Below are positions 1 to 64,000 of a stretch of DNA of 64,000 bases, in pieces (position 1 is the stretch's first letter; every line of letters starts with the position of its first letter). A program made the translations under genes and the position numbers. The stretch comes from Leptothermofonsia sichuanensis E412. GTDB lineage: Bacteria > Cyanobacteriota > Cyanobacteriia > Leptolyngbyales > Leptolyngbyaceae. Below the pieces are notes generated by a model. The model saw only the letters and a list, made by a program, of their open reading frames with translations, ran no database searches and had not been told where the DNA came from. The stretch lies in NCBI RefSeq assembly GCF_019891175.1, contig NZ_CP072600.1:1984001-2048000 (forward strand). The letters are read 5' to 3'.

Positions 1-1
1 C

Positions 2-703
2 AACCACCACCTGCTGCCGACTGAGCTGCCCTTTCGTGCCAATATCTATGCCATGAAAAGCCTGGGGGTGAAGTATCTGGTGTCTGCTTCTGCGGTCGGT
101 TCCCTCAAAGCCGAAGCCAAACCCCTGGATATGGTAGTGCCTGACCAGTTTATCGATCGCACCAAAAACCGGGTTTCCACCTTTTTTGGGGATGGCATTG
201 TGGCTCACATCGCATTTGGGGATCCAGTCTGCCCCCAGTTGGCAGGTATTCTGGCAGATGCCGTCGAAAGCCTGAATCTGACAGATGTGCATCTACATCG
301 AGGCGGCACTTACGTCTGTATGGAAGGACCGGCTTTTTCAACGAAAGCCGAGTCTAACCTGTACCGCAGTTGGGGGGCGACCATCATTGGCATGACCAAC
401 CTGCCAGAGGCAAAGCTGGCACGGGAAGCGGAAATTGCCTACGCCACCCTGGCGCTGGTCACTGACTATGACTGCTGGCATCCCGATCACGACAGCGTCA
501 CGGTAGATATGGTGATTGCTAATTTGCAACGCAATGCCGTCAATGCCCAAAAGGTGATCCAGGAAACCGTCCGCCGCCTGGCAGAGAATCCGCCAGAGTC
601 GAGTGCCCACTCTGCTCTGAAGTATGCCATTCTGACCCCCCTGGATCAGGTGCCTCAGGCAACGAAGGAGAAACTGGGGCTGCTGTTACAGAAATATCTT
701 TAG
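2..703 (+). CDS. mtnP: S-methyl-5'-thioadenosine phosphorylase, 5' partial
   Basis: Cytosolic enzyme that phosphorolyses 5'-methylthioadenosine to adenine and 5-methylthioribose-1-phosphate in the methionine salvage pathway. The reading frame is open from base 2, so the start lies upstream of the window. The visible part begins with the family's [20 protein letters not shown] stretch, followed by the SASAVGSL segment, the MEGPAFST substrate-binding loop and the TDYDCWH segment typical of MTAP. The methionine at base 53 is internal, not the start. About 233 residues are present, so only the first few dozen residues are missing. The gene runs convergently toward era. Purine nucleoside phosphorylase is the main alternative, but the MEGPAFST and DYDCWH combination favours MTAP. 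Confidence 0.93.
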
Positions 704-777
704 CAGAAATATTTTTAAATAATCTGGAAATAGTCTGGTGCTCCTCCTTGCGCCCTGGGGCTTCGGCCATGGAGTGT

Positions 778-1800
778 TTACTCTTCTACCCGGTAGCCTA
801 AGTCTGCCAGCCGGGTGCGAGACTGCCGCCACCTGGGTTGCACCTTCACAAACAGTTCCAGATAAACATTTCCCATCACCAGTTTTTGAATTTGTTGCCG
901 GGCGGCGGAGCCAATTTCCTTCAGCATTGCGCCCTTTTTGCCGATCACAATCCCCTTCTGGGAATCCCGCTCTACCAGAATCGTTGCCCAGACGTGAGTA
1001 ATCGTGGGTGCTTCTTCTACTCTGTCAACGATGATGGCGACGGAGTGGGGCACCTCTTCGCGGGTATGCAGCAAAATTTGCTCCCGGATCAGTTCGCCCA
1101 TGATAAATCGCTCAGGCTGGTCTGTCACCAGGTCAGGTGGATAGTAATAGGGACCGGGTTCCAGGTTTTGAATCAGGTGTTCCAGTAAGGGATCCAGCCC
1201 GTCCCCTGTGATGGCAGAGAACTTGGCGATCGCCCAACCCTGTTCTTGGGCCAGAGCCTGATAGGTCTGGTCAAAGGGATGCAGGGGGAAGGGGAAAAGA
1301 CTTCCTCCGGTTCCTTCTACCTCTCCTTCCTCCTTTATCCCTCCACTTTTTTGCCCCTCGCACCCAGGCTGCTGATCTGCTTTGTTAATGCCCAGGATTA
1401 CAGGGATCTCGATGTCCTTCAGCAGATCAGCGATGAAGCGATCGCCCCCCCCCGCTTCTACAGAGCCGTCCGCCACAAATAGCAGAACATCGACTGACCG
1501 AATGGCAATCTGGGCGTTTTTGACCAGCACTTCTCCCAGTTGGTGATGGGGTTTGTGAATTCCCGGCGTGTCTACAAAAATTAACTGAGCGGTGGGGGTA
1601 GTCAAAATTCCGCGCAACCGATTACGGGTGGTCTGGGCAACGGGTGAGGTAATGGCAATCTTCTGCCCCACCAGTTGGTTCATCAATGTTGACTTGCCTA
1701 CATTGGGGCGTCCAATGATCCCCACAAAGCCAGAACGGAACCCCTCTGGGGGATTGGGGATGATCCCCCAGTCCGTTAAATGATCTTCGATGTCACTCAT
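778..1800 (-). CDS. era: GTPase Era with a low-complexity insertion
   Basis: Era is a membrane-associated GTPase that binds the 3' end of 16S rRNA and assists 30S subunit maturation. The G1 loop GRPNVGKST, the G3 region DTPGIHKP and the G4 motif NKAD are visible, and a KH RNA-binding domain with GKKGAMLKEIG lies in the C-terminal third. At 340 residues it is longer than the usual roughly 300. The excess is one stretch of about 28-35 residues rich in Gly, Glu, Ser and Pro right after NKAD (bases about 1270-1370). On the DNA level this is a pyrimidine-rich tract like those found between genes here, so it looks like an in-frame repeat expansion or insertion. It falls between G4 and G5, where a surface loop is expected, so the protein may still work. 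Confidence 0.95.
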   Translation of the reverse strand: MSDIEDHLTDWGIIPNPPEGFRSGFVGIIGRPNVGKSTLMNQLVGQKIAITSPVAQTTRNRLRGILTTPTAQLIFVDTPGIHKPHHQLGEVLVKNAQIAIRSVDVLLFVADGSVEAGGGDRFIADLLKDIEIPVILGINKADQQPGCEGQKSGGIKEEGEVEGTGGSLFPFPLHPFDQTYQALAQEQGWAIAKFSAITGDGLDPLLEHLIQNLEPGPYYYPPDLVTDQPERFIMGELIREQILLHTREEVPHSVAIIVDRVEEAPTITHVWATILVERDSQKGIVIGKKGAMLKEIGSAARQQIQKLVMGNVYLELFVKVQPRWRQSRTRLADLGYRVEE

Positions 1801-1957
1801 AGAGATCTAAATCGCAATATCCTTTAACCCTGCTTAATCTGTCCTGGTACCCTAAACAGATTAAAGTCAGAACAGCCTCCAAGACACTTTAGCTTACGGG
1901 GAAACCAGCGGGCGTTGCGGGGGGATAGCTATTAATTTCACGAACAGGCACTTGCAT

Positions 1958-3058
1958 ATGGGAGAAATCAAACGAATTGGGATTCTGACCAGTGGTGGGG
2001 ACTGCGCTGGTCTGAATGCCGCTGTCCGTGCGGTGGTTCACCGTGCAGTCAACACCTATGGCTGGGAAGTGTTTGGTATTCATCAGGCAACCCACGGGTT
2101 GATGATGCGTCCCCCCTCTGCCAGCAACCTGACCCCAGACAGGGTCAACCCTTACCTGACCGCTGGGGGCACGTTTCTGGGAACGACCAATAAAGGGGAT
2201 CCGTTTGCTTTTCCCATGTCCGATGGCAGTTTGCGCGATCGCTCCCATGAAATTATCGAAGGCTATCACCTGCTGGGTCTGGATGCGCTGGTTGGGATTG
2301 GGGGCGACGGGAGTCTGGCCATTCTTCAACGCCTGGCAAATCAAGGAAATCTACGACTGGTGGGGATTCCCAAAACCATTGATAACGATGTCGGCGTCAC
2401 CGAAATGTCCATCGGCTTTGACAGTGCGGTCCGAATTGCCACCGAAGCCCTCGACTGCCTGCATTTTACGGCTGCCAGCCACAGCCGGGTGATGATTTTG
2501 GAAGTGATGGGACGGGATGCGGGGCACATTGCCATCACGGCTGGAATTGCCGGGGGAGCCGATGTGATTTTGATCCCAGAAATTCCCTACTCAATTGACG
2601 GTATCTGCCGCACGATCAAGCAACACCAGGAGCAGGGCAAAAATTATTGCCTGGTGATTGTGGCAGAAGCGGTGCGCACGGAAGCGGGTAATACAATTTC
2701 TAGCTCAAAAGGGCTGGAACAGTGCAGGCTGGGGGGAATTGGTCAGTATCTGGCGCAACAAATTTGCGATCGCATTGGGGCCGAAACCCGGGTGACTGTC
2801 CTGGGACACACCCAGCGGGGCGGGACGCCCTCCTATCTGGATCGCCTCCTGGGTGCAACCTTTGGGGTTGCCGCCGTAGACTTGATTGCTGAGGGCAACT
2901 ATGATCGTGTGGTGACCTGGCAGAACCGTCGGGTTGTCAGTGTGCCGATTAGTGAGGCGATCGCGGGCTATGCCGCGGTCAATCCCAATGGCGTTCTGGT
3001 CAAAACGGCAAAAGGACTGGGCATTTACGTGGGAGACCATGACCCTGCTGCTTACTAA
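1958..3058 (+). CDS. pfkA: ATP-dependent 6-phosphofructokinase
   Basis: Phosphorylates fructose-6-phosphate to fructose-1,6-bisphosphate in glycolysis. The N-terminal GILTSGGDCAGLNAAVRAVV loop, the GGTFLGTTNKG segment, GIGGDGSL and the catalytic PKTIDND loop are visible, as is the GHTQRGG effector/substrate segment. GGDG with Lys in PKTID is the combination found in the group III ATP-dependent branch rather than in pyrophosphate-dependent enzymes (family knowledge). I prefer ATG 1958; a TTG two codons upstream (1952) is also in frame. The 3' end overlaps the first 20 bases of a surE remnant in another frame, so the original gene order was pfkA-surE. The last residues (DHDPAAY) are encoded by that overlap. 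Confidence 0.94.
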   Translation: MGEIKRIGILTSGGDCAGLNAAVRAVVHRAVNTYGWEVFGIHQATHGLMMRPPSASNLTPDRVNPYLTAGGTFLGTTNKGDPFAFPMSDGSLRDRSHEIIEGYHLLGLDALVGIGGDGSLAILQRLANQGNLRLVGIPKTIDNDVGVTEMSIGFDSAVRIATEALDCLHFTAASHSRVMILEVMGRDAGHIAITAGIAGGADVILIPEIPYSIDGICRTIKQHQEQGKNYCLVIVAEAVRTEAGNTISSSKGLEQCRLGGIGQYLAQQICDRIGAETRVTVLGHTQRGGTPSYLDRLLGATFGVAAVDLIAEGNYDRVVTWQNRRVVSVPISEAIAGYAAVNPNGVLVKTAKGLGIYVGDHDPAAY

Positions 3059-3265
3059 TGATGATGGTATTGATGCTCCAGGGATTCGGGCACTGTTGCA
3101 GGCCGTCAGTGCCTTCCCTGCACCCAACCCCTCCCCGCTGACTACCAGGTGGAAGGGGACTATTTCCATTACACTGGCGAGTACCAGAAGCGTCGCCGCG
3201 ATCCCGGTAGCGATGTAGAAGTCTGCTTCTCCGGGCGCATCGCTGTCACTCAGATTTATATTTAG
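3039..3265 (+). pseudogene. surE: surE remnant (5'/3'-nucleotidase) with large internal deletion
   Basis: The ATG at 3039 opens a frame beginning MTLLLTNDDGIDAPGIRALL, the metal-binding N-terminus of SurE survival-protein nucleotidases. After about 25 residues the match stops. From about 3139 a different frame encodes DYQVEGDYFHYTGEYQKRRR and then DPGSDVEVCFSGRIAVTQ, the C-terminal end of SurE, closing with TAG at 3263-3265. SurE proteins are usually 220-270 residues; roughly 60-70 residues survive here as two ends in different frames. This is best read as an internal deletion of about 550-600 bases. Both ends are well preserved, which suggests the deletion is recent. It is not expected to make an active enzyme. 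Confidence 0.85.
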
Positions 3266-3284
3266 CTGGATAACACTGAGATGT

Positions 3285-3314
3285 CTTGATTATTGAAAGT
3301 CTTCAATAATCAAG
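3285..3314. repeat. Perfect 13-bp inverted repeat (hairpin)
   Basis: Thirteen bases on each side pair perfectly around a four-base loop (arm CTTGATTATTGAA). It sits 19 bases after the surE remnant stop. It could be a terminator-like hairpin or part of a small mobile repeat; no T-run follows, so simple intrinsic termination is uncertain. Confidence 0.6.
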
Positions 3315-3369
3315 ACCTGGAGGCACGCCAGGGGGATGCCCAGGCATTAGGAAAACGGAGGATTGGGCT

Positions 3370-3413
3370 GGATTGGCTGAATCAGTTAACCATCCACAAG
3401 CAGTCTTACCATG
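3370..3413 (+). pseudogene. Fragment of a REP-associated (Y1) transposase
   Basis: A short stretch encodes DWLNQLTIHKQSYHV. This closely matches YWLNQLAIHKQSYKT in the larger Y1-type transposase located at 7393-7927. The DNA is also similar over about 45 bases. Nothing else of that transposase is recognisable nearby, so it is a debris fragment lying between the surE scar and the DUF433 gene. Confidence 0.55.
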
Positions 3414-3469
3414 TCAACGCGATCGCCCTTACTAAAATTCAGGTATCTCTAATCTTTAGAGGAAAAATT

Positions 3470-3700
3470 ATGAGGCATCTCACACGCATTACCATCAATC
3501 CTGAAGTCATGGGAGGTAAACCTTGCATTCGAGGAATGCGGATCACTGTTGGCATGATTTTAGGACTCATGGCATCAGGGCACTCCCCTGAGGAAATTTT
3601 GCAAGCCTATCCTTACCTGGAAATCGAAGACTTAAGAGAATCATTAGCCTGTGCCGCATGGCGAGTTGAAGAGAGAGAGGTTCCCTTGAGTGCATCATGA
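3470..3700 (+). CDS. DUF433 antitoxin-like protein
   Basis: A 76-residue protein with the DUF433 signature ITINPEVMGGKPCIRGMRIT and a following helix-turn-helix-like segment (SPEEILQAYPYLEIEDL). DUF433 proteins are commonly the antitoxin partner of PIN/Mut7-C or DUF5615-type nucleases in cyanobacteria. ATG 3470 is supported by a purine-rich Shine-Dalgarno sequence (AGAGGAA) just upstream; the same frame is open further upstream but without DUF433 homology. Its stop overlaps the ATG of the next reading frame by ATGA, the usual arrangement of these pairs. The toxin gene is broken (next entry), leaving an orphan antitoxin. Confidence 0.85.
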   Translation: MRHLTRITINPEVMGGKPCIRGMRITVGMILGLMASGHSPEEILQAYPYLEIEDLRESLACAAWRVEEREVPLSAS

Positions 3701-3726
3701 AGATTTTGATTGATATGAATCTCTAG
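3697..3726 (+). pseudogene. Truncated DUF5615-type toxin, N-terminal 9 residues only
   Basis: The frame opens with MKILIDMNL and then meets TAG at 3724. MKILIDMNLSP is the typical start of DUF5615 (Mut7-C/PIN-like) toxins that follow DUF433 antitoxins. The sequence after the stop runs into a repeat, so the rest of the toxin is lost. The four-base ATGA overlap with the antitoxin supports the reading. Confidence 0.6.
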
Positions 3727-3744
3727 CAGGTGGGAGCACTGAGG

Positions 3745-3812
3745 TTGAGTAGGAGATAGGAGGTAGAACCTTCTAATCTGGTTCCCAGCCAGAGGCCAGG
3801 AACCAGGATAAT
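3745..3812. repeat. Degenerate REP-like palindrome
   Basis: Contains a GGTTCCCAGCCAGAGGCCAGGAACC palindrome split as GGTTCC...GGAACC with a flanking gaggtagaacctt stretch. It resembles the element next to the Y1 transposase at 7932-7985 and others in this window. Confidence 0.5.
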
Positions 3813-3838
3813 GGCGATGGCTATATTCCTCTTTAAGC

Positions 3839-3966
3839 ACTCTTGAAGAAGATAAATTTTTGAGAACACCTCATTTCCACGGCTCTGCCTGGAAATAAGC
3901 GATAGAAGGCTCTGTCTCTTTTGCCCCTTACCTCCTTTCAGGTTGGCTTGAGGCAGAGCCTTGGAA
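3839..3966. repeat. Dispersed repeat family D, copy 1
   Basis: About 125 bases starting with CTCTTGAAG.AGATAAATT and containing GGCTCTGCCTGGAAAT and a second palindromic block CTTGAGGCAGAGCC. A similar unit is at 19399-19510. Nested palindromes around GGCAGAGCC identify it as a composite of REP-like units. Confidence 0.55.
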
Positions 3967-4011
3967 ACTTGTTTGGGAAAACTTGCAGATTTGAATAATT
4001 GCTAAATATTT

Positions 4012-4039
4012 TCTGAGACATAGGTGAAGGCATCAAACG
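4012..4039 (+). promoter_or_regulatory. Shared upstream motif, copy 1
   Basis: The block TCTGAGACATAG-(G/A)TG-A-GGC-TCAAACG occurs here and again at 4635-4662. Both copies end 43-47 bases before the start codon of a secreted protein. The conserved spacing suggests a common promoter, operator or mRNA leader element. No known regulator is assigned. Confidence 0.45.
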
Positions 4040-4085
4040 CCATTGATCCAGATCAATGCGTTGTTCACCCAACAACCTGAAACCT

Positions 4086-4430
4086 ATGAATCAAACCAAA
4101 CCATATTTCCTCTCTTTACTGATGGCTGCCAGTATGCTTTTCTTTCACAGCAGCCTTGCCCAACCAGTGCAGGCTGGGGGACCCGGTGCATCCTATGGCA
4201 CTGAGCTGACGAATGATCATTCCGACTATGCTGAGCCACCGGACTACTTTAGTTCTGATCCAACGGGACTGGCTAAACCGGATGCTAACAGTAAGCGCAA
4301 ACCTCAAATTAGAACGTTTGACTGGAAGCATTGGAGCCGCCCTTATGTTCAAAGAAATCAACATTGTCGGCAACGCAGTGGTGATATTGTTTGCTTGACA
4401 TCTCAATCTGCAAAGAAGATGCGCTGGTAA
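4086..4430 (+). CDS. Small secreted protein of unknown function
   Basis: A 114-residue protein from ATG 4086. Residues 1-30 form a clear Sec-type signal peptide (Lys at position 5, hydrophobic core YFLSLLMAASMLFF, then a likely Ala-X-Ala-type cleavage near VQAGG). The mature part is short, polar and rich in Ser, Asp, Pro and Arg, with two Cys near the end (HCRQRSGDIVCL) that could form a disulfide. I do not recognise a domain. The upstream frame is open to 4056, but the signal peptide and local context favour 4086. It shares an upstream motif with the lectin/CHAP gene that follows, suggesting co-regulation. Confidence 0.6.
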   Translation: MNQTKPYFLSLLMAASMLFFHSSLAQPVQAGGPGASYGTELTNDHSDYAEPPDYFSSDPTGLAKPDANSKRKPQIRTFDWKHWSRPYVQRNQHCRQRSGDIVCLTSQSAKKMRW

Positions 4431-4462
4431 CTGGAACACGCTATCCTGCTTAGTTTTCCACC

Positions 4463-4497
4463 AAGACCTCCGAGGTTTCAGAAACCTCGGAGGTCTT
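4463..4497. terminator. Perfect inverted repeat after the small secreted gene
   Basis: Fifteen to sixteen bases pair on each side (arm AAGACCTCCGAGGTTT) around a short loop. It lies about 30 bases after the stop codon. It could act as a terminator hairpin, but it also belongs to the class of short perfect palindromes scattered through this genome. Confidence 0.55.
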
Positions 4498-4512
4498 ATA
4501 GCGATCGCGCAA

Positions 4513-4545
4513 AGATCCCCGACTTTTTCAAAAAGTCGGGGATCT
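4513..4545. repeat. Perfect inverted repeat (AGATCCCCGACTTTTT arm)
   Basis: A second hairpin directly after the previous one, with a perfect arm of about 15 bases and a one- to three-base loop. Related GATC-ended palindromes occur at 32631-32662 and 47049-47080, where they sit inside a larger repeat. Confidence 0.55.
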
Positions 4546-4634
4546 GAGGGCTTTGAAAAAGCTTCAAACTGGCATCAAAGATGACTCAGATTTTCAGAAA
4601 AAATTTAGCAATTTTGCATAAACTCAAAAACTTA

Positions 4635-4662
4635 TCTGAGACATAGATGTGAGGCTCAAACG
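4635..4662 (+). promoter_or_regulatory. Shared upstream motif, copy 2
   Basis: Second copy of the TCTGAGACATAG...TCAAACG block, 43 bases before the start of the lectin/CHAP gene at 4705. See the copy at 4012. Confidence 0.45.
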
Positions 4663-4704
4663 ATAGCCTATCGAAAACCCACAAGACTTGAAGGACTTAC
4701 AACG

Positions 4705-5685
4705 ATGAAAGCAATGATGAAAACTTCCAAAATGGTTTTGGGTTCTGCCATTCTAACACTAGCAATGGCAGGTTTGGCGAGTGGAGCACAGGCGACTGAA
4801 ACATTTTCACTGAATGGAAACAAAGCCCTGAACACAAATAACAATTTTCGTCGCATTGATGGTCAACCCCGGATGTCAATCTGGCAGCATAACAGGAATG
4901 ACCCCGATCAACAATTTGATCGCCTGCCGGGACGCAATGGGGCTGTCCTGCTGAGGCATCGTTCTACTGGTAAGTGTTTGAATGCCCATCGCCTGTTTAA
5001 TGGCGCAGAGATCAATGTGTGGAACTGCAATGCAAATGATCCTGATCAAAATTTCAATTTGATTGGGTTGGGAAATCAGGAATTCCTGATTCAACGGGCG
5101 GGTACTAACCTTTGCGTAGACTCTCCAACTTGCAATGATGGGGGTATTGTGCGTCTCTTAAATTGCAATCAAAGTAGCCTCCACCAACGATTCAAGAGTA
5201 GTTTGGGTGCTACTGGCAATCAGCAAGCGGAGGCGTTTTTCAGGTGGGCACTGGGTCAGCGGGCTATTCAACGCCTTGATCGCTGGCAATTTAATTGGAA
5301 TTCAGATGGGCAGTGTGTGACTTTGATTGTCCGTTACTTGCAGGAAGTGTACCTGAACCGCAGCACGGCTGCCCGGGCCTATGGGCATGGCAAAGATGTT
5401 GCCCGTGGAGTTGCCACTCAACACAGTAATTTCTTTGGACCTTATACCAAACAAGGGCTTCCGGTTCGCGGGGCAATTATCTCCTTTCCTGGTCCTTTAA
5501 CCCAATGGGGGCACGTCGGCATCGTGATGGAGTCTCGCTATTTCGGTACAATCCGCCAGGTGAGAATTATGGATTCCAATTCCGATAGTCGCGCTCCTAA
5601 TACTGTCGTTCGCATCAGTGACTGGATCAACATTGATGGATCAAATGCCTATGGCGGCGTGAACGGGTGGACAAACCCTCGCTAA
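4705..5685 (+). CDS. Secreted ricin-type lectin / CHAP-domain protein
   Basis: A 326-residue exported protein. Residues 1-30 are a signal peptide (MKAMMKTSK, hydrophobic core, ASGAQA cleavage). Residues about 35-165 are a ricin-B-type beta-trefoil with repeated D-P-D-Q-x-F blocks (NDPDQQFDRL, NDPDQNFNLI, SLHQRFK), which usually bind sugars. Residues about 175-326 resemble a CHAP cysteine peptidase/amidase: QCVTLIVRYLQ supplies the candidate Cys, GHVGIVME the His, and MDSNSDS an Asn/Asp. A plausible role is binding and trimming cell-wall or extracellular glycans or peptides; the substrate is unknown. ATG 4705 follows AAGGA at a good distance; ATG codons at 4714 and 4717 are alternatives. The next gene, a secretion-type ATPase, starts 22 bases later on the same strand. 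Confidence 0.75.
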   Translation: MKAMMKTSKMVLGSAILTLAMAGLASGAQATETFSLNGNKALNTNNNFRRIDGQPRMSIWQHNRNDPDQQFDRLPGRNGAVLLRHRSTGKCLNAHRLFNGAEINVWNCNANDPDQNFNLIGLGNQEFLIQRAGTNLCVDSPTCNDGGIVRLLNCNQSSLHQRFKSSLGATGNQQAEAFFRWALGQRAIQRLDRWQFNWNSDGQCVTLIVRYLQEVYLNRSTAARAYGHGKDVARGVATQHSNFFGPYTKQGLPVRGAIISFPGPLTQWGHVGIVMESRYFGTIRQVRIMDSNSDSRAPNTVVRISDWINIDGSNAYGGVNGWTNPR

Positions 5686-5707
5686 CTGTTATTACCTGGG
5701 TACACCT

Positions 5708-7180
5708 GTGGAAGTAAGCGAAGCCGATCAAGAGTTTCTGCAACAACGGCTGCATGCTCAAATTCAACTTATCCCGGTTGACGAAATCAGTTATCGCAAA
5801 TGGTATCGCAAACAAACGATTGACCATCGCACGGTTGCCACGGCTCAATTTATTGATCCCCTGACTGGAGAGGCGGAGGTCGAAGATATTTCTGAGATCA
5901 CAGAATTGTCTTTGGCCCAGACTGAAAATCAGATTGAGCGGGTGAAGGCGATTGTCGCCCTTGCTCTGCGCAGCCGTGCCAGTGACATTCACCTGGAGCC
6001 TTCAGCCAGTGGTTTACGAGTCCGGTTTCGGATTGATGGCATTCTGCGTCATGTCACCACCTTTCCCCCCGAAATCAGTCGTCGGGTAGTGGTTTCCATC
6101 AAGGTGATGAGCGAAATTGATATCGCTGAAAGCCGCCGTCCCCAGGACGGACGCATGGCAGAAAAGTACATGAGCGCTGATCAGCAATCCCAGGGACTTG
6201 ACCTGCGCGTCAGTACTCTGCCTTGCATCAGTGGGGTGCAGGGAGAAATGGGGGAAAAGGTGGTGATGCGTCTGTTACGCCAGCAAAATACATTTCAAAC
6301 GATTAAAGATATCGGGTTTTCCGAATATAGCCGCCCCATTTACCAGCACTGGCTTCAGCAGCTCCAGGGAATGATTATCTTGACTGGACCGACTGGCTCT
6401 GGAAAAACCAGTACGCTCTATACCAGCTTACAGGAAATCGTCAGTGAAGCAGTTAATTTTGTCACCGTCGAAGACCCGGTTGAGTATGTATTTCCAGGGA
6501 TTACCCAGACTCAGGTGAATGAAGCCGCTGGCATGACCTTCGCCGCAGGTTTGCGCTCCATCCTGCGTCAGGATCCAGACATCATTATGCTGGGAGAAAT
6601 CCGCGATCATGAAACCGCCGAAACTGCGGTGCGGGCAGCCTTAACCGGGCATCTGGTTCTGACCACTCTGCATACCAACGATGCGATCGGAGCAATTCCC
6701 CGCCTCAAAGATATTGGTCCCGATCCGGGATTGATCAGCGATGCTCTGTTAGGGGTGGTTGCTCAACGACTTGTCCGTCGAGTTTGTCCTCATTGTGCTG
6801 AATCTTATACCCCTACGGAAGCAGACCTGAAAATCCTGGGTTTAAGCTGGGAAGATGCCGCTCCCCAGGCGTGGCGGAAAGGACGGGGGTGCAATCAGTG
6901 TTTTAATTCCGGTTACTTAGGTAGGGAAGCGTTGATTGAGCTACTGGATGTGAATGAACCCATTCGCCAGTTAATTTACGAAGGCTCCATGACTCAGCTT
7001 CAGCGGTACCTGGAGCGCAGTCAGTTTGAATCCTTCCGCACGGCTGCGATCGTCAAAATAACCCAGGGCATTACCACGGTGGATGAAATCAGGCGAGTGT
7101 TACCCTTCAGTGCCCTCTATCCCAGAAACGCCCATGAACCCCCTGGTCTACAGCCACTTAAATTAACTCAGGCTTCGTAA
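5708..7180 (+). CDS. Type II/IV secretion ATPase (GspE/PilB family)
   Basis: A 490-residue hexameric-type traffic ATPase that powers pilus assembly or type II-like secretion from the cytoplasmic face. Walker A GPTGSGKTSTLYT, an Asp-box (FVTVEDPVEY), Walker B DPDIIMLGEIRD and a His-box (LVLTTLHTNDA) are present. A four-Cys zinc motif (CPHC...CNQC) near residue 365-400 is characteristic of GspE/PilB. Cyanobacterial PilB is about 670 residues; this one has only a short N-terminal region and lacks a full MshEN domain, so it is a paralogue rather than the main PilB. The GTG start at 5708 is chosen because the frame closes upstream. Its closeness to the lectin/CHAP gene hints at one transcript, but no function link is proven. 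Confidence 0.87.
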   Translation: MEVSEADQEFLQQRLHAQIQLIPVDEISYRKWYRKQTIDHRTVATAQFIDPLTGEAEVEDISEITELSLAQTENQIERVKAIVALALRSRASDIHLEPSASGLRVRFRIDGILRHVTTFPPEISRRVVVSIKVMSEIDIAESRRPQDGRMAEKYMSADQQSQGLDLRVSTLPCISGVQGEMGEKVVMRLLRQQNTFQTIKDIGFSEYSRPIYQHWLQQLQGMIILTGPTGSGKTSTLYTSLQEIVSEAVNFVTVEDPVEYVFPGITQTQVNEAAGMTFAAGLRSILRQDPDIIMLGEIRDHETAETAVRAALTGHLVLTTLHTNDAIGAIPRLKDIGPDPGLISDALLGVVAQRLVRRVCPHCAESYTPTEADLKILGLSWEDAAPQAWRKGRGCNQCFNSGYLGREALIELLDVNEPIRQLIYEGSMTQLQRYLERSQFESFRTAAIVKITQGITTVDEIRRVLPFSALYPRNAHEPPGLQPLKLTQAS

Positions 7181-7236
7181 AAAAATTACCTTCCCTGGTC
7201 ATACTTTTCATTTGATCCTGGGTACTCTAAAAGCGA

Positions 7237-7290
7237 ACTGCCCACTGTACTTCACACTCCCGTACTTTACTCAATTGAAAAACGCTATAG
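7237..7290 (-). repeat. Palindromic repeat family C, partial copy
   Basis: Read on the minus strand it begins CTATAGCGTTTTTCAATTGA and continues GGGAGTGTGAAGTACAG. This matches the copies at 32499-32592 and 55797-55894 over their first half. Confidence 0.6.
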
Positions 7291-7392
7291 CGATCTGAGT
7301 CCTATGGATGAATTACCGGATCAGTACCTTCGACAACTGATCGAAGCCGTCCAACGAACCGAAAATTTGCTCTACTTTACCAAACCCACATT

Positions 7393-7927
7393 ATGACGTA
7401 GCCGCTACCACTACCTCAACCATCAACCCCACTTCCTAACCTGCACCATCGTTAACTGGCTTGCCCTCTTTAGCAACCCAGAAATTGTGCAAATTGTTTT
7501 AAACTCACTCACATTCTTGCAATCCCATCAGCGTCTCGCAATCCACGGATATGTGATCATGGAGAACCACCTTCACCTGATCGCCTCCTCCCCAAACCTG
7601 TCGAAAGAAATTGCAAACTTTAAATCCTTTACAGCCCGCGCTACAGTCGATTGGCTCAAAACAAACCAATCCAGATATTGGTTGAACCAGTTAGCTATCC
7701 ACAAGCAATCTTACAAAACAGATCAGCAATACCAGATGTGGCAGGAAGGAGCACACCCACAGGCAATTTTGGATTGGAAAATGTTTCAACAAAAGTTAGC
7801 ATACATTCACAATAATCCAGTTCAGCGTGGATATGTAGATGATCCATCCCATTGGCGATACTCCAGCTACCGAAACTATGCAGGGCAGGAAGGCATTTTA
7901 TTGATCGATTGGTTAGAGGCTAAATAG
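7393..7927 (+). pseudogene. REP-associated tyrosine (Y1/HUH) transposase, 5' frameshift
   Basis: Members of this family (RAYT) cut and join single-stranded DNA at REP palindromes. The body encodes YHYLNHQPHFLTCTIVNW, the HUH-type motif ENHLHLIAS and the C-terminal YIHNNPVQRGYV...HWRYSSYRNY block with the candidate catalytic Tyr. The family start is expected at ATG 7393, but that ATG is one base out of frame; removing one base near 7399 would give M-T-S-R-Y-H-Y and about 177 residues, the usual size. As it stands the longest start codon in frame is internal (7487). A REP-like palindrome follows immediately, as usual for RAYT genes. A 30-codon frame (7304-7396) just upstream is not recognised. 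Confidence 0.75.
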
Positions 7928-7931
7928 AGAA

Positions 7932-7985
7932 TAGAGAGGCGGAGCCTCTAGAGGTCGGTTCCCAGGCAGAGCCAGGGAACGAGGG
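7932..7985. repeat. REP-like palindrome next to the transposase
   Basis: GAGGCGGAGCCTC palindrome followed by GGTTCCCAGGCAGAGCCAGGGAACGAGG, starting five bases after the transposase stop. The same GTTCCCAGGCAGAGCC...GGGAAC core occurs at several other intergenic sites here, fitting a mobilised REP family. Confidence 0.65.
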
Positions 7986-8274
7986 AGTAGCAGGTTAATT
8001 TTCTTAACAGGTTAATTTTCTTAAAAAAAATCAGGGTCAGACCCTCCATACGCTATTCTCTACATCTAGCGTTTCTTCTAGCACTAACCCTGACTTTACA
8101 CAACATAGGATGGTCAAACCCGAATCCCTGGATCTCCCTGTCATTCAAAAAACCTACGACCTGATTCAATGGTACATTCCTATCCTGAATCGGCTACCCC
8201 GCGATCACCGCTTTACCCTGGGAGAACGGATGATAAACGGACTCTACGACTTGTTGGAATGCTTACAGCGGTTC

Positions 8275-8844
8275 TCAGATGAATAAGCCACAGTGATTGA
8301 ACCAGCCAAGGGCATCGTCAGCAGAAATACACTCGTTGATAATCCTGGTTAAAGCTTGGTCGAGCGCTTCCTGCGTTCGAGCCTTGGCTGAACGCAGGAG
8401 CTGCTTGAGTTTTGACCAACATAGTTCAATCGGTGAAAGGTCTGGGGAATAAGGCGGCAGAAACACAACCTTGGCTCCAACCGATTCAATTGCCGCTTGC
8501 ACGACTGAAGCATGATGCACGGGTAGATTATCCATCAGCACGATCGCCCCTACCCACAATTGCGGAATCAGAATCTCCTGGATGTAGAACAAGAACACGT
8601 CAGTATTGACACTGCCAACAATACTCATGCTAGCAATCAACCCATCAATACTCATGCCACCAATCAACGAGATATTCTTGCCCCCATCGCCAGGAGCCTC
8701 AGTGTCATACAAGCGTTCACCGATGGGGGCACGACCAGACAAACGAGTCATTGCCAGATGGATGCCCGTTTCATCAATGAAAACCAAGTTGCGCGGGTCG
8801 ATTGTAAAACTCCACAGGCGATAAGCAAACCGCAAATCCTTCAC
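8275..8844 (-). CDS. IS630-family transposase, frame B (DDE catalytic part)
   Basis: The catalytic half of the transposase. The acidic triad is visible: FIDETG (first Asp), LMDNLPVH (second Asp) and [11 protein letters not shown] (Glu). After a -1 shift at the A-run, frame B begins T-L-I-A-S-Q-Q-D-T before the first Met at 8844, so the real product is an A-B fusion of roughly 320 residues. Both frames look intact, so the element may still be active. Confidence 0.87.
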
Positions 8845-8870
8845 CCTTTGAGTATCTTGCTGGGAGGCAA

Positions 8871-9230
8871 TCAGTGTTTTTTTTTGACGCTGAGCTTGAG
8901 CTTAGACACAGCCTGTTGCATGGTTGATATACTCACCTCCACTCCACTTTGTTGGGCAAAGCGTTCACACAACTCCTTGAGTAGGGCATCCGGTTGAGCC
9001 GTGACTAGGGCTTCAACGATGGGCAACTGCTCTTTGCCCAACTTGGCAATGGCTCCTCCTCCGTGCGCTTTAGGCTCCACGGTGCCTGTCTCACAATAGT
9101 GTCGCCTTAGATCTCGAATGAACGATAAGCTCACCTTGAAGCGCTCTGCCAGTTGCCGTTGTGATCCTTCTTGAGCTTCATAGGCTGCCATGATTCGTTG
9201 CCGTAGATCAACTGACAGAGGGGCGGGCAT
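8871..9230 (-). CDS. IS630-family transposase, frame A (DNA-binding part)
   Basis: A 119-residue N-terminal part with a helix-turn-helix region (DLRQRIMAAYEAQEGSQRQL, then AERFKVSLSFIRDLRR) and a second winged-helix-like segment. It ends in SVKKKH at a run of nine A residues (8877-8885). A -1 ribosomal shift there would continue into frame B, as in many IS630 elements. The element interrupts the Avd-like gene and is read in the opposite direction. Confidence 0.85.
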   Translation of the reverse strand: MPAPLSVDLRQRIMAAYEAQEGSQRQLAERFKVSLSFIRDLRRHYCETGTVEPKAHGGGAIAKLGKEQLPIVEALVTAQPDALLKELCERFAQQSGVEVSISTMQQAVSKLKLSVKKKH

Positions 9231-9604
9231 AAGCAGCTAGCTCCTAGCTTTTGATAGTTGTTTTAGCCTACCAGAATGTGGCTTACTCAATCAATAACGG
9301 CTGTAATTTGCGCTCGATACAGCCACCACAAACTTGAACAACTCGAACACCTCAATCACCGCCTCGATCTTTTACGCCACCAGACCCGACTGCTGCTCGA
9401 CTTCAGCCTGATGCAAACCGAACGGTACGAGTATGCTGGAAAATTACTGAACGACATTGGCACTGAATTAGGCGGCTGGATCAGACAGCAACGCCAACGG
9501 AAGGTTACCCAATGAAACGACACGGCAACCTCTGGGCACAGGTGATCGATTATCAAAACGGTAATGTTCTAGGTTTGTTGTTTTCCTTACGAAGAACTGG
9601 TTAG

Positions 9605-9925
9605 ATGGAGAAGTCAGTAGTTGCGGGAACTCAAGTTATGGTATTAGAACCAATTCACTGCCCTGTGTGTGATGGGATTGAGGTGATCAAACACGGCACA
9701 ACACCAGACGGCAAACAGCGCTACTTTTGTCAAAACTCAGGATGCCATCGGCGCACCTTTATTTTGCAATACACCTATCAAGGGTATCTGCCTGAAGTCA
9801 AGCAACAAATCAGCGATATGGCAATGAATGGGAGTGGGATTCGAGACACTGCCCGTGTCCTTCACATTAGTCCAACGACGGTGATTGAGGAATTAAAAAA
9901 AAAGATCGTCAACTCAAAGCCGTGA
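9605..9925 (+). CDS. insA: IS1-family InsA-like protein
   Basis: A 106-residue DNA-binding protein with an N-terminal zinc-ribbon (CPVCDGIEVIKHGTTPDGKQ, then RYFCQNSGC) and a helix-turn-helix (SGIRDTARVLHISPTTVIEE). It ends after a run of nine A residues (9895-9903), where a -1 shift joins it to the next frame to make the InsAB transposase. This matches the control used by IS1. Confidence 0.87.
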   Translation: MEKSVVAGTQVMVLEPIHCPVCDGIEVIKHGTTPDGKQRYFCQNSGCHRRTFILQYTYQGYLPEVKQQISDMAMNGSGIRDTARVLHISPTTVIEELKKKIVNSKP

Positions 9926-10389
9926 ATGAACTCAAACTGGCTGAGTTGGAACCCGCTCAAAGCATCGTAAAGCTTTGCCAGGGGGAAGATACAGAGGCAG
10001 AAGCCGATGAAATGTGGAGTTTTGTCCAGTCTAAAGCCCAGCAACGTTGGTTATGGCATGCAATTGACCATCACAGTGGAAAAATATTAGCTTATGTGTT
10101 GGCGACGCATCAAGATGAAGCATTCCTCCAACTCAAAGCGTTATTAGAACCGTTTGGAATTATGCAGTTTTACACAGATGGTTGGGGAACCTATGAGCGG
10201 CAGCTTGACCCAAGTCTTCATACCGTTGGCAAACAGAACACGCAGAAGATTGAGCGTAAGCATTTGACTTTACGCACGCGCTTGAAGCGATTAGCTCGCA
10301 AAACTATTTGCTTTTCTAAGTCCATTCTGATGCATGACATTGTGATTGGGCTATTTATTAACCGTTATGAGTTTGGTTTTGCTATCTAA
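9922..10389 (+). CDS. insB: IS1-family InsB-like transposase part
   Basis: The 155-residue catalytic part. DEMWSFVQSKAQQRWLWHAI carries the first acidic residue; FYTDGWGTYE the second; RKHLTLRTRLKRLARKTICF and later residues match the IS1 DDE-type C-terminus. Its ATG overlaps the InsA stop by ATGA, but the expected product is the InsAB fusion made by -1 frameshift at 9895-9903. Its TAA (10387) is followed in the same frame by the interrupted reverse transcriptase. Confidence 0.87.
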   Translation: MNELKLAELEPAQSIVKLCQGEDTEAEADEMWSFVQSKAQQRWLWHAIDHHSGKILAYVLATHQDEAFLQLKALLEPFGIMQFYTDGWGTYERQLDPSLHTVGKQNTQKIERKHLTLRTRLKRLARKTICFSKSILMHDIVIGLFINRYEFGFAI

Positions 10390-11471
10390 CCTAAAACAAC
10401 AAGTCTAGAACACGACCATCAAAACCTCCTGGCTGCCGCTCGACAGGCTCAGCAAGGCAAGCGATTTCGACCCAATGTGCTGCGCTTCAACTACGACCTG
10501 GAAAAGGAATTAGCTCAACTTCAGCATCAACTTTTGACCAAAACCTATCAACCCGGAAAATACAAAACATTCAAAGTCAAAGAACCTAAAGCTCGCCTGA
10601 TTTCGGCGGCTCCCTATCGAGATCGGGTTGTGCACCATGCCCTCTGCACCGTGATCATGCCCATCTTCGAGCGTACCTTCATTCGCCACTCTTACGCCAA
10701 TCGGTCTGGGTTTGGCACTCACCGCGCCCTGAAACGCTTCACCCAATTTCCCCGTTCTAGTCGTTACGTTTTACAATGCGATATCCAAAAGTATTTTCCC
10801 AGTATTGATCAGCAGATTCTTAAGCAACTACTTCGACGTAAAATTAAATGTCCAGACACTCTCTGGCTGATTGACACAATTATCGACGGCAGTAATGAAC
10901 AGGAACCTGTTATTCAATACTTTTCAGGTGATGATTTGATCACCCCACTACAACGACGCAAAGGGCTTCCCATCGGCAACCTGACCAGCCAATTTTTTGC
11001 CAATATTTATCTCAATGGCTTAGATCATTTCGTTGTCGAACAACTCAAAGCTGGAAAGTATCTACGATACGTCGATGACTTTGCGTTGTTCTCCGATGAC
11101 CGTAGTTTTCTAGCGGATGCCCGCCCTGTGATTGAAGATTTTTTAGCAACTCTCAGACTCACAATTCATCCCATCAAAAGCCAGCTTTTTGCAACCCAAA
11201 TCGGACCAACCTTTGTGGGGTTTCGGATTTTTCGAGATCACATTCGAGTTAAGTCAGCCAATCTCCAGCGAGCCAGGTATCGGCTCCGTCGATTAAAGAA
11301 AGAATACGCTACAGGGAGTATTTCCTTTGAACGACTCACCCAATCGATCCGGAGCTGGGGGTCTCATCTCTGCCATGCAGATACCTGGCATTTACGGCAA
11401 GACATCTTTTCAAACCTGGTGTTCACAAAACCTTAAGTTTCCACAACCTTAAATCATTCTCTGCTTTTTCT

Positions 11472-11492
11472 AAGGCTCAAGAATGGAGCCTT
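11472..11492. repeat. Short hairpin upstream of the template repeat
   Basis: Seven-base arms AAGGCTC and GAGCCTT around a seven-base loop, 36 bases after the reverse-transcriptase stop and just before the template repeat. It may be part of the structured template RNA. Confidence 0.4.
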
Positions 11493-11499
11493 ATGGTAT

Positions 11500-11640
11500 A
11501 GGTGGGGCAGATCAGCCTGGCTGCTGCGGGGCGGTTCCTGGTACAACAACCCTGGAAACTGCCGCTCTGCCAACCGCAACCGGAATACGCCGACCAACCA
11601 GAACAATAACATCGGGTTTCGTGTCGTCTGTGCTTCCCCC
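11500..11640 (+). other. DGR template repeat (TR), boundaries approximate
   Basis: The RNA from this segment is expected to be copied by the DGR reverse transcriptase with random changes at adenines. Read in the frame of the reverse transcriptase it encodes [20 protein letters not shown] and then [17 protein letters not shown]. This is the C-terminal end of an FGE/C-type-lectin fold, the usual fold of DGR targets. About ten of the Asn codons are AAC/AAT, the adenine-rich pattern of template repeats. It is not part of a target gene: the frame only extends back to the reverse-transcriptase stop 63 bases earlier. The GC-richer block GGGTTTCGTGTCGTCTGTGC at its end is where the initiation-of-homing sequence would be. 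No second copy (variable repeat) is present in this window. Confidence 0.75.
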
Positions 11641-11739
11641 TGCACTCTTCAGTGCCAGAGTCGATGGATGGGAATTCATCGAGCGTGCCGAAGAAGAGTC
11701 CAGATCTGCTCCTGTGATGCTGTTAACGGCATCCAAAAA

Positions 11740-11841
11740 TCAAACTCAGCCGGATGGTTTGGTAGGTTCGCCGAAGACCCGTCCGGCTTCAACCATCCTC
11801 ACTACTGGTCAGCTTTTACGCTGGTTGGCAATCCCTGGTAG
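11740..11841 (+). pseudogene. Remnant of a CHAT-domain protein C-terminus
   Basis: The frame ends with [18 protein letters not shown] and TAG at 11839-11841. The HPYYW-x-x-FTLVG-x-PW ending is characteristic of CHAT (caspase-like) domain proteins in cyanobacteria. The upstream CHAT sequence is missing, so this is a leftover 3' end between the template repeat and the anti-sigma-like gene. Confidence 0.5.
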
Positions 11842-11891
11842 CCACTCCCGTTTGCCAGAGTTTGAGGAGGGTTGCAAACCGTTCGAAATTT

Positions 11892-11932
11892 GCCTGACTT
11901 CGTTTCAGGTCATATCGCTTTTCAGCAACGCC
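11892..11932. repeat. MITE-like family A, partial copy (right half)
   Basis: CCTGACTTCGTTTCAGG...CGCTTTTCAGCAACGCC matches the right half of the 80-bp elements at 19830 and 47985. The left end is absent. Confidence 0.5.
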
Positions 11933-11965
11933 GACTTTCAATTCAGAGGGTGATTCAGCACCACT

Positions 11966-12460
11966 TCAGGTAACCAGCGGAGAGCGAGAGGCTTCTCTGA
12001 CCCGCTTACACAGCCTCAGTTCGGTTCCCTTAGAATTCCACTGAACCTGATCAAAAACCTGGTGCAGAATATACATTCCCCGACCACACTCCCATTCATC
12101 ACAGGGAAGATGCTTACTAGGGCTACCATTGCCGGAACTGACAGCGGAAAAATCAGTATGGCTGGGGTTACTGCAACAATCGTGGGGTAGCTGAAACCCG
12201 TCGCCCTGGTCTGAAATTACCCACCAATAATGGTTCGCTACAGAAGAAAAACGGACAAGAACCGTTTTGTTGGGATCGAGCTTATTGCCATGCTTGGCAG
12301 CGTTCACCAGTGCTTCTTGAAGTCCGAGGCGGATCTCTGCCCGCCATCGAGGGGGAATCTCAGCCAGCAACAGATCCAGAATTGGAATCAAATAAAGCGT
12401 AGAAGCGAAGCTGAGCGTATTCCATTGGCGTCTAACGGGACGAGATGAGACTGCAATCAC
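11966..12460 (-). CDS. RsbW-like ATP-binding (anti-sigma/serine kinase type) protein
   Basis: A 164-residue stand-alone HATPase_c domain of the GHKL family. The N box EALVNAAKHGN, the G1 box DQGDGF and the G2 box CGRGMYI are visible. Such proteins act as anti-sigma factors, serine kinases or partners in partner-switching systems in the cytosol. A stretch between G1 and G2 (about residues 105-132) is longer than usual and rich in Ser and His. No sigma factor or antagonist gene lies next to it, so its partner is unknown. The gene stands alone, between DGR debris downstream and a 390-base gap upstream. Confidence 0.83.
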   Translation of the reverse strand: MIAVSSRPVRRQWNTLSFASTLYLIPILDLLLAEIPPRWRAEIRLGLQEALVNAAKHGNKLDPNKTVLVRFSSVANHYWWVISDQGDGFQLPHDCCSNPSHTDFSAVSSGNGSPSKHLPCDEWECGRGMYILHQVFDQVQWNSKGTELRLCKRVREASRSPLVT

Positions 12461-12850
12461 TCAAAAAACCCCGTAGCTTTGCAAGTGGACAGATGTATTC
12501 AACCAAAATATCGCCCAATAAAACCCTAAAATCAGCCTGCATCCATACAACCTACCTAAACGATTGAGAGGTCATCCGTCTAGAAGTGTTGACCTTGCTG
12601 ACTCCAGGCAGATTCAGGAGAACCCGGAATAAACCAGCAAAAATAAATATTCAAAAAAAATATTCAAAAGAGGTTCAAAAAGCGCTTAATCAGCGCAGGA
12701 AATTGCTGAAATCAGCATTCCCTCATCTTCTATAGTACCAAAATAGTATCAAAGTGCCTCCGGAGAAACCGATCCGATACGAATTTTCAATCATTGGAGG
12801 GGTGTTTTATCTGCATTTTGAACCTGTTGGCTGGATCAGGGGCGATCGCC
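12461..12850. other. Intergenic region, no gene seen
   Basis: 390 bases separating two minus-strand genes. It is AT-rich near 12630-12690, with repeated AAATATTCAAAA blocks. It probably holds the promoter of the RsbW-like gene. I see no RNA gene or clear terminator. Confidence 0.4.
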
Positions 12851-13489
12851 CTAAAACAGTTGCTCCAGATACCGAAAATCTTTTTCAACTTCTGCCCAAA
12901 GGGAGCGGTTATGCGGATCGGTACGCAGGGCTTTCTTGAGGTAATTTCGGGCTTTGTCAAGCTGGCGTTCCTGAATCAGGTGGCGTCCCCAGCGCTGATA
13001 AATAATGGCCTGCCACTGAGACACTTCAGGATCGTGGGGAATTCGCCGTGCCAGCCCTTCAACCAGGGCGATCGCCCTGGGAAACCGCTGTTCCCTCAAT
13101 AATTGCTGGAGTTGCTGGTAAGAGCTTACCTTTAACTCTTGCTCTAAGGGAGACAAATTAGGGTTAAAGCAAATGGAGGCTGGTTTACGGGGTTCCCTGA
13201 CTCGACTAGACGGCTCACTGGTCCCAGACTGGCTGACCGTCACGGAGGTTGCTGGTGTACGAGCGATGGTGACCGATTCAGCTTTACCGTTGATCTCGGA
13301 GCGAATGCTGGTGGACAACAGAAGCTTGTAAGCCTCGGTCACCGCCATGAACTTATCCCTTGCTCGCTCATCTCCAGGATTGACATCCGGGTGATATTGT
13401 CTTGCCAGGCGACGATAAGACGCTTTGATGTCGTCAAATGATGCACCAGACTGCAACCCCAGTAATCGGTAACACTCGGCAAGTTTCAT
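12851..13489 (-). CDS. J-domain protein with C-terminal TPR-like helices
   Basis: A 212-residue J-domain co-chaperone-like protein. The N-terminal J domain (ECYRLLGLQSGASFDDIKAS, then RQYHPDVNPGD) has the HPD tripeptide needed to stimulate Hsp70. After a Ser/Thr-rich linker the C-terminal half has helical repeats (EQRFPRAIALVEGLARRIPH and ERQLDKARNYLKKALRTDPH) typical of TPR units. It lacks the G/F and zinc-finger regions of DnaJ, so it is a type III J protein. ATG 13489 is chosen because AGGGA lies five bases before it; another ATG at 13528 lacks such a site. Its Hsp70 partner and client are unknown. Confidence 0.83.
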   Translation of the reverse strand: MKLAECYRLLGLQSGASFDDIKASYRRLARQYHPDVNPGDERARDKFMAVTEAYKLLLSTSIRSEINGKAESVTIARTPATSVTVSQSGTSEPSSRVREPRKPASICFNPNLSPLEQELKVSSYQQLQQLLREQRFPRAIALVEGLARRIPHDPEVSQWQAIIYQRWGRHLIQERQLDKARNYLKKALRTDPHNRSLWAEVEKDFRYLEQLF

Positions 13490-13560
13490 TGAATCCCTGA
13501 GAGCAACAATGGCAAAATAATCTAGCATTTTGCCATTGTCATCCTAATTTCGTAAGGGGT

Positions 13561-14154
13561 CTAGCTTACTTTCTCGATCACGCTGTCAATCAAGCCATAG
13601 TTTTTAGCTTCTTCCGCCGACATGAAATAGTCCCGATCTGTGTCCTTTTCAATTTTTTCCAGCGGTTGCCCGGTGCGCTCTGCTAGAATTTCGTTTAACT
13701 GGCGTCGAATCCGCAAAATTTCCCTGGCTTCAATTTCAATATCGGTTGCCTGCCCCCGCGTTCCCCCCAGGGGCTGGTGGATCATAATGCGAGCGTGGGG
13801 AAGTGCCAGCCGTTTACCCTTGCTTCCAGCGGCCAGCAGGAAAGCTCCCATCGAGGCCGCCAGTCCCACACAGATGGTGACCACTTCAGATTTAATGTGC
13901 TGCATGGTGTCATAAATTGCCATGCCAGCCGTGACTGACCCGCCTGGGGAATTGATATAGAGATAGATGGGCTTTGAGGGATCTTCAGAATCCAGATAAA
14001 GCAGGTAGGCGACGATCGCATTGGCAATGCCATCATCTACTTCTTCAGATAGAAAAATAATCCGTTCCCGAAATAATCGCTCATAAATGCTGATCCAATC
14101 CTCAACCGGATTGCCAGGAAGGCGATAGGGAACACTGGGAATACCGATCGGCAT
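13561..14154 (-). CDS. clpP: ATP-dependent Clp protease proteolytic subunit (catalytic)
   Basis: A 197-residue serine protease subunit of the Clp complex. The catalytic triad is complete: Ser in [11 protein letters not shown], His in [10 protein letters not shown] and Asp in [12 protein letters not shown] 14154 is preceded by GGAG at a suitable distance; the frame upstream is a polypurine tract and unlikely to be translated. It is the last gene of a three-gene same-strand cluster with two ClpP-like subunits lacking triad residues. In cyanobacteria and chloroplasts, mixed ClpP/ClpR rings are known; this arrangement suggests one catalytic subunit co-made with non-catalytic ones. Confidence 0.93.
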
Positions 14155-14164
14155 AGGGAAACTC

Positions 14165-14225
14165 CATGAAAAGTGGATAGAGGAAAGGGGGAGGGAGGGA
14201 TGAGGAGGGAGGAGCTGCTGCTGCT
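14165..14225. repeat. Polypurine/polypyrimidine tract
   Basis: Runs of AGAGGAAAGGGGGAGGGAGG followed by CTCACTGCTCACTTCTCACC between two Clp genes. It is one of several such tracts in this window (also 1275-1350, 17060-17195, 19312-19370, 33820-33960, 34866-34990). Confidence 0.6.
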
Positions 14226-14251
14226 CACTGCTCACTTCTCACCTCTCACTC

Positions 14252-14917
14252 TTAACCTGCGATCGCTGCCACAGGTTGAGGCAGATGCTTCGAACTCTCT
14301 AAAACATGGTCAATCAGCCCGTAGTCCTTCGCCTGATGGGGAGTCATATAGAACATCCGATCCATATCTTTGGCGATTTTTTCCCTCGGTTGACCCGTAT
14401 TGCGAGACAGAATATCTAGAACCAGTGCCTGCTTTGACAAAACTTCTCCAGCATCGATCTGAATATCTGTTGCCTGTCCCCGGGTGCCTGTGCGGGCATG
14501 GGTTAGCGCAATCATTGAATGGGGCAGACTGCCTCGTTTACCTCGGGTGCCTGAGGACAACAGCAGCGCTGCCATGCCGATCGCCTGCCCCAGACAGATC
14601 GTAACAATGTCTGACTTGACGTGCTGCATTGTATCGTAGATAGCCAGAGTCGCAATCACGGACATCATACCTGCCGACTCATTTGTCATGCCAGTGGCAA
14701 CCGGGTCCCCATAGGAGTTGATGTAAATATAAATGGGTTTGGTCTGGTCATCCGAATCAAGGTACAGCAGCGCTGAAACCAGGGAATTCGCCAATCCTGT
14801 GGTTACTGGCTGATTGAGGAAGATAATCCGTTCCTGACTGAGTCGGGTATAAATGCTTACCCACTGCCAGTAAGGGCTGCCAGGGACATTGTACGGAACA
14901 AGCAGGTTTTCATCCAT
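14252..14917 (-). CDS. ClpP-like subunit lacking triad residues (ClpR-like)
   Basis: A 221-residue member of the ClpP fold family. The Ser position reads GQAIGMAALLL (Ser replaced by Gly), and the His position reads MIALTHARTGTRG, where Thr aligns with the catalytic His; the Asp region KDMDRMFYM remains. It also has an extra segment of about 13 residues (TGMTNESAGMMSVIATLAIY) near the substrate-groove helix, not seen in the catalytic subunit next door. It is therefore probably a structural or regulatory ring subunit. It lies 24 bases downstream of the first clp gene of the cluster and 97 bases upstream of clpP. Confidence 0.85.
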   Translation of the reverse strand: MDENLLVPYNVPGSPYWQWVSIYTRLSQERIIFLNQPVTTGLANSLVSALLYLDSDDQTKPIYIYINSYGDPVATGMTNESAGMMSVIATLAIYDTMQHVKSDIVTICLGQAIGMAALLLSSGTRGKRGSLPHSMIALTHARTGTRGQATDIQIDAGEVLSKQALVLDILSRNTGQPREKIAKDMDRMFYMTPHQAKDYGLIDHVLESSKHLPQPVAAIAG

Positions 14918-14940
14918 AGGTCAAGATGCGAAAAAATAAT

Positions 14941-15630
14941 TTACGCCACACCAGCGGGTAAAGGCTTTGGCAGATCCTTCACGCTTTCCAGGACGCGATC
15001 AATCAATCCGTAGTCTTTAGCCTGTTCAGGGGTCAAATAGAACATGCGATCGGTATCCTTCGCAATCTTTTCAGGAGGCTGCCCTGTATTTTTGGACAAA
15101 ATATCCAGCATGGCTGCCTTGTTGGCCAGTACTTCCTTAGCACGAATCTGGATATCCGTTGCCTGACTGCGTCCCATTCCCATGCGTGGCTGGTTCAACA
15201 CGATGGTGGCATGGGGCAGGCTGGCGCGAAAGCCTTTGGTGCCAGCAGACAGAATCATGGCAGCCGTTCCCATTGCCTGACCAATGCAAATGGTATGGAC
15301 AGGGGGTTTGACGTAGTTAATCGTGTCGCAGATGGCAAAGGCTTCCGTCTCCTGCCCGATCGCATCCCCGGTATACCAGGAAGTGCCTGTCGAATTGATG
15401 TAGAAGAAGATTGGCTTCTCTGGATCGGAAAATTGCAGGTATAGCAACTGAGCAATGATGAGCTTGGTCACGTCAACCCCAAGTTGACGTTTGAAATCAT
15501 CAGACGACACCAGGGGCAACCCCAAGTAGATGATCCGCTCTTTTAATAACAATGAGGGCAGATCTGGGGGAGGACGACGGTAATAAGCATCACCGTAGTA
15601 TTGAGATTGCATAGCTTGGATAGAACTCAT
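14941..15630 (-). CDS. clpR: ClpR-type non-catalytic Clp subunit
   Basis: A 229-residue ClpP homologue with two of three catalytic residues changed: GQAMGTAAMIL (Ser to Gly) and IVLNQPRMG (His to Asn), with KDTDRMFYL kept. An N-terminal extension (YYGDAYYRRPPPDLPSLLLK) and the segment STGTSWYTGDAIGQETEAFA are characteristic of the cyanobacterial ClpR branch. It likely forms mixed heptameric rings with catalytic ClpP, placing chaperone-docking surfaces without protease activity. The ATG at 15630 fits the homologous start; upstream codons in frame look non-coding. First gene of the cluster, so the promoter is expected in 15640-15900. Confidence 0.88.
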   Translation of the reverse strand: MSSIQAMQSQYYGDAYYRRPPPDLPSLLLKERIIYLGLPLVSSDDFKRQLGVDVTKLIIAQLLYLQFSDPEKPIFFYINSTGTSWYTGDAIGQETEAFAICDTINYVKPPVHTICIGQAMGTAAMILSAGTKGFRASLPHATIVLNQPRMGMGRSQATDIQIRAKEVLANKAAMLDILSKNTGQPPEKIAKDTDRMFYLTPEQAKDYGLIDRVLESVKDLPKPLPAGVA

Positions 15631-15906
15631 AGCAGGGGTCACCTGAAACCTGTTGCCTAATTTTCTGTAGCGGAAAACGCTATTTATCCATACTAGCGTG
15701 ACAGTTGATCGGGTGTTGAAGAAGTGCCGCATCGGGGCAGCAACGAGCTGGCAGCAAAAAATGTAAAATTATGTAAATATTTGAGATAGGAGCTATCAGG
15801 AAACGATTAGATTTGCCGCTATAGGACGAATTTGGTGTGATTGAATGCTTCACGTTCCGATGGGTCAAGGGGTTTAACGGTTACTTACTGCACTCAGGGC
15901 TGTCTC

Positions 15907-16740
15907 ATGGCTTCTCCTTTTAATTCGGCTTTTCATAATTCTGCTTTCAACAACGAGTCGCTGTTTCCCCGCTCATGTTCACTGGATCTGAGCAATGTTG
16001 ACCGCAGTGATCCTGAGTTAATGCAGGCGCTGGTAGAGAACCAGACGCTCAAGGAGCAAATCGCCAGCCAGACTCAGTTTATGCATTTGCTGACCCATCA
16101 ACTGGCAACGCCGTTGACTTCCTTGAGTGGCTCCGTCGATCTTTTGACTGAACCTGCCCTCGATACCGAGCATCGACAGGAATTTTTGAACTTAGTCAGG
16201 CAGCAGGTCAGTCGGTTGCAGGATTTGCTGGCAGACCTGACGGCGATTCGGAGCCTTGAAACGGGGGCACTGGAAACCCATGCCTCTGGTTTTAGCCTGG
16301 TCAGCCTGGTGGAGGAGGTTATTGATTCGTTTCATCCCTATCCGATCTCAGGTGATGTGGGGGCTGACCTGCCGCTGGTGTGGGGCGATCGCTGGCAGGT
16401 TTCTCAAGTTCTGGTGAATCTGTTGTCGAATGCGATTAAGTATTCACCCGACGGCAGCCCGGTGGAAGTGGGTGCCCATCTGCTGTCCTCCGGATGGATG
16501 GAAATTTGGGTAAAAGATTACGGTCTTGGCATTCCTGAAGCAGACCGGCCCTATCTATTTGAGCGGTTCTATCGGGTCAGACATTGCGATCGCCACCACA
16601 TCCAGGGCACTGGACTGGGGCTTTCTCTTTGTAAGCTGCTGGTCGAAAACCAGGGTGGACAAATGGATTTTGAATCTGTGCATGGCAAGGGAAGCCGATT
16701 TTACTTCACGTTACCCACTGCCCAGGGGTCAAATCGATAA
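15907..16740 (+). CDS. Soluble sensor histidine kinase
   Basis: A 277-residue protein with a dimerisation/phosphoacceptor domain (H box HLLTHQLATPLTSLSG, about residues 65-130) and a catalytic ATPase domain (N box LVNLLSNAIKYSPDG; G1 DYGLGIP; F box YLFERFYR; G2 GTGLGLSL). The N-terminal 60 residues show no membrane helix and no sensory domain, so the signal must come through a partner protein. No response regulator lies adjacent, so it is an orphan kinase. ATG 15907 is chosen over an upstream TTG (15841). It faces away from the clp cluster, and the two may share a divergent promoter region. Confidence 0.87.
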   Translation: MASPFNSAFHNSAFNNESLFPRSCSLDLSNVDRSDPELMQALVENQTLKEQIASQTQFMHLLTHQLATPLTSLSGSVDLLTEPALDTEHRQEFLNLVRQQVSRLQDLLADLTAIRSLETGALETHASGFSLVSLVEEVIDSFHPYPISGDVGADLPLVWGDRWQVSQVLVNLLSNAIKYSPDGSPVEVGAHLLSSGWMEIWVKDYGLGIPEADRPYLFERFYRVRHCDRHHIQGTGLGLSLCKLLVENQGGQMDFESVHGKGSRFYFTLPTAQGSNR

Positions 16741-16811
16741 GGAATGAGGATTTAATAACATCTAAATATCGCAGGGCGCATCAGGCTCCCTGTAGGATTA
16801 ACGTGTGCTCA

Positions 16812-16882
16812 TAGCCCCGTTCATAGCCTCGTTACCAGGCAGAGCTTCACCAGGGGCATTTCGCAGGCATAGCCTGGAAACA
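16812..16882. repeat. REP-like palindromes
   Basis: CGTTACCAGGCAGAGCTTCACC and GGCATAGCCTGGAAAC blocks, degenerate relatives of the GTTCCCAGGCAGAGCCTGGGAAC palindrome. Confidence 0.45.
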
Positions 16883-16910
16883 ATAACGTCATGTGCAACC
16901 TGGAAGCCAG

Positions 16911-17002
16911 GATCCCCGGTGTCTTGTGAACTTCAATCGAATTGACTGGCTAATCTCCCCAGACACCGGGGATTTAAGGGTTGTTGCACTTCGCGTCAAT
17001 AG
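16911..17002 (+). repeat. 92-bp dispersed repeat family E, copy 1
   Basis: Starts GATCCCCGGTGTCT, ends ACTTCGCGTCAATAG and holds an inverted repeat GATCCCCGGTGTCT / AGACACCGGGGAT. It is about 90 percent identical over its whole length to 27661-27752. Both copies lie between genes. Confidence 0.75.
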
Positions 17003-17059
17003 TTTTTTTCTAAAAAAGTTGCCCATCGCATAACTGACAAATAACAACTAACAATAAGC

Positions 17060-17195
17060 AACTCCCCTCTCCCCTCCCTCCTCACTTCTCACTCCTCTTT
17101 CCTCACTCCTCACTCCTCTCCCCTCACTTCTCACTCCTCTTTCCTCACTCCTCTTTCCTCACTCCTCTCTCCTCACTCCTCTCCCCTCCTCCCGC
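17060..17195. repeat. CT-rich tandem repeat
   Basis: Repeats built on CTCACTCCTCTTTC and CTCACTTCTCACTCCTC just upstream of uvrB, preceded by ACAAATAACAACTAACAATA. Strand asymmetry is extreme (almost all pyrimidines). Similar tracts recur in the window, including inside genes. Confidence 0.8.
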
Positions 17196-17235
17196 TACAC
17201 TGTAGGAGTATGTGGTTGACCGCAGAACTCCCCCT

Positions 17236-19299
17236 ATGCCCAAGTTTCAAATTCAAGCTCCGTTTGAGCCAACTGGAGACCAACCCAGGGCGATCGCTCA
17301 GTTAACCCAATCGATTCAGGCTGAACATCGTTACCAGACCTTGCTTGGTGCAACGGGAACTGGAAAAACTCACACCATTGCCCGTGTGATTGAACAGGTG
17401 GGCAGACCAACCTTGTTGCTGGCGCACAATAAAACCCTGGCGGCGCAATTGTGCAACGAGTTACGGGAGTTTTTTCCTGATAATGCCGTCGAGTATTTCA
17501 TCAGCTATTACGACTACTACCAGCCAGAGGCGTATATTCCTGTCACGGATACTTACATTGAGAAAACAGCCTCCATCAATGATGAAATTGATATGCTGCG
17601 GCATTCAGCCACGCGATCGCTGTTCGAGCGCCGGGATGTGATCGTAGTGGCTTCAATCAGTTGCATCTATGGTCTGGGAATTCCTTCGGAATATTTGAAA
17701 GCATCCATTCCACTGCGGGTAGGGGTTGAGATGAACCCACGCCAGATCATTCGGGATCTGGTTTCGGTGCAATACAGCCGTAATGATCTGGATTTGGGGC
17801 GGGGACGGTTCCGGGTTAAGGGCGATGTCCTTGAAATTGGACCAGCCTATGAAGATCGGATTATTCGGGTTGAGTTCTTTGGGGATGAAATTGATGCCAT
17901 TCGCTACGTTGATCCGGTTACAGGTGGGACCTTACAAAGCCTGGAAGCCATTAATGTGTATCCAGCCCGCCACTTCGTGACTCCCGAAGAACGGTTAAAA
18001 GAAGCCTGCGATGCCATTGAAGCCGAACTGAAAGAACGACTGGAAGAGCTGGAAAAAAATGGCAAACTGCTGGAGGCACAACGCCTGGAACAACGAACTC
18101 GCTATGACCTGGAAGTGCTCCGGGAAGTTGGCTTTTGCAATGGGGTAGAAAACTACTCTCGCCACCTGGCAGGACGGGCAGCAGGGGAACCGCCAGAGTG
18201 TTTGCTGGACTACTTTCCTAAAGATTGGCTGTTGGTCATTGACGAGTCCCATGTTACGCTGCCACAGTTGCAGGGGATGTACAACGGCGATCGCTCCCGC
18301 AAGCTGACCCTGATTGAACATGGCTTCCGTTTACCCAGTGCTGCCGATAACCGCCCCCTCAAGGCAGAAGAGTTCTGGCAGAAGGTAAACCAGTGCATTT
18401 TTGTATCCGCCACCCCTGGCAACTGGGAACTGGAAGTTTCCGGGGGTAAATTTGAGGTGGAAGGTGACGACAAGAAATCCATCAAACGTTATATCCCTGG
18501 TACCGGGCGCGTTGTGGAACAGGTGATTCGCCCCACCGGGGTGCTTGATCCCGAAATTTTTGTCCGTCCGACCCAGGGGCAGGTTGATGACCTCTATGGC
18601 GAAATTCAGGAACGGGTGCAACGGCAGGAACGGGTACTGGTCACAACCCTGACCAAGCGCATGGCAGAAGACCTGACCGAATATTTTCAGGAACGGGCCG
18701 TGCGGGTACGGTACCTGCACTCAGAAATTAATTCCATTGAGCGAATTGAAATCCTGCAAGACCTGCGGGACGGCAATTTTGATGTGCTGATTGGGGTTAA
18801 CCTGCTGCGGGAAGGGTTGGACCTGCCAGAAGTGTCGCTGGTGGCAATTCTGGACGCAGATAAGGAGGGCTACCTGCGGGCAGAGCGATCGCTGATTCAA
18901 ACGATTGGACGGGCAGCCCGGCATGTCCAGGGACAGGCAATTCTCTATGCCGATAACCTGACGGACAGTATGGAGCGGGCAATCAGTGAAACCAACCGTC
19001 GTCGTGGGATTCAGCAGGCATACAACGAAGCCCACGGCATTATCCCTCAGCCGATTATCAAAAAGTCCAGCAACTCGATTTTGTCCTTCCTGGAAGTCTC
19101 CCGGCGGCTGAATGCCCAGGAACTGGACATGGCCTACGAGCAGTCTGCCGATCTGCCCCTGGAAGACATTCCTGAACTGATTACCCAACTGGAGGCCCAG
19201 ATGAAGGAAGCTGCCAAGAAACTTGAGTTCGAGAAGGCGGCTGAATTCCGGGATAAGATCAGGCACCTGCGGGACAAGTTACTGGGGCACCGGAATTGA
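17236..19299 (+). CDS. uvrB: Excinuclease ABC subunit B
   Basis: Damage-verifying helicase-like subunit of nucleotide excision repair, handed the DNA by UvrA and recruiting UvrC. The 687 residues include Walker [13 protein letters not shown], the beta-hairpin region [12 protein letters not shown], Walker [12 protein letters not shown], the helicase motif VSATPGNWE, motif [12 protein letters not shown] and a C-terminal UVR domain ([20 protein letters not shown]) for UvrC contact. ATG 17236 gives the usual start [16 protein letters not shown]; a GTG eight codons earlier is also open. The gene stands alone, flanked on both sides by polypurine tracts and repeats. Confidence 0.97.
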
Positions 19300-19311
19300 A
19301 GGTATGGCAGG

Positions 19312-19370
19312 GGACAGGGGACAGGAGAGGAGAGAGGAGAGAGGAGAGAGAAGAGAGGAGAGAGGACAGG
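19312..19370. repeat. GA-rich tandem repeat
   Basis: GGGGACAGGAGAGGAGAGAGGAGAGAGGAG-type repeat, starting about 13 bases after the uvrB stop. It is the reverse-strand equivalent of the tract on the other side of uvrB. Confidence 0.75.
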
Positions 19371-19398
19371 GTGAAAAAGCGATTTCCCTCTTTAATCG

Positions 19399-19510
19399 CT
19401 CTTGAAGCAGATAAATTCTGGAAAATGCCTCGTTTCCAAGGCTCTGCCTGGAAATGGCAAATCCGGGGCGCTGCCTCCTTTCAGGTTTACTTGAGGCAGA
19501 GCCTCTGAAC
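19399..19510. repeat. Dispersed repeat family D, copy 2
   Basis: Begins CTCTTGAAGCAGATAAATTC and carries AAGGCTCTGCCTGGAAATGG and TTGAGGCAGAGCCTC, like the copy at 3839-3966. Confidence 0.55.
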
Positions 19511-19685
19511 CTCCATTCCAGGCTGGAAGCCTGGAACGAGGGTTGATTATAAGAGGAGAGTATTTGATCGCCTCTCTATCCTGCATTATTCATGACTTTT
19601 CTGAAAAATGCTTCGATTCTTTACCTGGAAAAGCTTTGAGCGATTGCTCAGGTTCGACAGGGTGTGTTTGGATGCGGTTCTCATT

Positions 19686-19800
19686 GTTCTCGTTCCCACG
19701 CTCTGCGTGGGAATGGGTTCTGGAGGCTCCGCCTCCCGCATAAGCGGCAGAGCCGCACTTGAGCGATGTCCAGGCAGAGCCTGCTGGGCACCAGAGCTAT
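19686..19800. repeat. REP-like composite repeat
   Basis: Contains CGTTCCCACGCTCTGCGTGGGAA, GGAGGCTCCGCCTCC and CGGCAGAGCCG palindromes, then GTCCAGGCAGAGCCTGCTGGGC and CACCAGAGCTATCCTTCTGATGAAT-type sequence. The last block recurs at 27603-27650. Confidence 0.6.
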
Positions 19801-19829
19801 CCTTCTGATGAATGATTCAGGCTATGGCA

Positions 19830-19909
19830 GGCATGGCTGAATCTGAAGATGAGAAAGGTGCTGGATGCCTGAAACTTCGTTTCAATGCATCCCGCTTTTC
19901 AGCAACGCC
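19830..19909 (+). mobile_element. MITE-like family A, full copy
   Basis: 80-bp element with ends GGCATGGCT and AGCAACGCC (imperfect inverted repeats) and internal CTGGATGCCTGAAACTTCGT. It is flanked by an 8-bp direct repeat CTATGGCA (19822-19829 and 19910-19917), as expected of a target-site duplication. A same-length copy is at 47985-48064. Confidence 0.75.
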
Positions 19910-19920
19910 CTATGGCAAGA

Positions 19921-20391
19921 TTATTTAATGGTCACCTGTAGTTTGTAACTGGCATTCCCGCGGGTTGAGCCAACCACCACTTTATAATCCCCACTGTCGG
20001 GTAGTTGACCACTCCAGAAAACGGCCTCCTGCTTTAAGACTCTCCCCTGACCAGCTCGGTTGGGTGGGGTGACGATGTCGAATACAGCATTGTTTTCTAA
20101 AGACTGAATCCGGACGGTCATCGTCTGCCCCTTTTGGGCATCCAGAAGATAGGTATCACGAGTCCCCCGGATAACCGCCGTCTGCACCATAGCAGAGCTT
20201 TCACCGGGCTTGAACCGGATGCGTTGAGTGCGCGATCGCTGGGCATAGGTTGCAGGCATCTCCCGCACCCGCGGGTGCGGGTGCGTCGCTTCTCTGGGGG
20301 AATCGAAACTGGCGGCAAACCCTGCCCCCAGAGAAGGCAGTAAAGCTGCCAGAGCAACCACAGAAAATGCCAGGGATGGGTTTCGTTTCAT
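19921..20391 (-). CDS. Secreted pre-peptidase C-terminal-like domain protein
   Basis: A 156-residue exported protein. Residues 1-27 are a signal peptide ending near GAGFAAS. The rest (RIRFKPGESSAMVQTAVIRG, DTYLLDAQKGQTMTVRIQSL, then GDYKVVVGSTRGNASYKLQV) matches the small beta-sandwich domain called PPC, often found beside peptidases but also alone in cyanobacteria, where it is probably an extracellular or periplasmic binding domain. There is no catalytic motif. It is the gene immediately downstream of glgA on the same strand (18-base gap), which may reflect cotranscription without a clear functional link. The name is by fold only. Confidence 0.72.
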   Translation of the reverse strand: MKRNPSLAFSVVALAALLPSLGAGFAASFDSPREATHPHPRVREMPATYAQRSRTQRIRFKPGESSAMVQTAVIRGTRDTYLLDAQKGQTMTVRIQSLENNAVFDIVTPPNRAGQGRVLKQEAVFWSGQLPDSGDYKVVVGSTRGNASYKLQVTIK

Positions 20392-20409
20392 AGAGACGGT
20401 GAGAAGATA

Positions 20410-21861
20410 TCAGGTGCCAGAGGCAAAGGGCAGAGGTTCCTGGCCGGAGACGAGTTCCGTTGCTTTTGGAAGTTCGGGGTCTTCCAGAGGCAACCCCTTA
20501 ATTTCCCGGTACAGCCGGTCGTACTGTTTCGCAGAGGTTTCCCAGCTAAAGTCTTGTTTCATGCCGCGTTGTTGCAGTTCATGCCACCGATCTTTGTACT
20601 GAAACCCTTCCCATGCCCGCACCATGCAGGTGTAGAGGTCAAGTGGTTCATAGCGGTCAAAACAGTAGCCAGTCCCTACCTGGTTCATGGGTTCGTGGTG
20701 GGTGACCGTATCCACCAGTCCTCCAGTGCGCCGTACAATTGGAACGCAGCCGTAGCGCATTGCCAGCATCTGAGCAATGCCACAAGGCTCAAATCGGGAT
20801 GGCATCAGGAAGGCATCGGAGCCAGCGTAAATCCGGCGGGAAAGGGCATCGTTATACAACAGATAGACTGCCATCCGACCCGAATAGCGGGAGGCAATTT
20901 GCCACATCTGGGTTTCGTAGTAGCGATCGCCGGTTCCCAGCAGAATGAACTGGGCATCAGTATAGGCCATAAACCGATCCAGCATTTGGATCACCAGATC
21001 TAACCCTTTTTGCTCGACCAGGCGCGTCACCATGCCAATCAAAAAAGCACTGGAATTTACTTCCAACCCCAGTTCTTCCTGAAGCGCAATTTTATTCGGT
21101 GCCCGGTCGTCCAGCGTGCTGCTTGTAAAGGTTTGAGCCAGGTATCGATCGGTTTCTGGATTATAGGATTCCACATCAATTCCATTCAGAATGCCAGAGA
21201 GCTTGCCACTGATGAAAGATAGCAAGCCCTCCAGGGATTCTCCATAGGCAGGCGTCTGAATTTGCTTGGCATAGGTCGGGGACACCGTATTAACCCGATC
21301 GGCAAATTGAACTGCTGCTGCCATTGTGTTGTGCCCCTGCATGTACCAGGGGCACCAGGTCATCTGCTCCAATCGCCAGCGCCAGGGACCCTGGTATGCC
21401 AGGTTATGGATTGTAAATAGCGTGCCAATTTCGGGGGACTGATGCATCCACACTGGAATCATGCCCGTGTGCCAATCATGGCAATGAATAATATCGGGTT
21501 GCCAGTAGTTCCAGGCAAACTCAGCAGCTCCGTTGGCAAACAGGGTAAACCGCCAATCTTCGTCTTCACCAAAGTAAATACGGCGGGGAGAAAACGCAGG
21601 ATGACCAAACAGGTAAAGAGGGACATCGCTTTTGGGCAGGGTGGCCTCATAGATATGAAAGGTTTGAAACATGGCCGTGCTTTCCCAAATCGGCTGTTTG
21701 GGAATTTTTATCTTGTCTGCCAGGAACCCGTAATAGGGCAAAAATACCCGCACATCATGCCCCATTTTTTTCAAAACTTTTGGTAGCGAGCCAACGACAT
21801 CGCCCATTCCACCAACCTTGGCGAGCGGAGCCGCCTCTGCCGCAACAAACAGAATTCGCAT
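20410..21861 (-). CDS. glgA: Glycogen synthase (ADP-glucose type)
   Basis: Transfers glucose from ADP-glucose to the non-reducing end of growing alpha-1,4-glucan. The 483-residue protein begins [20 protein letters not shown], which includes the KxGG ADP-glucose-binding motif of GT5 enzymes; Met replaces the more common Leu in KVGGLGD. Further family blocks are [12 protein letters not shown]-like [17 protein letters not shown] and the C-terminal [20 protein letters not shown] with the catalytic Glu and the phosphate-binding loop. An upstream extension of 33 codons is open but lacks homology, so ATG 21861 is the start. Cyanobacteria often carry two isoforms; I cannot tell which this is. Confidence 0.95.
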
Positions 21862-22202
21862 GCTAGGTTCTGAGTCTCCCTGAATGTCTCTGTACCACAA
21901 CAACTGTGACCCGTTAATGATTACCAGTTGGGGATCTGCACGAAAACAAACTATCTGCAATGGGTCAGGGCGATCGCCTAACCCATCCTACGCGCAGAGA
22001 TGTTATTTAGTTGCAAGTCCCTCAATGATGATTGACTAACGGTTACCAACAACTGCACTGTCATCATACCCACTAAGGGGAACCCCAGGGTGTTTCAAAT
22101 CTGATATTTGAGGTTGAAAGTTGAATATTTGAGGTTGAAAGTTGAGCAGGAGCCTGGGAAGCTTGCTCGACGATTTGATTGCTGGCTCTGCATCGCAGCT
22201 TG
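21862..22202. other. Intergenic region with a tandem duplication
   Basis: Between glgA and a phosphoribosyltransferase gene. Contains a HIP1-centred palindrome GGGTCAGGGCGATCGCCTAACCC (arms imperfect; 21962-21984) and a 21-base direct duplication of ATATTTGAGGTTGAAAGTTGA around 22104-22146. No gene recognised. Confidence 0.5.
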
Positions 22203-22889
22203 CTAATCTTGCAAATAGGCAGCGGCTTCCTCCGTGGTCAGTTGGGGAAACTCTTCATAGAAGCGACTGACACTGTTGAAGGGCTGGGGGGTTGCCAGGA
22301 CAATCACCCGATCGCCCAACTCCTGTAAAAATGGCATCAAGTCGGGGGGAGCCACTGGCGCACAGATCCAGATTGCCGCTGCCTGTTGTGCCCGTAGCGA
22401 TCGCACAGCGGCTGCCATGGTCATGCCTGTCGCAATGCCATCATCGACCAGCAGAGCAATGGCCCCTGCCGGGTTGGCCCGCGGGCCGGTCGGTGAAAGT
22501 GTTCTCCACTGAGCTTCTGCATGGGATCTTGCCTGCTCTAAGGCCGACTCATGGTGATGAAACGGTGGCATGATCAGTCGTCGATGGGCGGCCCAGATCA
22601 CATGCCCATCAGCCGTTACGGCCCCAATGGCCAGTTCACGGTTGTCGGGGCGGGTAATTTTTTTGGCCACAATGACATCCAGCGGGCAGTTGAGTAGACG
22701 GGCGATGGGATGGGCGATCGGTAGCCCCCCTCTGGGTAGGGCATAGACCACAAAGCGCCGCGCTTCCGACTGAACTGGGAGCGTTGCCACTTCAGCCAGC
22801 ACTGTCTGCGCCAGCCTTTCACCTGCTTCCTGGCGATTGGTAAAACAAACCGTCGCACCCGTATCCTGAAACGATGAAAACGTCACCAT
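22203..22889 (-). CDS. Phosphoribosyltransferase-domain protein
   Basis: A 228-residue protein of the PRTase fold. The PRPP-binding loop is ALLVDDGIATGMTM, and the YALPRGGLPIAHPIARLLNC segment is the usual conserved N-terminal strand-loop. The LDVIVAKKITRPDNRELAIG block is typical of a large bacterial family of predicted phosphoribosyltransferases, sometimes fused to a hydrolase; here it stands alone. The substrate base is unknown. ATG 22889 is preceded by a strong GGAGGGAGG Shine-Dalgarno sequence, so it is preferred to the further upstream in-frame start at 22910. Confidence 0.82.
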   Translation of the reverse strand: MVTFSSFQDTGATVCFTNRQEAGERLAQTVLAEVATLPVQSEARRFVVYALPRGGLPIAHPIARLLNCPLDVIVAKKITRPDNRELAIGAVTADGHVIWAAHRRLIMPPFHHHESALEQARSHAEAQWRTLSPTGPRANPAGAIALLVDDGIATGMTMAAAVRSLRAQQAAAIWICAPVAPPDLMPFLQELGDRVIVLATPQPFNSVSRFYEEFPQLTTEEAAAYLQD

Positions 22890-23077
22890 AGCCTCCCTCC
22901 AACAGCGCATGCAAGGGATCTCACTCTCATCATGACTGAAAATCAGAGCTTTAGCCTGCTGGAAGCAAGATTCTTATCACCCCAGCATCTTTCTGAAAAT
23001 GGCTGCTAAGGATTTGACGGTTATCTTAAAATTTAGAGACTTTGAAGGGTGCGATCGCCCCCGTTCTATAAACTTCT

Positions 23078-23800
23078 ATGGCAAACGACGACCAAATCAG
23101 TTTGTTTGAATTTTCTCAGCTTGAGTTTTCCCAACTAGAGAGCCATCCTGCACCACCGCCAGAATTTGACCCGGAGTTAATTCCAACCGATGCCAGAGTG
23201 CCCATTCCGGCTGGAACTTACCAGACCATGGAGCAGATGAAAGCCCATTGCAATCGATGCTTTCGCTGCGGACTGGGAGAAAGTCGAACCAATGCCGTAA
23301 TTGGGCGGGGCAACGATAAGGCATCCATCATGATCGTGGGAGAAGGGCCAGGACAGAACGAGGACGAAACCGGAATTGCCTTTGTCGGCAAAGCCGGACA
23401 ACTGCTAGACAAAATTCTTGCTTCCGTCAATTTGACGGAGCGTGATGTCTATATTTGCAATGTCGTCAAATGTCGTCCCCCAAACAACCGCGACCCCCAG
23501 CCCGCAGAAATTGAAGCCTGCAATGGCTATCTGCGAGAACAGATTCGCCTGGTCAATCCAAAAATCATCCTGTTGACGGGCAAATACGCCATGCTCACCC
23601 TGCTGGGAATTAAACAGGGGATCACCAAAGTGAGGGGACAGTGGGTCGAACGAGACGGTCGCCTGTATATGCCGATCTTCCACCCCGCCTACCTGCTGAG
23701 GAACCAGTCGCGGGAGAAGGGAAGCCCCAAATGGCTTATGTGGCAGGATATTCAGGCAGTGCGACAGAAGTTGGATGAGATTCAGAGGGGTGAGGGGTGA
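23078..23800 (+). CDS. Uracil-DNA glycosylase, family 4 (Fe-S)
   Basis: Removes uracil from DNA in base-excision repair. The 240-residue protein has the family 4/5 features: CNRCFRCGLGESRTNAVIGR with Cys ligands of a [4Fe-4S] cluster, motif A GEGPGQNEDETGIAFVGKAG, a CNVVKCRPPNNRDP segment with further Cys ligands, and motif B FHPAYLLRN. The first 45 residues are a less conserved Glu/Phe-rich extension (FEFSQLEFSQLES repeats itself). The enzyme is cytosolic/nucleoid. It is transcribed alone toward a minus-strand gene. Confidence 0.93.
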   Translation: MANDDQISLFEFSQLEFSQLESHPAPPPEFDPELIPTDARVPIPAGTYQTMEQMKAHCNRCFRCGLGESRTNAVIGRGNDKASIMIVGEGPGQNEDETGIAFVGKAGQLLDKILASVNLTERDVYICNVVKCRPPNNRDPQPAEIEACNGYLREQIRLVNPKIILLTGKYAMLTLLGIKQGITKVRGQWVERDGRLYMPIFHPAYLLRNQSREKGSPKWLMWQDIQAVRQKLDEIQRGEG

Positions 23801-23826
23801 GGTAGAAGCAATACTCCGTCTTCTCC

Positions 23827-24438
23827 TTACAGCCTGACCGCTCCTGCTTGGCAATCCCTCAACCAGAGCCGAATTGCCTGAGCGGTTAAACTGTCACTGC
23901 TTTCTCTGGGGACCGTCAGCGGTTGCGTGCTATTGGGGTAGGAACCAACATGGGAAAACATGAGGGCAATGCGCCAACCATCCCTCGTTTTGGTCAGAAA
24001 CAGCCAGTGATAGTGCTGGTATTCTTCCAGGTGTTGACCAATGTACTGCCGTTCCAGAACGGTGAAAAAGACCTGGTGCAGATTTTCGTCAACGGGATTG
24101 TTGTATTCGCGGGACTGGGCAGGGAGAGGAGTAAAATCCGGCTGGCTGGCGACGATCGCATAGAGCAGTCCCCCCGTTTGACGATGTAGCTGACGCAGAT
24201 GCACCCGATTCAGGTAGTGGGGTAAGTCTCGCAGCAGGGCGGTTGTTAATGGCTCCACCCTGGCAGGGCAGGTAACACGGGGACGAATGAATGGGGGAGG
24301 TTGACGGCTGGCAGGTTTCTGCGTGGGGCTGGATGTCCTTGGGCTGGCGGGCACAGAAGGATAAGCGGTGTAGAAAGGGAAACAGGCGATCGCCCCTCCC
24401 AACAAAAGTTTTCTCACCCAATTCCTGTTTCTCGCCAT
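23827..24438 (-). CDS. Predicted secreted protein of unknown function
   Basis: A 203-residue protein with a short basic N-terminus (MARNRNWVRK), a hydrophobic segment (LLLGGAIACFPFYTAY) and a Pro/Ser-rich stretch, which together look like a signal peptide followed by a linker. The mature part (CPARVEPLTTALLRDLPHYL ... HWLFLTKTRDGWRIALMFSH ... LWLRDCQ) is a compact alpha/beta-type sequence with two Cys near each end. Similar proteins of unknown role occur in cyanobacteria, but I cannot name a family. It is nine bases downstream of pyrF on the same strand, so they may share a transcript. Confidence 0.65.
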   Translation of the reverse strand: MARNRNWVRKLLLGGAIACFPFYTAYPSVPASPRTSSPTQKPASRQPPPFIRPRVTCPARVEPLTTALLRDLPHYLNRVHLRQLHRQTGGLLYAIVASQPDFTPLPAQSREYNNPVDENLHQVFFTVLERQYIGQHLEEYQHYHWLFLTKTRDGWRIALMFSHVGSYPNSTQPLTVPRESSDSLTAQAIRLWLRDCQAGAVRL

Positions 24439-24447
24439 TTCACCCTC

Positions 24448-25173
24448 TCATTCCAGTTCCGCACATTCCAGTTCCGCACAAATCCGCTCGAAGGCAGCAA
24501 CAGGATCTGGGGCAGCCGTAATCGGACGACCAATCACCAGGTAATTTGCCCCCGCCCTGAGAGCGGCGGCTGGGGTGACCACCCGACGTTGATCCCCAGC
24601 TTCTGCCCAGGTCGGACGCACCCCCGGACAAACCAGCAGAAAGTCATCACCACAGGTCTGCCGCAACTGTGCCACTTCCTGCGGGGAGCAAACCGCCCCG
24701 GCCAGACCACTCTCCTGGGCCAGCAAAGCCATCTGAAGCACGTATTCTGGTAATTCCAGGGGAATCTTCAAGTCAAAGGCAAGGTGACGGGCATTCAGGC
24801 TGGTCAGGAGCGTGATGGCAATCAGCCTGGGCACTGGCTGGCCTGACTCGGCGGCACCAGCAATGGCGGCGGCTTGAGCGGACTGTAACGTCTCTTTGCC
24901 AGCCGCGGCATGGAGGGTGATCAGATCCACGCCATAACGGGCAGCGGCACGACAGGCTCCTGACACGGTATTGGGAATGTCGTGGAACTTTAAATCCAGG
25001 AAAATCTTTTTCTGTCGAGATTTGAGTTCATGCAAGATGCTGGGACCACTGCTGACGAATAACTCCAGTCCTACTTTCCAGAAATTTACCTGGGGCAGGC
25101 GATTGAGCAGCGAGATCGCTGCCTGTTCACTGGATACATCCAGAGGGACGATGATAGGATTAGCAGATACCAT
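24448..25173 (-). CDS. pyrF: Orotidine 5'-phosphate decarboxylase
   Basis: Last step of UMP synthesis. The 241-residue (beta/alpha)8 barrel shows the catalytic [12 protein letters not shown] motif (Asp-Lys-x-x-Asp), N-terminal [10 protein letters not shown], and C-terminal PGVRP and YLVIGRPIT phosphate-gripping segments. The C-terminus ends [10 protein letters not shown], which comes from a 15-base tandem duplication at 24451-24481; the duplicated residues lie beyond the conserved fold. The upstream region to 25363 divides it from a divergently transcribed sensor gene. Confidence 0.95.
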
Positions 25174-25363
25174 AAAAAATTTAAGGAAATTGGCGGTGCA
25201 GGCGTCATTTCATGCCTTGGAGAAAATCCTTCGGCTTACGCAAACAGGAAACTCCAAATCAACTGGTCGTAGCAAACTATACTGGCTTTCAATCCACTAA
25301 TGGCTGGTTTCAGATCAACGTTCCCTCAAGTTTGGCTGATTTAGTGTTACCGAGTCCTGAACT

Positions 25364-27505
25364 GTGTCACATCCCCTAATTGGAGGAAAATTGCGTCATC
25401 CACGTCAGGTGGTTTCCCCCCCTTCGCGCCATCTGCCACGGTTCCCCCTCCTGGTGGTGCTGGTAGTGCCTTTCCTCTTAGAGATTCTGATTGTGGTCGG
25501 GTTGACTGGCTATCTATCTTTCCGCAATGGGCAGCAGGCAGTCAACAATCTGGCCAACCAGTTAATCGATGAAGTCAGCGATCGCACCAGCGATCAACTG
25601 GGTGCCTATTTGAAAACCCCACCAGCGATCGCCCAGATGACGGCAAGCACCATCGAACTGGGTCTTCTCAACCTTGCGGATCTCCCCACGGCTGGTCGGT
25701 ACTTTCAACAGAAACACCGACTTTACCCGGACATTAGTTCGATTGGGTTAGTCAATTCCAAGGGCGAGTTCGTCGGGACTTACCTGACCGCCGAAAGTCA
25801 GCCGGTCATTGAAGTGCTGAAGAAATCCTCTGATGCCCGGTTCTATCACTCCAAAGATGGGGAGAATGACAGTCTGGCTGAATCGATAGAATCGGATCCC
25901 CAATTTTCTGCGATCGCTTCCAGTCAGTTCACAAATGCCGTTGCAACCGGGAAGCCTACCTGGGGTGAAATTAACCAGTGGTCCCGGCATCCAGGGTTGG
26001 GGATTTCCTTTAACCAGCCAATTTATGACCGTAACCGCACCCTGCTGGGAGTCCTCATGGTTGAGGACACGCTGACCCAGATTGATCAATTCCTCCACCG
26101 CCTACAATTAAGCCCGAAAGGCAGAATTTTTATCGTCGAATCCAGTGGGCTGCTGGTTGCCAGTTCCAGCGATGAACCGCCTTACGATCTGGTCGATGGC
26201 AAAGTCCAGCGGATTAAAGCCTCCCGCAGCTATGACTTTCTCATTGCGGAAACGGCTGCCTACCTGAATGCTCACTTCGGGTCATTCCAGAATATCAAAA
26301 CCCCACAACAGCTCAACTTTGACATTGAAGACGACCAGCAGTTTGTTCAGGTCAAGCCCTATACGGACGAGTTTGGATTGGACTGGTTGATTGTGACGGT
26401 GGTGCCAGAATCTGATTTCATGGCAGACATCCAGTACAACACCCGAACCACTCTTTTGCTCTGTGCCGGGGCACTGCTGGCCGCGATCGCCCTGGGTGGG
26501 CTGACGGCTCAATGGATTGCCAGGCCAATTTTACGGCTGAGTCGGGCAAGCCGTAACCTGACATTGGGGCGGTGGGACTATCCTGTGGCGGAAAAAAGCC
26601 AGATTGCTGAGCTGGAAGTCCTGGCACGGTCGTTTAACCAGATGGCAGTCCATTTGCACGAATCCTTTGAACAGGCCACCACGGCTCTGGAAAAATCGGA
26701 GGAAAAATTCACGAAAATCTTTCGCTCCAGCCCTGATCCGATGGCGATCGCCACCCTGGATGGGCTGTACCTGGAAGTCAATGACTCTTTTCTCAATCTG
26801 TTCGGCTACAGCCGGGAAGAAGTTGTGGGTCATCGGCATCGGGAAGTCCCCCTCTGGGCAGATCCAGCCGACCGCAGAGCCTACATCGAGGAATTGCGTG
26901 CCAGAGGGCAGATACTCAACCGGGAAGAAACCTTTCAAACCAAATCAGGGGAATTGCTAACCGTCCTGTTTTCCTCTGAAATCATTGAACTTCAGGATCG
27001 GCACTGCATTATTGGGGCTGCCCGAGACATTACCGAGCGCAAACGCAGTGAAGAAGAACGTAAACGGGCAGAAGCGGCCCTGCGGGAAAGTGAAGAACGA
27101 TTTCGGGGCGCATTTGCCACCAGTGCTGTGGGCATGAACATTGCTTCTCTGGAAGGGCAATTTTTACAGGTAAACCCTGCTTTCTGCCGGATGTTGGGTT
27201 ACACCGAACCAGAAATCTTGAAGCTCACGTTTTATCAAATTACCCATCCACAAGATTTGGAAGAGGAACTGGAGTATACTCAGCAACTCTTGAATGGCAC
27301 CCTTCCCTACTATCACATGAAAAAACGCTATCTTCACAAGGATGGGCACATTATTCCGGGTTTACTCAGCGTTTCCCTGATCCGTGATTGTGAGCAAAAC
27401 CCCCTCTATTTCGTTGCCCACATCCAGGATCTGAACGAGCATCAGCATCACAGGGAGCCAGAGGAACCAAAGGAATGCCTCTGTGCCTCTGGGGTGGAGT
27501 TCTAA
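25364..27505 (+). CDS. Cache-HAMP-PAS-PAS sensor protein lacking an output domain
   Basis: A 713-residue membrane sensor. Residues about 28-52 and 368-390 are transmembrane helices, enclosing a periplasmic double-Cache-type domain (for example SSIGLVNSKGEFVGTYLTAE and RIFIVESSGLLVASSSDEPP). A HAMP linker (ARPILRLSRASRNLTLGRWD) and two cytosolic PAS domains (KIFRSSPDPMAIATLDGLYL; FRGAFATSAVGMNIASLEGQ), each followed by a PAC block, come next. No histidine kinase, cyclase or phosphodiesterase follows. The last 20 residues (QHHREPEEPKECLCASGVEF) are encoded by a palindromic CACAGGG...CCTCTGTGCCTCTG repeat known elsewhere between genes here, so the gene was probably cut off by that repeat. It starts at GTG 25364. 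Divergent from pyrF. Confidence 0.82.
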   Translation: MSHPLIGGKLRHPRQVVSPPSRHLPRFPLLVVLVVPFLLEILIVVGLTGYLSFRNGQQAVNNLANQLIDEVSDRTSDQLGAYLKTPPAIAQMTASTIELGLLNLADLPTAGRYFQQKHRLYPDISSIGLVNSKGEFVGTYLTAESQPVIEVLKKSSDARFYHSKDGENDSLAESIESDPQFSAIASSQFTNAVATGKPTWGEINQWSRHPGLGISFNQPIYDRNRTLLGVLMVEDTLTQIDQFLHRLQLSPKGRIFIVESSGLLVASSSDEPPYDLVDGKVQRIKASRSYDFLIAETAAYLNAHFGSFQNIKTPQQLNFDIEDDQQFVQVKPYTDEFGLDWLIVTVVPESDFMADIQYNTRTTLLLCAGALLAAIALGGLTAQWIARPILRLSRASRNLTLGRWDYPVAEKSQIAELEVLARSFNQMAVHLHESFEQATTALEKSEEKFTKIFRSSPDPMAIATLDGLYLEVNDSFLNLFGYSREEVVGHRHREVPLWADPADRRAYIEELRARGQILNREETFQTKSGELLTVLFSSEIIELQDRHCIIGAARDITERKRSEEERKRAEAALRESEERFRGAFATSAVGMNIASLEGQFLQVNPAFCRMLGYTEPEILKLTFYQITHPQDLEEELEYTQQLLNGTLPYYHMKKRYLHKDGHIIPGLLSVSLIRDCEQNPLYFVAHIQDLNEHQHHREPEEPKECLCASGVEF

Positions 27506-27526
27506 AAATAAAGTAAATACTCGATT

Positions 27527-27600
27527 AAAAGCCTATCCGAAAACTTCCTCAGTCTGGATTTGAGCGTTGTCCATTGGGGCTTTTTGGATAGGCTTTTAGA
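27527..27600. terminator. Hairpin after the sensor gene
   Basis: AAAGCCTATCCGAAAA pairs with TTTTTGGATAGGCTTT across a 40-base middle part, with a T-rich end. It is a plausible terminator for the sensor gene, though it may also be a repeat. Confidence 0.5.
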
Positions 27601-27660
27601 GCAGTGTCCAGGCAGAACCTGGACACCAGGGCTATCCTGCTGATGAATTATGCAGACTAA

Positions 27661-27752
27661 GATCCCCGGTGTCTCGTGGACTTCAATCGAATTGACTGGC
27701 TAACCTTGCCAGATACCGGGGATCTGAAGATTGTCGCACTTCGCGTAAATAG
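27661..27752 (+). repeat. 92-bp dispersed repeat family E, copy 2
   Basis: Second copy of the element at 16911-17002 (GATCCCCGGTGTCT...CACTTCGCGTAAATAG), again right after a GTCCAGGCAGAACCTGGACACC REP-like block. Confidence 0.75.
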
Positions 27753-27804
27753 CTATGACAAATCAATCGGATGGTGACTGACCAAAGCGGACAAATCAGG
27801 ATGA

Positions 27805-29094
27805 TTACTGGACAAAGCGGACAAATTTAGTTTTACCCAATTGCAGTACCTTACCCACCAGTTCATCGGGTGCAGCGAAGCTCAGATCCGCCCGTTCTAC
27901 CTTGTCTCCATCCAACCGGACGGCTCCCCCCTGAATCTGGCGGCGGGCATCGGAACTGGTTTTACACAAGCCACTGGCACTGACCAGATAAAAGATTTTG
28001 GCAGGAAACTGAACCCCAGTCAGGGAAAATTCTGGAACCTTATCGGCCTGGGAAGCCGAACCCTGAATCAGGGCGATCGCATCCTGTTGGGCCTGCCTGG
28101 CCGCCGCATCCCCGTGGTATTGGGTGACAACCGTTAATGCCAGCAACTTTTGAGCCTCGCGGGGATTTTCAGGCACCTGATCGAGCGCCAGGTCGGTCAG
28201 CAACTCAAAATAGCTGTTCAGCAGATGATCAGGGGTCTTCTCCAGTTTGGAATACATTGTTAACGGATCTTCCGTCAATGCCACATAGTTCCCCAGGGAC
28301 TTTGACATCTTCTGCACGCCATCCGTTCCCAGCAGAATTGGCATCAATAGCCCGAACTGCGGGCGTAGCCCAAAGTGCCGCTGCAAGTCACGCCCCACAG
28401 CAATGTTGAACTTCTGATCCGTGCCGCCCAGTTCCACATCTGATTCCACAGCGACCGAATCAAAGCCCTGCATCAGGGGGTAGAGAAACTCGTGCAGGTA
28501 AACGGGGCTTCCCTTCTCATAGCGCTCTGCAAAGCCCTCCTTTGCCAGCATCTGGCCTACCGTCATCGTTGAGAGCAGTTCCAGAATTTTTCCCAGATCC
28601 AGGTTGGAGAGCCATTCCGAGTTATAGCGAATCTCTAACCGTCCTGGAGTATCAAAGTCCAGAATGGGGCGCACCTGGTCCAGATAGGTCTGGGCATTCG
28701 CCCGCACTTCTTCCCCGGTCAATTGCCTGCGGACTTCCGATTTCCCTGTGGGATCCCCAATTCGGGCTGTAAAGTCGCCAATAATCAGCACAGCCGTATG
28801 GCCAGCATCCTGAAATGCCCGCAGCTTTCGCACCGGAATGCTATGCCCCAGATGAATGTCTGCCCCGGTTGGATCAATGCCTAATTTGACCCGCAGGGGG
28901 CGATCGCTCACCTGTAACCGCCGTACCAGATTCTCATCCGGGCTGGTTGAATCGGCCTGATCCGGGAAAATTTCACTGATCCCCCGGCGCAGCCAGGCAA
29001 AATTCCCCTCTGAGCTGGCAGCCCCACCACTGGTGGAAACCTGTAATGGCTCTGTTAAATTCTCTGCACTCACGGATAAACATTCACCATTCAT
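27805..29094 (-). CDS. tyrS: Tyrosyl-tRNA synthetase
   Basis: Charges tRNA-Tyr with tyrosine in the cytosol. The 429 residues contain the class I signatures: [15 protein letters not shown] (HIGH motif as HLGH), the tyrosine-site segments [31 protein letters not shown] (KMSKS), and a C-terminal S4 RNA-binding domain ([20 protein letters not shown]). It has an N-terminal extension of about 35 residues, Ser/Gly-rich, before the catalytic domain. The 3' end shows a partial duplication: GACCAAAGCGGACAAAT at 27779-27795 repeats the coding GGACAAAGCGGACAAAT just upstream of it. Confidence 0.96.
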
Positions 29095-29618
29095 GGACGA
29101 AACTACTGGTCTGTCAAGAATTATGTCATGGGTTGAAAACCCCCAAATAATAACCCTTTCTTTCTCCCAGGCTCATAACTACAAACTGGACAGACCACTA
29201 CTATAATTGCAGGCATCGCAGAATTTTCTGGTATCCAGGGTCAGGTCTTGCGACAAGTCACAGGTTGACCAGCCTATACTATTCAGTACGGATGCAAGGG
29301 TAACCCGTGCAAATGTTGACCTGTCAGGGCTTCTTGTTCATTGCTGTTTTGAGCCGGTTTTCCGGCACTGCCCCCTCAGAAAGTCTGCCTGTATTACTGT
29401 AACGTGATTTGTCATTTCTACTGTGTGTGCCTATTTGTATGTGCCTATTTGGGAGGTTAGTGCTACCCTTTACCAGAGCAGTTTCATCAGACATGATTTT
29501 GGCGTCCTGATCGGGCGATCGCCCGGTGAATAGTAGACAAAATGGTCAATAGTAGACAAAATATGGGGCACTTTCATCAACTGCTGTATTCTTAAATTTT
29601 TTAAGGGATAAAATCGTC
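29095..29618. other. Divergent intergenic region, no gene seen
   Basis: 524 bases between divergently transcribed tyrS and the PBP gene. It should hold both promoters. It contains a small direct repeat AATAGTAGACAAAAT twice (29529-29563). A 66-codon frame at 29207 lacks any coding signs. A tyrosine-responsive leader could lie upstream of tyrS, but I cannot demonstrate one. Confidence 0.4.
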
Positions 29619-31532
29619 GTGTCGTCCAATACCCTCCAACAACGGAATCAATCTGACGCTCCCGAAGCGGTTTTCCAGTTTGTTAAGACTGTCGGCAAGG
29701 TCACCGGGGGCATGGTGCTGGGGACAATGATGTTGACCAGTTCTGTCATCGCAGGTGGACTGGTAGGGCTGGCAATTAGCTTCCGAAATCTGCCCGATGT
29801 AAGAATTTTGCGGAGCTATGTCCCCAGTGAAACCACCCATATTTATGATGTCAAAGGCAAGTTGCTGAGCAGTATTCATGGAGAAGCCAACCGGGAAGTG
29901 ATTCCCCTGGATAAGATTTCTCCGGATTTGAAGCGAGCTGTACTGGCGATCGAAGACAGCTACTTCTATTCCCACCGGGGAGTCAACCCGGGTGCCGTCA
30001 TCCGGGCTTTCATGGCGAACTGGGAAAAGGGAGAAACCGTGGAAGGGGGTTCTACCCTGACCATGCAGTTAGTTAAAAACCTCTTTTTGACTCCCAAGCG
30101 GAATTTCAGCCGCAAAGTAGCGGAAGCTGTACTGGCACTCCGGTTGGAGCAAATTCTGACCAAGACCCAGATTTTAGAACTGTATCTGAATCAGGTGTAT
30201 TGGGGGCACAACACCTATGGGGTAGAAACGGCTGCCGAGAGTTATTTTGGTAAATCTTCTTCAGATCTCAACCTGGCAGAGTCAGCCATGATGGCAGGTC
30301 TGATTCAAGCCCCTGAGAGTCTCAGTCCTTTTATCGACTACAAAAAGGCAAAGCAGCGCCAGTATGTTGTGCTCCGACGGATGCGGGATCTGCAATGGAT
30401 TACGCCCCAGGAGGAAGCCGCTGCCCGCAAACAGCCCATTCGCCTAGGGAAAGTCACCTCCTTCCAGGGCAGCGCGATGCCCTATGTCACCGAAGCCACC
30501 GTTCAGGAGTTAACCAAACGGTTTGGGCGCGATGCCTTGCTGAAAGGTGGGATGCGCGTACAGACCACGGTCGATACCAAACTCCAGCGGATTGCGGAAG
30601 ATGTGGTCAAACGGGGACATGCCAATCTCCTCGCCCAGGGGGTTTATGCAGATCAGATGGCACTGGTTGCCGTGGATCCTCGGACCCATTTTGTCAAGGC
30701 AATGGTCGGCGGGGTCGATTACAGTAAAAGCCAATACAACCGAGCAGTTCAGGCTTTACGCCAACCTGGTTCGGCGTTTAAGCCCTTTGTTTACTATGCG
30801 GCGTTTGCCACGGGTAAGTACTCACCGGAGTCCATTGTTTTAGACACGCCTGTGAGCTACCCGGATGGATATGAATACTACTCGCCCCAGAACTACGATG
30901 GCTCTTTCTCTGGACCCATTACCATTCGACGGGCGCTGGAAGTGTCTCGGAACGTTCCTGCGGTCCGCATTGGTCAGGAAATTGGGCTTAACAAGGTCAT
31001 TGATGCCTGCCGCACCATGGGCATTCGCACCCCAATTGAACCCGTGGTGTCGTTGCCCCTGGGCGCAGTCGATCTGACTCCTCTGGAAATGGCAGGGGGA
31101 TATGCAACCTTTGCCAGCAATGGCTGGTATTCAGAAACCACCATGATTGTGCAGGTTACCGACAGCATGGGGAACGTCCTGCTGGATAATACGCCGAAGC
31201 CTCAACTGGTGTTGGATCCGTGGGCAACGGCCTCGCTCAACAGTGTGCTGCAAGGGGTCATTTCCCAGGGGACAGGGACAGCGGCTCAAATTGGTCGCCC
31301 GGCGGCGGGGAAAACAGGTACCACATCCTCTGAACGGGATATCTGGTTTGTCGGGTATGTGCCCCAGCTATCGGTTGCGGTGTGGGCCGGGAATGATAAC
31401 TACACCCCGGTCGGCAGAGGGGCAACAGGGGGCGGATTTATTGCTCCCATCTGGCGAGACTTTATGGAGCAGGCTTTGAGAGGGGTGCCGGTGGAGAATT
31501 TCCGATCGCCCTCTGAATTCCCACGGCCCTAG
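29619..31532 (+). CDS. Class A penicillin-binding protein (PBP1A type)
   Basis: A bifunctional murein synthase anchored in the cytoplasmic membrane: a GT51 transglycosylase that polymerises lipid II and a transpeptidase that cross-links peptides. The 637 residues have a transmembrane segment near 28-55 (MVLGTMMLTSSVIAGGLVGL), GT51 motifs (AIEDSYFYSHRGVNPGAVIR; EGGSTLTMQLVKNLFL; LNQVYWGHNTYG) and transpeptidase motifs SAFK (with catalytic Ser), SRN and KTGTTS. The start is GTG 29619, with AAGGGA about 10 bases upstream. A very strong palindrome follows the stop. Cyanobacteria carry several such PBPs; I cannot say which one this is. Confidence 0.93.
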   Translation: MSSNTLQQRNQSDAPEAVFQFVKTVGKVTGGMVLGTMMLTSSVIAGGLVGLAISFRNLPDVRILRSYVPSETTHIYDVKGKLLSSIHGEANREVIPLDKISPDLKRAVLAIEDSYFYSHRGVNPGAVIRAFMANWEKGETVEGGSTLTMQLVKNLFLTPKRNFSRKVAEAVLALRLEQILTKTQILELYLNQVYWGHNTYGVETAAESYFGKSSSDLNLAESAMMAGLIQAPESLSPFIDYKKAKQRQYVVLRRMRDLQWITPQEEAAARKQPIRLGKVTSFQGSAMPYVTEATVQELTKRFGRDALLKGGMRVQTTVDTKLQRIAEDVVKRGHANLLAQGVYADQMALVAVDPRTHFVKAMVGGVDYSKSQYNRAVQALRQPGSAFKPFVYYAAFATGKYSPESIVLDTPVSYPDGYEYYSPQNYDGSFSGPITIRRALEVSRNVPAVRIGQEIGLNKVIDACRTMGIRTPIEPVVSLPLGAVDLTPLEMAGGYATFASNGWYSETTMIVQVTDSMGNVLLDNTPKPQLVLDPWATASLNSVLQGVISQGTGTAAQIGRPAAGKTGTTSSERDIWFVGYVPQLSVAVWAGNDNYTPVGRGATGGGFIAPIWRDFMEQALRGVPVENFRSPSEFPRP

Positions 31533-31582
31533 TGATCTTCTGTAACATCTGCTGGAAAATTAACCAGCCCTTGTTACAGACC

Positions 31583-31629
31583 CCTGGGACGCCGGTACAG
31601 AAATCTGATTTCTGTACCGGCGTCCCAGG
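31583..31629. terminator. Long perfect palindrome after the PBP gene
   Basis: Arms of about 21-22 bases (CCTGGGACGCCGGTACAGAA and its complement) around a 3-4 base loop, 50 bases after the stop. It is a strong candidate for a rho-independent-like hairpin or for a mobile palindrome; no T-run follows. Confidence 0.6.
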
Positions 31630-31684
31630 TCTGGTTGAATTTCTCACCAGAGATTCCGATTTCCAGGAATTCTGAACCGATGTT

Positions 31685-32167
31685 TCAGGGTTGCTCGCGA
31701 TCGTAATAGTCAACAGTATTTTCAGCCCGAAACATCTTCCGCAGTCCTCGCTCCCCGCGATTTCCGGTTACAACGAGGACTTTCTCAGAATCCGGATACT
31801 CGCATACCTCGACTTCAACGAGGGTTGACAGCGCCAGATAGCGCATGGTTGTTGTGCCCGTGTTTATGATCTGGTGAGCAACCTCTGCACCACCAGGGGG
31901 ACAGGCAATTATGTCATGCTTGCGGATTGGATAGCGCTTGTCCCCAAACCTCAACTCACCTTCACCTTCCAGGATCAGAAACATTTCCTCCTCACCATAG
32001 TGGTTATGAAATCGACACTGAACCTTCCCCGGCGGCAGGACTGTCAGGTTGTAACCCAGTTTCTTTGCCCCGATGTGATCACTGATCTGTCCTCTCCTGG
32101 AGGTATATAAACCGTTTTCTTCAATGTCATCGAACTCAACTTCTTCAAGCTTCATAATGGGCTTCAT
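31685..32167 (-). CDS. Cupin-domain protein
   Basis: A 160-residue small beta-barrel protein. Cupin motif 1 reads CRFHNHYGEEEMFLILEGEG, giving the HxH...E metal-binding set; motif 2 reads DIIACPPGGAEVAHQIINTG with the His. A metal-dependent enzyme or sugar-binding role is possible but the substrate is not identifiable. Two ATG codons (32167 and 32155) open the frame. It stands alone between the PBP gene and a decayed region. Confidence 0.78.
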   Translation of the reverse strand: MKPIMKLEEVEFDDIEENGLYTSRRGQISDHIGAKKLGYNLTVLPPGKVQCRFHNHYGEEEMFLILEGEGELRFGDKRYPIRKHDIIACPPGGAEVAHQIINTGTTTMRYLALSTLVEVEVCEYPDSEKVLVVTGNRGERGLRKMFRAENTVDYYDREQP

Positions 32168-32498
32168 TGCGAAATCCTCTAGTGATTTGATCTCTCACCA
32201 ATAGCAACCAGAGCAGGATTGACATTTGCTGAGCGTCGCAGTGTGCGTTTATGCCTTGATCGCTCCAGCAGACATCAATTCCCAGCAGATTGCTTACTGC
32301 TCCAAAAAAGTTGCAGCGCTGACTCATCAAATATATAAGCTGACTCACTATCCCGAATGACTCGCTTACGACCCACAGCACGCCCAAGAAACCGTAAATA
32401 AATTTCTGAGTTGGAATTGAAACTCAAACGCATCCATTGCATTAATATCGGATGCTTTCAGCAGCGCACATAGTTTACCCGTCACGTTAAATGCCCTC
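32168..32498. other. Intergenic stretch, possibly decayed coding sequence
   Basis: 331 bases with an open minus-strand frame of 80 codons (32145-32387) and short neighbouring frames (for example GRAVGRKRVIRDSESAYIFD). They are broken by stops and are not recognisable. I do not call a gene. Confidence 0.3.
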
Positions 32499-32592
32499 CT
32501 ATAGCGTTTCTCAATTGAGTGAGGTAGGGGAGTGTGAGGCACAGCGGAATGCTCTGACCCTCACTGTATCTCACACCCTTGAAAAGGGCTAT
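32499..32592 (+). repeat. Palindromic repeat family C, full copy
   Basis: Begins CTATAGCGTTTCTCAATTGA, has GGGGAGTGTGAGGCACAG, and ends CACACCCTTGAAAAGGGCTA. The ends pair imperfectly. Matches 55797-55894 and part of 7237-7290. Confidence 0.7.
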
Positions 32593-32597
32593 GGTCG

Positions 32598-32687
32598 AAT
32601 GGCACTGAATTAAGCCGAATGCGCTCGCTCAGATCTCCAACTTCTTCGAGAAGTTGGAGATCTTTAACCTCTTATGTCAGTGCCATT
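32598..32687 (+). repeat. 90-bp palindromic repeat family B, copy 1
   Basis: Ends AATGGCACTGA and TCAGTGCCATT are inverted repeats; the centre holds the palindrome AGATCTCCAACTTC / GAAGTTGGAGATCT. The copy at 47024-47113 is the same length in reverse orientation. Confidence 0.7.
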
Positions 32688-32764
32688 GGGCTATAGTCGA
32701 ATCCATAGCGATCAACAATCCGCACTAAGCTTCTTTAACCAGATAATTTTCAGGTCGAACTTTT

Positions 32765-33187
32765 ATGTCTTTTTTCACAAAGGTGAAGCGGCAACTTATT
32801 GGTCAGTCACTTCCTACCAGTGCCCAGGTCTCAGAGCGTGTCACGAATGCAGCAGGATTAGCCATTCTTTCATCGGATGCGCTTTCTTCCGTTGTCTACG
32901 CGACCGAAGAAACGTTGAGGGTGCTGATGTTAGCAGGAACCAGCGTTTTAGAATTGTCGATTCCCATTGCGATCGCCATCACTTCACTCCTGGCGATCGT
33001 CACCCTTTCTTATCGTCAAACCATTCGAGCCTATCCGTCTGGTGGCAGAGCATACATTGTAGCTCACGAGAACCTGGGGTTATATCCAGGATTAATTGCT
33101 GCTTTGATGATCGACTATGTTTTCACCGTTACCGTCAGTGTTGCGGCGGGGATCGCTGCCCTGACATCCGCTATTCCATTTGGTTGA
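32765..33187 (+). pseudogene. Truncated APC-family permease (KimA/YdaO-like), N-terminal part
   Basis: Encodes the first about 138 residues of an APC-superfamily transporter, a family that includes the potassium importer KimA (YdaO). The sequence GLAILSSDALSSVVYATEET, TLSYRQTIRAYPSGGRAYIV and LIDYVFTVTVSVAAGIAALT-type segments match well. Full proteins are about 600 residues; the match stops at AALTSAIPFG, where the sequence switches to a different transporter family. Two to three membrane helices remain, so no function is expected. Confidence 0.75.
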
Positions 33188-33312
33188 CCTATCGTTTAAC
33201 TCAGTCTCCCCTGCTGTTGGGAGTGGTCAGTTTTGCCAACCAGTTACCCAATGGTCTTCTGGTGCCATTTGGGAGGATTGGTAAATGTTTATCTGCCTGT
33301 TATCTACAGTGA
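33181..33312 (+). pseudogene. Fragment of an MFS transporter
   Basis: In a frame different from the preceding permease fragment, WLTYRLTQSPLLLGVVSFAN followed by QLPNGLLVPFG matches the first-helix region of EntS-like MFS exporters. About 35 residues match, and the rest up to TGA (33310) does not. It overlaps the permease fragment's stop region by a few bases, so the two fragments were fused by a deletion. Confidence 0.6.
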
Positions 33313-34898
33313 CTGACGCTCGCGACCCGCCCGCCCTTAAACCGATACCCTTTGACGATGTAGTAATTTTTAATCCACACCCCAAACTGGGTCACTAGAA
33401 CTGCCCTGGCAGCCGAGGTTTGCTCGAATTGAGCCAGCAATTCTGGTTGGATTGGGTGCCAATCATCTGACAGAATCACTGCATTCTTTCCTTGAAACGG
33501 CTCATCACAGGTATACCAGAAATCAAACTGGTCAACGCGATCGGAGATTGCCAGAACATTCCGATCGTTCAACTGATATGCCAGTGCAGAGGCTGTTCGA
33601 TAATCAGTTGCTACCAGAAAGGGATTTTGTCCCACCTCTGCTGTCGCTGCCCTTACTTCAGTTGCTACCGTGTTCCAGCCAAATAACATGCGAGAATCCG
33701 GGTCTTCTTCCTGGCTCACCAGGGCAGACAGGGGCAGCAGACTGTAGTGAACCACCAGCAAGCCAGCAAACAGTAACCCGTAGAACTGGCTGCCGAGGAA
33801 AAGGGATTTGTGTTTGATGAGGAGGGGGTTTGGAGAGTTGTGAGTTGCTGGTTGTTGGTTGTGAGTTGTGGAAAAGGGAGGAGGAGGAGAAAGGGAGGAA
33901 GAAGGGGAAGAGAGGAAAGAAGGGGAAGGAGTTCGGAGGAAGAAGTTGGAGGCAAGGGGGAAGAGGAGCAGGTAGGCGATGATATTCCAGTAGTAGAGAG
34001 CAGCGGAAGCGAGGGAGATAGCGGTCAGGGTTACCGTGGGAATGATGAAAACCCAGAAGGCGACGGTTGGGTAAACGGTTTTTGTTGAGATGGAAGGATC
34101 CGGGTATTTCAGGCTGCGGAGGAAGCTGATCCAATGGGCAGGGGAAACCAGGAGAAAAGAAAACAGGACAAAGTTCAGAAAGGGACCAATTTTTAAGCTG
34201 AAACTGCCCGTGTTGACACTGCGGTTGACATAGTAACGAAATGACTGAAAATCATTGGAGAAATTCCAGATCAGGATGGGAATCAGAGCACTGGCTGCGA
34301 TCGCCCCTGCCCAGTAAATCCGGCGATCGCGCCCCAGAGAATGTAACCGTTTGTCTGCGATTATGGCTGCCCCACAACCCAGTACCACAAAGGCCGCACT
34401 GTATTTACACAGACCCGCCAGCGCGATCGTCCCGGCTGCCCCATACAGCCGCCAACTTTCGCCCCTGCCATCTACCAGATATCCATCTAAAAATCGAATG
34501 AACAGGTATGCCGAAATGAGCGAGAACGTGATCAACCAGTGGTCATGCCATGCCAGCGCCAGAAACAAAAAATACAGCGGTGAAGCCAGTACCAGCAGCC
34601 ATAAAATCCAGAAGTGGTAACGGTCGTCCCTGCCGTACAGATAGCGAACAATGCGGTAATAGGTGTAGAAAAAGAGACCATTACTGATCAGGTTTGGCAG
34701 ACGCAGAACCAGTGGCGATCGCCCGAATGCGGCGGCAAATAGACCCTGTACCCAGGCTTGTAAAGGCGGATGATCATAATAGGACCATCCAGGATGTTGC
34801 CCCCATAGCCAGTAATAAGCCTCATCGGGATTAGGGAAGGTGTTGAACCAGAATACAAGACGCAGGAGGAGGAACGAGAGAAGAAGGGGGAACAACAT
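33300..34898 (-). CDS. GT39/ArnT-like membrane glycosyltransferase with low-complexity inserts
   Basis: A polytopic enzyme of about 532 residues of the kind that uses polyprenyl-phosphate sugars. The N-terminal FPNPDEAYYWLWGQHPGWSY with the Asp-Glu pair and DHPPLQAW are hallmarks of the GT39/ArnT superfamily. About ten membrane helices follow, then a soluble C-terminal domain. Near residues 330-370 lies a Ser/Pro-rich stretch (SFLSSPSSSLSPPPPFSTTH) coming from a polypurine tract in the DNA (33820-33960). A second polypurine tract lies at 34866-34990, so sequence before ATG 34898 is doubtful. The acceptor is unknown. Ends next to the MFS fragment, on the opposite strand. Confidence 0.8.
   Translation of the reverse strand: MLFPLLLSFLLLRLVFWFNTFPNPDEAYYWLWGQHPGWSYYDHPPLQAWVQGLFAAAFGRSPLVLRLPNLISNGLFFYTYYRIVRYLYGRDDRYHFWILWLLVLASPLYFLFLALAWHDHWLITFSLISAYLFIRFLDGYLVDGRGESWRLYGAAGTIALAGLCKYSAAFVVLGCGAAIIADKRLHSLGRDRRIYWAGAIAASALIPILIWNFSNDFQSFRYYVNRSVNTGSFSLKIGPFLNFVLFSFLLVSPAHWISFLRSLKYPDPSISTKTVYPTVAFWVFIIPTVTLTAISLASAALYYWNIIAYLLLFPLASNFFLRTPSPSFLSSPSSSLSPPPPFSTTHNQQPATHNSPNPLLIKHKSLFLGSQFYGLLFAGLLVVHYSLLPLSALVSQEEDPDSRMLFGWNTVATEVRAATAEVGQNPFLVATDYRTASALAYQLNDRNVLAISDRVDQFDFWYTCDEPFQGKNAVILSDDWHPIQPELLAQFEQTSAARAVLVTQFGVWIKNYYIVKGYRFKGGRVASVSHCR
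33820..33960. repeat. Polypurine tract inside the GT39 gene
   Basis: TTGTGAGTTGCTGGTTGTTG-type repeats followed by GGAGGAGGAGAAAGGGAGGA. It is translated as a low-complexity loop in the glycosyltransferase. The same combination (AACTAACAA then CTCCCC) occurs at 17030-17090. Confidence 0.7.
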
Positions 34899-34990
34899 GG
34901 GGGAGGAGAGAGAAGAGAGGAAAGAGAAGAGAGAGGGGGGAGGGGGAAGGAGGCAGAAGGCAGAAGGCAGCAAGCAGGAGGCAGCGGGTG
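34866..34990. repeat. Polypurine tract at the 5' end of the GT39 gene
   Basis: GAGGAGGAACGAGAGAAGAA, GGGGGAGGAGAGAGAAGAGA and GGCAGAAGGCAGAAGGCAGC repeats spanning the probable start of the gene and its upstream region. Confidence 0.7.
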
Positions 34991-35167
34991 AGATATGAAC
35001 TCCGAACCTGGAACTTTTAATTTTCAACTTTCAGCTCTTAACTTTTAACTCTTAACTGGCTTGCTCTTCAGTTTCCAAAACCGTAACGAATGCCCATTTT
35101 CACCTTAAGCGTGACATTCTGGAAGCGTAGAAATATGCTTCAGTCGTTTACTGAGAGGAAGGTTGAG

Positions 35168-36451
35168 ATGAGGGAGCGGGGACGATGGCAAATCGGAGCA
35201 ATGGCGGCTGTAGGACTGGTTTTGCTGGGTTTAATCGGATGCATTCAGGCGGTCAGTCAAGGACAGGCAGAAGCGCTGTCTCAATCCACTCCAAAACGGG
35301 AACAAATAACCATGAAAAAAGGATCTGAAGTCAATCCTGAGCTAGTGGCTGCCAATACTCGCTTTGGATTCAAACTCTTCTCAGAAGTGCTCAAGCAAAA
35401 CCAGAATAAAAATGTATTTGTGTCTCCCTCCAGTGTGGCGATCGCCCTGGCGATGGTATACAACGGAGCCAATGGTACTACACAAGCAGCGATCGCAAAG
35501 GCACTGGAACTGAATGGAATTACCCTGGCGGAGCTAAACCAGGCAAATGCCGACCTGCAAGTATTGCTGCAAAACCCCGATCCGAAGGTGCAGTTGGCGA
35601 TCGCCAACTCTCTCTGGGCACGGCAGGACGTTCCCCTGAAACCAGACTTCCTCCAACGAAATCAGCAGTTTTATGGAGCCGAAATTAATAACCTGAATTT
35701 TAACGATCCCCAGGCAATCAAGATTATTAACGGTTGGGTAAAAGAAAACACCCGCGGCAAGATTGAGGAAATTGTTGACTCCATTAGCCCAATGGATGTT
35801 CTGTTTTTGATTAACGCCATTTACTTCAAAGGCGATTGGACTCAGCCGTTTGACAAAACATTAACCGCAGACAGGCCCTTTTTCCGGGCGGATGGCAGTC
35901 AAAAATCCCATCCCATGATGTCTCAGCAGGGAGACTCTCGTTACCTGGAAACGGAACAGTTTCAGGCCGTGAGCCTGCCCTATGGGGAAAGGCGGCGCAT
36001 GAGTATGTACATCCTGCTGCCTAAAAAGGCGGCTCCCATAACGGATCTGTACCAGAAGTTGACGGCTGAAAACTGGCAGCAATGGGTTACCCAATTTCGC
36101 AGTCGTCCGGGTTCTGTTCAGATCCCACGGTTCAAGTTAGAGTATGAAATTGAACTTCGGCGTGCCCTGTCGGCATTGGGAATGGCAGATACCTTTGACG
36201 CCAGCAAAGCTAATTTCTCTGGCATGAGTGACCTGCAAACCCATATTGATCAGGTCAGGCACAAGACCTTTGTTGAGGTGAATGAAGAGGGCACAGAAGC
36301 CGCCGCCGTCACTTCTATTGGCATTCGGGCAACCTCTGCCACTTTGGATGAGCCATTTACAATGGTGGTTGATCGTCCGTTTTTCTGTGCAATCCGGGAT
36401 AATCAAAGTGGTTCAGTGCTGTTCATGGGGGCGATCGTAGACCCCCAGTAA
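35168..36451 (+). CDS. Serpin-family protease inhibitor, predicted lipoprotein
   Basis: A 427-residue serpin: a suicide inhibitor that traps serine or cysteine proteases. The N-terminus has a basic segment and a hydrophobic stretch (GAMAAVGLVLLGLIGC) ending in a lipobox-like LIGC, so it is probably exported and lipid-anchored. Serpin blocks are FVSPSSVAIALAMVYNGANG, LINAIYFKGDW, the hinge VNEEGTEAAAVTSIG before the reactive loop (about residues 375-395), and the C-terminal FFCAIRDNQSGSVLFMGAI. The hinge residues EEGTEAAA suggest it is inhibitory rather than a non-inhibitory relative. ATG 35168 is chosen because AGGAAGG lies before it. Confidence 0.9.
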   Translation: MRERGRWQIGAMAAVGLVLLGLIGCIQAVSQGQAEALSQSTPKREQITMKKGSEVNPELVAANTRFGFKLFSEVLKQNQNKNVFVSPSSVAIALAMVYNGANGTTQAAIAKALELNGITLAELNQANADLQVLLQNPDPKVQLAIANSLWARQDVPLKPDFLQRNQQFYGAEINNLNFNDPQAIKIINGWVKENTRGKIEEIVDSISPMDVLFLINAIYFKGDWTQPFDKTLTADRPFFRADGSQKSHPMMSQQGDSRYLETEQFQAVSLPYGERRRMSMYILLPKKAAPITDLYQKLTAENWQQWVTQFRSRPGSVQIPRFKLEYEIELRRALSALGMADTFDASKANFSGMSDLQTHIDQVRHKTFVEVNEEGTEAAAVTSIGIRATSATLDEPFTMVVDRPFFCAIRDNQSGSVLFMGAIVDPQ

Positions 36452-36458
36452 GGGGAAC

Positions 36459-36530
36459 CTGAAATTTCACCGCAGAGACACGGGGGCACAGAGCCATTCC
36501 TCTGTGCCCTCCGTGTCTCTAATGGTAGAA
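36459..36530. repeat. CACAGAG palindromic repeat family F
   Basis: TTTCACCGCAGAGACACGGG...CATTCCTCTGTGCCCTCCGTGTCTCT. The same family is at 27444-27500 (inside a gene), 49566-49628, 55925-55990 and 59828-59888. Confidence 0.65.
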
Positions 36531-36579
36531 TTCTGAGTCGGTAAAACCCTGAGTTGTTCAGTTTATCTAATCCACGATC

Positions 36580-38235
36580 CTACGCGGCGGCTGCAAAACC
36601 AATTAAATTTAAGGGCGTTACCCCATCCCGAATTTGACCCAGAAGTCTGGCAGAACCAGCGTTCAAGTCAACAGAATAAAAGGAGGAGTCAGAGGTTGCA
36701 AACGCTGCATTTGCCCCGTTTCTAAACACAATATCAAATCCCGTCTTGGCGCTGAAATCAACTCCTAAAGAGCCAACCAGGGTTTGGGTACCCGCATTGG
36801 GTGGTGCCTGAATAAATAGTTGATCAGTGATTGCATCAATGCCGTACTGGGTGGTCGTAGTTGCTCCAGCAAAACTATTGGTATAAGCGGTGGCGACAAT
36901 TGATCGGGTGCCGCCGTTGAGTCTGCCATCCGTCTGAATGCCTGCCATCATCGGATCCCCATCTACGACCATGCCATTATCAGGGTTAAGCCGCAGATTT
37001 TGACCCGCATCACTCACGACCCGAATCCGATCGACCGTGGGATTGAAATCAAACCCAAAGTTTTCACCTTCCAGATAAACTGCAAACTCTTCACCAACCC
37101 GGCTGGCGGCTCCAGTCGCTCTATCAATGGTATACAATCGATTGTTGCTGCTGAGGGCAAATAGCTGCCCGGTATTGGGGCGAACATCAATTCCCAACAG
37201 GGTTTCACAATCCTCTAAGCCGGTCACGTCCACCCGCGTCACGTTATTCAAGGCGTTGGAGTTGAAAAATACCAGGTTGTTGTCCTCAGTTAACCCAATG
37301 AATTCGGCTGTGAGTGGATTGGGCTTAACGATTGGGCTTCTGGCGGCGAACCCAACCAGTTCCAGCGGTTTTTTCCTGTCTTTCACGGTACCAATGAATG
37401 ATGCAGCACCTGTGTCCAGATTAATAGTGTAAAACGAGGAATTTGATACGGCAAAGGCTGTATTCACACCATTTTTGGTGACTATATCCAACCCTGTTCT
37501 GGGTCCAAAGTCAAACCCGAGGGAACCCACCAGAGTCTGGGTGCCTGCATTGGGTGGAGCCTGAATGAAAAGTTGGTCGGTGTCAGCATTGATGCCGTAC
37601 TGAGTGGTGGTCGTTGTACCAGTGAAATTGTTGGTGTAAGCTGTTCCCACAATTGACATGGTTGCTCCATTCAAATCCCTATCGGGCTGAATGCCATCCA
37701 TCATTGGGTTGCCATCCACCACTGCGCCTGTATCAGGATTCAGGCGGAGATTTTGACCCGTATTACTGACTACCCGAATGCGATCAACTGTCGGGTTGAA
37801 ATCAAACCCAAAATTGGTGCCATTCAGTGGTACTGCAAAGGTCCCAGTTCCCACCTGAGTCGCATTTCCAGTTGTGACATCAATCGTGTACAGACGATTG
37901 CTGCTACCTAAGCCAAATAACTCTCCGGTGTTTGGTCGAAAATCAATCCCCAGTAGAGTTTCTCCATATTGCAATCCAGTTACATCGATCGTGGTGACTC
38001 TTGACAGGTTGTTGTCGTTAAAAAATGCGAGGCTATTGTCTTTTGTCAGACCAACAAATTGAGCAGTCAGTGGGTCAGGAGCTTTTTTAGGATTTCCAAT
38101 CACTTCTCGGATGAGATTACCAAGATCGATTCCCAAACTTGACTCTAGTTGACTCACAAGGTCACGAACAACTTCAGGATTTTTTTGTATCGCTCTTTTC
38201 AGTGATTTTTTGAGGCCTGGATATGAAGAAATCAT
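36580..38235 (-). CDS. Tandem DUF4394 protein
   Basis: A 551-residue protein with two DUF4394 units (about residues 55-300 and 305-550), each with the blocks TLLGIDFRPNTGELFGLGSS, NFGFDFNPTVDRIRVVS and QNLRLNPDTG. The units are about 75 percent similar to each other. Residues 1-50 form a helical, charged segment with no signal peptide (MISSYPGLKKSLKRAIQKNP), unlike many DUF4394 proteins which are exported. The fold is probably a beta-propeller-like repeat; function unknown. Confidence 0.8.
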   Translation of the reverse strand: MISSYPGLKKSLKRAIQKNPEVVRDLVSQLESSLGIDLGNLIREVIGNPKKAPDPLTAQFVGLTKDNSLAFFNDNNLSRVTTIDVTGLQYGETLLGIDFRPNTGELFGLGSSNRLYTIDVTTGNATQVGTGTFAVPLNGTNFGFDFNPTVDRIRVVSNTGQNLRLNPDTGAVVDGNPMMDGIQPDRDLNGATMSIVGTAYTNNFTGTTTTTQYGINADTDQLFIQAPPNAGTQTLVGSLGFDFGPRTGLDIVTKNGVNTAFAVSNSSFYTINLDTGAASFIGTVKDRKKPLELVGFAARSPIVKPNPLTAEFIGLTEDNNLVFFNSNALNNVTRVDVTGLEDCETLLGIDVRPNTGQLFALSSNNRLYTIDRATGAASRVGEEFAVYLEGENFGFDFNPTVDRIRVVSDAGQNLRLNPDNGMVVDGDPMMAGIQTDGRLNGGTRSIVATAYTNSFAGATTTTQYGIDAITDQLFIQAPPNAGTQTLVGSLGVDFSAKTGFDIVFRNGANAAFATSDSSFYSVDLNAGSARLLGQIRDGVTPLNLIGFAAAA

Positions 38236-38312
38236 TGGGCAATCATCCTCAGATCGTGTACGGCTATAAGTACGAACTGATTAACCCATTGGATGCATGA
38301 TTTCAGACAATT

Positions 38313-39833
38313 CTAATCTTGCTGCCAGATCTTAATGGTTTTATCTTCACTACCGCTGATGAGGAGCTTTCCATCCATGCTGTAAGCCAGGGATGTGACC
38401 GCATCTCTGTGCTGAGTCAGGATCCCGACTGCTTCCTGGTTAACGGTCCAAAACCGAATCGTATGGTCATCGCTGCCACTGGCAAAGGTTGGATGCGTGG
38501 GACTGAAGGCGATCGCCCTCACGTTGCCTCGATGTCCAGGGAGTACGGCTACAGGATCTCCGGTAACCACGGAGGAGTCATCCCACAATCTGACCTGCCA
38601 GTCGTTTCCTCCCGTGGCAAAGTAGCGCCCATCTGCACTGACGGCAATCGTGAACAGCGTTGCAGAAGTTCCAGGCAGGGAACGCAGCAGTTCTCCGGTT
38701 CTCAGGCGGTGCAATCTCAGGGTCTGACTTTCACCCCCACTGTAAATGATTTGTCCATCAGGACTGAGGGCGATCGCATAGACGGGCGCGGTATGGTCAT
38801 CCAGAACGTGGAGCAATTCGCCATTACGGCAACGCCAGATTCGAACCAGGCCGTCCCGACCTCCACTCACCAAAAACTGACCGTCAGGACTGATTGCCAG
38901 CGATTGCACACCATCCCTATGCCCCCTTAACGTCAGCACCGGGCGACCCGTCTGCAAGTGCCAGAGCTTAATTGTGTGGTCCGCACTGCCACTGACTAAT
39001 AATTGCCTGTCTGCACTGATAGCCAGCGCACAAACCGCCGCCTGATGCCCCGAAAGTGTACCCAGTGGGTTGCCTGTCTGCAAATTCCAGAACTGGATTG
39101 TGGCATCTCGACTGGCACTGACCACCAGTTTGGCATCCCGACTGACGGCGATCGCGGTCACGGCATCCCGATGTCCACTCAACGTCTGGACATCCTTCCA
39201 ATTCAGGGGAGGAACTGGTTGAGTCGAACTTGCCGGAGCGGCATGGGCTGGTCTTTGAGGAGAAAATGGACTCCCAACTCGATGACGCCAGTTATTTCCA
39301 GCGGAGCCTGGCTTCCCATCAGCGGTAAACGATACCTGGCGCTCCAGTTCCAGCCGTTTTGCCTTTCTTAAATCAGACTCTGCCCCCAGTTCAAATCCTA
39401 ACAATGAATGGACAAAGCCCCGATAGCGATAGGCTGCCGCATAGTTTGGATCAAGTCGGATCGCTGTACTGAAGTCATCCAGTGCTTCCCTGTAATGACC
39501 AGCTTTGACCTTTTCTGCCCCCTGCTGGTAAAATGCTTCAGCCCCCGACAATCTGACAGAAATCCCCGGTCGGGGTGGGGGCGAAACCAGCGATCGCTCC
39601 TGATCTGGGGGCTGGGCAGCCGGAACCTGATAATCCTTTAGATCCTTTAGATGTTGATATGCCTCGATAATATGTTTTAGTTTTTCCTCCGCTTCCTGCT
39701 TTAGCCGGAGATCGTGGACAAAGCGATCCGGGTGCCACATTTTTGCCAGATCACGATAGGCCTGCTTTACCTCCATCTGAGATGCCCCCGGTTGAAGTCC
39801 CAGGATTTCGTAGTAGCGATTAAGGTTGGTCAT
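38313..39833 (-). CDS. J-domain / TPR / WD40-repeat protein
   Basis: A 506-residue scaffold-like protein. Residues 1-60 are a J domain (YYEILGLQPGASQMEVKQAY, then MWHPDRFVHD) with HPD for Hsp70 stimulation. Residues about 100-165 contain TPR units (YREALDDFSTAIRLDPNYAA). Residues about 215-506 hold seven WD40 repeats, each ending in W-x/F-x-D-like strands (for example TLSGHRDAVTAIAVSRDAKL), expected to make a beta-propeller. The combination is seen in cyanobacteria, linking a chaperone to a protein-protein interaction platform. The client is unknown. Confidence 0.87.
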   Translation of the reverse strand: MTNLNRYYEILGLQPGASQMEVKQAYRDLAKMWHPDRFVHDLRLKQEAEEKLKHIIEAYQHLKDLKDYQVPAAQPPDQERSLVSPPPRPGISVRLSGAEAFYQQGAEKVKAGHYREALDDFSTAIRLDPNYAAAYRYRGFVHSLLGFELGAESDLRKAKRLELERQVSFTADGKPGSAGNNWRHRVGSPFSPQRPAHAAPASSTQPVPPLNWKDVQTLSGHRDAVTAIAVSRDAKLVVSASRDATIQFWNLQTGNPLGTLSGHQAAVCALAISADRQLLVSGSADHTIKLWHLQTGRPVLTLRGHRDGVQSLAISPDGQFLVSGGRDGLVRIWRCRNGELLHVLDDHTAPVYAIALSPDGQIIYSGGESQTLRLHRLRTGELLRSLPGTSATLFTIAVSADGRYFATGGNDWQVRLWDDSSVVTGDPVAVLPGHRGNVRAIAFSPTHPTFASGSDDHTIRFWTVNQEAVGILTQHRDAVTSLAYSMDGKLLISGSEDKTIKIWQQD

Positions 39834-39894
39834 GGGGAAAGAATGCGGTAAGGAGCGATTGGTTAGTCGTTAATAAGCGGTGCCAGTAGAAAGA

Positions 39895-40620
39895 TTACCC
39901 ATGACTCGTTTCCGAAATCTTCTCAACCTCACAATGCACGATCGCTCCAATCTGAAGGGCTTCATTCAGCAGTTCTGCGTATTCGTTGGCTTGATTATTT
40001 ACTTCTAACGTTTTCAGGGCAATCAGGTTACTTTCAATATTGGCAAATAGTTCATAGCGACGGGCAAGGAGTTTCCGGTTTTGGCGGAGAATACGCTCCG
40101 TCATCAGCCCACAGACCAGGCTTTTGCGGGTGAGGTTGAGGGCTTCCAGGATGGGTTCCCGGTTGCTGGCGATCGCCTGCCGACTCCCAATGGCCTCCAA
40201 CTTATCCAGCACCTCTATCGCCTGAATCACATCGTTGTAACGATCCACCTCATCCAGCAAATGCGCCAGTGTTCGAAGCGATCGAGCTTTGAGCACCATA
40301 TGAATATTCCAGACGGCAACTACAACCGCTGTGGTGCCTGACGTACCCAGTAAAAAGGGCAACACTGTAGGGAAGTCACTGATTGCACCGGGAGCACTGC
40401 GAATCATCCATAGCCCGATGGGTACGGTAAAGATGAAGGTCAAAGCGGCAATGAATAGTTGCGTCATGGCAAAGGCAACCAGCCGCCTGGGGTGCTGGAA
40501 AACCGATGGACGGTAGGTTCCACTAATGGCTCCACCAATGAAGAGGTCATTCACCTCTAGCCCGGTTAAGCCCTCAATTTCCTTCGGGGCAATTCTGAGA
40601 TCCGCTAAATCCGCATCCAT
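39895..40620 (-). CDS. Conserved membrane protein of unknown function
   Basis: A 241-residue protein with two predicted membrane helices (FAMTQLFIAALTFIFTVPIG and FLLGTSGTTAVVVAVWNIHM, about residues 50-110) between a short acidic N-terminus and a long, mainly helical C-terminal domain (KARSLRTLAHLLDEVDRYND ... LRQNRKLLARRYELFANIES) that is probably cytosolic and coiled-coil-forming. I do not recognise a named family. It lies 61 bases downstream of an amino-terminal neighbour reading the same way (the J-domain/WD40 gene is next), so they may be cotranscribed. Confidence 0.6.
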   Translation of the reverse strand: MDADLADLRIAPKEIEGLTGLEVNDLFIGGAISGTYRPSVFQHPRRLVAFAMTQLFIAALTFIFTVPIGLWMIRSAPGAISDFPTVLPFLLGTSGTTAVVVAVWNIHMVLKARSLRTLAHLLDEVDRYNDVIQAIEVLDKLEAIGSRQAIASNREPILEALNLTRKSLVCGLMTERILRQNRKLLARRYELFANIESNLIALKTLEVNNQANEYAELLNEALQIGAIVHCEVEKISETSHG

Positions 40621-40882
40621 CCATCACTCTTTTGAAAAAGAAAAGAAACCAGTGATTTCAATCAACCCCAGGGCAATCGAGTTTCAATACAGGCCATCTG
40701 GGGCATATTCCTGAGAGGAGATGACCCGACCATGCCTTTACGAAACCAACCGGGAGATTACCCATTTCTCCCTGGACTGAATACTTCTGTCCAACGAATT
40801 CCCCTCTCTCTAGAAGCCTTGTAGATTCTGGACAGGTATTCTTAAAATACATTTACATTTCATTTACTCCAGACCTTTTCGG

Positions 40883-42310
40883 TTGAACCCACGGACTAAA
40901 CCTGTGAACTATACAATTCAAAACGCGCTGATTCCGGTAAGCGACGGTTATGAAAAGACGGATGTCCAGATCGTGGATGGCAAAATTGCCGCGATCGCCC
41001 CAGCGCTGGAGGTGATCGGAACGGCGATCGACGGTCGCGATCGGCTTTTGCTGCCCGGTTTTGTGAATGCCCATACCCACTCCTCTGAGATGTGGCAACG
41101 GGGAGGGATTGCGCCCCTACCGCTGGAACTGTGGATCGCTGAACTTTACGATTTTCCCCCCATTGAACCGGAACAGGTTTACCTGAGCGCTCTGGGAACG
41201 GCAGTGGAAACCCTTCTTTCAGGCGGAACCACTGTGGTAGACCATTTAGTCTTGATCCCCGGTCGTGAACTGGAAACCATCGCCGCTACGGTCCGTGCCT
41301 ATCGGGAAATTGGAATTCGGGCGTTTGTGGGTCCCCTGCTTCAGGATGAATCCCTCCCTGCCAGCATTCCCTCTGGCGCAACCCCACGGGAATACACTCC
41401 CTACCTGCGGGAAACGGAAGCATCTCTGGAGTTGATGCAAGAAGCTGTCAGTCAATTCCATCGACCAGAGGATGGGATTGAGATTCTGGCAGCCCCCACA
41501 GGAATGCAACTCTGCTCCGATGCCCTGTTTGAGGGTGTGATTGAGTTGAGCGATCGCCACCAGCTTGCCCGCCACACCCACCTGCTCGAAACAAAGGCAC
41601 AGCAAATTCTGGCACAGGAAAAATATGGTTGCAGCGCTGTGACCCACCTCAAACATCTTGGTTTTCTCGGTGCCCGCACTTCCCTGGCCCATTGCGTCTG
41701 GTTAGATGATGCCGACACTCAACTCCTGGCAGAAACACGCTCCACCGTTGTACACAATCCCCTGAGTAACCTGCGTCTGGGCAGCGGCATTGCCCCCATC
41801 TTGAAGTACCTCCAGGCAGGAGTCAATGTTGCCTTTGGCTGTGATGGGTCTGCCAGCAATGACTCTCAAGATTTGTTAGAAGCGATCAAAATTGGCACGA
41901 TTCTGCATAATGTGACCGATTTTGATTATCAAAACTGGATTACCCCCCGTCAGGCAGTCCAGCTTGCCTCCCAGGGGGGTGCCACTGGATTGGGATTGGC
42001 AGACCAGTTTGGTTCTCTGAAGGTGGGTAAACAAGCAGACCTGGTGCTGTATGACTTGAAAAATCTGTCTCTCCTGCCCCGCACGGATCCCATTGGCTTA
42101 CTGGTCCTGGGGCGTCCCACTCAGGTGGTCGAGAGTGCCTGGGTCAAAGGCAAGCAAATTGTCGCCGATGGCAGGGTCATTGCCATTGACCTGGAGGATC
42201 TCAAAAAGAACCTGTTTGAATGCAGCCAGTGGAACTGCGATCGCCCCTCAAAAACGGTTCAGCAGGTCGAATCCCATTATCGATCTGTGCTGAATCTTCC
42301 TCCCCTCTAA
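40883..42310 (+). CDS. Amidohydrolase of the TRZ/ATZ family
   Basis: A 475-residue metal-dependent hydrolase of the deaminase-like amidohydrolase family. Metal ligands are visible in GFVNAHTHSSEMW (HxH), RHTHLLET, LAHCVWLDD and GCDGSASND (Asp). The family includes S-adenosylhomocysteine deaminases, atrazine-type chlorohydrolases and guanine deaminases. The substrate cannot be told from this sequence. The start is uncertain: TTG 40883 opens the frame, and GTG 40904 (V-N-Y-T-I-Q) agrees better with the typical beginning. It stands alone. Confidence 0.88.
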   Translation: MNPRTKPVNYTIQNALIPVSDGYEKTDVQIVDGKIAAIAPALEVIGTAIDGRDRLLLPGFVNAHTHSSEMWQRGGIAPLPLELWIAELYDFPPIEPEQVYLSALGTAVETLLSGGTTVVDHLVLIPGRELETIAATVRAYREIGIRAFVGPLLQDESLPASIPSGATPREYTPYLRETEASLELMQEAVSQFHRPEDGIEILAAPTGMQLCSDALFEGVIELSDRHQLARHTHLLETKAQQILAQEKYGCSAVTHLKHLGFLGARTSLAHCVWLDDADTQLLAETRSTVVHNPLSNLRLGSGIAPILKYLQAGVNVAFGCDGSASNDSQDLLEAIKIGTILHNVTDFDYQNWITPRQAVQLASQGGATGLGLADQFGSLKVGKQADLVLYDLKNLSLLPRTDPIGLLVLGRPTQVVESAWVKGKQIVADGRVIAIDLEDLKKNLFECSQWNCDRPSKTVQQVESHYRSVLNLPPL

Positions 42311-42535
42311 TTGTCCAGTCCCCAGTTGACATTTTTCTTGAAAACCAGGCATACTGGATAATTGGCTGTCAATTCCTGCTCGGATCAGGTGAGACGCAAA
42401 AAGCCTGCATCGGACTTTGGGCTGAGATATGGGTTTAATCTGGGAAGGGCTATCACGCCTTTACCAGTTCAAACGCCGGAACTCAAACTTCTCAAGTCCC
42501 CAGGCTACCTGTACGGCAATTTCTAGAGCACGTCC

Positions 42536-42988
42536 ATGACTTCTTACGCAATCATTGAAACGGGTGGCAAACAGTTACGGGTAGAACCAGGTCGGTTTTA
42601 CGACGTAGAGCGAATTGCTGCTGAACCGGATTCTCAAATTACAATTGATAAAGTATTGTTCGTTCAAACCGACGGCACCATCAGTGTGGGGCAACCTCTG
42701 GTTGAAGGCGCAACCGTTGAAGCAACGGTGATGAGCCATTTGCGGGGTAAAAAGATCATCGTTTACAAGATGCGCCCCAAGAAGAAAACACGCAAAAAGC
42801 AGGGTCACCGTCAGGAATTGACCCGCCTGATGATTAATAGCATCAGCCTGAATGGTTCCAGTTCTAAACCAGCCGCCAGGGCTGAAGCTGTCATTGAAGC
42901 TCCAACCACTGAACCAGAAGCTGAACCTGCTGAGGTTGAATCTATGGACGTTGAGGCGGTTGACGCTGAAACCACGGCAGACGAATAG
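42536..42988 (+). CDS. rplU: 50S ribosomal protein L21 with acidic C-terminal tail
   Basis: Binds 23S rRNA in the large subunit. The 150 residues begin [20 protein letters not shown] and include [20 protein letters not shown], the basic L21 signature block. The last 40 residues are an Ala/Glu/Asp/Thr-rich extension ([20 protein letters not shown]) absent from short bacterial L21, a feature often seen in cyanobacteria. It is followed by rpmA on the same strand, the usual ribosomal pair. The 225 bases upstream should hold the operon promoter and leader. Confidence 0.95.
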
Positions 42989-43156
42989 ATCGATTTCATA
43001 GCGTTTCCATTCTGGATGAAGTACATCTCATCTGGCTGACGCAGGGGTTCTCCAGATATGCAGGTACCTCAGTGGATTCAAAAACGCTATCAGCGGGTTG
43101 CTTGCATTCTATTTTGTAGTGAATTTTGTAGATTAGCGGTAGAGGTAGAGGGAATT

Positions 43157-43417
43157 ATGGCTCATAAGAAAGGTACAGGAAGTACTCGTAACGGTCGTGA
43201 CTCGAATGCTCAGCGCCTGGGCGTCAAGCGTTATGGCGGTGAAGTGGTTAAGGCTGGAAACATTCTGGTGCGCCAGCGGGGCACGAAGATTCACCCAGGT
43301 CAAAATGTGGGGCGGGGAAATGATGATACCCTGTTTGCTCTGATCACGGGTGTTGTGACCTTTGAGCGCTATGGTAAGAGCAAAAAGAAAGTCAGCGTTT
43401 ATCCAGCCGATGCTTAA
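43157..43417 (+). CDS. rpmA: 50S ribosomal protein L27
   Basis: An 86-residue protein near the peptidyl-transferase centre. It starts [20 protein letters not shown] and contains [20 protein letters not shown], both diagnostic. ATG 43157 follows GAGGTAGAGGG. It pairs with rplU, 168 bases upstream. The spacer holds a palindrome with AGCGTTT/AAACGCT ends (43001-43090). Confidence 0.97.
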
Positions 43418-43437
43418 TTACTCAATTCAATTTGCCG

Positions 43438-43466
43438 GGCATTGCTGAGAATCCGGATGAATTGGC
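43438..43466 (+). repeat. Possible left end of MITE-like family A
   Basis: GGCATTGCTGAGAATCCGGATGAATTGG resembles the left end of the copies at 47985 and 50226. No right end follows. Confidence 0.3.
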
Positions 43467-43622
43467 GCACCAACTAACGCTGGCAAACCTCTGGTTGCTT
43501 CCATCATCAGAATTCGCTCTGCCATTCCTTAAACTGTCATTATGAGTAGGGACGTTGGATGCAGCGTCCCTATTTGTTTATTGAATTTGTTTACTGAACT
43601 TGTTTATTGAACCTGCTGATAA

Positions 43623-44429
43623 ATGGCTGAAACTGCTTTGAAGATTGCAACCTGGAACGTCAACTCAGTTCGTACCCGCCTATCCCATGTCGTAGATTGG
43701 CTACAGAGCCACCCTGTAGATGTTCTCTGTCTGCAAGAAACAAAAGTTGTAGATGAAAAATTTCCCTGCGAACCATTTGCAGCCCTGGGTTACCATACCT
43801 ATGTTTTTGGACAAAAAAGCTACAACGGAGTTGCCATTCTCAGTCGCAGTCCACTGGACAATGTAAGTCTGGGTTTTTCATCAATTCTGGGCGATCGCGT
43901 CGCTGTCTTTGATGAACAAAAACGAGTCATGGCTGGAGCGATCGCAGGCATTCGGGTGGTCAATCTCTACGTCCCCAATGGGTCTGCTGTGGGCAGTGAA
44001 AAGTACACCTACAAACTCCGCTGGCTTGCTGTTTTGCAGGATTATCTCAAAGCGATTTTGCTGGAGCAACCAGGAGCACTGCTGGTTTGTGGTGACTTTA
44101 ACATCGCTCTGGAAGACATTGACATCCACGATCCTGCCGGACGTGAACAGGAAGTTATGGCGACCGATCTGGAACGGCAGGCTTTACGGGCAGTCCTGGA
44201 TCTGGGGCTGGCGGATGTGTTCCGCAAGTTTACCCAGGGGGGTGGACATTATAGCTGGTGGGACTACCGGCAAGCCGCCTTTCGCCGAAACCTTGGCTGG
44301 CGGATTGACCATATTTATCTCACCCCCGATCTGTATGGACAGGCGATCGCCTGCACCATCGATATTGAACCCCGCAAGCTGGAACAACCCAGCGACCATG
44401 TTCCTGTCACCGTCGAACTTGAAATTTAG
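43623..44429 (+). CDS. xthA: Exodeoxyribonuclease III
   Basis: A 268-residue AP endonuclease/3'-5' exonuclease of base-excision repair. Conserved blocks of the family are WNVNSVRTRLSHVVDWLQSH, CLQETKV (metal-binding Glu), NLYVPNGSAVGSEKYTYKLR, VCGDFNIALEDIDI (Asp/Asn) and RIDHIYLTPDL, with the terminal SDHVPV His-Asp pair. It is a good length match. The 205-base gap upstream contains a piece resembling the left end of the family A element at 43438. Confidence 0.95.
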   Translation: MAETALKIATWNVNSVRTRLSHVVDWLQSHPVDVLCLQETKVVDEKFPCEPFAALGYHTYVFGQKSYNGVAILSRSPLDNVSLGFSSILGDRVAVFDEQKRVMAGAIAGIRVVNLYVPNGSAVGSEKYTYKLRWLAVLQDYLKAILLEQPGALLVCGDFNIALEDIDIHDPAGREQEVMATDLERQALRAVLDLGLADVFRKFTQGGGHYSWWDYRQAAFRRNLGWRIDHIYLTPDLYGQAIACTIDIEPRKLEQPSDHVPVTVELEI

Positions 44430-44557
44430 CCCGCCCTGCGCCCAAATGGATGCAGAATGGAATCTCAGATTGATTAATGGTTTAAATCTACTAGGGATCG
44501 AGGATTTAATCCCTGTAGAACTAACCACGAAGGCACAAAGGACACAAAATTATTGCC

Positions 44558-44845
44558 ATGTTTACCACCGCGGCAATTCTGGCTGTGCTGATGAATTATC
44601 CAGTCCGGTGCCTTTCACGGTACTTACCACGGGGAGTTGCCATCGCCCTGGTCGTGTTGAGCACTCTCACAATTACGCTGGCCGCTATCACACTACTGGG
44701 GTATCAAATCCTGACTCAGGGCAGCAGTCTTCTGCAAAGTCTGACCGCCGCGATTCAAACCATTAATCTCTCCAATCTACTGTTTGGCGAGTATTTGAGA
44801 CAGATGGATAGACCACCCCTGGCACCCAATGAACCAGAGGAGTAG
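44558..44845 (+). pseudogene. AI-2E-family transporter fragment
   Basis: A 95-residue frame with VFTTAAILAVLMNYPVRCLS-type and LPRGVAIALVVLSTLTITLA segments that match the first helices of AI-2E/PerM-family membrane proteins. Full proteins are about 350 residues. Neither the true N-terminus nor the rest is present; the frame is preceded by a family F-like repeat and ends after a few non-matching residues. Confidence 0.6.
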
Positions 44846-45041
44846 ACCTGCCCCCCTGTGGCTTATGGGGAAATCCTCACCCATATCTCTTTTCCTATCC
44901 CCTCCCCCCGGAGGGGATGTTAGGCTAGAGAGTATCTGTAGGTCTTTCAGGCAATTCACCTTTAATAGGTACTTCGAATAGGTACTTCGGTGAAGCTCTA
45001 CAGAGGCAACAATCTGGTTCTAACAAGGCGAGGAATTTGAC

Positions 45042-46190
45042 GTGGTCGCTACCCCCGAAAAATTGCAACAACCCCCAGCCGCATCGAACACCCAAGACCG
45101 GGTCGCTGTTCTGCTGATGGGTTATGGCGAAGTCGAAAGCTACGAAGACTTCGCCAACTATAATGAACAGGCTCTTAATCTACTGACAGCTAAATTCGCC
45201 CCCGTTCCTACCTGGGTCTACCCCGCTCTGGCAAAACTGCTGGCAGTCTTTGATTTGCATGAGTGGAGTCACCAGCACGACCATTTTATTTCGCCCCACA
45301 ATGCTATTTTTGAACGACAGCGGGCAGGCATTGAACAGTGCTTACAGGAACGGTGGGGCGATCGCGTCAAAGTTTTCAAAGCGTTTAATTTCTGCCAACC
45401 TTTTCTGCCAGAGCAGGTTCTGGCGCAAGTCAAAGCAGAAGGCTTCAGCAAACTGTTAATCTATCCCCTCCTGGTGGTTGATTCCATCTTTACCAGTGGC
45501 ATTGCCGTGGAGCAGGTTAACAAAGCCCTGGCAAACCTGACAGACGCCACCGAACAATGGGTGAAGGGTATCCGTTATATTCCTTCATTTTTCGATGAGC
45601 CAGATTATATTGACCTGCTGGCCCAGTTGGTCGAGGAAAAAATTCGGTCAGAACTGGCCGCAGCTCATTTACCATCTCAAACCGGAATTGTATTGATGAA
45701 TCATGGCTGCCCTCACAAGGCAAAGGGATTTACCTCTGGAATCGATGAAAGTCAGGCATTGTATGAGCGTGTGCGGAACGAGCTGATCCATCGCTATCCC
45801 TTGATTTCTGTAGGCTGGCTGAACCATCAGACTCCGTTAATTGAATGGACCCAACCGAATGCAGAACTGGCCGCCAGGAATCTGATGGAACTGGGCGCAA
45901 CCGCCATTGTCTTCATGCCCATCGGGTTTGCCACCGAAAACCATGAAACCCTGCTGGATGTAGACCATATTATCCATGCCCTACACCACAGACGCCCCGA
46001 CGTGACGTATGTGCAGATGGAATGTGTCAATGACCATCCCAGTTTTCTCAAGATGGCGGCGGAATGGGCTAATCCTCAAATTGAGGCATTGCTGGCAGAG
46101 GATGCTCTGATCGTCAGGTCTGGTCTGGCTCACAGCCATCATCACCATCACGGGCACCATCACCATCACGGGCATCATCACCATCATTGA
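45042..46190 (+). CDS. Ferrochelatase-like class II chelatase with His-rich tail
   Basis: A 382-residue protein of the ferrochelatase fold. Segments VLLMGYGEVESYEDFANYNE, GIVLMNHGCPHKAKGFTSGI, SVGWLNHQTPLIEWTQPN and VFMPIGFATENHETLLDVDH match the order of ferrochelatase motifs, including a His and a Glu in the active-site positions, but the N-terminus differs from standard HemH (no LLNLGGP). It ends in a tail of about 22 residues in which all but a few are His, with Gly and Ser spacers (45 percent of bases CAT/CAC). Such tails bind divalent metals. The role may be metal storage or delivery for a tetrapyrrole, but the metal and pigment are not identifiable. GTG start with GAGGAA upstream. Confidence 0.75.
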   Translation: MVATPEKLQQPPAASNTQDRVAVLLMGYGEVESYEDFANYNEQALNLLTAKFAPVPTWVYPALAKLLAVFDLHEWSHQHDHFISPHNAIFERQRAGIEQCLQERWGDRVKVFKAFNFCQPFLPEQVLAQVKAEGFSKLLIYPLLVVDSIFTSGIAVEQVNKALANLTDATEQWVKGIRYIPSFFDEPDYIDLLAQLVEEKIRSELAAAHLPSQTGIVLMNHGCPHKAKGFTSGIDESQALYERVRNELIHRYPLISVGWLNHQTPLIEWTQPNAELAARNLMELGATAIVFMPIGFATENHETLLDVDHIIHALHHRRPDVTYVQMECVNDHPSFLKMAAEWANPQIEALLAEDALIVRSGLAHSHHHHHGHHHHHGHHHHH

Positions 46191-46434
46191 GGGCATAGCC
46201 CACGCTGAGTGTTTAATATGACAGCCCTTAGCCTTTAAGGCATCCTCTCGTATCTGAGATGGAAAGTTTTGCTGTAAATATAGACACGCCTGCCCCAATG
46301 TAGTTTATGGTAAAGTGCATGGCTAATTGATTTTGTTTTCCGGTTCGCCATTCCAACAAATTTGCAATGGACTGAATTTGCAACGGACTGAATCCCGGAT
46401 GGGCGAATCCCAGTTCAATTTTCTTTGAAGAACA

Positions 46435-46995
46435 ATGTCTACCCCGCGATCGCTCCTCCTGCTCCTCTGCCTTCCATTAGCAGCTGTAGCTGCTTTTAGC
46501 TACGCTCCCCCCAGGTCAGGTGCGATCGAAGCTGAATTCATTGAGTCTATCCAGATGTTCAAGCGCGTAGAACAACAGGTCAAATCTGGAGTTAGCCCAT
46601 CCCGGTATCCCTACCTGGTTGCTGAAGTCAATATCGCGATTGATCGGCTTCCGGCTCATACCCCTCCACGGGTCATTGAACTGTTACAGAGTTCATCCAC
46701 TGCCTACACACTGGCGTTCAAGTATTGGCGGTGTGCTCAGGAACCAACCAGAACCCTCCAGGCTACCTGCCAGGATGGTGAATTGGAAAAAGTGGTGGCA
46801 GAATTTCCCCGGATTCGACGCAATATTAACCGGCGGCTGATTCTGCGCCCCAATCCGCCCCTTTACTTCAGCTCTTCCATCACAAATGAGAATATGCTGC
46901 AACTTCTGCTGATGCAGGCAGAGCTGAATCGGGTTGATGCCCACTTAATTTTGACTGGCGGAAAATTCGATGGGGTTTATTCAGCCGCAAATTAA
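46435..46995 (+). CDS. Predicted exported protein of unknown function
   Basis: A 186-residue protein. Residues 1-22 are a signal peptide (LLLLLCLPLAAVAAFSYA). The mature part is a mostly helical, basic sequence (EFIESIQMFKRVEQQVKSGV ... RVIELLQSSSTAYTLAFKYW ... RRNINRRLILRPNPPLYFSS) with two Cys near the middle (RCAQEPTRTLQATCQDGE). No domain is recognised. Similar short exported proteins occur across cyanobacteria. It is followed by a family B repeat. Confidence 0.65.
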   Translation: MSTPRSLLLLLCLPLAAVAAFSYAPPRSGAIEAEFIESIQMFKRVEQQVKSGVSPSRYPYLVAEVNIAIDRLPAHTPPRVIELLQSSSTAYTLAFKYWRCAQEPTRTLQATCQDGELEKVVAEFPRIRRNINRRLILRPNPPLYFSSSITNENMLQLLLMQAELNRVDAHLILTGGKFDGVYSAAN

Positions 46996-47023
46996 TCCTG
47001 GTTCATAGCCTGGTTTATAGTTG

Positions 47024-47113
47024 AATGGCCTTCACATAGGAGGTTAAAGATCCCAAACTTCTCGAAGAAGTTTGAGATCTGAGCGAGCACATTTGGCTTA
47101 ATTCAGCGCCATT
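47024..47113 (-). repeat. 90-bp palindromic repeat family B, copy 2
   Basis: Reverse-oriented copy of 32598-32687: ends AATGGCCTTCA and AGCGCCATTCG, centre AGATCCCAAACTTCTCGAAG. Sits directly between two convergent genes. Confidence 0.7.
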
Positions 47114-47116
47114 CGT

Positions 47117-47908
47117 TTATAGTCTGTCAGAGTCATCCTCATTAAACCAGTCGTCCGCATTTTCTTCGTCCTCACGCTCCTCCGTCGGAGGGGGTGTCAT
47201 TGGTGCAGGGGTGGGAGAGGGTACCGATGGAATGTATGGAGGAATGATGACCCGGTATTCTGCATCAACTACCTTTTCCTGCTTGCCCACACCCGACCCA
47301 CCAGGATCTCGATAGCCGTATGAATACACAGAACCCGATTGAGAAGATGATTTGGGCTGCTGTGTCACCTCATAATCAGTCCGCGACTTGGCAGCAGAAG
47401 TCGTTCCCTGACGGTCCACAGGAGCATTTTCAGGGGTGTCTTCCCAATCCCTGAGTTCAAGATCCCAGTCGTCAGCGATGGTTGCAGGGGCAGGTTGCCT
47501 GGGCGTTTGGGGGCGACTGACTGGTTCTTCGTAACCATCCCAATTTTTCCAGACAGCGTCGTCTTCTTTTTTTGCGGCACCAGACTGAGTATAGGAACTG
47601 CCGGGGTCGGTGGTGGAAGAAGGGGATGAAGTGCGATCGCGGCGCAGGTGCTCAAAGCGGCTACGGGTTGTTTGCCTGAACTGAGCACGCACCTCTCGCC
47701 CCGTGGCAAAGTTAGAGATACTGAACAGAATATTGATGACCAGTGTCGTCAGAATGCCCGCCGCGATCGCGCCCAGCACCCATAGGGCGAGGGGAAATTC
47801 CAGGGTTTGAATACCCAGAAACGTAATGGCGACTGGTTGCAGGTTGGACCAGGTAAAGATGATCAGAGCACCCGCGATCGCGAATAGCAGTACAAAACGA
47901 ACCACCAT
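47117..47908 (-). CDS. LapA/DUF1049-domain membrane protein
   Basis: A 263-residue protein. Residues 1-60 contain two membrane helices with VVRFVLLFAIAGALIIFTWS, NLQPVAITFLGIQTLEFPLA and LWVLGAIAAGILTTLVINIL, the LapA-domain pattern. LapA-domain proteins in other bacteria are tied to lipopolysaccharide assembly. The rest is a disordered Pro/Ser/Asp-rich cytosolic tail with a repeating E-D-x-D-W-like end (DEENADDWFNEDDSDRL). No further domain recognised. Confidence 0.78.
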   Translation of the reverse strand: MVVRFVLLFAIAGALIIFTWSNLQPVAITFLGIQTLEFPLALWVLGAIAAGILTTLVINILFSISNFATGREVRAQFRQTTRSRFEHLRRDRTSSPSSTTDPGSSYTQSGAAKKEDDAVWKNWDGYEEPVSRPQTPRQPAPATIADDWDLELRDWEDTPENAPVDRQGTTSAAKSRTDYEVTQQPKSSSQSGSVYSYGYRDPGGSGVGKQEKVVDAEYRVIIPPYIPSVPSPTPAPMTPPPTEEREDEENADDWFNEDDSDRL

Positions 47909-47984
47909 GGTATCTCACTGTTTACGGCCAGAAATTTGCCAGTCACTCAGTGTGAGTTCACATTAACAGCTTATCTTACGTGCC

Positions 47985-48064
47985 GGCATTGCTAAATCTG
48001 AGGATGAAAAAGGGGCTGGATGCTTGAAACTTCGTTTGAATTCATCCCGCTTTTCAGCAATGCC
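47985..48064 (+). mobile_element. MITE-like family A, full copy with 13-bp direct repeats
   Basis: 80-bp element with ends GGCATTGCT and AGCAATGCC (perfect 9-bp inverted repeats) and internal GGATGCTTGAAACTTCGTTT. Flanked by TATCTTACGTGCC on the left (47972-47984) and right (48065-48077). This 13-base direct repeat is the best evidence that it was inserted. Confidence 0.8.
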
Positions 48065-48100
48065 TATCTTACGTGCCTGTCTGACGTCTGGTACATGGGA

Positions 48101-48610
48101 TTACTCGAACAAGCGGAAGTAAGGATACCGTACAGGTGCCCCAGGTTCTTTTTCCAGATCAAAATTAATCACTTCCCAGCAGGGTTCTTCTTTGGGGTCT
48201 GGGCTAAACTCTACCGGAAGTCCATAAAGCCGGGGTCGAGGGGACTCTGCCTGCCCTCGCCAGGGTGTACTGCGTTCCAGATAGGTGCTGATTAGCTCCT
48301 TATATCGTTGCGCAATAATGACACGAGTTGCCCGGTACCCCTGAGTGTAAAGCCGATCCAGCGCTTCATGGATTTCAAACCGAATTCCATCCGGGTGGGT
48401 GTGCTGACGATACCACTCTCCCTCCCACTGTCGCCAGTGCCGACCAGACTGAAGGTGAATCAGCTCACCTGTCTTAGGATTCGCCTCAAAGGCACCATGT
48501 CGCTGGCATAAATAAGTATCCGTGAGGGTCAGTGCCGGAATGATTTGGCGGCAGTGCGGGCACTGAATCTCCGGACCGAAGATTGGATATTGCAAGCCGG
48601 GGTTGGTCAT
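48101..48610 (-). CDS. TIGR02652-like cyanobacterial protein with Zn-binding Cys pairs
   Basis: A 169-residue protein of a family found in cyanobacteria (TIGR02652 as I recall it). The N-terminus has a metal-binding-looking set: CPHCRQIIPALTLTDTYLCQ and RHGAFEANPK, giving two Cys close together plus one Cys and one His downstream. A basic middle (RQWEGEWYRQHTHPDGIRFE) and an Arg-rich helix (YRATRVIIAQRYKELISTYL) follow. It could bind nucleic acid, but no activity is known. The ATG at 48610 is preferred; a TTG three codons earlier is open. Confidence 0.75.
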   Translation of the reverse strand: MTNPGLQYPIFGPEIQCPHCRQIIPALTLTDTYLCQRHGAFEANPKTGELIHLQSGRHWRQWEGEWYRQHTHPDGIRFEIHEALDRLYTQGYRATRVIIAQRYKELISTYLERSTPWRGQAESPRPRLYGLPVEFSPDPKEEPCWEVINFDLEKEPGAPVRYPYFRLFE

Positions 48611-48725
48611 CGAGGGCAATTTGCCTGTTCTCTATGTATCAGTGCCACTGGGTCTTATTATAGCGAGATAAGTTCTCACTCTTAAGCAATTCTAATGTCT
48701 AATTACCGTTTATTCAGGCACGATT

Positions 48726-49271
48726 GTGAGTGATTTTCTTGACTATCCGTCTTCCTGGTCTAATCCAGACCTTTCGCAGGCAGCCTTTGTAGCCTCTAAT
48801 GCGACCGTAATCGGCGATGTCGAGGTGGCAGAGGGTGCCAGTCTGTGGTACGGATCTGTAGTCAGGGGAGATATTGAGCGGATTGTGATTGGGGCCTGTA
48901 CCAATATTCAGGATGGAGCCATCCTGCATGGCGATCCAGGAAAACCAACGGTGCTGGAGGATTATGTTACGGTGGGGCATCGGGCTGTGATCCACAGTGC
49001 CTGCATTGAGCGCGGTTGCTTAATTGGCATTGGAGCGATCGTGCTGGACGGGGTTCGGGTCGGTGCAGGCAGCATCATTGGTGCCGGTGCTGTTGTCACC
49101 AAAGACGTTCCGGCGCGATCGCTGGTTGTGGGTGTTCCTGGAAAAGTCCTCCGCCCAATTTCCGACGCAGAAGCGGCTGATCTGATTCGCCACGCGGAAC
49201 GCTATAGAAAGTTAGCCCTGGCTCATGCCAGAAAAGACTATGAAAACTTGCCCACTTGCGATAAAACATAA
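48726..49271 (+). CDS. Gamma-carbonic-anhydrase-like hexapeptide protein
   Basis: A 181-residue left-handed beta-helix protein. The repeated [LIV]-G-x4 units are seen throughout ([40 protein letters not shown]). The block [20 protein letters not shown] and the His residues in [14 protein letters not shown] are typical of gamma-class carbonic anhydrases/PaaY-YrdA proteins, which bind metal between trimer subunits. A carbonic-anhydrase role is a reasonable but unproven inference; the carboxysome protein CcmM carries a related domain. Start GTG 48726. psbY follows on the same strand. Confidence 0.85.
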
Positions 49272-49322
49272 ATATGAGAGCGATTCAAAAATCTTTATCA
49301 ATTAAAGTGAGAGGTTAAGGCT

Positions 49323-49439
49323 ATGGACTGGCGTTTGCTCATTGTTTTTCTTCCTCTGGCTCTGGCTCTGGGTTGGGTTGCCAAGAATATTGGTCAACAG
49401 GCTCTGAAACAAGGGCAAGATTTCCTTTCCAAGAGCTAG
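49323..49439 (+). CDS. psbY: Photosystem II protein PsbY
   Basis: A 38-residue single-span membrane protein at the edge of photosystem II. MDWRLLIVFLPLALALGWVA followed by KNIGQQALKQGQDFLSK has the conserved MDWR start, one helix and the NIG-x-x-A-x-x-Q block of PsbY. AGAGG lies about 8 bases before the ATG. A weak hairpin (GATTTTGAAGGG / AACCTTTCAAAATC) follows at 49455-49485 and could terminate transcription. Confidence 0.85.
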   Translation: MDWRLLIVFLPLALALGWVAKNIGQQALKQGQDFLSKS

Positions 49440-49452
49440 CAGGCTGCCAGGC

Positions 49453-49486
49453 AGATTTTGAAGGGTTTGTAACCTTTCAAAATCCC
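49453..49486 (+). terminator. Hairpin after psbY
   Basis: AGATTTTGAAGGGTTTGTAA folds with AACCTTTCAAAATC (arm about 12 bases, few mismatches) 15 bases after the psbY stop. Confidence 0.5.
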
Positions 49487-49565
49487 GCCAACTTGTTTTT
49501 CGGAGTCTAGTTAACCAGGTTCAGTTCCTTTGCTAAACCACTCGTGCATTGCGGCAGAAGTTTTT

Positions 49566-49628
49566 CACCACAAAGGCACGAAGGGACACAAAGTCTCTTA
49601 GTGTGCTTTGTGTCTTTGTGGTTCAGCC
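49566..49628. repeat. CACAAAG palindromic repeat (family F variant)
   Basis: CACCACAAAGGCACGAAGGG...GTGTGCTTTGTGTCTTTGTGGT, a near-perfect palindrome between two genes. An IR with arms AAACCGGC / GCCGGTTT lies at 49697-49730. Confidence 0.6.
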
Positions 49629-49739
49629 TGAAACTGGTGGTTTTTTTGCCAACCTGCACTAGCTTGCCCACAGTTCAATTAGAGCACTCATCCAAACCGG
49701 CAGCTTTCTCCTTTGAAGCTGGCCGGTTTAATTTTGACG

Positions 49740-50171
49740 TCATCTTTCTACATACCATTTCAATTCCCGTGCCATGCGGCGGATACCCTGCAATTCGTCC
49801 TGGCGGATGAAGGGAAAGATGAACCGAGTTAAAACGCCAGAAAAATTTTCTTGATGGATGTAGCGGGTGCGATCCGGTCCAATTTCCTGCAACTCAAACA
49901 CGTGCTCATTCACAAATCCGGGGATGGAAGATACCCATTTCAGGCAAAGTTCTGGTTGAAGGAGCGTGATTCTGGGTTGAAACTCGGTCTGTTCCTCGCC
50001 AGGCACCCGTCGCAGGGACAACCAGACTTCGCGCCCCTGTTCCAGCGATCGCCGGGAGTCACAGTCATAGAGAAAGGTATTCCAGTATTTCCATGCCTCT
50101 TTATGAACGAGTACTTTCCATACAGCGCCTCTGGGGGCATTGATATCAATTTTGGTATAGAGACTTGGCAT
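49740..50171 (-). CDS. SRPBCC-family (START-like) protein
   Basis: A 143-residue helix-grip protein with the usual N-terminal SLYTKIDINAPRGAVWKVLV strand-helix and a C-terminal helix (FSGVLTRFIFPFIRQDELQG). Such proteins bind lipids, polyketides or other hydrophobic ligands in a cytosolic cavity. No catalytic residues or operon partners indicate the ligand. It lies downstream of a gap with a family A element at 50226-50304. Confidence 0.8.
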   Translation of the reverse strand: MPSLYTKIDINAPRGAVWKVLVHKEAWKYWNTFLYDCDSRRSLEQGREVWLSLRRVPGEEQTEFQPRITLLQPELCLKWVSSIPGFVNEHVFELQEIGPDRTRYIHQENFSGVLTRFIFPFIRQDELQGIRRMARELKWYVER

Positions 50172-50225
50172 AGAGACCTGGCATAGAGATTCAAGGGCTT
50201 CATACCCGGCTTAAACAGGAGCAAG

Positions 50226-50304
50226 GGCATTGCGGAGTCTGGGGATGAATTTAGATGGACGAATTGACACGTCGTTCCAATTCATCCTGCTATTCAGCAA
50301 CACC
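50226..50304 (+). mobile_element. MITE-like family A, divergent copy
   Basis: 79-bp element with ends GGCATTGCG and AGCAACACC. The central part differs (GATGGACGAATTGACACGTC) from the other copies. No flanking duplication is visible. Confidence 0.55.
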
Positions 50305-50661
50305 GGGTCAAGTGACCGGTTGTGATGTACTTCCTTTATAGTGTGCCCTGGATCCATTCTTTATAAGGCCTGTCTGTCTGGTGGTTTGCCAACTTTGTGT
50401 TTGTGTGTCTGGGATAAGGTGACCTCTGGTCATCCGCTCTTTTTCACCCTGCCCCCTGCTACACCCCAGGATGGTGCTGAAGTAGGAGAATAAATTGAAC
50501 GTCATAGAATGTTCGACACAGGTTGGAACAAAGTTGTTTTTGTTTCGTCAGAGGGTTGGGAAGTACAAAGATCCCGTCAAGATTTGGCAGATATACGGTA
50601 GGCGGTGCATCTAACTGGGAAATTAAATTAAAGTGAACTTTTTGCAGAAGTCGTTTTTGCC
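50305..50661. other. Intergenic region, no gene seen
   Basis: 357 bases between two genes on opposite strands. It should contain the promoter of the following gene; nothing else is recognised. Confidence 0.4.
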
Positions 50662-51084
50662 ATGACAGAAAACCCTGGCTCCCCTAAGAATGAGCAAAGC
50701 TTGAAAGCTTTAATTACGAAAGGTGTGGTTGGTGCAATTTCCATTGCCGGTGCTACAGCAATTCCGCTTCTGGTTCAAAAATTCTTAAATCCTCCTGCTG
50801 CGGTTAATCAGGTGCCAACAGTGCCTGCGCAGATTGCTCCAACCCAGACACCAGTTCAGGCTTCTCCAGGAGGAGCACCCGCTCAGGAAGTTGCTCCAGA
50901 AGGAACACCTGCTCAGACTTTGCCAGAGGGAATCCCTGTTCGGGTTGCCCCAGAAGGAATGCCGGTTCAGTTTCAACCGGGTTTAGAGCAGCCTGTCCGG
51001 ATCATGGTTCGCAGTGATGATGACGATGACGATGATGACGATAGACCCAGCAGAACCAGAAAGAGGAGCAAGAAGAAGGATTAA
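50662..51084 (+). CDS. Small protein with Pro-rich repeats and acidic/basic tail
   Basis: A 140-residue protein. Residues 15-40 are hydrophobic (TKGVVGAISIAGATAIPLLV), a likely membrane anchor. Residues 50-110 have repeats of P-E-G-x-P-(A/V)-(Q/R) (for example EGTPAQTLPEGIPVRVAPEG). It ends with ten Asp residues followed by a basic stretch (RPSRTRKRSKKKD). The layout suggests a membrane-attached disordered protein, perhaps binding nucleic acid or cell-wall polymers. No family recognised. Confidence 0.55.
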   Translation: MTENPGSPKNEQSLKALITKGVVGAISIAGATAIPLLVQKFLNPPAAVNQVPTVPAQIAPTQTPVQASPGGAPAQEVAPEGTPAQTLPEGIPVRVAPEGMPVQFQPGLEQPVRIMVRSDDDDDDDDDRPSRTRKRSKKKD

Positions 51085-51179
51085 TTGCCTTTCTGATGGG
51101 ACCAGTTAGAAAGCTCAAATTCTTCTATGCCGCACTTTTGGAAGTCACTTTGTGTCCTTACTCAACGGGTGCTCAGCCT

Positions 51180-51775
51180 AAGCGGCGATCATATTGATGC
51201 GTTCACCTCGCCGCCCCGACTTGAACGCTTCAAAGCGCACCCCTGGTTCGCACCAACCATACCCATAATCGTCTCGTTCATCCATACCTGATTCATCGAG
51301 ATACACTCGGTCACAAACCGGCACTTGGGCGAGTTCTTCTAGGAAGGCGGCACGTTTATCCTCATCTCGTTCGCGATAGCCATACGTCTTTTTTTCGACT
51401 CAAACCCAGCTTCTCTAACGCCCGGGCGATCGTCCGGGCGCTGATGGGCTCGTCCCACAACTGAGCCATCTGCTTTTGAGTTTTGCCCCCAGGCTGCTTT
51501 GCAAACTCGGCAACCCTATCCCAATCGGTAATTTTGCTGTGCGTCTGATGCGGACGAGTCGATTTGGCTTGATAATCTCCCGTTGCCTCCTGCCGCTTGA
51601 GCCACAAGTCGATGGTGTTGCGACTGATCCCAAACATTTGGGCAGCTTCAATCTTCTTCATGCCGTCTAATTGGATCGCGTTGATCACCTTTTGTCGCAA
51701 GTCATAACTGTAGGCTTTTGCCATAAACACTTTAGGGGTTTCTAGAGGGGTACTTACCTCTCAGTCTACGTCCTA
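51180..51775 (-). mobile_element. IS630-family element, truncated
   Basis: A partial insertion sequence. Frame A (51362-51730) encodes an HTH protein (DLRQKVINAIQLDGMKKIEA ... RNTIDLWLKR). Frame B, reached by a shift at an A-rich run near 51385, has VYLDESGMDERDDYGYGWCE before stopping near 51180; the second half of the DDE domain is missing. The right end starts around 51775 at a TA. It differs from the complete IS630 element at 8266-9303. Confidence 0.7.
51362..51730 (-). pseudogene. IS630-family transposase, N-terminal part
   Basis: A 122-residue N-terminal DNA-binding frame: helix-turn-helix AAQMFGISRNTIDLWLKRQE and a second domain (EFAKQPGGKTQKQMAQLWDE). It ends with RKKDVWLSRTR at a frameshift site. 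The catalytic frame that should follow is truncated, so it cannot be functional by itself. Confidence 0.75.
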
Positions 51776-51796
51776 ATTGTCTTGGCGGCAGCTATA

Positions 51797-52591
51797 TTAT
51801 TGCCCCAGGTAGGCTTCTAAGACCTGGGGATTGGTTTGAATCTGCTTAGGAGTGCCCACGGCCAGATTACGTCCATCAGCCAGTACCCAGACCCGATCGC
51901 ACAGTGACATAATCACGTCCATATTATGTTCGATGATTAAAAACGTAATGCCTTTCTGATTCCAGGTGAGGATGCGATCGCAAATCTGATTAATCAACGT
52001 GGGATTTACCCCAGCGGCGGGTTCATCCAGCAAAATCAATTGGGGATCCGTCATCAATGCCCGCCCCATTTCCAGTAGTTTTCGCTGTCCCCCCGATAGG
52101 GAACCGGCATATTCATTTGCCATATGAGCCAACCCTACAGAATCCAGGATCATCATTGCCCGTTCTTTCTGTTGCCGCTCTTCGGCTCGAATACGCCTGC
52201 CCTCAACCCAGGTACGCCAAAAGTTTTCTCCTGTCTGGTTCTGGACTGCCAGCAACATATTTTCCAGAACAGACAGGCGAGACAGGGCACGGGCAACCTG
52301 GAACGTGCGGACCATTCCCCGTTGAGCAATCTGGTGGGGTTGCAGATTTTGGATCGGTTCCCCATCCAGCAACACCCGCCCCTGGTCTGGATGGATAAAG
52401 TTAGATAGTAAATTGAACAACGTGGTCTTTCCGGCACCGTTTGGTCCAATCAGGCCCGTGATGCTACCTTTCGCAACTTCGATTGAGACGTTATCCACTG
52501 CCCGGATACCCCCAAAGCTTTTAATCAAGCCTGCCGCCGTGAGCAGAGGCTGGGGTGGGGACGGGGTTGATGACCATGATTCATCGACCAA
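51797..52591 (-). CDS. livG: ABC transporter ATP-binding protein, LivG/NatA type
   Basis: A 264-residue ATPase of the branched-chain/neutral amino acid (HAAT) family. Walker A GPNGAGKTTLF, signature LSGGQRKLLEMGRALM, Walker B LILLDEPAAGVNP and the LivG C-terminal GTPKQIQTNPQVLEAYLG are seen. It starts inside the last codons of livM (11-base overlap), so the two are translated together. Cyanobacterial homologues transport neutral amino acids or related compounds. The partner ATPase, second permease and binding protein are not in this window. Confidence 0.93.
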   Translation of the reverse strand: MVDESWSSTPSPPQPLLTAAGLIKSFGGIRAVDNVSIEVAKGSITGLIGPNGAGKTTLFNLLSNFIHPDQGRVLLDGEPIQNLQPHQIAQRGMVRTFQVARALSRLSVLENMLLAVQNQTGENFWRTWVEGRRIRAEERQQKERAMMILDSVGLAHMANEYAGSLSGGQRKLLEMGRALMTDPQLILLDEPAAGVNPTLINQICDRILTWNQKGITFLIIEHNMDVIMSLCDRVWVLADGRNLAVGTPKQIQTNPQVLEAYLGQ

Positions 52592-53714
52592 GGGTAAGTT
52601 CCTCCTTTTTGCCTAAAATTCCCTGGGGTCGAGCCATCATCAGCACAATCAAAATCAGCCCAATCAACATAATGCGGAATGCGCCTAACCGGGCATCATC
52701 AATGGTGGGGGGAATGACAGGAATCAGGGAGTGGAGCAACTCAAGTAAGCGGGGAAGATCGCGCGTGATGGTCATATATGCCCAGAAAATGACTGTACCC
52801 AACAGTGTGCCAGCATTATTGCCAGCCCCTCCTAAAACAACAATCGTCCAGGCATTAAAGGTCAGAAGTGGCAAAAAGTTTTCAGGGTAAACCGTGCTGA
52901 GTTGCCAGGCAAACAACGCCCCCGCAATACCAGCAATGAACCCTCCCAGCATCAGGGATTGCAACTTATACCAGAACACATTTTTCCCAAGGGCTTTCGC
53001 GACTTCTTCATCTTCTCGAATCGCTTTCAGAACCCGTCCCCAGGGAGAGTGAACCAGCACCTCCAGGCGCCAGAAGACCAGTGCCAGCACAATCACAGAA
53101 ACCAGCATCAGCCCATTTCTGGCCGGGTTGTCAGAAAAGTTGTAGAGGGCGATCGCACAAATCCCATACAACCAAAGCCCCAGAGCTGCGCCCAGGGCGG
53201 TCAGCAGCAGTCCGATATCGGCAATCGTGCCAGTTTTTTGGAACCGCCGTCGTGCCCACTTCCAAAGCTGCCAGTATACCAGCCCAACAATCACGGTCAG
53301 GATGGCAATCATGGCATACCGGCTCAACAGCGTCGGGCGGAAATTTTCCAGGGGCAGGGCAAATCGCTGAATCCCAAATGCTCCACGGGTAAGCCATTCC
53401 TCATTAAGCGCCACCAGCCGAATCACCTCAGACACCCCAATGGTGACAATCGCCAGGTAATCTTCCCGTAGCCGCAGCGTCGAAAAGCCAATCAGCAATC
53501 CCAGAAAGGCGGCCAGCCCGCCGCCGAGCAGGGCGGCAACGATCAAAGGCAAGCCAGCATTGCTTAACAGGACGGTGGTGTAAGCCCCAACCGTCATAAA
53601 CGCCACATGCCCGAAGTTAATCAGCCCGGTAAATCCCCATTGCAGATTCAGACCCAGGCTAAAGATGGCATAGACTGCCGTGAAGATAACCAGAGAAACG
53701 AGATAGCTAACCAT
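52581..53714 (-). CDS. livM: ABC transporter permease, LivM/NatC type
   Basis: A 377-residue inner-membrane permease with about nine to ten hydrophobic segments. Conserved LivM blocks are LNLQWGFTGLINFGHVAFM, GFSTLRLREDYLAIVTIGVS, WGRVLKAIREDEEVAKALGK and TLLGTVIFWAYMT. Residues about 150-210 contain an extra helix pair (WKWARRRFQKTGTIADIGLL ...) not present in short LivM proteins but typical of the cyanobacterial variant. It overlaps livG, which follows. Confidence 0.92.
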   Translation of the reverse strand: MVSYLVSLVIFTAVYAIFSLGLNLQWGFTGLINFGHVAFMTVGAYTTVLLSNAGLPLIVAALLGGGLAAFLGLLIGFSTLRLREDYLAIVTIGVSEVIRLVALNEEWLTRGAFGIQRFALPLENFRPTLLSRYAMIAILTVIVGLVYWQLWKWARRRFQKTGTIADIGLLLTALGAALGLWLYGICAIALYNFSDNPARNGLMLVSVIVLALVFWRLEVLVHSPWGRVLKAIREDEEVAKALGKNVFWYKLQSLMLGGFIAGIAGALFAWQLSTVYPENFLPLLTFNAWTIVVLGGAGNNAGTLLGTVIFWAYMTITRDLPRLLELLHSLIPVIPPTIDDARLGAFRIMLIGLILIVLMMARPQGILGKKEELTLGR

Positions 53715-53836
53715 GCCAGACGGGCGAGTGCAGAGGGAAGGAGATTGGAACTTTAAGACGTATCCTATCAGGCAACCTGTATCGCTGGCATTGTCTTTTT
53801 TGCCTACACTGGGTAGGGAGATGTTTGGAAGAGTGT

Positions 53837-53986
53837 ATGAACCGATCCAGGGTTGTTGCGATGATTACGGGGGCGATCGCCATTGCCATCAGTGTGGCTT
53901 ACCTGCTGATTGTCCAGATCCTCGACTTTCGCAGTGAGATGGTACCTGCCCCAATGGGGTGGATGCAGATGTGGATACAGCTATAG
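53837..53986 (+). CDS. Short single-span membrane protein
   Basis: A 49-residue frame: MNRSRVVAMITGAIAIAISV, then AYLLIVQILDFRSEMVPAPM and a Trp-rich end. It has one membrane helix and a conserved-looking FRSEMVPAP tail, resembling short cyanobacterial proteins of unknown role. GGAAG lies about 6 bases before the ATG. It is read divergently from livM. Confidence 0.55.
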   Translation: MNRSRVVAMITGAIAIAISVAYLLIVQILDFRSEMVPAPMGWMQMWIQL

Positions 53987-54056
53987 GGAAAGGCAGTGGA
54001 TGATTACTTGAGGTTTTTCAAGTCCTCAAATACTTTTTGACAGCCCCCTGGTTCCG

Positions 54057-55763
54057 TCAGGATTCCCAGTCATCTGTCTCTAGCGGACGGGTTTCCCAAT
54101 CAGTTGTTTCCAGGGAGGGGGAGAAAGATTCAGGATGGGGCGATCGCGAGAGCGGCAATCCTGGCTCCAGTTCAGCTTCCAGGTGCAGTTCTGTCAGTTC
54201 TGATTCGGTTTCCAGTTCCGGCTCATTCAGTTCCGGTTCATCCAGCTCTGGTTCACTCAACTGCAAAGGCTGCACAACCCGTGTAATCGCTTCCTGGATA
54301 AAAGACTTGATAAACTCATCCCGACGATTGAGCTGAAACTGCCGCTGCACCACTTCTGTAATCCCCCCATCCCCCCAGTCCTGGTCGTGCCGGAAGTATT
54401 CAATGAAACTTTTCCCGGCAATCCGGGTCAGGTAGGCGGCAGTGACCCCCTGAATCACACGACCAACCATAATGCCGCCAATACTTAAGTTAAGGGCTGT
54501 CGTGACCAGGGTTATCGATCCCTTGACAATCCCCAGACTTGCCAGGGTTTTGCCCAGGGACAGCGCCAGTTCGCGCCCGCGCTCGGTATTAATGTCGCAG
54601 CCATAAACCCGTCCAATTTCAACCACCATCTGAGCGTTGACCGCCGCCGCCGCCAGCAGGTCTACGACGGGTAAGGGAGTTGCTGCCACGACTCCAGCCC
54701 CAATCCATTGAAAACGTTCGACAATTTTCTCTGCCTGACGGCGACGCTGGCTATCGATCAATTGACGGGCTTTCTCACTCAGGCGCTGAGACTGAAGCAG
54801 GATATTGTCGGCAACCAGGTCCTCTCCCTCTGCCCGCAGGATGGCAACCATCCGTCGAATCAGGGGCATGATATCCGGTTCAGGTTGAAACCATTGCCCG
54901 TCTTCCAGCAGGACTACCTGGGGACGGGCAGCCACTGCAACCACATCCGCAGGAGCCACCAAGTGTCTGACCCGTTCCCGCAAGCGAGCCAGAATGGTTT
55001 CTCGATCGCGGTCGGGGAAGAGGTCAGATTTGTTGAGGACCACGAGCGATCGCTTACCAATTTCTGCTAACGCCTGCAAGGGGTCATACTCCGACTGACG
55101 CAGGTCATTGTCCAGGACAAACAAGAGTAAGTCTGCTTCGGTTGCCAGTTGTCGTGCCAGTTGTTCTCGCCTGGTTCCGGCAACACCAGCTTCCAGAATG
55201 CCCGGTGTATCTGTAATCAGAATCTCCCGATTTACCCCCTTCAGTCTGAGGGCATAGGTTTCCCCGACTTCCGTAGTTCCCATTGGGGCACCCACTTCCC
55301 CGACCATACGCCCCATCAGTCCATTCACGATCGAGGTTTTTCCTGCTGATCCGGTGCCAAACACCACCACTCGAATTTCGCCCCGTGAAAAGGTTTGCTC
55401 AATTTCGTGAGAGCGACTCAGCAGTTCCCGGCGGGCAACCTCATCCTGGATCTGGGCAACCTGCTGCCTTACAGCTTTCAGGGTTTCTTCTGCCGCTTCT
55501 GTTTTGGCAACAGGCACTCTGGGGGGCGATCGCCGTGCCCGCTTTTTCCGCTGCTGCTGGAAGGGAAGCCAGAAAAAGTAATAGATAAAAGCAGCAATCA
55601 GCACCCCGATCAAAACGATGATCAGAAATAGCAGTGCTTGAGACAGCAGGGGGTAGTAGGATAGTTGCCAGAAAAGCCGCTGGAGAGAATCAATCAGCCA
55701 GATCGCTAAACCCAGAATCAGGATGATGCCAAAGATGAGGAGAAGAAACCGCGACAGGGGCAT
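54057..55763 (-). CDS. Membrane GTPase with DUF697 domain
   Basis: A 568-residue protein. Two to three membrane helices at 5-65, then an Era/YcjX-like GTPase (P-loop FGTGSAGKTSIVNGLMG, DTPGILEAG, NKSDLFPD), then a DUF697 domain (ERFQWIGAGVVAATPLPVVD, then LLAAAAVNAQMVVEIGRVYG) with further hydrophobic segments. The last 70 residues are acidic and repetitive (EPELDEPELNEPELETESEL; ETTDWETRPLETDDWES). Function is unknown; similar GTPases are linked to membrane stress. The gene is alone. Confidence 0.85.
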   Translation of the reverse strand: MPLSRFLLLIFGIILILGLAIWLIDSLQRLFWQLSYYPLLSQALLFLIIVLIGVLIAAFIYYFFWLPFQQQRKKRARRSPPRVPVAKTEAAEETLKAVRQQVAQIQDEVARRELLSRSHEIEQTFSRGEIRVVVFGTGSAGKTSIVNGLMGRMVGEVGAPMGTTEVGETYALRLKGVNREILITDTPGILEAGVAGTRREQLARQLATEADLLLFVLDNDLRQSEYDPLQALAEIGKRSLVVLNKSDLFPDRDRETILARLRERVRHLVAPADVVAVAARPQVVLLEDGQWFQPEPDIMPLIRRMVAILRAEGEDLVADNILLQSQRLSEKARQLIDSQRRRQAEKIVERFQWIGAGVVAATPLPVVDLLAAAAVNAQMVVEIGRVYGCDINTERGRELALSLGKTLASLGIVKGSITLVTTALNLSIGGIMVGRVIQGVTAAYLTRIAGKSFIEYFRHDQDWGDGGITEVVQRQFQLNRRDEFIKSFIQEAITRVVQPLQLSEPELDEPELNEPELETESELTELHLEAELEPGLPLSRSPHPESFSPSLETTDWETRPLETDDWES

Positions 55764-55796
55764 GAAAGGCTCCAGCCAGTGTTATTGCCTTTCATT

Positions 55797-55894
55797 CTAT
55801 AGTGTTTCTCAATCGAGCGAGGGAGGGGAGTGTAAGGCACAGTGAGGTGATCCGTTGAGCGAGGAGCCTCACACCCTTGAAAAGGGTTACATAG
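55797..55894 (+). repeat. Palindromic repeat family C, copy
   Basis: Begins CTATAGTGTTTCTCAATCGA and ends CACACCCTTGAAAAGGGTTA. Matches 32499-32592. Confidence 0.7.
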
Positions 55895-55924
55895 CAGCCC
55901 TGAGGAAGGGAGTTTATAACCTGA

Positions 55925-55990
55925 AACTGCACCACAGAGACACGGAGACACAGAGACGTTCCTCTGCGCCCTCTGTGCCTCTGTGGTGAA
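55925..55990. repeat. CACAGAG palindromic repeat (family F)
   Basis: CTGCACCACAGAGACACGGA...CTCTGCGCCCTCTGTGCCTCTG, next to the family C copy. Confidence 0.65.
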
Positions 55991-56049
55991 CCTCTAAAAT
56001 TTTCAGTTTATTTGATTCACAATCCTGAATCAGTGGTGAGAGGAGGAGA

Positions 56050-57912
56050 TTATTCAGCCACTTTTTCAAGTAAAACCTGATACCCCTGGTGCATCACCTT
56101 GACTTTCTTTTCAAAGATTTTTAGAAAAGCGTCGATCGCAATCCGGGGCGGATCTTCCGCAATCCCCGGCGGAAACATATATCCATAATCATCAAAAATG
56201 ATTACACCACCCACCTTAACCAGACGCCAGGTTAAAATTGCATCTTCTAACACATCACTGGCAATGTGAGAACCGTCGATATACGCCAGGTGAAATGAGT
56301 CTGGAATCAGCGATCGCAATACCAACTGCGATGCCCCTACCACCTTTCTTACTTTTTCTGGAGCGCCCGTTTTGGCAATATTAAAATCAAAGCGCTGCTC
56401 AATGGTTTGCAGATCGGCTTCTGTACAGATCACCTGATGTTCCACGCTTCCTTCAAAGGGGTCAACACAGGTGATGCGAGCAGACGGATGGGTCAAAATA
56501 TGTTCAATCAGCCAGCAGGTAGAGCGCCCCTCCCAACTGCCAATCTCCAATACCCGCAGGTCAGGCATGTGCCTCAACCGGGCTAAAAAGTGTTCCCATA
56601 CGGGCAGGTTAATACTGAACCAATCCTGGGAAAAAACAAATCCCCGTTCGCCAATTTGTGCTTGGTATTTTAGCTTTGGCAGTTCAGCCTTTGCTTCTGC
56701 CAGATCGGGTTCCAGATCTAATGCACGCTGTAATTGGTCCAGAGCCTGGGCGTAGCATTTTTGATCTCTCAAACTGGTTGCCAGATTAAAGTGAATCTTA
56801 GCCAGATCAGATTTAGCCAGTGTTGGCTGCGTCTCAAGTGCTCGCTGGAAGGAATCAACTGCCTGGTCAATCTCACCTTTGCTCCGCAAAAGGGAACCAA
56901 GATTGTTATAGGCAGCCGCCAGTAGATTTCTGGCCGTTGGGTGATTGGGTTCGGTGGTCAGCCCCTGCTGAAATAGCAGGATTGCCTCCTGGTAGCAATT
57001 CTTGTTTAGATATTCAGTGCCCAACGACTGCCAGTTTAGAACCGACAGCAATTCAGGGGTCTTTTCAATTCGCCGGAATTTTTCAAGTAAATAAGTAAGT
57101 CTTTCCTGCTCAATTTGTTGGCGGATGTTGTGCAACTCCCTGGTTTCAGGGGGGGGATCATCCTGGTACTGTTCTGGGGGGGTTTGAAATTTCTTAAGCT
57201 GTCTGTCAAACGCATTGCCGGGATAACGAATATATTCAACCGTTTCCAGGTCAATTTTGACTAATTTGAAGAATCTGGCAATCCAGAGGTCATAGCTGAT
57301 GTCTTCACAGCCGATTTGATTGTAAGGAATCCGAGCCTCAGGATAGCCTTCAACAAATTCATGGCAATCCCGCCGGATACATAAGTTCTGAGGCAACGTG
57401 TTTTCAATGGCCCCTTTCCAGTAGGGATGAATCGGGTCTTTCATATAAACCCCGGTGCGCACAACCCCCACAAATTGATTTGGTAAATGAATGGTTTTTG
57501 CGCCCTGATCCGTTGTCAGCATAAAGGATGCATTGGGGTGTTGCAGCGGGTCATGGTTTAATACCTGAAAGCAGAGGTAGATGTGCGGTTTAAAGTACAG
57601 ATCATCTCCATCGCAGAAGAATAAAATGTCGCCCTTAGCAATTTTGGCACCGGTATTTCTGGCGGCACCTGCACTCACCCGTGCCGAATGAGCGATCAGT
57701 TTGTAATGGGGTTTGTCCTGGATGAACTGACTTACCAATTCGGGGGTGCGATCGCTCGATCCTTCATTGACAACCACAACCTCTGCCTCAACTGGATGGG
57801 CCGTGTAGTGTTCAAAAAAGTACGCAATACTGGCTTCTACACTTTCCAGAGTGCGGATAATCTCGTTTTCTTTATTCAAGACCGGAACAATCACCGAAAA
57901 CGAGTGGATCAT
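56050..57912 (-). CDS. Glycosyltransferase 2 / TPR / methyltransferase fusion protein
   Basis: A 620-residue three-part protein. Residues 1-260 are a GT2-type glycosyltransferase (FSVIVPVLNKENEIIRTLES; DILFFCDGDDLYFKPHIYLC with the DGDD metal-binding motif). Residues about 300-415 are TPR units (KNCYQEAILLFQQGLTTEPN; EIDQAVDSFQRALETQPT). Residues about 430-620 are a class I methyltransferase of the Methyltransf_24 kind (MPDLRVLEIGSWEGRSTCWL, then LAYIDGSHIASDVLEDAILT). It likely modifies a glycan or peptide, with the TPR part as the binding platform. ATG 57912 is preferred. It lies 25 bases after moeA. Confidence 0.83.
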   Translation of the reverse strand: MIHSFSVIVPVLNKENEIIRTLESVEASIAYFFEHYTAHPVEAEVVVVNEGSSDRTPELVSQFIQDKPHYKLIAHSARVSAGAARNTGAKIAKGDILFFCDGDDLYFKPHIYLCFQVLNHDPLQHPNASFMLTTDQGAKTIHLPNQFVGVVRTGVYMKDPIHPYWKGAIENTLPQNLCIRRDCHEFVEGYPEARIPYNQIGCEDISYDLWIARFFKLVKIDLETVEYIRYPGNAFDRQLKKFQTPPEQYQDDPPPETRELHNIRQQIEQERLTYLLEKFRRIEKTPELLSVLNWQSLGTEYLNKNCYQEAILLFQQGLTTEPNHPTARNLLAAAYNNLGSLLRSKGEIDQAVDSFQRALETQPTLAKSDLAKIHFNLATSLRDQKCYAQALDQLQRALDLEPDLAEAKAELPKLKYQAQIGERGFVFSQDWFSINLPVWEHFLARLRHMPDLRVLEIGSWEGRSTCWLIEHILTHPSARITCVDPFEGSVEHQVICTEADLQTIEQRFDFNIAKTGAPEKVRKVVGASQLVLRSLIPDSFHLAYIDGSHIASDVLEDAILTWRLVKVGGVIIFDDYGYMFPPGIAEDPPRIAIDAFLKIFEKKVKVMHQGYQVLLEKVAE

Positions 57913-57937
57913 GGCTTTGTACCTCAGCGCCAGTAAA

Positions 57938-59233
57938 CTACGGTGAACCAACCAGCATGACCGTCACCAATTCTCCTGCCTGAACCTGCGTCTTACCAAT
58001 GGGCAAAACTGCCAGCCCATTTGTCCCTGCCAGATTGATCAGGTTGCCGGAGCTATGGCTGCCCCTCACAAGATCAAATTCAAACTGCCCATTGACCAGG
58101 GACAGACAACCCCAGAGGTAGGATTCCCGCTTACCATCGGAACTTAACCTGGTCCGGGTTTTAGCGGTCACAAACGTCGGTCCCCAACCAGATTGGGGCA
58201 TCCCAGCCAGTTTTCGGAGTGCTGGCTGGACAAATCGCCAACAGGTGACCAGGGCAGAGACGGGGTTGCCAGGAAGTCCGAAGTAAAGCAGGGGAGAAGA
58301 GGAAGGAGGGATGGATAGAGTAGTTCCTGTTTCTGGCTGGCGGCTGAAGGTTGCAACGGTTAAGGGTTTGCCTGGTTTAATGGCCACTGCCCGGATATGG
58401 ATTTCGCCGCCCAGGGATGCCAGGATTTCTTCAACGTAGTCATAGTCCCCCACGGAGACGCCCCCAGAGGAAAGGACAACATCAGCCGAGGCGATCGCTT
58501 CAGCGACGGCTTGTTTCAGGCTTGCGGGATCATCGGGTACCCGACCCAGCCCCTGGGGTAGGGCACCCGTTTGGGCCACCAGGGCAGCCAGCGCATACTG
58601 GTTGGAATCTACAATCTGACCGGGCTGGAGTGGCTGGTCAATCTCAACTAACTCATTGCCGGTCGAGAGAATGGCGACCCGTGGCTGGCGATAAACCCTA
58701 ACCTGGGCACACTGAGCGGCAGCCAATACCGCTATTTCCGGAGCCTGGAGTACCAGCCCTGCTGGTAACAGGGGATCCCCTGCTGTGTAAAACTCTCCCT
58801 GCCGTCGAACAAATGCACCTGGACTGGGAGCTATCTGGAGGGTAACCTGGTTTCCCACCCGCTGGGCGTTTTCCTGCATCACAACCGTATCTGCTCCAGA
58901 CGGCATCACCGAACCCGTCAAGATACGGGCAGCCTGTCCTTTGCCTATCACCCGCTGGGGCTGATACCCTGCTGGGATCTCTTCTACGATTTCCAGGGTG
59001 ACAGGATGTTCCGGCGAGCAATCCTGGATATCTTCAAACCGGACGGCGTAGCCATCCATGGCGGAGTTGTCCCAGTGGGGGAAATTGAGCGTACTGGTGA
59101 CAGGTCGGGCTAAAATGCGTCCCCTCGCTCCTGATACATTTCCTGATACATTTAAAGCCTCACTATCTTGCTCTGGATTGAAGGGCTGAACCAGCCCCAG
59201 AATCAGCGCTTCGGCTTGGGCAACACTCAACAT
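57938..59233 (-). CDS. moeA: Molybdopterin molybdenumtransferase
   Basis: Inserts molybdate into adenylated molybdopterin to make the molybdenum cofactor. The 431 residues include TSTLNFPHWDNSAMDGYAVR, the GSVMPSGADTVVMQENAQR block, STGNELVE, LSSGGVSVGDYDYVEE, and the C-terminal GLPGNPVSALVTCWRFVQP. The strand and closeness suggest a transcript with the downstream glycosyltransferase fusion, but the functions are not linked. Confidence 0.95.
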   Translation of the reverse strand: MLSVAQAEALILGLVQPFNPEQDSEALNVSGNVSGARGRILARPVTSTLNFPHWDNSAMDGYAVRFEDIQDCSPEHPVTLEIVEEIPAGYQPQRVIGKGQAARILTGSVMPSGADTVVMQENAQRVGNQVTLQIAPSPGAFVRRQGEFYTAGDPLLPAGLVLQAPEIAVLAAAQCAQVRVYRQPRVAILSTGNELVEIDQPLQPGQIVDSNQYALAALVAQTGALPQGLGRVPDDPASLKQAVAEAIASADVVLSSGGVSVGDYDYVEEILASLGGEIHIRAVAIKPGKPLTVATFSRQPETGTTLSIPPSSSPLLYFGLPGNPVSALVTCWRFVQPALRKLAGMPQSGWGPTFVTAKTRTRLSSDGKRESYLWGCLSLVNGQFEFDLVRGSHSSGNLINLAGTNGLAVLPIGKTQVQAGELVTVMLVGSP

Positions 59234-59530
59234 GACATGGCAACCGAAAGAATTCCAGGGAAGTGATAGAAACAGCTTTCAACTTTAACAGTTGGAAGCT
59301 GAATTGTTGCAGCAGGTACACTCCCGATTAGAGGGGTGCGCTATGCTAAGTGCAGATTACACGATTTTTCTTACTCTATTCCTTTACGGGTGCTACCCGA
59401 TTGTGTAGTGTTTTGTTGTAGTACTTCATTGTAGTATCAGTAGTTTGATAACATCAGCAGTATGTAATTCCTGGTGCTACGCAGTTTTGTGTTTCGCTGT
59501 TTTGATCTGACTCCCCCACACAGGCATCCT
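59234..59530. other. Intergenic region, no gene seen
   Basis: Divergent spacer of 297 bases with a local direct repeat built on TTGTAGTA(C/T)-type steps (59410-59440). Probably promoter DNA only. Confidence 0.35.
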
Positions 59531-59779
59531 ATGACTCATTCTCAATCATCCCCTTCATTCGAGAATATCCTTAATCTGGAAGGAGTTTCAAAAGAGCTTG
59601 TTCATCAGCTACCGGAAGGCTCTGACATCTGGCAGAACTTAAAGCAGGCGATCGCAACCAGTTCCGGGTTTAAACGCTGGCGGTTAGAGCGGAGTGTGGA
59701 TGGGAAGTTCAACAGTTTAAGCCTTGACACCCTGGTGCGAAGCTATCTCCGCGAAACGCTAGAAACCCTGGCCTATTAG
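59531..59779 (+). CDS. Small conserved cyanobacterial protein
   Basis: An 82-residue soluble protein: NILNLEGVSKELVHQLPEGS, KQAIATSSGFKRWRLERSVD and SLDTLVRSYLRETLETLAY. It looks like a compact helical protein of a family seen widely in cyanobacteria, function unknown. ATG 59531 is chosen over the upstream in-frame alternative at 59474. Confidence 0.65.
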   Translation: MTHSQSSPSFENILNLEGVSKELVHQLPEGSDIWQNLKQAIATSSGFKRWRLERSVDGKFNSLSLDTLVRSYLRETLETLAY

Positions 59780-59827
59780 TTTCCGCTGGTGGCTGAGGAC
59801 CGTGGGTTCAATCAGCCGAAAGCCCTG

Positions 59828-59888
59828 AAACTGCATCACAGAAGCACAGAGGGCACGGAGGAATTTCTCTGTGCCCTCTGTGGTAAAC
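59828..59888. repeat. CACAGAG palindromic repeat (family F)
   Basis: CTGCATCACAGAAGCACAGA...TTTCTCTGTGCCCTCTGTGG with imperfect arms. Confidence 0.6.
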
Positions 59889-59937
59889 GCCGAATTGGTA
59901 AACGCCAAATTCTGTAGTTCATGGAATCCATGATCCT

Positions 59938-60483
59938 TTACTTGAGTAGATCAAGCACACTCAGGACTTTGCGAACCTGTCCCTCAAACTGAGCAATCTG
60001 ATTGTAGGTACTGGCAAGACGTTTGCCATCTACATATACTTCCCGTGTCGGGTATTTCTGAATCACTTCCAGAAGGGTTATCTGTCCATCATCAGCCGCA
60101 GAAAGCACCAGCGCGGATCGCAGTGCCTCTCGACTGGCGCTTCTGGCTGGGGCATGGATTGTCTGGCCCACTTCATCCAGGAGGGCTGCCCCAATCGGGT
60201 TGTTTAATCCCCGATCTAGCCAGCCGGGATCAATTGCCACTGGCTGGGTCAGAGCTGTGCGAACTTGTTGAGCATCCTGCTCTGAAAGTCCGTAGCCCCT
60301 GATTAAGGAGGGATCGCCGGTCTCTGCAAACTCAGCCAGAACTGCTACAGGAACCGATCGGCGAAACATTCCGTACTTGAATACGACTTTTTCAGCCGCC
60401 AGACTGCTGGTGCTGTAGAAGAACGTGCCGACGGCAGCCAGTAAACCTGCCAGGACAACGTGCGATCGACGTAGAAAACCCAT
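59938..60483 (-). CDS. Stand-alone DUF1400 protein, exported
   Basis: A 181-residue protein. It has a signal peptide (FLRRSHVVLAGLLAAVGTFF, ending near SLAAEK) and a DUF1400 domain (EKVVFKYGMFRRSVPVAVLA; NNPIGAALLDEVGQTIHAPA; ALRSALVLSAADDGQITLLE). DUF1400 is normally the N-terminal part of a larger alpha/beta hydrolase; here the hydrolase is absent and the frame ends normally after the domain. The start at 60483 is chosen because GGAG lies six bases before it; 60489 and 60507 are alternatives. Confidence 0.72.
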   Translation of the reverse strand: MGFLRRSHVVLAGLLAAVGTFFYSTSSLAAEKVVFKYGMFRRSVPVAVLAEFAETGDPSLIRGYGLSEQDAQQVRTALTQPVAIDPGWLDRGLNNPIGAALLDEVGQTIHAPARSASREALRSALVLSAADDGQITLLEVIQKYPTREVYVDGKRLASTYNQIAQFEGQVRKVLSVLDLLK

Positions 60484-60675
60484 AGCCATCTCCAGAGTCG
60501 AAACCATAATGATTGACGTTAATCTGTCCACTATAGTTGCCGCATCTGACGCCAGGTATAAAAGTTAGTGGCAGAGATATTACAAAACCCAATTTTTATG
60601 GTTGTTTTAAGGGTCTCTGGGGTAAACCAGTTTCAGCACTATTCTCATCAGCACTATTCTTAACAGAGGGGCGTT

Positions 60676-62373
60676 ATGGTGACCCAGCGTTTTCCGGCTA
60701 TTCCCTGCAAACAGGTTCGATCTTCAGTCCGCTATCGACTCCCGCTCAGGTGCCTACCATTTGGATTGCTTGCCTTCCTCTGGTGGAGCGGGATGACCGA
60801 TCCACTCCTGGCAAATAGTCCAAACCGGGTCCAACCCAACGCTTCCATCAACATTGCTCAACTTCCCCTGGGGGCAACGGTTATCCACGTTAATCCGGCG
60901 TCAGGACAGGATATTCCTAATGCGGGTAGTCAGGCTCTCCCCTTCCGCACTGTGACCTATGCCCTTCAGCAGGCTCAAGCTGGAATGGTCGTGCAACTGG
61001 AACGGGGTAGTTACACCCACCACACTGGCGAAGTTTTCCCACTGATCATTCCTCCCGGTGTGACGCTGGTTGGGGAAGAAGCAACCAAAGGGCAGACTGT
61101 CGCCCTGATTGGGGGCGGAATTCTCATCAGTCCTACGTTTGCCCGTCAAAATGTCACCATCCTGGCGGGAAAGGATACGGAGATTCGGGGTATCTCTGTT
61201 ACCAATCCCAATGTGCGGGGAACTGGCATCTGGATAGAGTCCACCAACCCTAAAATCAAGCACTGTACCTTCTCCAATAGCCATCGTGAAGGCATCTTTG
61301 TGACGGGTACAGGGAATCCCAATATTGAGAAAAATGTGTTTACTCAAAATGGCGGCAATGGCATCTCAATTGCCAGCAATGCCAGAGGGGAAATTCATGA
61401 CAACCTGTTTCAGAATACAGGATTTGGGCTGGCGATCGGTGGCAACTCTGCCCCTTTAGTCTCCGGCAACCAGATTATTGAGAATGTGGATGGAGTTTAC
61501 ATTAACGACGCTGCCCGCCCCATCCTGCGGAAAAATTTAATTGAAAACAACAGGCGAGATGGCGTTGTAGCCACAACAAAGGCTCAACCCGACCTGGGGA
61601 ATGCTGAAAGCTCTGGTGACAATACCATTCGTGGAAATCGCCAGTACGATCTGAACAATGTTACCCCAGGGATCCTCTATTCCGTTGGCAATGCCCTGAA
61701 TCCTGAGCGAGTCAAGGGAGCTATCCAATTTACGGCTCCAGTAGCGGCTGGTGGACAGAGTGTCTTTCGAGATGTCCAGGGCCACTGGGCGCAGGCTTAT
61801 ATTGATGCTCTGGCAAAGCAGGGCATCATCAGTGGCTTCCCAGATGGTACCTTTCGACCTGGAGATCCGGTCACCCGGGCGCAGTTTGCCGCCATCATTA
61901 CCAGAGCATTTGCACCCACGCCTAAACAACCCCGCTTGGAATTCAGGGATGTCTCCTCTGCCTTTTGGGGTTACCAGGCAATTCAAACTACGGTCCAGGG
62001 AGGATTTATGAAGGGCTATCCAGAGGGGGTGTTTCAGCCCGAACAGCCCATTCCCAGAGTCCAGGCACTGGTTTCTCTGGTGGCTGGACTCGGTTTCAGT
62101 GGGGGAAGTCATGATGTTCTGGCTCGCTACCAGGATGGAGGGCAAGTTCCATCCTGGGCAACCGGGGCGATCGCCGCTGCGACCGAGCGCAAAATTGTAG
62201 TCAACTACCCCAGCCTGAGTTTGTTAAACCCCAACCGCAACGCCAGTCGAGCAGACGTAGCTGCGTTTGTCTATCAGGCACTGGTCAATGCAGGCAAAGT
62301 AGAAGCGATTTCGTCCCCTTATATTGTGAGCGATAGAGGGGTGGGGACACTGCTGAATAGCCCTATGAATTGA
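60676..62373 (+). CDS. Exported beta-helix protein with S-layer-homology domains
   Basis: A 565-residue exported protein. Residues 1-46 include a signal peptide. Residues about 65-340 are a DUF1565-type right-handed beta-helix (VIHVNPASGQDIPNAGSQAL, PFRTVTYALQQAQAGMVVQL; repeats such as NPNIEKNVFTQNGGNGISIA). The C-terminal part carries SLH modules (FRDVQGHWAQAYIDALAKQG, GFPDGTFRPGDPVTRAQFAA; FRDVSSAFWGYQAIQTTVQG), which bind cell-wall polymers. It is likely a surface- or wall-associated protein; any polysaccharide-cleaving activity is unproven. Confidence 0.88.
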   Translation: MVTQRFPAIPCKQVRSSVRYRLPLRCLPFGLLAFLWWSGMTDPLLANSPNRVQPNASINIAQLPLGATVIHVNPASGQDIPNAGSQALPFRTVTYALQQAQAGMVVQLERGSYTHHTGEVFPLIIPPGVTLVGEEATKGQTVALIGGGILISPTFARQNVTILAGKDTEIRGISVTNPNVRGTGIWIESTNPKIKHCTFSNSHREGIFVTGTGNPNIEKNVFTQNGGNGISIASNARGEIHDNLFQNTGFGLAIGGNSAPLVSGNQIIENVDGVYINDAARPILRKNLIENNRRDGVVATTKAQPDLGNAESSGDNTIRGNRQYDLNNVTPGILYSVGNALNPERVKGAIQFTAPVAAGGQSVFRDVQGHWAQAYIDALAKQGIISGFPDGTFRPGDPVTRAQFAAIITRAFAPTPKQPRLEFRDVSSAFWGYQAIQTTVQGGFMKGYPEGVFQPEQPIPRVQALVSLVAGLGFSGGSHDVLARYQDGGQVPSWATGAIAAATERKIVVNYPSLSLLNPNRNASRADVAAFVYQALVNAGKVEAISSPYIVSDRGVGTLLNSPMN

Positions 62374-62497
62374 AAGTCTTTAATTCATACAACGCTCAAT
62401 TCATACCCGACATTACCAGCGCCGGGAAGGGGGGAGGGACAGCGTGAAGAAACGAAGGAGTGAAAGGGTTTTAATGCTTCACTCTTCACCTGTAAAA

Positions 62498-62536
62498 AGA
62501 AGCCAGGGATCAACTACCACTTGACTCCTGGCTTCT
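62498..62536. terminator. Hairpin between convergent genes
   Basis: Arms AGAAGCCAGG and CCTGGCTTCT with a 19-base loop, followed by a pyrimidine-rich stretch. It could terminate both the SLH gene and the following minus-strand gene. Confidence 0.5.
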
Positions 62537-62598
62537 GCTCCCGCATCATGTGCAATGCACCCTGGGAGACGCACCTAAACTTTCCTGATCTGGTAATC

Positions 62599-63132
62599 TT
62601 ACTTCTGCAAATCAGCCTTGCAGGTATTCAACATCCGGTAGTCGTTTGCGCTGATTTCAGCAATCCGATGGAAGCCCTGTAAACTCACTTTTTCAGCGCC
62701 ACCTTCAGTTGATGCGACTGTAGAGCCTGTTTCCAGCGCAATGTCAAAGGGGTTGGTGCTACGGTCATAGCTGTTGACGACGGTCAGCGCAAGCTGGTTT
62801 TGCTTGAACGAACCGGAAGCGCAGTCAAAGGATGAGCGGGGCATGTACAGAGCACCCACCACCTTGCCCTGGTTCACTTCAAATACAAAATAGCCCTGAC
62901 CTATTTGCTCTGGCTGAGGCGATTGTCCGTAGAGGTAAACTCCATTGGGCAGGTTGGCGACGGGAGCAGAAAACGCGGAGACCTGCACAGATGACCGGGC
63001 AGGAGATTCTGCGATCGCCGGTAAGTTGACCGCTGCAATACCAACTGCCAGCGTGCTGATTAAGAGCCTGGCATAACGGTTCAGAAAAGAACCTGGTCGA
63101 AAATTTTGATCTAATCGCAGGTTTCGCATCAT
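62599..63132 (-). CDS. Predicted exported protein of unknown function
   Basis: A 177-residue protein. A basic N-terminus and hydrophobic core (RLLISTLAVGIAAVNLPAIA) form a signal peptide. The mature part (GVYLYGQSPQPEQIGQGYFV, FEVNQGKVVGALYMPRSSFD, CASGSFKQNQLALTV) is beta-rich with two Cys (DCASGS, NTCKAD) that may pair. Similar proteins are common in cyanobacteria, without known function. It is convergent with the SLH gene. Confidence 0.68.
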   Translation of the reverse strand: MMRNLRLDQNFRPGSFLNRYARLLISTLAVGIAAVNLPAIAESPARSSVQVSAFSAPVANLPNGVYLYGQSPQPEQIGQGYFVFEVNQGKVVGALYMPRSSFDCASGSFKQNQLALTVVNSYDRSTNPFDIALETGSTVASTEGGAEKVSLQGFHRIAEISANDYRMLNTCKADLQK

Positions 63133-63810
63133 AATTCTCAGGGGCTTTTTGAAATAGAGGATTCAAATAAGACGTTCGAGATGAACAAACTTTCCAGCAG
63201 TGAGAAAACAGAAATTTAGAGAATGCAGATTACAAGAACGATCAGCCTGTGCAATCGTCACCTTTCTTAGTCAGGAGAAACCAGGTTTTGCAGTGCAAAA
63301 CCTTTCCTGATGCTGCCTCAGGGAAGAAAGGAAGCTTAACCGCTCAGGGATGGAACCAGCGAGGACTGAAGTAAATTCAGCATCTGGCTAACGCTGGCTA
63401 CAAGTCCCTCGTGCCCAATTCCGGGAACAATAACAAAATAAAATGTTTCCGAAATCCTTGCCTCGTCCACCTGACTCATCTGATCGGGTGAGTCGCCATC
63501 CCCTTTGACAGATGTTTTGATAAATACGCCGATTACAAAAGCTGTCTTGTATTCCTATCTATAATCAAATCATTAAGCAGAAGTCCGTGCAATTACGTTT
63601 AGTGACAGTTTTGAGAGTGGGAGTTACTTCTGGAGGCGCACAGGTGTTCCAGAGCCATTGTGTGCTTCTTTTCTACGATGGGTACTATTCAATTAGGATG
63701 GAAACGAGTTGAGTGGGTAGGGGCATCTACCATCAGGGCAATTGTTCACGTTTTGTCGGAGAATAATAATCCTTACCTGACCTCTGCTTGATCCTGCGTT
63801 TGAAGCTTAC
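63133..63810. other. Long intergenic region, no gene seen
   Basis: 678 bases without a credible reading frame. It holds promoters for two divergent genes, with a direct repeat AGGAAAGGTTTTGCA-like tract near 63281-63305. No RNA gene was recognised. Confidence 0.4.
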
Positions 63811-64000
63811 ATGACGGAATTCCGATTCACCCCCATAGGAATAGTCAGGATGAGCCGCCAACTGGTGTCTCGAATCCTGAAACATCCTGTTGTTGTGGCC
63901 AGTATTTTGATCACAGGACTGACGCTTGCTGTGAGGCAGGCAGGTGGACTGCAAACGCTGGAACTGATGGCGTTTGACCAGATGATGCGGCAGTGCCCTG
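63811..64000 (+). CDS. CHASE2-domain protein, 3' partial
   Basis: The frame opens at ATG 63811 (alternatively 63850, with AGG just before it) and runs off the window. After a short start it has a membrane helix (HPVVVASILITGLTLAVRQA) and GGLQTLELMAFDQMMRQCP, the entry pattern of CHASE2 domains, in which Q-x-x-E-L-x-x-F-D-x-M-x-R is typical. CHASE2 is an extracellular sensing domain often followed by kinase or cyclase domains; the output domain lies outside the window. Confidence 0.7.
   Translation, partial: MTEFRFTPIGIVRMSRQLVSRILKHPVVVASILITGLTLAVRQAGGLQTLELMAFDQMMRQCP

What the first reader, a model, noticed from the sequence alone, without database searches (positions are those of the whole stretch)
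11500..11640. Template repeat present but no target gene in this window
Seen: one segment encoding LRGGSWYNN...IGFRVV with about ten AAY Asn codons, in no long gene of its own. There is no second copy with adenine substitutions in these 64 kb. Known: DGR targets may lie far away. Inference: the target is in trans, on another replicon, or was lost after the RT was disrupted.
Basis: partly seen in the sequence, partly recalled or inferred. Interest (0 to 1): 0.7.

Follow-up and report, generated by a model that had tools for sequence, protein, structure and literature searches.

The report
Orphaned template of a gene diversifier
A cyanobacterium keeps an intact template for mutating one of its genes, but jumping genes have broken the machinery that reads the template and the gene it served is not on the chromosome; a second, complete system sits elsewhere on the same chromosome.

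Summary
The template repeat (TR) is real: window 11519-11642, followed without a gap by a conserved structured RNA (to 11795). Both belong to a cyanobacterial diversity-generating retroelement (DGR-A) that is broken. An IS630-like element splits avd. An IS1, identical to seven other full-length copies in the genome, splits the reverse transcriptase (RT). The target gene, upstream of avd and RT in most relatives, is missing: searches of the one-contig genome find no variable repeat (VR) for this TR. The closest relative still has one: a 1155-aa HEAT-NACHT-FGE protein whose VR differs from its TR at 12 A sites and 0 of 95 other sites within the repeat. So the target was most likely lost; a plasmid copy is not excluded. 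About 590 kb away a complete second DGR has two FGE targets, each with 13 differences at A plus one at the 3' boundary; they do not fit this TR. The flanking RNA is a divergent form of Rfam RT-14. Of 144 related genomes it was found in all 21 with a DGR-like RT and in 16 where none was found, so RT-less DGR templates seem common.

The parts
11519..11642 (+). TR-A, template repeat (26 A of 124 bases; encodes the FGE/C-type-lectin variable segment)
   Evidence: Aligns to the TR (106 of 124 identical) and the VR of the closest relative; AAY-rich
11643..11795 (+). Structured RNA immediately 3' of the TR; its first helix begins at the TR/VR boundary; Rfam RT-14-like
   Evidence: Rfam RF02921 at 11643-11789, 46.7 bits, below the 48.1 gathering score; 151.5 bits with own model R1; 38 of 40 consensus pairs standard here; 30 of 40 pairs have changes on both sides in 22 sequences
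9512..9559 (+). 5' fragment of the DGR reverse transcriptase gene (MKRHGNLWAQVIDYQN)
   Evidence: homology to the relative's RT start
9560..10417 (+). IS1-family element (InsA/InsB) inserted in the RT gene, flanked by 8-bp direct repeats ATCAAAAC
   Evidence: 40 scored matches of 59 candidates in the genome, 8 of them with the full self score including this one
10418..11436 (+). Rest of the DGR RT gene, open; contains PIGNLTSQ and YVDD
   Evidence: RVT_1 E 5.2e-20; 68% identical to RT-B of the same genome, 85% to the RT of the closest relative
8110..8265 (+). 5' part of avd
   Evidence: Aligns to the avd part of the closest relative, which scores DivGenRetAVD 81.7 bits against a cut-off of 80
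8266..9303 (-). IS630-like element (ORFs 8275-8844 and 8871-9230) inserted in avd at a TA
9304..9515 (+). 3' part of avd
7487..7927 (+). REP-associated tyrosine-transposase-like ORF lying where the target gene is expected; homology to the relative's DGR starts at 8014
   Evidence: NF047646 71.4 bits, below the cut-off of 80; break point

Best explanation
This is the still intact TR-RNA gene of a recently inactivated cyanobacterial DGR. In the working ancestor the order was target gene with VR, avd, RT, TR-RNA, on one strand. The TR-RNA was reverse transcribed with errors at its adenines by RT-Avd, and the cDNA replaced the VR of a target ending in an FGE/C-type-lectin domain, probably a NACHT-type sensor as in the closest relative. 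Here the target was removed, an IS630-like element entered avd, and an IS1 entered the RT. The TR-RNA survives without reader or recipient. Shown: anatomy, insertions, no VR found on the chromosome, a matching target upstream of avd in the relative. Inferred: mutagenic homing itself (known from other DGRs), the identity of the lost target, and that DGR-A is now inactive.
For: Order: VR upstream of the RT and TR downstream on the same strand in 30 of 34 loci with a TR/VR pair; 39 sources scanned, of which 37 are a part of the 80 loci. Closest relative (G010): TR and VR differ at 12 of 29 A sites and 0 of 95 other sites within the 124-base repeat, with three further non-A differences just past its 3' end; the target is 1155 aa with HEAT, NACHT and FGE domains, followed by the 5' part of avd. 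Insertions flanked by TA and ATCAAAAC. The IS1 has seven other full-length copies with the same score, so it probably entered recently. The RT after the insertion shows no excess of nonsynonymous change: 28 N and 51 S on the window branch, 22 and 49 on the relative's, 51 sites ambiguous. No VR found in the genome. Target break at 8014.
Against: The RT might still be made from an internal start such as GTG 10477, and RT-B with Avd-B (RT 68% identical) might act on this TR-RNA in trans. The genome is held as one contig, so a plasmid-borne VR is not excluded. The patterns allow 3 mismatches, so a VR changed at more non-A sites would rest alone. The relative's target may not be the one lost here.
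Confidence: 0.9

Rival explanations
1. The TR is still used in trans: RT-B and Avd-B of the second DGR read TR-A RNA and diversify a target on a plasmid that is not in the assembly.
For: RNA-A keeps the fold (151.5 bits, against 129.7 for RNA-B). RT-B is open. Related TR-RNA sequence is on 10 plasmid records; of the three I read, one has target, avd and RT annotated. Action in trans is reported for Thiohalocapsa (PMC10907252, passages).
Against: No VR for TR-A found on the chromosome. The best long plasmid match is 74% over 87% of the query; nothing in the phage records; no exact match of the 3' TR motif in viral contigs. The DGR-B VRs fit TR-B at every non-A site up to the boundary base but differ from TR-A at 28 and 29 non-A columns, gaps included.
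Confidence: 0.07
2. The segment is a worn-out FGE gene end (a VR relic or paralog), not a template.
For: It encodes an FGE-like C-terminal segment.
Against: Ten AAY codons and the TR-type 3' end CACTCTTC, where VRs mostly have GACTC-like ends. It runs into the RNA that R1 finds at 37 of 37 loci of the TR/VR scan, 17 of them not used to build the model. The RT gene, not an FGE body, lies just upstream.
Confidence: 0.02
3. Convergent or chance AAY-rich sequence.
For: None found.
Against: Same place, strand and 88% identity as the TR of the closest relative; covarying RNA structure behind it.
Confidence: 0.01

Closest known systems
Cyanobacterial DGRs (clade 5; Vallota-Eastman et al. 2020, PMC7517822: abstract, part 1 of 3 of the Results section, and passages seen)
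   Same: RT, Avd, TR, targets with C-type-lectin/FGE ends
   Different: DGR-A lacks the target and has insertions in avd and RT; that survey identified DGRs by RT, target and TR together, so such loci would not be counted
Transposon-degraded DGR loci of Thiohalocapsa PB-PSB1 (Dore et al. 2024, PMC10907252: abstract, sections 7 and 18, part 1 of 2 of section 11, and passages seen)
   Same: IS and MITE-like elements break or replace RT or TR; NACHT and ternary-system targets
   Different: In the cases described there targets persist without RT or TR; here the template persists without a target
Rfam RF02921 RT-14 RNA
   Same: In the window and in DGR-B the whole model matches, beginning at or within a few bases of the TR/VR boundary
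   Different: Both matches are below Rfam's gathering score (46.7 and 32.3 against 48.1); the cyanobacterial form needed its own model
BPP-1 TR-RNA spacer (sp), as described in a passage of PMC12875486
   Same: Structured RNA directly 3' of the TR
   Different: No sequence or structure comparison with BPP-1 was made here; a role in recruiting RT-Avd and priming is inferred by analogy

Membership tests
Diversity-generating retroelement (DGR-A, window) | DGR-type reverse transcriptase gene | tested here: met
   RVT_1 domain; 85% identical to the RT of a relative with a TR/VR pair; disrupted by IS1
Diversity-generating retroelement (DGR-A, window) | Accessory gene avd | tested here: met
   Present in two pieces around an IS630-like element; the relative's avd part scores over the DivGenRetAVD cut-off
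Diversity-generating retroelement (DGR-A, window) | Template repeat near the RT | tested here: met
   11519-11642
Diversity-generating retroelement (DGR-A, window) | Variable repeat in a target gene differing from the TR at A sites | tested here: not met
   None found on the chromosome. So the locus is filed as an inactivated remnant, not a working DGR; the feature is met in the closest relative
Diversity-generating retroelement (DGR-B, about 590 kb away) | RT, avd, TR and VRs with A-restricted differences | tested here: met
   Two VRs, each 13 mismatches at A plus one C-to-G at the 3' boundary; avd 134.5 bits; RT RVT_1
Rfam RT-14 RNA | Score over the family's gathering threshold | tested here: not met
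   46.7 against 48.1 bits, E 2.3e-4; placed like RT-14 and matching its whole length, so taken as a divergent form
Mutagenic retrohoming activity | cDNA made from the TR and VR replacement | not testable with these tools
   Needs an experiment

The most novel reading that the evidence does not exclude
DGR template RNAs (TR plus the RT-14-like element) are units that outlive, and may be kept apart from, their reverse transcriptase. They persist in RT-less genomes with preserved fold, either alone (as in this window's locus), beside a target with a clean A-only VR, or fused to a target as if recombination between VR and TR had removed avd and RT. They may act as satellites used by an RT from elsewhere, or have gained a role of their own.
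Probability: 0.12. Interest if true: 0.75.

Novelty: new member of a known kind. Interest (0 to 1): 0.42.

Why it matters
The cyanobacterial survey I read identified DGRs by RT, target and TR together (PMC7517822), so loci that lost one part are not counted. The RNA that follows the TR can be searched without an RT. In 144 related genomes it pointed to 16 with a DGR template-type RNA and no DGR RT found. That gives a way to count how often these hypermutation systems are switched off, by insertion as here or by loss of the RT, and to test whether a template without its own RT is dead or can be served in trans.

Tried and rejected
Considered and rejected: VRs of DGR-B as targets of TR-A (28 and 29 non-A columns differ, gaps included); the FGE gene at 3.01 Mb as a target (16 mismatches in 48 aligned bases, 6 of them at A); a plasmid, phage or viral VR (plasmids and phages by blastn, viral contigs by one exact pattern only); a remnant of the NACHT target in the window (one 20-aa tblastn match at 3308-3367, E 0.03, not pursued). 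The Rfam RT-14 model was too strict for a survey (4 of 144 genomes, none over the cut-off, the own genome missed), so an own model was built.

Selections and flaws: of the 80 loci I gave 37 to the TR/VR scan. Of 36 template sequences at hand (34 with a TR/VR pair, the window, L066), 28 went into alignment A1 (left out L072, L079, L081, L083, L089, L092, L094, L106) and 22 into A2 (also left out L067, L069, L076, L078, L084, L093); structure and model rest on A2. The genome searches with RNA models use stricter filters and scored at most 20 candidates per genome, so genomes without a match are not proven to lack the RNA. In one search the anchor was wrong for L199 and L204; G005 (L204) was redone, L199 (an extra RNA in the RT-bearing genome G049) was not. 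In one search the avd 5' translation was one base out of frame and the TR-A/G010 identity was out of register; one search gives the right identity.

Literature: searches for RT-14 and for DGR template RNA structure in the held library listed no paper whose title or abstract start links RT-14 to DGRs. The paper I recall as describing the RT motifs (Weinberg et al. 2017) is not held, so novelty of that link is not claimed.

Full report
Observation. The segment exists as described. In frame it encodes [35 protein letters not shown], with 10 AAY codons among 42 counted, in a 134-codon open frame. An A-tolerant scan of both strands of the window finds no second copy. By comparison with the closest relative the TR is 11519-11642.

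The locus. Going with the strand: avd (8110-8265 and 9304-9515) is split by an IS630-like element (8266-9303) flanked by TA. The RT (9512-9559 and 10418-11436) is split after 16 codons by an IS1 (9560-10417) flanked by ATCAAAAC. The IS1 has 40 scored matches (of 59 candidates) in the genome, among them seven other full-length copies with the same score as itself, so this insertion is probably recent. The remaining RT frame is open and shows no excess of nonsynonymous change against its closest relative, with L078 as outgroup (28 N / 51 S against 22 N / 49 S; 318 codons, 51 sites ambiguous).

The missing target. Of 39 sources scanned for TR/VR pairs (37 of the 80 loci, the window and DGR-B), 34 have a pair; L066, L068, L073, L099 and the window have none. 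In 30 of the 34 a VR lies upstream of the RT and the TR downstream on the same strand. In the window, homology to the relative's VR-avd spacer begins only at 8014; upstream lies a REP-associated tyrosine-transposase-like ORF, below its family cut-off. It has its TR on contig C267. On contig C375 it has a 1155-aa protein with HEAT, NACHT and FGE domains whose VR differs from that TR at 12 A sites and at 0 of 95 non-A sites within the repeat; three more non-A differences lie just past its 3' end. Its avd is also interrupted, within about 125 bases of both contig ends, probably by another IS (inference). In the window's genome a DNA search, a protein search and two A-tolerant patterns with up to 3 mismatches find no VR for TR-A. 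The relative's target finds FGE domains and the TR itself, no NACHT part. So the target is most likely gone from the chromosome.

A second DGR. At 1.40-1.41 Mb, about 590 kb from the window's locus, lies DGR-B (L029): avd, RT (68% identical to RT-A), a TR on the opposite strand, and two FGE targets of 276 and 1158 aa. Each VR differs from TR-B at 13 A sites and at one C-to-G at the 3' boundary. Beside it are an AAA ATPase, a VMAP-M1/VMAP-C/EAD9 protein and a TIR-EAD9 protein. That resembles the ternary conflict setting that Dore et al. describe for multicellular cyanobacteria (PMC10907252, part 1 of section 11); the MoxR-domain match is below its cut-off and Pfam showed no vWA domain in the target. 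TR-A does not fit its VRs.

The RNA after the TR. The 150 bases after TR-A match Rfam RT-14 from its first to its last position, starting at the first base after the TR, at 46.7 bits, just below the gathering score of 48.1. DGR-B gives 32.3 bits. In 22 aligned relatives the structure has 40 pairs, 30 with changes on both sides. 95.2% of cells pair, against 81.6% in shuffles and at most 46.4% when the partner is slid by 1 to 3 columns. The structure was derived from these same sequences, which favours it in the slide control. The window keeps 38 of 40 pairs. A model of this RNA (R1) was run on 88 sources and gave 68 matches in 66 of them: 62 of the 80 loci, the window, DGR-B and two contigs of G010; 18 of the 80, mostly from distant phyla and archaea, had none. 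It matched all 37 loci of the TR/VR scan, 17 of which were not used to build it. Matches outside Cyanobacteria (record titles: Acidobacteria, Marinimicrobia, Poribacteria and others) are mostly weaker, and in several the RNA lies before the RT. Where a TR/VR pair is known the RNA begins within about 10 bases of its end. Helix 1 begins where TR and VR stop matching, which may be why TR and VR differ there (mostly CACTC-like in TR, GACTC-like in VR). That is an inference.

Templates without an RT. In 144 related genomes R1 is found in 37, including all 21 with an RT at E 1e-30. In the other 16, an RT profile at E 1e-5 finds nothing over 132.2 bits, where the best DGR RTs of four control genomes score 462 to 517; six of the 16 have no match at all. 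The weaker matches are probably group II intron and retron RTs (inference), apart from RT fragments beside the RNA in G081 and G095. The 16 loci, read with up to about 6 kb on each side where the contig allows, sort as follows. Five have a target, a TR and the RNA with a clean VR: 13 to 17 mismatches at A and 0 to 2 elsewhere (G027, G051, G103, G118, G124). One is weaker (G098, 3 at A and 4 elsewhere). Six have FGE-coding sequence that runs straight into the RNA (G005, G006, G007, G038, G046, G133), as recombination between VR and TR would leave it (inference). Three have TR and RNA with no VR in the stretch read, like the window (G013, and G081 and G095 with RT remnants). One is unclear (G034, 51.6 bits, near a contig start). 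Most are drafts and two of the 16 are under 90% complete (G027, G034), so some RTs may be missed; for G046 and G095 (one contig each) that is less likely.

Verdict. The finding is sound and is explained: an orphaned template of an insertion-broken DGR, whose target has most likely been lost from the chromosome rather than moved within it. As a kind it is known (transposon-degraded DGRs). What is less usual is that the template and its RNA are the parts that stayed intact, and that RT-less templates are frequent in the relatives.

Noticed in passing
L029 (G000:C1:1395001-1414000), 6951-16562: A complete second DGR in the same genome, with two FGE targets and neighbouring AAA ATPase, VMAP/EAD9 and TIR-EAD9 genes, resembling a ternary conflict system.
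   Followed up: yes
window 11643-11795; L029 7827-7997 (-): RT-14-like RNA directly after the TR, with strong covariation, found by model R1 at 62 of the 80 RT loci.
   Followed up: yes
L247-L262 (16 genomes in which no DGR RT was found): TR-RNA or target-RNA units without an RT in 16 of the 37 RNA-bearing genomes; five have clean A-only TR/VR pairs.
   Followed up: partly
L247, L248, L249, L253, L254, L262: FGE-coding sequence that ends directly in the RNA, as if VR and TR had recombined and deleted avd and RT between them.
   Followed up: partly
L240 5031-5197 (Picosynechococcus sp. PCC 7002 plasmid pAQ6); L241 4118-4269 (Microcystis aeruginosa NIES-2481 plasmid p1): The RNA (108.3 and 129.5 bits) with no RT in the gene table of the 8 to 10 kb read (that table is incomplete); in pAQ6 a shortened TR-like stretch precedes it.
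   Followed up: partly
window 11788-11841: Seventeen codons [17 protein letters not shown] and a stop resemble the end of a CHAT domain (Pfam E 0.044, below cut-off); possibly a relic of a lost gene.
   Followed up: partly
L166 (G010:C375) and L066 1-122: In the closest relative avd is also interrupted, at a different place, near both contig ends.
   Followed up: partly
window 9560-10417: IS1 element with at least 40 matches in the genome, many full-length and near identical: a recent burst.
   Followed up: partly
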